Assembly: GCA_005883365.1 (NCBI GenBank)
Contig: VAXA01000034.1
Location: 1 to 16,242, forward strand
Length of the DNA stretch: 16,242 nucleotides
Source: Actinomycetota bacterium
GTDB lineage: Bacteria; Actinomycetota; Thermoleophilia; Gaiellales; Gaiellaceae
Direction: 5' to 3'
In this document: in pieces, positions 1 to 16,242 of the stretch
How positions within the stretch are numbered: the first letter of the stretch is position 1
Layout: the number at the start of each line of letters is the position of its first letter
Notes under the pieces: model-generated
The model's input: only the letters and a program-made list of their open reading frames with translations
Database searches by the model: none
What the model was told of the DNA's origin: nothing
Program-made: the position numbers and the translations under genes

Positions 1-257
1 TCCGGGTCGGGGATCGCGACCATGTCCGACTCCTCGATCGCGTTGAAGCCGGTGATCGACGAGCCGTCGAAGCCCATCCCGTCGTCGAGCGCGCCCTCGA
101 CCTCGCTGAGCGTGATCGCGAAGCTCTTCAGGTGCCCCTCGAGATCGGTGAACCAGAGGAGCACGTCCTCGATGCCGCGGGACTCGATCTCCGCGAGCAC
201 CTCCCTGCGTGTCTCCGGGTCGGACGTCGCCCGGTTCCTGCTCTCCACGTAGCCCAT
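1..257 (-). CDS. glnA: Type I glutamine synthetase, N-terminal part (cut by window edge)
   Basis: Glutamine synthetase makes glutamine from glutamate, ammonia and ATP in the cytoplasm. Translating the minus strand from the ATG at 257 gives MGYVESRNRATSDPETRR at the start. It then reads LLWFTDLEGHLKSFAI and MGFDGSSITGFNAIEESDM, which match the N-terminal beta-grasp domain and the FDGSSIxGF signature of bacterial GlnA. About 85 residues are visible; the catalytic domain lies outside the window. The start is well supported: an AGGAGGGAG Shine-Dalgarno sequence lies directly upstream (261-267 in plus coordinates). The gene diverges from the SpoIID-domain gene and is preceded by a terminator-like leader (separate entry). 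Which GlnA paralogue this is (nitrogen-regulated main enzyme or a GlnA2-like form) cannot be told from this fragment. Confidence 0.9.
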   Translation of the reverse strand, partial: MGYVESRNRATSDPETRREVLAEIESRGIEDVLLWFTDLEGHLKSFAITLSEVEGALDDGMGFDGSSITGFNAIEESDMVAIPDP

Positions 258-280
258 TCTCCCTCCTGACTCTGCTTCCC

Positions 281-334
281 AAAAACACGAAAAGCCCCGG
301 CCGCCACAGTGGCAACCGAGGCTTCGTCGCCTCG
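281..334 (-). promoter_or_regulatory. Candidate transcription attenuator in the glnA leader
   Basis: In minus-strand RNA, AAGCCUCGG (324-316) pairs with CCGGGGCUU (300-292), continuing through two U.G pairs and GCCA/UGGC to a small loop. This gives about 15 continuous base pairs, followed by a U-rich run (UUCGUGUUUUU, ending at 281), as in an intrinsic terminator. Three pairs are G.U in minus-strand RNA and would be mismatches in plus-strand RNA, so the element is built for the glnA direction. It lies 25-67 nt before the glnA start, so it is not the end of another minus-strand gene. GCCUCG (322-317) can instead pair with CGAGGC just upstream (334-329), a mutually exclusive stem typical of antitermination. 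A weak TAGACT -10 box (349-354) would start the RNA near 342, placing both stems in the transcript. The sensed signal is unknown. Confidence 0.6.
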
Positions 335-401
335 CAAACGTCGCCGCAAGTCTACAGGTCGTCCGGACGGGCTGGAAGCTACCCTCAGGAAGCTCCTCCG
401 C

Positions 402-1808
402 ATGCCTCGCGCTCTCGTCGCCCTCGCCGCCCTCGTCGTCGCCGTCACGCTCGTGCCGGCGCCGCACGCGGCGCGGCCGGCCCGCCAGCAGTACGTCGCG
501 CCCGCCGGCTCCGGCGTCCTCTTCCTCGTCAACGGCCATGGCTGGGGACACGGGGTCGGCATGGGCCAGTGGGGCGCCCAGGGCTACGCGCTGCAGGGCT
601 ATACGCCCGAGCAGATCCTCGCCGCCTACTACCTGGGCACGACGATCGGCCAGACGACTGCGACCTCGATTCGCGTGCTGCTCGCGAGCGGGAAGAAGCA
701 GCTGACGATCTCCTCCAGCGTGCCGATCACGGTGGAGGACGGGAACGGCGTCGAGCACACGCTCGCGGCGGGCAAGACGACGCTCACGGCGGCGCTCGAG
801 CTCGCGGTCGACGGCGGCGCGAAGGCGCCGCTCGAGCCGCCGCTCACGTTCTCGCCGGCGGCCGGATCGACGCTCACCCTCGGTCGCGCGTACCGCGGAC
901 AGATCCTGGTCGACGTCGTGAGCGGCAAGCTCCGCGCGATCAACACCCTCCCCCTCGAGCAGTACCTGTACGGCGTCGTGCCGGCGGAGATGCCGTCGAC
1001 CTGGCTCTCCGCGGCACTCGAGGCGCAGGCCGTCGCGGCGCGCTCGTACGCCCTCGCCAGCCGCAAAGCAGGGGCGCCGTTCGACGTCTACGCCGACGGG
1101 CGAAGCCAGGCGTATCTCGGGATCTCGGTCGAGACACCGGCGGCGACGGAGGCGGTCGACGAGACCGCCGGCGAGGTGCTGCTCTATGGCGGCAATGTGG
1201 CCACGACGCTCTTCTCGTCGAGTACCGGCGGCCGCACGCAGTCGGCGGCAGATGCCTTCGGTCCTCCGGGCCGCCCCTACCTCGTCTCGGTCCAGGACCC
1301 GTACGACACGATCTCCCCGTACCACAACTGGGGACCCGTGCCGGTCACCGGCAAGACGCTCGGCCAGGCACTCCACGTCTCGGGCCGCATCGTCGACGCG
1401 ACGGTCGCCCGGAACTCCTCGCGGCGGGTGAAGACGCTCGAGCTCGTCTCGCTGTCGCGCGGCGTGCAGGCCACGACCCCGGTGGGCGGCGGCGCTGCGC
1501 AGTCGGCGCTCGGGCTCCGCTCGACCTGGTTCAGCGTCGGCGTCCTCTCACTTCAGCCTCCCACCCCGAATACGCCCGCCGCGGCCGGCACGAGGGTCCG
1601 GCTGAGCGGCGTCGTGCGAGGCGTCCGCGGCGTCGTCTTACAGGAGCGGAGCAGCGGGAATCCGTGGAAACAGCTCAAATCGATCGTGCCCGCCCCGAAA
1701 ACCGGGGCCTTCCACCTGGCCGTCAAGCCCGCCGCGACGACCGACTACCGGCTCGCGACCGCGCACGATGCAGCGGCGTTCGTCCGGATCCGGGTCCAGT
1801 CAGGCTGA
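402..1808 (+). CDS. Exported SpoIID/LytB-domain protein
   Basis: SpoIID-type proteins act on peptidoglycan outside the membrane as lytic transglycosylases on denuded glycan strands, or help amidases (LytB). From the ATG at 402 the product is 468 aa and begins MPRALVALAALVVAVTLVPA, a clear secretion signal, so this start is preferred over the in-frame GTG at 309, which lies inside the glnA leader hairpin. An AGGAAG sequence lies about 9 nt upstream. Residues about 46-80 carry GHGWGHGVGMGQWGAQGYA followed by YTPEQILAAYYLGT. Residues about 183-215 carry LPLEQYLYGVVPAEM and QAVAARSYAL, and SSSTGGRTQ is near 270; these are the SpoIID hallmarks. The last 80 residues look like a beta-rich, Ig-like tail. 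The HGVGM block is N-terminal here, whereas it is C-terminal in Bacillus SpoIID. The gene does not by itself imply sporulation. The S8 protease follows 23 nt downstream. Confidence 0.88.
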   Translation: MPRALVALAALVVAVTLVPAPHAARPARQQYVAPAGSGVLFLVNGHGWGHGVGMGQWGAQGYALQGYTPEQILAAYYLGTTIGQTTATSIRVLLASGKKQLTISSSVPITVEDGNGVEHTLAAGKTTLTAALELAVDGGAKAPLEPPLTFSPAAGSTLTLGRAYRGQILVDVVSGKLRAINTLPLEQYLYGVVPAEMPSTWLSAALEAQAVAARSYALASRKAGAPFDVYADGRSQAYLGISVETPAATEAVDETAGEVLLYGGNVATTLFSSSTGGRTQSAADAFGPPGRPYLVSVQDPYDTISPYHNWGPVPVTGKTLGQALHVSGRIVDATVARNSSRRVKTLELVSLSRGVQATTPVGGGAAQSALGLRSTWFSVGVLSLQPPTPNTPAAAGTRVRLSGVVRGVRGVVLQERSSGNPWKQLKSIVPAPKTGAFHLAVKPAATTDYRLATAHDAAAFVRIRVQSG

Positions 1809-1831
1809 TTTTCCTGCGCTACCGTGCGGTA

Positions 1832-3262
1832 GTGAACGTCAGGCTTGCGCTGCCCGTTGCTGCGGCGGCCGCGCTGGTCGCGGCGTCTTCGGCTGCGGCG
1901 TTCACGCCGACGAACGCCTACTACCCGAAGCAGTGGTACCTCGACAAGGACCACGCCTTCGACGCCTGGGCGACGCCGCCGCCGCTCCAGCCGGTGAAAG
2001 TGGCGATCGTCGACTCCGGCGTCGAGTGCTCGTTGCCGGACTTCCAGGGGCAGATCGCGGCGAAGAAGAGCTTCGTCGGAGGCGACCCGTGTATCGACAC
2101 CCAGGGGCACGGCACGATCGTCGCCGGCGAGATCGCCGGTGATCTCAACTCGGCGGGGGTCGTCGGCCTCGCCTACTCGTCGCAGCTTCTCGTGGCCAAG
2201 GTCGTAGCGGCCGACGGCACCATCCCGCTGAAGGCCGAGGCGGACGGCATCCGCTGGGCCGTCGATCAGGGTGCGCAGGTCGTCAACCTCAGCTTTGGCG
2301 ACGTCCGGGACCCGCTCAAGCCGACCCTCGACACGTATTCGAAGGTCGAGGCCCAGGCGGTGGCGTACGCCGTCAAGAAAGGGGCGGTCGTCGTCGCCGC
2401 GGTTGGAAACTCCGACGACGCGTACGCGACACCGTGGGAATACGCGAGCTGGCCGGCGGCGCTTCCCCACGTGATCGGCGTCGCCGCTCTCAGCCACTCC
2501 GGCGACGTGCCGGATTTCTCGGACCGGGACCCGACCTTCGTGGACATCGCCGCCCCCGGGGTCGGCATCTTCTCCACCTTCCCGAAGCTGCTGACGAGCC
2601 GGCAGCAGGGTTGCACGCCGCAGGGCTATACCGACTGCGCGACCAAGGACTACCGCCAGCCTGCAGGCACCTCCTTCGCCGCTCCGCAGGTGTCGGCGGC
2701 AGCAGCGCTCCTGCTCGGCCTGCTCCCGTCCCTCACGAACAGCCAGGTCGCCACGATCCTCGAGCGGCACGCAGACGACGTCGACGCCTCGACCGGCTGC
2801 GCCGCCTGTCCGGTCGGGCGCGACAAGTACAGCGGCTGGGGCAGGCTCGATGTCCAAAAGGCGGTCGCCGCTTTGAGCTCCGGCGCTCCGCTCCCGGCGC
2901 CCGACCGGCTCGAGCCGAACGACGGCGTCTCGCAGGCGCATGCGCTGTGGGGGAGCAAGCCGGCCATCGCGGCGACGCTCGACTACTGGGACGACCCGAA
3001 GGACGTCTACCGCGTGAAGCTCACACCCGGGCAGCGCGTGCACGTGCTGGTCCGGGCGCAATGGTCCGGGGCCGCGGTTGGCCTGACCCTGTTGCGCCAG
3101 GGAACGAACACCGGCGCCACCAGAGTCGCGAAGACGGCACGGCCGGGGAAGACGCAGCGCCTCTCTTACCGGGCGCGGAAGGCCGGCTGGTACGACGTTC
3201 AGCTGCAGGTCACGCACCCCGAAAGCGGCCGCTACACGCTGCGGCTGAGCAAGAGCTCGTAA
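1832..3262 (+). CDS. Secreted subtilisin-family (S8) serine protease
   Basis: A 476-aa exported protease. The GTG at 1832 gives MNVRLALPVAAAAALVAASS, a signal peptide ending near AAAFT. The reading frame stays open far upstream, but that part lies over other genes and is not protein-like. The S8 triad is complete: Asp61 in VAIVDSGVE, His93 in GHGTIVAGEIAG, Ser281 in AGTSFAAPQVSAAAALL, with the oxyanion-hole Asn193 in AAVGNSDD. Residues about 355-476 (LEPNDGVSQA, then DVYRVKLTPGQRVHVLV and YDVQLQV) resemble a pre-peptidase C-terminal (PPC) beta domain. Six cysteines (66, 87, 261, 269, 323, 326) could form disulfides outside the cell. There is no clear Shine-Dalgarno sequence; TACCGT (1820-1825), 6 nt before the GTG, could be the -10 box of a leaderless transcript. 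The gene converges on the acetyltransferase with only 3 nt between stops. Substrate unknown. Confidence 0.92.
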   Translation: MNVRLALPVAAAAALVAASSAAAFTPTNAYYPKQWYLDKDHAFDAWATPPPLQPVKVAIVDSGVECSLPDFQGQIAAKKSFVGGDPCIDTQGHGTIVAGEIAGDLNSAGVVGLAYSSQLLVAKVVAADGTIPLKAEADGIRWAVDQGAQVVNLSFGDVRDPLKPTLDTYSKVEAQAVAYAVKKGAVVVAAVGNSDDAYATPWEYASWPAALPHVIGVAALSHSGDVPDFSDRDPTFVDIAAPGVGIFSTFPKLLTSRQQGCTPQGYTDCATKDYRQPAGTSFAAPQVSAAAALLLGLLPSLTNSQVATILERHADDVDASTGCAACPVGRDKYSGWGRLDVQKAVAALSSGAPLPAPDRLEPNDGVSQAHALWGSKPAIAATLDYWDDPKDVYRVKLTPGQRVHVLVRAQWSGAAVGLTLLRQGTNTGATRVAKTARPGKTQRLSYRARKAGWYDVQLQVTHPESGRYTLRLSKSS

Positions 3263-3265
3263 GCC

Positions 3266-3916
3266 CTACTGGTTCTCGAGCAGCTCGTCCTCCGCGACGG
3301 GCCGGAGCACGCGCGCGGGGTTGCCGACGACGAGCATCCGCGGCTCGATGTCCTTCGTCACGACCGCTCCCGCCCCGACGAACGCGTCCTCGCCGATCTC
3401 GACTCCCGGGAGGAGGATCGCGCCGCCGCCGATCCGCGCCCCCCGACGGATGGTCGGCCCCTTGATCAGCTCGTGCCGCCGCTCGGTGCGGCTCATGAAG
3501 TTGTCGTTCGTCGTCACGACGCGCGGGGCGAGGAACACGTGTTCCTCGAGCGTCGAGTAGGCCGTGATGTACGCGTCGGCCTGGATCTTCGTCATCGCCC
3601 CGATCGTCGTGTCGTTCTCCACGAGCGACCCGCGGCCGATCACGACGTCGTCGCCCACGATCACCCTTTCCCGCACGCAGGACTGGTCGCCGAGGATCAC
3701 GCGCGCGCCGATCTTGGCGCCTGCGAAGACGATCGCGCCGGTGGAGACGATCGTCCCGTCGCCGATCTCCGCCGGCGGCAGATCGTCTCGTTTCGCCGTC
3801 GAACGGGCCGAGAGCGAGGGCTGCTTGCCCACGACCGCGTGCTCGAGCACCTTCACGCCCTCGCCGAGCACCGTTCCCGGATAGACGATCGCGGTCGGAT
3901 GGATCTCCGCGCTCAT
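3266..3916 (-). CDS. wbpD: WbpD-like UDP-sugar N-acetyltransferase (left-handed beta-helix)
   Basis: A 216-aa hexapeptide-repeat acyltransferase. It begins MSAEIHPTAIVYPGTVLGEG and continues in repeated [LIV]Gxxxx units (IGDGTIVSTGAIVFAGAKIG, then VIVGDDVVIGRG), the left-handed beta-helix fold. It carries TTNDNFMSRTE and ends VVGNPARVLRPV, as in WbpD/WlbB enzymes. These use acetyl-CoA to acetylate the 3-amino group of UDP-2-acetamido-3-amino-2,3-dideoxy-glucuronate. The ATG at 3916 has a GGAG sequence 5 nt upstream and begins exactly where family similarity begins; the upstream GTG at 4024 falls inside a palindromic repeat and is rejected. It is the last gene of a four-gene minus-strand operon, but is separated from the third gene by about 150 nt holding that repeat. 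The exact sugar acceptor is inferred from the neighbours. Confidence 0.85.
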   Translation of the reverse strand: MSAEIHPTAIVYPGTVLGEGVKVLEHAVVGKQPSLSARSTAKRDDLPPAEIGDGTIVSTGAIVFAGAKIGARVILGDQSCVRERVIVGDDVVIGRGSLVENDTTIGAMTKIQADAYITAYSTLEEHVFLAPRVVTTNDNFMSRTERRHELIKGPTIRRGARIGGGAILLPGVEIGEDAFVGAGAVVTKDIEPRMLVVGNPARVLRPVAEDELLENQ

Positions 3917-3933
3917 CGGTGCTCCGCCGCCCT

Positions 3934-4056
3934 CCGACCGCGGGGAGGGGGTGTGGGGGAACCGGGAGGTTCCCCCACAGACGACGAAGAAGGGGGCGCG
4001 TGGGGGAAACATGGTTTCCCCCACGGGAGCAAGGCGAAGCCGAGCGACGCGGTCGG
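3934..4056. repeat. Composite palindromic intergenic element (REP/BIME- or MITE-like)
   Basis: A 123-bp unit between the stop of the 3-dehydrogenase gene and the start of the acetyltransferase gene. The ends are a 9-bp inverted pair, CCGACCGCG (3934-3942) and CGCGGTCGG (4048-4056). Inside are two near-identical strong hairpins. The first is TGTGGGGGAACC (3952-3963) with its perfect complement (3968-3979) and a GGGA loop. The second is CGTGGGGGAAAC (3999-4010) with its complement (4014-4025) and an ATG loop. Both share the GTGGGGGAA/TTCCCCCAC core, so they look like tandem copies of one unit. No transposase gene or clear target-site duplication is visible. The hairpins may reduce read-through or protect the upstream mRNA. 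Calling it a dispersed repeat needs copies elsewhere in the genome. Confidence 0.6.
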
Positions 4057-4069
4057 GTGGACCTCAGGC

Positions 4070-5053
4070 TCAGTCACTGCGCAAGCTCGCCGTCAGGAGC
4101 TCGAGCGCGCGCACGACCTCGAGTCCGTCCCGCATCTCGCGGCCGTCCCAGCCCTCCTGCACGAGCCGCACGAAGTGCTGGCACTCGAGCTTGAGCGGCT
4201 CGGCGTTCGATAGCTTGGGGCTGAAGATGTCGCCCGACCGTGTTCGCCACTCGCCGTAGTTGTCGGCGGGCTGCTCGGGGGCCTTGTCGTAGACCGTGAT
4301 CTTGCGGTCGAGCTCCATGTCGTCGAAGACCGCCATCTTGTCCCGCCCCACGACCGTGAGACGCCGCATCTTGTGCGGGTCGAGCCACGACAGGTGCATG
4401 TGCGCGATCTTCCCGGACGGGAAGCGCAGGTAGCAGAAGACGACGTCCTCGACTCCCTCGGTGAGGAAGGCGTGGCCGTGTGCGGCCGCCTCGGCGATCT
4501 CCTCCCCGATCAGGTACAGGATCACCGAGAGATCGTGGACGCCGAGCGACCAGAGCGCGTTCTCGTCCTTGCGGATCTTGCCGAGGTTCTGCCGGTTGCC
4601 GTACACCACGAGCACCTCGCCGAGGTCTCCGTCGTCGACGAGCTCCTTCATCTTCTGCACGGCCGGGTGGTAGAGCAGGAGGTGACCGGGCATGAGGACG
4701 AGCCCTCGCGCCTCGGCGAGGGCGATCAGCTCCTCCATCTCCGCGACCCGCATCGCCGGCGGCTTTTCGACGAATACGTGCAGGCCCGCCTCGAGCGACG
4801 CCCGCGCGAGGGGGTAGTGCGTCGGCACTGGCGTCGCGATGACGACGGCGTCGACGTCGTCCGCGGCGAGCAGCTCTTCGAAGTCCCCGGTGATCTGCGC
4901 GTTTGGATGGCGGTTCGCGAACTCCGTTCGCAGCGCCTCGCTCGTGTCGCAGAGCCAGGTGAGGTCGGCGACGTCGTCGAAGACGCGCGCGAGGTTCCGG
5001 CCCCAGTAGCCGAGCCCGACCTGGCCCACCCTGAGCTGCGCCTCAGAGCTCAT
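4070..5053 (-). CDS. wbpB: Gfo/Idh/MocA oxidoreductase, WbpB/WlbA-like UDP-sugar 3-dehydrogenase
   Basis: A 327-aa NAD(P)-dependent sugar oxidoreductase. The N-terminal Rossmann segment reads RVGQVGLGYWGRNLARVF (residues about 8-25). It is followed by DVDAVVIATPVPTHYPLA and the family hallmark HVFVEKPPAM, whose Lys is the usual catalytic/nicotinamide residue. The C-terminal half has WSLGVHDLSVILYL, whose His is also conserved in the family. In the WbpB/WlbA branch the enzyme oxidises C3 of UDP-N-acetylglucosaminuronate, ready for transamination. The ATG at 5053 overlaps the stop of the preceding dehydrogenase gene as ATGA, so the two should be translationally coupled. Family membership is secure; the exact substrate is inferred from the adjoining epimerase, 6-dehydrogenase and acetyltransferase. 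Confidence 0.88.
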   Translation of the reverse strand: MSSEAQLRVGQVGLGYWGRNLARVFDDVADLTWLCDTSEALRTEFANRHPNAQITGDFEELLAADDVDAVVIATPVPTHYPLARASLEAGLHVFVEKPPAMRVAEMEELIALAEARGLVLMPGHLLLYHPAVQKMKELVDDGDLGEVLVVYGNRQNLGKIRKDENALWSLGVHDLSVILYLIGEEIAEAAAHGHAFLTEGVEDVVFCYLRFPSGKIAHMHLSWLDPHKMRRLTVVGRDKMAVFDDMELDRKITVYDKAPEQPADNYGEWRTRSGDIFSPKLSNAEPLKLECQHFVRLVQEGWDGREMRDGLEVVRALELLTASLRSD

Positions 5054-6333
5054 AACTTGTAGACGTGCTCCGCGGCGGTGCCTTTCGCCCCGGTCGCGTT
5101 GCGAAGGTCGACGACGAGCGGCGCCTCGTCCACGAGCTGCTCGTAGTCGAGCGATGAGTGGTCGGTGACGATGACGACGCAGTCGTAGTTTCTTGGCTCG
5201 TAGGAGACCGCTGAAAGCTCGAGGCCCTGCTCGTGGATGTGCGGCGCGTGCGGGTCGTGGTACGAGACCTCGGCACCCGCGTTCTGCAGCAGCGAGATGA
5301 TCTTCAGCGCCGGCGACTCGCGCAGGTCGCCGATGTCCGGCTTGTACGCGACGCCGAGGACGAGGATCCGCGAGCCCTTCATCGCCTTCTGCGCATGGTG
5401 GTTGAGCGCCTGCGAGACGAGCGACCGGCAGAAGTACGGCATCTCCTCGTTCACCTTGCCGGCGAGCTCGATGAACTCCGTATAGAAGCCGAACTCGCGC
5501 GCCTTCCACGACAGGTAGAAGGGGTCGACCGGGATGCAGTGGCCGCCGAGGCCCGGGCCCGGGCTGAAGCGCATGTACCCGAAGGGCTTCGTCGCGGCCG
5601 CGTCGACGACCTCCCAGATGTCGATCCCCATGCGGTCGCAGAGGACGGCGAGCTCGTTGACGAGGGCGATGTTGACCGAGCGGAAGATGTTCTCCAGCAG
5701 CTTCGTCAGCTCAGCCGCCTCGGGGCTCGAGAGCTCGTGCACCGTGTCGATCGCCTGCCGGTAGACGGCGGCGGCCCGGCGGGTGCACTCGGCCGTGATG
5801 CCGCCGAGGACCTTCGGAGTCGTCTTCGTCGTCCAGTCCTCGCGGCCCGGGTCGACCCGCTCCGGCGACATGGCGAGGAAGAAGCCCTCGCCGGCGCGCA
5901 GGCCGCTCCCTTCCTCGAGGATCGGCTGGAGCAGCTCGCGCGTCGTGCCCGGCCACGTCGTCGACTCGAGCACGACGACCTGGCCTTCGCGCAGCACCTC
6001 GGCGAGGCGGCGCGCGGCGCTCTCGACTATCGAGAGGTCGGGCTCGCGCTGCTGCGAGAGCGGCGTGGGCAGCGCGATGAGGACGGCCTCGGCGTCGCGC
6101 AGCTCCTCGTAGCTCGTCGTCGCATGGATCAGGCCGCGCTCGACGAGATGCGCCAGCTGCTCGCTCGAGACGTCGACGATGTGCGACTCGCCGTGGTTGA
6201 CTGCCGCGACGACGTCCTCGAGCACGTCGACGAGGAGGACGCGGCGGCCGGCCTCGGCGAACGTGGCCGCGAGAGGCACGCCGACATAGCCGGCGCCGAC
6301 CACGGCGACGTCGTAGGAGGCGCCCTCAGCCAT
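5050..6333 (-). CDS. wbpA: UDP-N-acetyl-sugar 6-dehydrogenase (WbpA-like)
   Basis: A 427-aa nucleotide-sugar dehydrogenase that oxidises C6 of UDP-GlcNAc (or a related UDP-HexNAc) to the uronate with two NAD+. It begins MAEGASYDVAVVGAGYVGVP with a GxGxxG dinucleotide-binding loop at residues 13-18. The catalytic cysteine is Cys266 in PGLGGHCIPVDPFYLSWKA. The C-terminal UDP-binding domain contains SRILVLGVAYKPDIGDLRES. The ATG at 6333 is preferred because the epimerase reading frame ends at 6326, giving an 8-nt overlap; the in-frame start at 6381 would add 16 non-family residues inside the epimerase gene. The next gene overlaps it by 4 nt. WbpA and WecC are hard to separate by motif; the neighbours favour the WbpA role. 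Confidence 0.9.
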   Translation of the reverse strand: MAEGASYDVAVVGAGYVGVPLAATFAEAGRRVLLVDVLEDVVAAVNHGESHIVDVSSEQLAHLVERGLIHATTSYEELRDAEAVLIALPTPLSQQREPDLSIVESAARRLAEVLREGQVVVLESTTWPGTTRELLQPILEEGSGLRAGEGFFLAMSPERVDPGREDWTTKTTPKVLGGITAECTRRAAAVYRQAIDTVHELSSPEAAELTKLLENIFRSVNIALVNELAVLCDRMGIDIWEVVDAAATKPFGYMRFSPGPGLGGHCIPVDPFYLSWKAREFGFYTEFIELAGKVNEEMPYFCRSLVSQALNHHAQKAMKGSRILVLGVAYKPDIGDLRESPALKIISLLQNAGAEVSYHDPHAPHIHEQGLELSAVSYEPRNYDCVVIVTDHSSLDYEQLVDEAPLVVDLRNATGAKGTAAEHVYKL

Positions 6334-7360
6334 GCGCGGCAAGGCTAGCGGCGACCCGTTCCGCCGCGTGCCCGTCTCCATACAGCGCCGGCCGCTCCTC
6401 GGGCATGCGCGCCGACGCGACCGCGGCGGCGAGCTGCTGCGGGTCGTCGTCGACGAGGACGTTCGCGCCCAGCTCGACCGTGTCCACCCACTCCGTCGAG
6501 GGCCGCGCGGTCACGCAGGGAACGCCGTACCAGTACGCCTCCTTCTGCAGGCCGCCCGAGTCGGTGACGAGGACGCGCGCCTGGGAGACGAGCGCCGCCA
6601 TGTCGAGGTAGCCGACGGGCGCGATCACCTCGACGTTCGGCGGCGTCTCGCCGAGCACGGCGCGCGTGCGCGGATGCGCGGGGAAGATGACGCACTCGCC
6701 GGTCCGGCTGAGGCCGTCGACGATGCGGGCGAGCCGCTCGGGCTCGACGTTCGCCTGCCGGTGGATCGTCGCGACGAGGTAGCCGCCCGGCTCGAGGCCG
6801 TGCTCGGCGAGGATCCGGGACCGCTCACGCGCGATCGGGGCGAGCTGGAAGCAGCCGTCCGCCATCACGTCGCCGACGACGTCGATGCGTCCGGGAACGC
6901 CTTCGACGAGCAGCGTGTCGCGCGAGCGCTGGTCGGGACAGAGGAGGAGCGCGGCCATGGCGTCGACCGCGATCCGGTTGTGTTCCTCGGGCATCGACAG
7001 GTCGCCGCTCCGCAGGCCGGCTTCCACGTGGGCCACGGGCACGCCGGCGTCGCCGGCCGCCTCGGCGCCCGCGAGCGTCGAGTTCGTGTCGCCGTAGACG
7101 AGCGTCCAGTCGGGCCGCTCTTGCGTGAGCGCGGCGGCGATCGACGGCCGCATCGTCTCGGAGTCGGCGGTGTGGAGGTCGAGCCGATGGCGCGGCTCGG
7201 GCAGCCCGAGCTCCTCGTAGAAGACGTCGGAGAGCTCGGGATCCCAGTGCTGGCCGGTGTGAACGCCGACCTCCTCGATGCCCGCCGCACGCAACGCGGC
7301 GCTGACGGGACCGGACTTAATGAACTGCGGGCGGTTGCCGACGACGGACAGGACCTTCAC
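6326..7360 (-). CDS. wbpI: UDP-GlcNAc-type 2-epimerase (WbpI-like)
   Basis: A 344-aa non-hydrolysing UDP-sugar 2-epimerase (GT-B fold). It starts MKVLSVVGNRPQFIK; RPQFIK is typical of the WbpI/WlbD branch acting on UDP-2,3-diacetamido-glucuronate, while WecB enzymes usually read TRPEAIK. Other family blocks are VYGDTNSTLAGA, HVEAGLRSGDLSMPEEHNR, VATIHRQANV and VTDSGGLQKEAYWYGVPC. The start is a GTG at 7360, directly before the first beta strand, with no obvious Shine-Dalgarno sequence. It is the first gene of the minus-strand nucleotide-sugar operon and diverges from the tRNA-Lys gene only 29 nt away, so both promoters lie in or next to that gap. The branch assignment is from motif memory, not a phylogeny. 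Confidence 0.88.
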   Translation of the reverse strand: MKVLSVVGNRPQFIKSGPVSAALRAAGIEEVGVHTGQHWDPELSDVFYEELGLPEPRHRLDLHTADSETMRPSIAAALTQERPDWTLVYGDTNSTLAGAEAAGDAGVPVAHVEAGLRSGDLSMPEEHNRIAVDAMAALLLCPDQRSRDTLLVEGVPGRIDVVGDVMADGCFQLAPIARERSRILAEHGLEPGGYLVATIHRQANVEPERLARIVDGLSRTGECVIFPAHPRTRAVLGETPPNVEVIAPVGYLDMAALVSQARVLVTDSGGLQKEAYWYGVPCVTARPSTEWVDTVELGANVLVDDDPQQLAAAVASARMPEERPALYGDGHAAERVAASLAAHG

Positions 7361-7371
7361 GAGGGCGAGGC

Positions 7372-7377
7372 TACAAT
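7372..7377 (+). promoter_or_regulatory. Probable -10 box of the tRNA-Lys promoter
   Basis: TACAAT lies 12 nt before the first base of the tRNA and is a near-consensus -10 hexamer, which would start transcription around 7384. No good -35 hexamer is seen at the expected distance, where the epimerase start codon region lies. Confidence 0.5.
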
Positions 7378-7389
7378 GGCCCGCCGTTC

Positions 7390-7462
7390 GGGCCGTTAGC
7401 TCAGCTGGTAGAGCAGGGGACTCTTAATCCCAAGGTCGCAGGTTCGATCCCTGCACGGCCCA
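7390..7462 (+). tRNA. tRNA-Lys (anticodon CTT)
   Basis: A full cloverleaf of 73 nt. The acceptor arm is GGGCCGT (7390-7396) with ACGGCCC (7455-7461) and discriminator A at 7462. The D arm is GCTC-AGCTGGTA-GAGC, the anticodon loop CTCTTAA has anticodon CTT (reads AAG), and the T arm is GCAGG-TTCGATC-CCTGC. The 3' CCA is not encoded, so it must be added by CCA nucleotidyltransferase. The anticodon stem has four good pairs plus a G-A opposition at its outer end. It reads AAG, the favoured lysine codon in a GC-rich genome. Confidence 0.96.
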
Positions 7463-7486
7463 TCGCGCAGCTCAGGGTGGCGTGGG

Positions 7487-10450
7487 CTACGAAGCGGAAG
7501 TCGCGCGCAGGCTGTCGAGCCGTCCGCGCACTCTCGCCGCCTGCGCAAGGCTCTCCTTCTGCTCGAAGCGGACGAGCGCCTGCTCGAGCGCTTCGGCCGC
7601 TTCCTCGAGCTTGCCCTCGAGCTCCAGCACCTCGGCGAGGTCGGCGTACGCGAGCGCGAGGAAATGGAGCATGTCCGTCAGCTCGCCAACGGCGAGCGCC
7701 TCCCGCGCGAGCCGCTCGGCTTCGCCGCCTGCGCCGCGACGCGCCAGCACCTTCGCCTGCACCTGGCGCCAGAGCATCTGCCCCAGCACGTCGTCGCTCG
7801 CGGCGAGCTCGCGGGATCGGTCGGCCCAGGTCTCGGCCTCGTCCAGCTCGCCGAGCCCGTAGTAGGCCTGCCCCAGTAACGCCGACGCGCCGGACAGATA
7901 GCTTCGTTCCCCGAGCTCATCGTAGAGGCGGCAGCCCTCGAGGCCGAAGCGCACAGCCGCCGCGTAGTCGCCGGCCCCGAGCTCCAGAAGGACGCTCTCG
8001 AAGCCGAGCGTCCCGGCCAGGTCGATGCTGCGGCCGCGCTCGGCCTGCGCCGCGCGGTGCTCAGCGAGGATCGCGCGTGCCTCCTCGAAGCGGCCAAGCA
8101 TCCCGAGCGCCTCTACCCGGACCTCGGGCATCGGCTCCGCCGCTCCGCCGGGCTCCTGTTCGTCGATCCACGCGAGAAGCTCGCTCACCGGCATGGGGCC
8201 TGCGAGGCGGCTCCTCGCGCGGGCCATCAAGAGTTTGTACGGGAGCCCTGCCAGCGCGGCGTGGCTTGCGGCGCGCTCGTGCGCCTCGGCCTTTGCGTCC
8301 ATTCGCGCGCGCGTGTTGGCGGCGTGAGCACGCGCCTCGTACGCGACGTAGAGCGCCACATGATCGCCGGCGTCCCCGAACAGCGGCAGTGCTTCCTCGA
8401 TCGTCGACTCGAGCCGCTCTGTCGCCCCCTCGGGGTCGAACTGGATCTGCAGCCAGCCCTGGCGGATCCGGCCGCAGAGCTCCGCGACCCGGTCGTCCTG
8501 CGCGGCGCCGCGTTGGGCGAGCTCGGCTGCTCGACTTAGTGCTTCCTCGCCTTCGCCGGCGTGGAACAGCGAGTCGCTCAACTCGACCTCGAGGGAGAGG
8601 TCGATCTCGTTCGCAGGCGTGAGAGCGGCTGCACGACGGAAAAAGCTCGCGGCTGCATGGTGGTCGGTGCGCAAGGCGGCGCGCCTGGCGGCGGCTGTCA
8701 AGCGGCTGCGAGCCGCCTTCCGCAGCTCACCGGCGATGGGCAGTCGCAGCTGTTCCCGATAGCGACAGGCCTGCTCGAGGTGATGGCCCAGGATCTCGTC
8801 GAGCTCGACGAGTTCGGTGGCCCGCTCCTCGAGCCAGTGCGCGAACCGCTGGTGCAGCTCGGCCCTCACCGACTTCGGGAGGGCGTCATACGCGGTGTCC
8901 CTGATCAGGAGGTGCCGGAAGCGAAAGGCGTCGTCCCCCGGCAGCAGCGTCCGAGTGGGCCGGATCAGCTCCCGGCGGACGAGCGCGGCGAGCCTCGGGC
9001 TGACGTGTGCTTCCTCGGGGTCGAGCGCCTGCACGGCACCGCGGTGGAAGATCTCGCCTTCCACCGCGCCCCGCTCCAACACCCGCCGCTCGGTGCGGGC
9101 GAGCTGGTCGAGCCGGGTCTCGAGAAGTGCCCGCAGGGTCGGGGGCACGTCCACCTCGCCGTTCTCCGCCGTCATCGCGAGCATCTCCGTCAGGAAGAGC
9201 GGATTGCCGCCGGCCGCCTGTGCCACCCGGCGGCGGAACTCGGGCGGAAGCTCGTCGCCGATCAGGACGTCCACCTGGTCCGCGGGCAGCGGCTCGAGCC
9301 GCAGAGGGACCGGCCACTCGCCGCGTCTCGTGAGCAGGTCGGGCCGGCTCGTGCAGAGGAGCAGGATCGGCCCGCCCGACGAGAGGAGGCCGGCGGCCTC
9401 GACGAGGTCGAGGAACGTGTCCGCGCCCCAATGGATGTCGTCGAACACGCAGATGATCGGGGCCTGCTCGAGGAGGAGCTTGCGGAACGCCCAGGCGATC
9501 TCCTCGGCGCTCGTGGCGACCGTCGGCTCGCCGACGAGGGACCGGAGCGCCGCGGCGGCGACCGGATCGGACGGCAGGGCGTCGAGTTGCCGCAGGACTT
9601 CCGTCACCGCCCAGTAGGTGATGCCCGCGCCGTAGGGGAGGCAGCGGCCGCGGACCAGGCGGGCGTCGATTCCCGCCAGAGCCTCGCGAAGGAGCCGCGA
9701 CTTGCCGATCCCCGCGTCGCCGATGATTGTGACGAGCTCGCACCGTTTCTCGTCCCGCGCCCGCGCCCAGGCCTGCCGCACCAGCTCGAGCTCGTTCTGC
9801 CGGCCGACGAAGGGCAGCCGATGACTTCGCTCCGGGACGTCGAGAACCGACCGGAGCCGGTAGGCGGGCACGCGCTCCGCCTTGCCCTTGAGCTCGAGAG
9901 GCTCGACGGCATCCACCTCGACGCCGCCGCGCACGATCCGGAACGTGGGCTCGCCGATCAGGATCTCGCCGGATCCTGCCGCCTGCTCGAGCCTGGCGGC
10001 GACGTTGACCGCGTCTCCCGTCGCGAGGCGCTCCTCGGTGCCGGTCACGACCTCGCCGGTGTTGACGCCGAGGCGTCCCTGAACGCCGAGATCCGGGAAC
10101 GCTTCCCGCATCTCGACCGCGGCCCGGCAGGCGCGCAGCGCGTCGTCCTCGTGCACGCGGGGGACGCCGAAGACGGCCATCACCGCGTCGCCGATGAACT
10201 TCTCCACGCTGCCGCCGTGCGACTCGACGATCCCCTTCATGCGCTCGAAGTAGTTCGCCAGCAGCACCCGCACCGTCTCGGGATCGGTCGACTCGCCGAG
10301 CTCGGTCGAGCCGACGAGGTCGCAGAAGAGCACGGTGACGGTCTTGCGCTGCTCGCCGGAGGCCGACAGCGGGGCCAGCGGGGCGCCGCACTCCTCGCAG
10401 AAGTTGGCCCGTTCGCTGTTCTGGTGCCCGCAGCTCGTGCAGGTGGTCAC
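7487..10450 (-). CDS. Zinc-ribbon / class III nucleotidyl cyclase / AAA ATPase / TPR regulator
   Basis: A 987-aa soluble signalling protein. The N-terminus has a zinc ribbon (Cys4, Cys7, Cys18, Cys21). A class III cyclase domain spans about 38-200: VLFCDLVGST with Asp44, FIGDAVMAVFGVP with Asp88 (both metal ligands), and GDAVNVAARLE with Asn149 and Arg153 of the transition-state pair, so it looks catalytically competent. An AAA/STAND-type ATPase follows, with FVGRQNELE, Walker A GDAGIGKS (244-251) and Walker B IICVFDDIHW (332-341). The C-terminal third is alpha-helical with TPR-like repeats, for example AGDYAAAVRFGLEGCRLYDE. No DNA-binding domain is seen. The GTG at 10450 directly precedes the ribbon; a TAGCCT -10 box 7 nt upstream suggests a leaderless mRNA. 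It diverges from the borosin precursor gene. Whether it makes cAMP or cGMP, or acts mainly as a sensor ATPase, cannot be read from sequence. Confidence 0.9.
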   Translation of the reverse strand: MTTCTSCGHQNSERANFCEECGAPLAPLSASGEQRKTVTVLFCDLVGSTELGESTDPETVRVLLANYFERMKGIVESHGGSVEKFIGDAVMAVFGVPRVHEDDALRACRAAVEMREAFPDLGVQGRLGVNTGEVVTGTEERLATGDAVNVAARLEQAAGSGEILIGEPTFRIVRGGVEVDAVEPLELKGKAERVPAYRLRSVLDVPERSHRLPFVGRQNELELVRQAWARARDEKRCELVTIIGDAGIGKSRLLREALAGIDARLVRGRCLPYGAGITYWAVTEVLRQLDALPSDPVAAAALRSLVGEPTVATSAEEIAWAFRKLLLEQAPIICVFDDIHWGADTFLDLVEAAGLLSSGGPILLLCTSRPDLLTRRGEWPVPLRLEPLPADQVDVLIGDELPPEFRRRVAQAAGGNPLFLTEMLAMTAENGEVDVPPTLRALLETRLDQLARTERRVLERGAVEGEIFHRGAVQALDPEEAHVSPRLAALVRRELIRPTRTLLPGDDAFRFRHLLIRDTAYDALPKSVRAELHQRFAHWLEERATELVELDEILGHHLEQACRYREQLRLPIAGELRKAARSRLTAAARRAALRTDHHAAASFFRRAAALTPANEIDLSLEVELSDSLFHAGEGEEALSRAAELAQRGAAQDDRVAELCGRIRQGWLQIQFDPEGATERLESTIEEALPLFGDAGDHVALYVAYEARAHAANTRARMDAKAEAHERAASHAALAGLPYKLLMARARSRLAGPMPVSELLAWIDEQEPGGAAEPMPEVRVEALGMLGRFEEARAILAEHRAAQAERGRSIDLAGTLGFESVLLELGAGDYAAAVRFGLEGCRLYDELGERSYLSGASALLGQAYYGLGELDEAETWADRSRELAASDDVLGQMLWRQVQAKVLARRGAGGEAERLAREALAVGELTDMLHFLALAYADLAEVLELEGKLEEAAEALEQALVRFEQKESLAQAARVRGRLDSLRATSAS

Positions 10451-10457
10451 CCGCCAG

Positions 10458-10463
10458 AGGCTA
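10458..10463 (-). promoter_or_regulatory. Likely -10 box for the cyclase/ATPase gene (leaderless)
   Basis: The minus strand reads TAGCCT, then 7 nt, then the GTG start, so the transcript probably starts at or within a base or two of the start codon. No Shine-Dalgarno sequence is present. The -35 region is weak. Confidence 0.45.
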
Positions 10464-10515
10464 AAGCCCGAGGCGCGCGGTGGATAGGGGCTGGGCTGGG
10501 ACAGCGGTCGCCCCA

Positions 10516-10545
10516 TTGACTTCCGCGTCCCGCGCGGCTTAGGCT
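10516..10545 (+). promoter_or_regulatory. Promoter of the borosin precursor gene (leaderless)
   Basis: TTGACT (10516-10521), an 18-nt spacer, then TAGGCT (10540-10545) form a good actinobacterial SigA-type promoter. The ATG follows 7 nt after the -10 box, so transcription should start at or next to the A of the start codon. There is no Shine-Dalgarno sequence, in agreement with a leaderless mRNA. Confidence 0.65.
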
Positions 10546-10552
10546 CCTGGCG

Positions 10553-10894
10553 ATGACTGAGACGGCACAGAAGCCCGGTCTGACCGAGTTCTTCCTCCGC
10601 CTCGGCGAGGACCGCAGCCTGCTGACGGAGTTCGAGCGTGACCCGCGCCGCGCGCTGGTCGACGCCGGGCTCGCAGGCGATCAAGTCGAGACCGTGCTCG
10701 AGGGAGGCTACGCGGATGTCCGCCTCGCCCTCGAAGCCGAGCTCGTCCACGATCCGGTCTGGCGCCACGTTCTCACCCCGACGCGGATGACGAAGCCCAC
10801 CTCGGTGCCTCCGAACGGGGATGACGACGAGGAGGGCGGCGGGGACAAGGACGGCGGCAAGGGCGGCGGCAAGCCGCCGCGGCGCGGCGCCTGA
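10553..10894 (+). CDS. Putative split-borosin precursor peptide
   Basis: A 113-aa small protein next to a borosin-type N-methyltransferase. Residues about 8-62 (PGLTEFFLRLGEDRSLLTEF, then RDPRRALVDAGLAGDQVETV and LEGGYADVRLAL) form a compact helical domain. It has the look of the borosin-binding domain of precursors such as Shewanella SonA: L-x-x-F-x-x-x-L-x-x-D, a short linker, then 'AGL...V..VL.GD'-type helices (related to the LigA/Nif11-like helical fold). The following stretch, about 63-89 (ELVHDPVWRHVLTPTRMT and on to VPPN), is the likely core to be methylated. The last 25 residues are Gly/Asp/Lys-rich and disordered. It has its own leaderless promoter. The TGA stop overlaps the CTG codon proposed to start the methyltransferase. 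An alternative is a small helical partner protein that is not a substrate. Confidence 0.75.
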   Translation: MTETAQKPGLTEFFLRLGEDRSLLTEFERDPRRALVDAGLAGDQVETVLEGGYADVRLALEAELVHDPVWRHVLTPTRMTKPTSVPPNGDDDEEGGGDKDGGKGGGKPPRRGA

Positions 10895-11664
10895 GCGGCC
10901 CGACTGGGGGCACGGACGCGGCTGACCCGCCGGAGCACGGCGCAACCGGCGCGCTGACGGTCGTCGGCACGGGGATCGACGTCACGACGCAGTTGACGCC
11001 TGGTGCGCAGGCGGCGATCGAGGCCGCGGACGAGGTGATGTACATCGTCGCCGATCCGGTCGCAGCGCTTCGGATCGAGGCGCTGAACCCGAATGCCCGC
11101 TCGCTCGACTCCCTGTACGGGGCCGGCAAGGACCGGCACGGGACGTATGACGAGATGGCCGAAGCCTTCCTGGAGCCCGCGCGAAAGGGCCTCCGCTCGT
11201 GCGCCGTCCTCTACGGCCATCCCGGCGTCTTCGGGCTTCCCGCTCACGTCGCTGTCCAGCGAGCCCGAGCCGAGGGCATCTCGGCCCGGATGTTGCCGGC
11301 GGTCTCGGCGCTGGACTGCCTCTTCGCAGATCTCGGCATCGATCCGGGAAGCACCGGCCTGCACTGCTACGAGGCGACGCACTTCCAGCGCCGCCGGCCC
11401 GCGATCGACGTAGACGCGACCCTGGTCTTGCTGCAGCCCGGCATGATCGGCGAGCTCGGCGGCGAGCCGACTCCCGCCGTGGCCGGGCGGTTCCGTCAAC
11501 TCGTCGAGCAGCTGAGCGATGTGTACAGCGAGGCGCGCGAGGCCGTGCTCTACACGGCATCGCCGTATCCCGCCGCCAGGCCCGCAGTGCTCCGCTTCCC
11601 GCTCGGAGCGCCCGAGCCGCCGACCCCGGATCTCGCCGCAACGCTCTGCATCCCCGGGAGCTGA
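10891..11664 (+). CDS. Borosin-type peptide backbone alpha-N-methyltransferase
   Basis: A 257-aa SAM-dependent enzyme of the tetrapyrrole-methylase fold. In borosins this fold methylates backbone amides of a precursor peptide. Family blocks: ALTVVGTGIDVTTQLTPGAQ (residues 21-40), DEVMYIVADP (47-56), LNPNARSLDSLY (65-76), GKDRHGTYDEM (79-89), CAVLYGHPGVFGLPAH (104-119), then ARMLPAVSALDCLFADLGID and YEATHF. Tyr76, Arg82 and Tyr86 have the same spacing as Tyr66, Arg72 and Tyr76 of OphMA as I recall them. The first ATG/GTG/TTG in frame is the TTG at 10993, which would delete the conserved VGTGI loop. CTG at 10891 overlaps the precursor stop as CTGA, the usual coupled-gene geometry, and codon use is GC3-rich from there on, so I place the start there. 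No core is fused to it, which makes it a split system. Confidence 0.83.
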   Translation: MSGPTGGTDAADPPEHGATGALTVVGTGIDVTTQLTPGAQAAIEAADEVMYIVADPVAALRIEALNPNARSLDSLYGAGKDRHGTYDEMAEAFLEPARKGLRSCAVLYGHPGVFGLPAHVAVQRARAEGISARMLPAVSALDCLFADLGIDPGSTGLHCYEATHFQRRRPAIDVDATLVLLQPGMIGELGGEPTPAVAGRFRQLVEQLSDVYSEAREAVLYTASPYPAARPAVLRFPLGAPEPPTPDLAATLCIPGS

Positions 11665-11732
11665 CGCGCCGGGACGAGGGCTGGCCTTTCGCACCCGGAT
11701 AGTGCAGACTGCGACGAGGAGCGAAGCGCGGA

Positions 11733-14700
11733 CTGGGGGGCAGAGAGACGGCCAGGGGCACAGAGCCGCTCGCGACAACGCCTGAGACCATCGACGACGC
11801 CGTCCGCCGGCTCGTCGTCGAGCGCTCGCACGATCTCGTCACGCTCTGCGACCCAGCCGGCGCGATCGTCTACGCGTCGCCGTCCTGGGCGAACATCGGC
11901 TGGGAGCCGGCTGCGCTCGCCGGGGTCGAGATGCTCGAGCTGATCCACCCCGACGACGCCCGCAAGGCCACGGAGGCGTGGTTCGAGGTTGCCGCCGGAA
12001 CCGACGTGGACGCCGTCACGGTCCGGCTGCGCCGTGGCGACGGAGGCTTTGCATGGTTCGAGGTGAACGGCTCCTCGGTCCGCGACGAGGAAGGGGAGAT
12101 CCGCTTCATGCTCGGGACGGCGCGCGACGTCAGCGAGCGCGAGGAGCTGCGCTGGCGGCTGCGCGACCTCGACGCCGTCTACCGCTTCGCCGACGCCGTT
12201 GCGGGCGCCGGCATGCTCGAGGAGGTGCTCGAGGCGGCGCTCGACGCGCTGCTCGAGGCCACCGGCGCCGACCGGGCCTCCGTCCTGCTCGCCGACGACG
12301 ACGGTGTGCTCAGGTTCCGCGCCTGGCGCGGCCTCTCCGACCGCTACCGCGCCTTCACCGAGGGGCACTCGCCGTGGCCGCCGGACGCCGACGACCCGCA
12401 GCCGGTTCTCGTCGAGGATGTCGCCGGCGCCGGGTTCGAGCCGGCGCTCGAGCGCGTCGTGCGGAAGGAGGGCATCGGGGCGCTCGCGTTCGTGCCGCTT
12501 GTCCGCGGCGGCCGCCTGCTCGGGAAGTTCATGCTCTACCGGGACGCGCCGCATCGCTGGAGCGATCGCGAAGTCCTCCTCTCGCGAACGATCGCGAACC
12601 ACCTCGCCTCCGTCACCGAGCGGACGGACGCCCAGCAGGCCCTGCACGAGTCGAGCGAGCAGCTCGCGAACATCCTGCGAACTGTCGAGGAGGGCATCAC
12701 GGCGACCAACCACGAAGGCCGTTTCCTGTTCGCGAACGACGCCGCGGCGCGCGTGGCGGGGCTCGATTCCGGTGACGAGCTCGTCGCGCTCTCTCCTGGC
12801 GAGCGCGCTGCGCTCTACGAGGTGTTCGACGGCGACGGGGTTCGGCTGGCCCACGAGGACCTGCCTCCCTCGAAAGCGCTGGCCGGCACGGAGAGCTCGG
12901 CCGTCGTCCGCATCCGCCCCCACTCCGCGGACTGGGAGCACTGGGTCGCGCTCAGGTCGATGCCGGTCTTTGCCGCCGACGGGACCGTCGACCTCGTCGT
13001 CAACGTCACGCGCGACATCACGCAGGAGACGGTCGCGGCGCAGCGCGAGGCGGAGGCGCGGCTCGAGGCGGAGGCGTCACGGGCGCGGCTCGCGCTGCTG
13101 CTCGAGGCGACGGAGCAGCTGAGCCAGACCCTCGACTACGAGGAGCTGCTACGGCGGGTACCGCAGCTCGTCGTCCCGCGCATCGCCGACGGCTGCCACG
13201 TCTACATCGCGCGCAACGAGGAGACCGAGCTCGTCCGCGTCGCGCACGCGCACGTGGAACCGCGCATCTCCAAGCTGCTCGACACCATCGACGCGGTCTA
13301 CGACGTCTCGCGACACCGGCGTATCCCGGTCGTCGAGGTCTTCCGCACCGGCAAGCCGATCCACCACGCGGCGCTGCTGCGACCGCTGCAGAAGGTCGCG
13401 CGGCCCGGAGAGGAGGAGCTAGTGCGCATGGAGTCGCGTTCGCTCATCGTCGTCCCACTCGAGAGGGGCGGCAAGCGGCTCGGCGTTCTCGCGGTGACCG
13501 CGACCGAGCCCGGCCACCTCGGCGACGAGGACTTCGAGCTCGTGTCGGAGCTCGCACGCCGCGTCTCTCTCGCGCTCGACCTCGTCGGCCTCCACCGCCG
13601 CGCGCAGGATTCGCTCGCGCAGCTGCAGGCGGTGATCGCGCAGCTCCCGCTCGGTGTCGCGATCACCGACGCCGAACATCGTGTCGTCGTCCGCAACGAC
13701 GAGCTCGAGCGCATCTGGGGAGCTCCGGTCTCCGCCGGCGCCGACCACCGCAAGAGCGGCATCGACACCGTCGGCTGGCCGCTCGAGCGTGCGATCGAGA
13801 CCGGCGAGGTGACGATCGGCGAGCGGCGGGACCTCGAGCGGGACGGTGAGTTGCGCACCCTCGAGATCAGCGCTGCGCCCGTGCGCGACGCCGACGGTGC
13901 GATCGTCTCCGCCGTCGCGATCGTCGCCGACGTCACTCGCCGCAGCCGCTCGGAGGACAACCTCCGTTTCCTCGCCCGTGCGAACGAGTTGCTCGTCGCA
14001 AGCCTCGACTGGGCGCGGACGCTCGCCGCGATCGCGGATCTCGCGGTGCCGGCGCTCGCCGGCTATCTCGTGATCGACCTGCTCGACGAGGAGGAGGACG
14101 AGCTGCACTGGGTCGTCGCAGTCCACGCGGATCCGGAGAAGACCGAGCTGGTCCGGGAGCTGCGCGGACGCTACCCGCCGACGCTGCCGACCCACCCCAT
14201 CCAGGTCGCCCTTCGGACCGGCGAGCCGCAGCTGCTGCCGGACCTCCAGGCGGAGACCGCCGCGATGGCGCACGACACCAAGCACGCCCGGGCGATCCGG
14301 CGGATCGCGAACACCTCCGGCATCGTCGCGCCGCTCATCGCGCGAGGGCGAACGCTCGGCACGATCAGCCTCGGAACCATCGAAGGGCAGCCGCGCTTCG
14401 ACGAGTCCGACCTCGCGATGGCGACCGAGCTCGCGCGGCGGATCTCGCTCGCGCTCGACAACGCCCGCCTCTTCGCCGAGGCGCAGGAGCGGGCGCACGC
14501 GGCGGAGGCGCTCGAATACGTCGACGACGGCGTCATCCTCGTCGACCAGGGCGGCGTCGTTCGCCTCTGGAACCCGACTGCCGCCATCAGCCTACGGCGG
14601 CCCGCCGAGGACGCCGTCGGCCGGCCGATCGCCGAGCTGCTGGGAGGCTGGGCCTCGCTCCAGTCCCGCATCCCCGTCGCCTCCGAGCACCAGGCGGGCG

Positions 14701-15512
14701 GAGGCTCGCGCGCGCAGACGCTCCCCGTGGAGGTGCAGGGGGAGGAGCGGTGGCTGTCGATCTCGGCCGTCCGTTTCCCGGGCGGCACCGTGTACGCCTT
14801 CCGCGACGTCACCGACGAGCGCGCCGTCGAGCAGATGAAGACGGACTTCGTGTCCACCGTCTCGCACGAGCTGCGAACTCCGCTCGCGGCGATCTACGGC
14901 GCTGCGATGACTCTCCGGCGGCGGGACGTCGCGGTCGAAGAGTCGCAGCGCGAGAGGCTGCTCGAGGTCGTTTCGAGCGAAGCCGACCGTCTCGCCCGGA
15001 TCGTGAACGACATCCTCTGGGCCAGCCGCCTCGAGTCGGGCCGGATGAGCATCGCGATCGAGCGCTGCGACGCGGTGGCGATCGCGACCGAGGTGATGGA
15101 CGTGCTCCGCTCGCGGGCGCCCGAGGGAATCGAAGTCGCCGTCCGGAAGTCGCGAGGCCTGCCGCCCGTCGCCGCCGACCCCGACAAGCTTCGCCAGATC
15201 CTCACGAATCTGATCGACAACGCAATCAAGTACTCGCCCGACGGTGGGCGCGTCGGGGTCGAGATCGGCCGCAGCGGCGGGCGCGTCCGGTTCCGCGTCA
15301 GCGACGAGGGGCTCGGCGTGCCGCCCGCCGAGCAGGATCGGATCTTCGAGAAGTTCTTCCGGCTCGACCCGAACCTGACGCGCGGCGTCGGCGGCACGGG
15401 GCTCGGCCTCTACATCTCCCGCGAGCTTGTGACGAGGATGAACGGCCGGATCTGGGTCGACTCCGACGGCCGCAGCGGCTCGTCGTTCTTCCTCGAGCTT
15501 CCTGTCGCCTGA
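11733..15512 (+). CDS. Large soluble multi-PAS/GAF sensor histidine kinase
   Basis: About 1259 aa with no transmembrane segment. Order, approximate residues: PAS1 30-135, GAF1 146-296, PAS2 305-430, GAF2 456-623, PAS3 628-738, GAF3 750-920, PAS4 923-1035, HisKA about 1035-1100, HATPase_c 1133-1259. The H box is MKTDFVSTVSHELRTPLAA with phospho-acceptor His1045. The N box NLIDNAIKYSPDG, G1 DEGLGVP, F box FEKFFRLD and G2 GGTGLGLYISRE are intact, so it should be active. The first ATG in frame (11931) would cut PAS1 in half: SHDLVTLCDPAGAIVYASPS upstream of it is clearly PAS sequence. No ATG, GTG or TTG lies between the in-frame stop at 11700 and 11931. I propose CTG at 11733, with GAGGAG 11 nt upstream; a one-base error in the six-G run at 11735-11740, joining the GTG at 11702, is the alternative. 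No response regulator is adjacent. Confidence 0.88.
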   Translation: MGGRETARGTEPLATTPETIDDAVRRLVVERSHDLVTLCDPAGAIVYASPSWANIGWEPAALAGVEMLELIHPDDARKATEAWFEVAAGTDVDAVTVRLRRGDGGFAWFEVNGSSVRDEEGEIRFMLGTARDVSEREELRWRLRDLDAVYRFADAVAGAGMLEEVLEAALDALLEATGADRASVLLADDDGVLRFRAWRGLSDRYRAFTEGHSPWPPDADDPQPVLVEDVAGAGFEPALERVVRKEGIGALAFVPLVRGGRLLGKFMLYRDAPHRWSDREVLLSRTIANHLASVTERTDAQQALHESSEQLANILRTVEEGITATNHEGRFLFANDAAARVAGLDSGDELVALSPGERAALYEVFDGDGVRLAHEDLPPSKALAGTESSAVVRIRPHSADWEHWVALRSMPVFAADGTVDLVVNVTRDITQETVAAQREAEARLEAEASRARLALLLEATEQLSQTLDYEELLRRVPQLVVPRIADGCHVYIARNEETELVRVAHAHVEPRISKLLDTIDAVYDVSRHRRIPVVEVFRTGKPIHHAALLRPLQKVARPGEEELVRMESRSLIVVPLERGGKRLGVLAVTATEPGHLGDEDFELVSELARRVSLALDLVGLHRRAQDSLAQLQAVIAQLPLGVAITDAEHRVVVRNDELERIWGAPVSAGADHRKSGIDTVGWPLERAIETGEVTIGERRDLERDGELRTLEISAAPVRDADGAIVSAVAIVADVTRRSRSEDNLRFLARANELLVASLDWARTLAAIADLAVPALAGYLVIDLLDEEEDELHWVVAVHADPEKTELVRELRGRYPPTLPTHPIQVALRTGEPQLLPDLQAETAAMAHDTKHARAIRRIANTSGIVAPLIARGRTLGTISLGTIEGQPRFDESDLAMATELARRISLALDNARLFAEAQERAHAAEALEYVDDGVILVDQGGVVRLWNPTAAISLRRPAEDAVGRPIAELLGGWASLQSRIPVASEHQAGGGSRAQTLPVEVQGEERWLSISAVRFPGGTVYAFRDVTDERAVEQMKTDFVSTVSHELRTPLAAIYGAAMTLRRRDVAVEESQRERLLEVVSSEADRLARIVNDILWASRLESGRMSIAIERCDAVAIATEVMDVLRSRAPEGIEVAVRKSRGLPPVAADPDKLRQILTNLIDNAIKYSPDGGRVGVEIGRSGGRVRFRVSDEGLGVPPAEQDRIFEKFFRLDPNLTRGVGGTGLGLYISRELVTRMNGRIWVDSDGRSGSSFFLELPVA

Positions 15513-15607
15513 AGTAGCTTCGCTCTTCGGGCGCTTCGAGAGGAAACTCCCTCGACGAGCGGGTGTACAGCATCCGCGTGCCCTCATCCGCTGATCTGTC
15601 TCATGCA

Positions 15608-15638
15608 GACACGGCCGGTACCAGGTACCGGCCGTGTC
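15608..15638. terminator. Perfect 31-nt palindrome, probable bidirectional terminator
   Basis: GACACGGCCGGTACC (15608-15622), a single A, then its exact reverse complement (15624-15638). It lies between the convergent ends of the histidine kinase gene (stop 96 nt away) and the DUF6458-like gene (stop 25 nt away). There is no U-tract on either side, which is common for actinobacterial hairpin terminators. A protein-binding palindrome is a less likely alternative. Confidence 0.65.
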
Positions 15639-15662
15639 CGATTCAGTCGTGCCTCTTGGTTT

Positions 15663-15902
15663 CTAGTAGGGCGGAGGTCCGCCCGCGGGTCCTTCGTCGT
15701 AATAGGTCGTCCGCCGGCGGTTGAAGTAGCCGGGGCCGGCCCACGAGGACCAGAAGATCAACGACAGCAGGATTCCGACGATGCCCACGATCAGCAGGAT
15801 CCAGCCGATCGTGTGGATGTCGACGCCCGAAACGGTCGTGTTCACGGCGAAGGCGAGCACGGCGCCTACGGCCGCCAGGATTAGTCCTACTCCGAGACCC
15901 AT
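15663..15902 (-). CDS. Small two-helix membrane protein, DUF6458-like
   Basis: A 79-aa protein with two membrane helices, residues about 3-20 (LGVGLILAAVGAVLAFAV) and 31-51 (TIGWILLIVGIVGILLSLIF). The two are joined by a short NTTVSGVDIH link, and a basic, then Gly/Pro/Tyr-rich cytoplasmic-type tail follows (FNRRRTTYYDEGPAGGPPPY). The pattern GLILxAVGAVLAFAVNxTVSGxDxxTxGWIL matches the DUF6458 family of actinobacteria, which has no known function. The ATG at 15902 has a strong AAGGAGG Shine-Dalgarno sequence (AGGAGG at 15907-15912), unlike the leaderless genes nearby. It is divergent from coxB and convergent with the histidine kinase gene. Confidence 0.88.
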   Translation of the reverse strand: MGLGVGLILAAVGAVLAFAVNTTVSGVDIHTIGWILLIVGIVGILLSLIFWSSWAGPGYFNRRRTTYYDEGPAGGPPPY

Positions 15903-15978
15903 GCTTCCTCCTTTTGGCGGGGTCCGGGAGAGAAACGGACGAGGGCCGCTTCCGGGTTCGGCCGCTTTCTCTTTCGTC

Positions 15979-15984
15979 TAGGCT
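15979..15984 (+). promoter_or_regulatory. Likely -10 box for coxB
   Basis: TAGGCT lies 9 nt before the coxB ATG and is identical to the -10 box of the borosin precursor gene, suggesting a leader of only a few bases. No clear -35 hexamer is seen. Confidence 0.4.
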
Positions 15985-15993
15985 CCGCGACGG

Positions 15994-16242
15994 ATGCGCA
16001 GGGGCTCCATCGTCGCGCTCTTGGGGATCGGATTGATCGCTGGCGGAGTGGCCACGGCTGTCGCGGTCGTGCCGACGTGGCTGCCGGAGCGCGCCTCCCG
16101 CGAGGCCGGTCGGATCGACTTCGTCTTCTGGTTCGTGATCGTGATCTGCATCGTGATCTTCTCGCTCGTCGCGACGGTGATGATCTACGCGGTCGTCCGC
16201 TTCCGCGTGCGGGAGTACGACTTCGAGGACGGGCCGCCGGTG
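15994..16242 (+). CDS. coxB: Cytochrome c oxidase subunit II, N-terminal part (cut by window edge)
   Basis: 83 residues are visible from the ATG at 15994. A first hydrophobic segment (SIVALLGIGLIAGGVATAVA, residues about 5-24) is followed by PTWLPERASREAGRIDFVFW. A second hydrophobic segment (about 43-68, FWFVIVICIVIFSLVATVMI) and YAVVRFRVREYDFEDGPP follow. The S-x-x-(A/G)-x-x-I-D segment, the second helix and the basic 'VxRFR' exit are the usual N-terminus of actinobacterial CtaC/CoxB, the membrane anchor ahead of the periplasmic CuA domain, which passes electrons from cytochrome c to subunit I. The CuA ligands lie beyond the window, so the assignment rests on the anchor region alone. It may begin the aerobic terminal oxidase operon. 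Divergent from the DUF6458-like gene. Confidence 0.82.
   Translation, partial: MRRGSIVALLGIGLIAGGVATAVAVVPTWLPERASREAGRIDFVFWFVIVICIVIFSLVATVMIYAVVRFRVREYDFEDGPPV

Follow-up and report, generated by a model that had tools for sequence, protein, structure and literature searches.

A split borosin gene pair with signal-transduction genes as neighbours in a Thermoleophilia genome

The analysed stretch of DNA, 16,242 nucleotides long and hereafter called the window, comes from a Thermoleophilia MAG of 2.1 Mb in 310 contigs (G000), and at 10553..11664 of its plus strand we confirmed a split borosin gene pair, in which a small precursor open reading frame is followed by a TP-methylase frame. A first-pass annotation had claimed such a locus from the letters alone, and the claim was borne out: the enzyme groups with OphMA and SonM, the precursor is SonA-like, and the two genes are separate and adjoining. 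With a methyltransferase of the expected family, its catalytic residues and a separate gene for a precursor with a borosin-binding domain (BBD), the pair falls among the split borosins, being type IV-like and corresponding to class 3 as set out in the accessible part of PMC11395268. Both protein families, the conserved catalytic residues, a probable core and a neighbourhood that is not random can be read directly from the DNA. From this we infer, with a probability of roughly 0.6, a split borosin coupled to signalling, a reading in which the methylation, the exact residues that would receive it, the CTG start of the enzyme and the kind of signalling link, with the direction in which it runs, are our interpretation. 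The features of the window are as follows.

7487-10450, minus strand: class III nucleotidyl cyclase-AAA_16-TPR protein (Guanylate_cyc 1.6e-21, AAA_16 1.1e-17, TPR_12 2.5e-4; GTG start at 10450)
10553-10894, plus strand: split borosin precursor, 113 aa (ATG start, stop TGA at 10892-10894; match to SonA, 24 relatives)
10574-10738, plus strand: BBD of the precursor, residues 8-62 (SonA alignment, predicted helices)
10739-10798, plus strand: probable core, residues 63-82, ELVHDPVWRHVLTPTRMTKP (conservation; position matches the methylated L63/I65 of SonA; putatively methylated)
10799-10891, plus strand: Asp/Gly/Pro/Lys-rich variable follower, residues 83-113 (0 of 31 columns invariant)
10891-11664, plus strand: borosin alpha-N-methyltransferase, 257 aa if CTG 10891 starts it (alternative CTG 10954)
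11116-11214, plus strand: active-site residues Y76, R82, Y86 and Y108 of the enzyme, aligning to SonM Y58, R67, Y71 and Y93
11703-15512, plus strand: PAS/GAF sensor histidine kinase frame, immediately following the methyltransferase (Pfam GAF, PAS, HisKA, HATPase_c)

The methyltransferase and its precursor

The enzyme matched the Pfam family PF00590 (TP_methylase) with an E value of 5.5e-18, and the 25 solved sequences that it matched at E<=0.001 were all borosin enzymes, with dbOphMA at 7.9e-44, OphMA at about 1e-42, SonM at 4.1e-41 and MroMA at 1.2e-30; 324 homologues were found at E<=1e-20, with relatives at 75-98% identity among the database matches. A structural model of the enzyme (22 sequences, pLDDT 82.9) agreed, as the best 50 Foldseek matches listed were all OphMA, SonM or MroMA. 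The first-pass annotation had assigned the borosin methyltransferase family from short sequence blocks, every one of which was found in the enzyme frame, and the solved relatives and Foldseek uphold that assignment. It had also suggested that both proteins be searched by profile and by structure, and had named a grouping with cobalamin-pathway or RsmI-type enzymes as grounds for giving up the idea; in these searches the enzyme fell with OphMA and SonM, and the precursor led to SonA by a sequence match and by weak Foldseek matches. The membership of the enzyme and of the precursor in their families is as good as a sequence allows, and the enzyme very probably methylates the backbone of a peptide.

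The closest solved relatives of the enzyme domain are the fungal OphMA and dbOphMA of types I-III (E 8e-44 to 3e-41), in which, however, enzyme and core are one protein, whereas the window has two genes. The pair is also like the type IV system SonM/SonA of Shewanella oneidensis where, in the accessible part of PMC8429565, separate genes for the enzyme and for a BBD-core precursor lie side by side. According to the same part of that paper, mutation of SonM Y58, R67, Y71 or Y93 slows or nearly kills the enzyme; all four residues, in a SonM numbering counted along an alignment, are kept in the window enzyme, and the BBD was matched as well. The window differs from SonM/SonA in that the precursor comes first, in a polar and conserved core followed by an acidic tail, in a divergent cyclase-AAA_16-TPR partner, and in an enzyme without a standard start codon.

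Residues 8-57 of the precursor align to SonA 9-58 (E 8.1e-5), and helices were predicted at 8-19, 21-29, 31-37, 42-50 and 52-65. The model of the precursor has low confidence (pLDDT 60.8, with blocks of 60-84 over residues 11-70 and below 50 beyond), and in a Foldseek search with it the first 18 of 28 matches were SonA chains at weak E values of 0.15-1.7, no match being found at E 0.001. When the window sequence was aligned with 24 relatives (25 precursors in all), the majority-residue fraction was 0.81 in the BBD, 0.91 in residues 63-82 and 0.47 in residues 83-113, a tail that differs in length and letters and is rich in D (27%), G (20%) and P (18%). The earlier description of a short helical domain plus a variable tail was thus right for the helical BBD but only half right for the tail, since conservation peaks in residues 63-82 and residues 83-113 alone vary; the zone 63-89 that had been proposed for methylation falls on the conserved segment. 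In SonA the methylated residues are L63 and I65 (accessible part of PMC8429565), just behind the BBD, which makes residues 63-82 the natural core here. This segment is polar and Pro-rich and not primarily hydrophobic, as the cores of the tested split borosins are in the part of PMC11285071 at hand, a description of tested examples and not a definition of the family; for KchMA, an enzyme of type III, methylation of some Asp residues is reported (PMC11395268, in part). Among the relatives in the order, other cores have a hydrophobic end (L009-L011), GEHTGDDD repeats (L013) or PPADE repeats (L110). For the window, the conserved core provides one defined peptide as a search target.

Two observations concern precursors more generally. 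The N-terminus of the window precursor weakly matches the NCBIfam model IniB_NTERM (E 3.1e-5, under the cut-off), and mycobacterial IniB, which also has a Gly-rich tail, may have the same fold as the BBD. A locus in the Myxococcales (L041, 5072-6001) encodes a 309-aa precursor with a BBD and many VVYAAG-type repeats, beside a kinase-FGE-sulfatase protein, and is possibly a multi-core borosin precursor.

The distribution of the enzyme is patchy: by profile search, at the thresholds used, it was found in 10 of the 129 genomes of the order (11 loci) and in 11 of 399 genomes sampled from the class. The precursor profile was positive in 7 of the 129, all within the ten enzyme genomes and at the same loci, and it missed the precursors of the other three and of the C300 locus. 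In searches of relatives, family, order and class no other genome exceeded 57% identity; the more distant enzyme relatives P0085 and P0097 are Gaiellaceae. The C300 locus (L111, G000:C300) is a second, different split borosin enzyme in the window's own genome, on the minus strand of its contig, preceded by a 91-aa small ORF that the precursor profile does not match; upstream there is an SRP-receptor-like gene (by eye), and an AAA_16-TPR gene overlaps the enzyme convergently and is cut by the contig end. In the window itself, upstream at 3266-7360, polysaccharide-type genes are found (hexapeptide transferase, Gfo/Idh/MocA oxidoreductase, UDP-sugar dehydrogenase, UDP-GlcNAc 2-epimerase). A promoter and terminator scan of 10380-11800 found nothing and was uninformative.

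Signalling genes around the borosin loci

The gene divergent from the precursor, with 102 bp between the proposed starts, encodes the cyclase-AAA_16-TPR protein, and the histidine kinase frame behind the enzyme is a possible second signalling neighbour of the pair. The first-pass annotation had seen no adjacent protease or transporter, and in a Pfam scan of the gene neighbours none was indeed recognised adjoining the pair; but the neighbours are informative, being the cyclase gene and the PAS/GAF histidine kinase. A cyclase-AAA_16-TPR gene adjoins all 11 borosin loci of the order. It is divergent in the window, whereas the remaining ten loci have it convergent at the enzyme 3' end; two of these ten are truncated by a contig end, and the gap measures -77 to +3 bp in nine and +225 bp in one. 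Because of this difference in orientation, the window's own signalling link is a matter of adjacency alone.

A single inherited cyclase partner was considered and rejected, as the adjacent cyclases are scattered among paralogues and do not form one clade: in a tree of the 11 adjacent and 20 non-adjacent paralogues, adjacency required 8 changes (at least 5 forced), against a mean of 9.1 in shuffles, of which 136 out of 500 were as low. The neighbourhood was therefore re-made, or the partner exchanged, repeatedly. Around the 20 non-adjacent cyclase loci, where gene calls were read by eye, neighbours were varied and unrelated-looking, with no shared neighbour apparent. A locus from another order of Thermoleophilia (G289/L162) has precursor and enzyme, but within about 9 kb nothing matches a cyclase, AAA or TPR domain.

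To look beyond the order, a profile search of GTDB contigs was used, which found 378 borosin loci; the 80 nearest to the window enzyme, not a random sample, were kept. A signal-transduction protein stands in the cluster in 60 of these 80 (gene calls, profiles for the BBD and for cyclase, AAA and TPR domains, and Pfam), six of the 60 belonging to the window's order; the tally was made by eye on scripted gene calls, with a criterion that took shape along the way; for L009-L012, L016 and L043 the count relies on our own profiles or on resemblance to a neighbour tested by Pfam. The loosest counted case is L061, which is convergent with one gene between. Four loci of the 80 have a divergent histidine kinase (L047, L053, L058, L072), six are cut by contig ends (L024, L026, L027, L033, L042, L057), and ten show no signal gene (L014, L017, L025, L039, L049, L070, L071, L075, L079, L083). 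Of these ten, three are on short or truncated contigs (L014, L071, L083), and the verdict comes from visual inspection, and not from a full Pfam scan, for L039 and for the flanks of L017 and L083.

The outputs of the partners vary (cyclase, Ser/Thr kinase, histidine kinase, GGDEF, LuxR, SARP, TIR) and often come with TPRs. The partner is a cyclase-TPR protein in Thermoplasmata, an AAA_16-TPR protein in Methanomassiliicoccus, a kinase with TPR and AAA_16 in Gemmatimonadota and with TPR and AAA_22 in Corallococcus, a kinase-AAA_16 protein in 16 cyanobacteria and Sorangium (whose gene, where loci were read gene by gene, stands behind enzyme, TPR gene and BBD gene), AAA_16-LuxR in Eremiobacterota, SARP-AAA_16-TPR in Chloroflexi, TPR-histidine kinase-receiver in Alteromonas and Paraglaciecola, GGDEF with no TPR or AAA match in Dyella and Steroidobacteraceae, GGDEF with TPR in Ferrimonas, kinase-TPR in Acidobacteria, TIR-TPR in Lysobacterales and kinase-WD40 in one planctomycete. 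On a tree of the enzymes, from which L024 was left out as too short and whose bootstrap had not settled, the AAA/cyclase partner label, covering solely the partners seen by our own AAA and cyclase profiles, took 12 changes (at least 8 forced) against 28.5 when shuffled; being so far below the shuffled value, the label follows lineages, yet with gains or losses on several occasions.

In the family of Ferrimonas (G411), which we take to be the Shewanellaceae of GTDB, the enzyme was found in 43 of 58 sampled genomes. A GGDEF protein adjoins it in each of the 17 loci read, 16 of them chosen from the family's enzyme places and the other being a second G411 locus (L185), and in most of these the GGDEF gene belongs to a single same-strand run that includes precursor and enzyme. 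Our own profiles recognised a BBD ORF in 14 of the 17, and Pfam confirmed GGDEF in all three loci tested, with weak TPR matches in two. One locus, L187, has a near-SonA precursor, an enzyme beginning like SonM and a GGDEF gene beside the pair, so that SonM/SonA-like loci likewise have a signal gene next to them.

Part of this link is already in print, since the legend of a borosin-type scheme in the accessible part of PMC11395268 lists a GGDEF domain. At the first description of split borosins, as far as the available text of PMC8429565 goes, no pathway was tied to a final product. Among CC-licensed papers, we found none on a borosin with an adenylate cyclase, and the titles and abstract openings listed mention no cyclase, kinase or TPR protein as a borosin partner; the conflict systems of Kaur et al. 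(PMC7159879), in the part of the article at hand, include no methylase, RiPP or borosin. What is new here is the cyclase-AAA_16-TPR adjacency of the order's borosin loci and the presence of a signal protein in 60 of the 80 nearest loci.

The precursor-enzyme pair stays constant beside sensor-like proteins (TPR, AAA_16/STAND, propellers) with changing outputs, and from this context we infer a signalling purpose; the occurrence of the pair beside signal proteins in many bacteria and archaea points to a putative peptide-signalling role. In the mechanism that we propose, the precursor would dock on the methyltransferase dimer via its helical BBD, the segment of about residues 63-82 would be threaded through the active site, where its backbone amides would be N-methylated by SAM, as SonM does to SonA, and the acidic tail would serve as a follower that aids solubility. 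Once methylated, the peptide, either released or still on its BBD, would be the input of the neighbouring intracellular signal protein, or be controlled by it; in the window this partner would most likely be the cyclase-AAA_16-TPR protein, with the TPR/STAND part as sensor and the cyclase as output. MalT-type STAND regulators and RRNPP receptors are peptide-sensing TPR/STAND regulators, and the window partner, with AAA_16, TPR and an exchangeable output, may be analogous to them; to our knowledge, no such regulator is paired with a borosin. If the signalling reading is true, backbone N-methylation would be a signalling modification, and the repeated linkage to signal proteins allows a concrete and cheap test of purpose, namely whether the methylated precursor binds or switches the neighbouring sensor. 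A wider proposal, possible but rather doubtful, is that signalling, and not secretion as antibiotics, is the main use of split borosins in prokaryotes: in bacteria and archaea, precursor, backbone N-methyltransferase and a TPR/STAND-type sensor with a lineage-exchanged output would form a module of three parts, the protease-resistant methylated peptide being the internal ligand that sets the sensor.

A conventional RiPP pathway, with a secreted N-methylated peptide and a signal protein that is merely the pathway-specific regulator of the operon, would yield part of the same picture. The partners in Chloroflexi and Eremiobacterota have DNA-binding outputs (BTAD and GerE), like cluster regulators, and may be just that, and in one cyanobacterial locus a PatG-type protease lies beside the pair. 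Most of the 60 partners, however, have second-messenger or kinase outputs, the window pair has no recognised transporter or protease next to it, and the shared strand run of GGDEF gene, precursor and enzyme in the Ferrimonas family argues in the same direction; we regard the conventional pathway as unlikely, though it is the alternative that survives best.

It is improbable, instead, that a split borosin merely happens to have signalling neighbours because such genes are common in these genomes. They are common, with 7-40 cyclase-domain matches per genome (and elsewhere 21-132 AAA_16 matches, in 12 genomes), and the window orientation is unlike that of the other ten order loci; but with these 7-40 PF00211 matches, a density of one gene per kb and two neighbours per locus, chance would place a cyclase gene next to 0.18 of 11 loci, against 11 seen, and neither the tally over the 80 nearest loci, with only six of its positives in the order, nor the GGDEF gene at every Ferrimonas-family locus fits with chance neighbours. 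As a control, 58 distal genes were taken, one per locus where available and each at a distance of over 2.5 kb from the enzyme. Among these, HATPase_c, Sigma54_activat, FHA, PAS_4, CHAT and TPR_12 occurred in two each and nSTAND1 and CHASE2 in one, and kinase, cyclase, GGDEF and AAA_16 were absent among the control families with at least two members (best 25 of 102 families). A few control genes thus also carry signal-type domains, at most about a dozen of the 58 (overlaps among domains uncounted) versus 60 of the 80 clusters, a comparison that is inexact, as a cluster offers the best of several neighbours and the control one gene per locus.

Some loci among the 80 show arrangements of their own. 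In Oscillatoria princeps (L070) a PatG-type subtilase of the cyanobactin macrocyclase family (3381-5534) lies right before the BBD (5540-5719), with the enzyme from 5998, and it looks as if this borosin were cut out and perhaps cyclised. Two acidobacterial loci (L014, 3224-4183; L025, 5078-6037) have a fused BBD-methyltransferase of 319 aa between further methyltransferase genes, and no signal gene was seen there. In Sorangium (L018, 6095-11986) two apparent pairs of a TPR gene and a small BBD-like gene stand in tandem before the kinase-AAA_16 gene, with a short kinase-like remnant in between, which suggests duplicated modules.

The start of the methyltransferase gene

No start codon had been proposed for the methyltransferase by the first-pass annotation. 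The first ATG, GTG or TTG in the enzyme frame is TTG 10993, which lies behind the VVGTGI SAM loop (from 10960) and therefore cannot be the start. CTG 10891 overlaps the precursor stop as CTGA, and CTG 10954 lies two codons ahead of the SAM loop; the enzyme likely starts at a CTG, and for the window CTG initiation with coupled translation seems to us the simplest reading. When start codons were counted in 88 rows, 10 without a recognised motif being set aside, 7 of the remaining 78 had no standard start before the SAM loop. As L102 and L103 repeat L009 and L010, these are five distinct loci, all in the order (window, L009, L010, L011, L110), and no row outside the order with a recognised motif was without a standard start. 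A CTG is found at or near the junction in four of the five, overlapping the precursor TGA also in L102 (= L009), and L110 has only ATT; further loci of the order have GTG. The odd start codon accompanies truncated gene calls among the 14 nearest database relatives (P0002-P0015), 7 of which have their annotated start beyond the SAM loop. In 6 of the 14 (P0002, P0003, P0005, P0007, P0008, P0009) the start was called at or before the first strand, and the peculiarity is therefore not universal in the clade.

The missing standard start in five loci, together with an enzyme frame that is open into the precursor tail, would also be expected if the methyltransferase were made only as a precursor-enzyme fusion via ribosomal frameshifting, in a type 0-like manner. 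A single ORF of this type is also seen in the metagenomic protein P0090 (398 aa), which runs from a BBD through an EHAPPEHTPG repeat into a methyltransferase; its repeat is later read in another frame, however, and P0090 could be a true fusion or the product of an indel or sequencing error. The window does not have the one ORF of a type 0 fused borosin, as the stop TGA 10892 and a frame change separate the two genes. The frame relation between enzyme and precursor varies among loci, which makes fusion by frameshift less likely, no slippery heptamer was seen by eye at the junction, and the CTG and GTG codons described above also speak against it; we consider such a fusion very improbable. It is hardly credible that the locus holds a methylase of the cobalamin pathway or of the RsmI or YabN type beside an unrelated small gene: the enzyme shares the TP_methylase fold with these families, but the cobalamin-type and YabN models of NCBIfam stay far under their cut-offs (the best, YabN, with 41 versus 525 bits), the solved relatives are borosin enzymes, and the precursor matches SonA.

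At 11703-11930 of the window, the histidine kinase frame has no ATG, GTG or TTG ahead of its PAS domain, and CTG codons are found there; CTG starts may be more widely used in this lineage.
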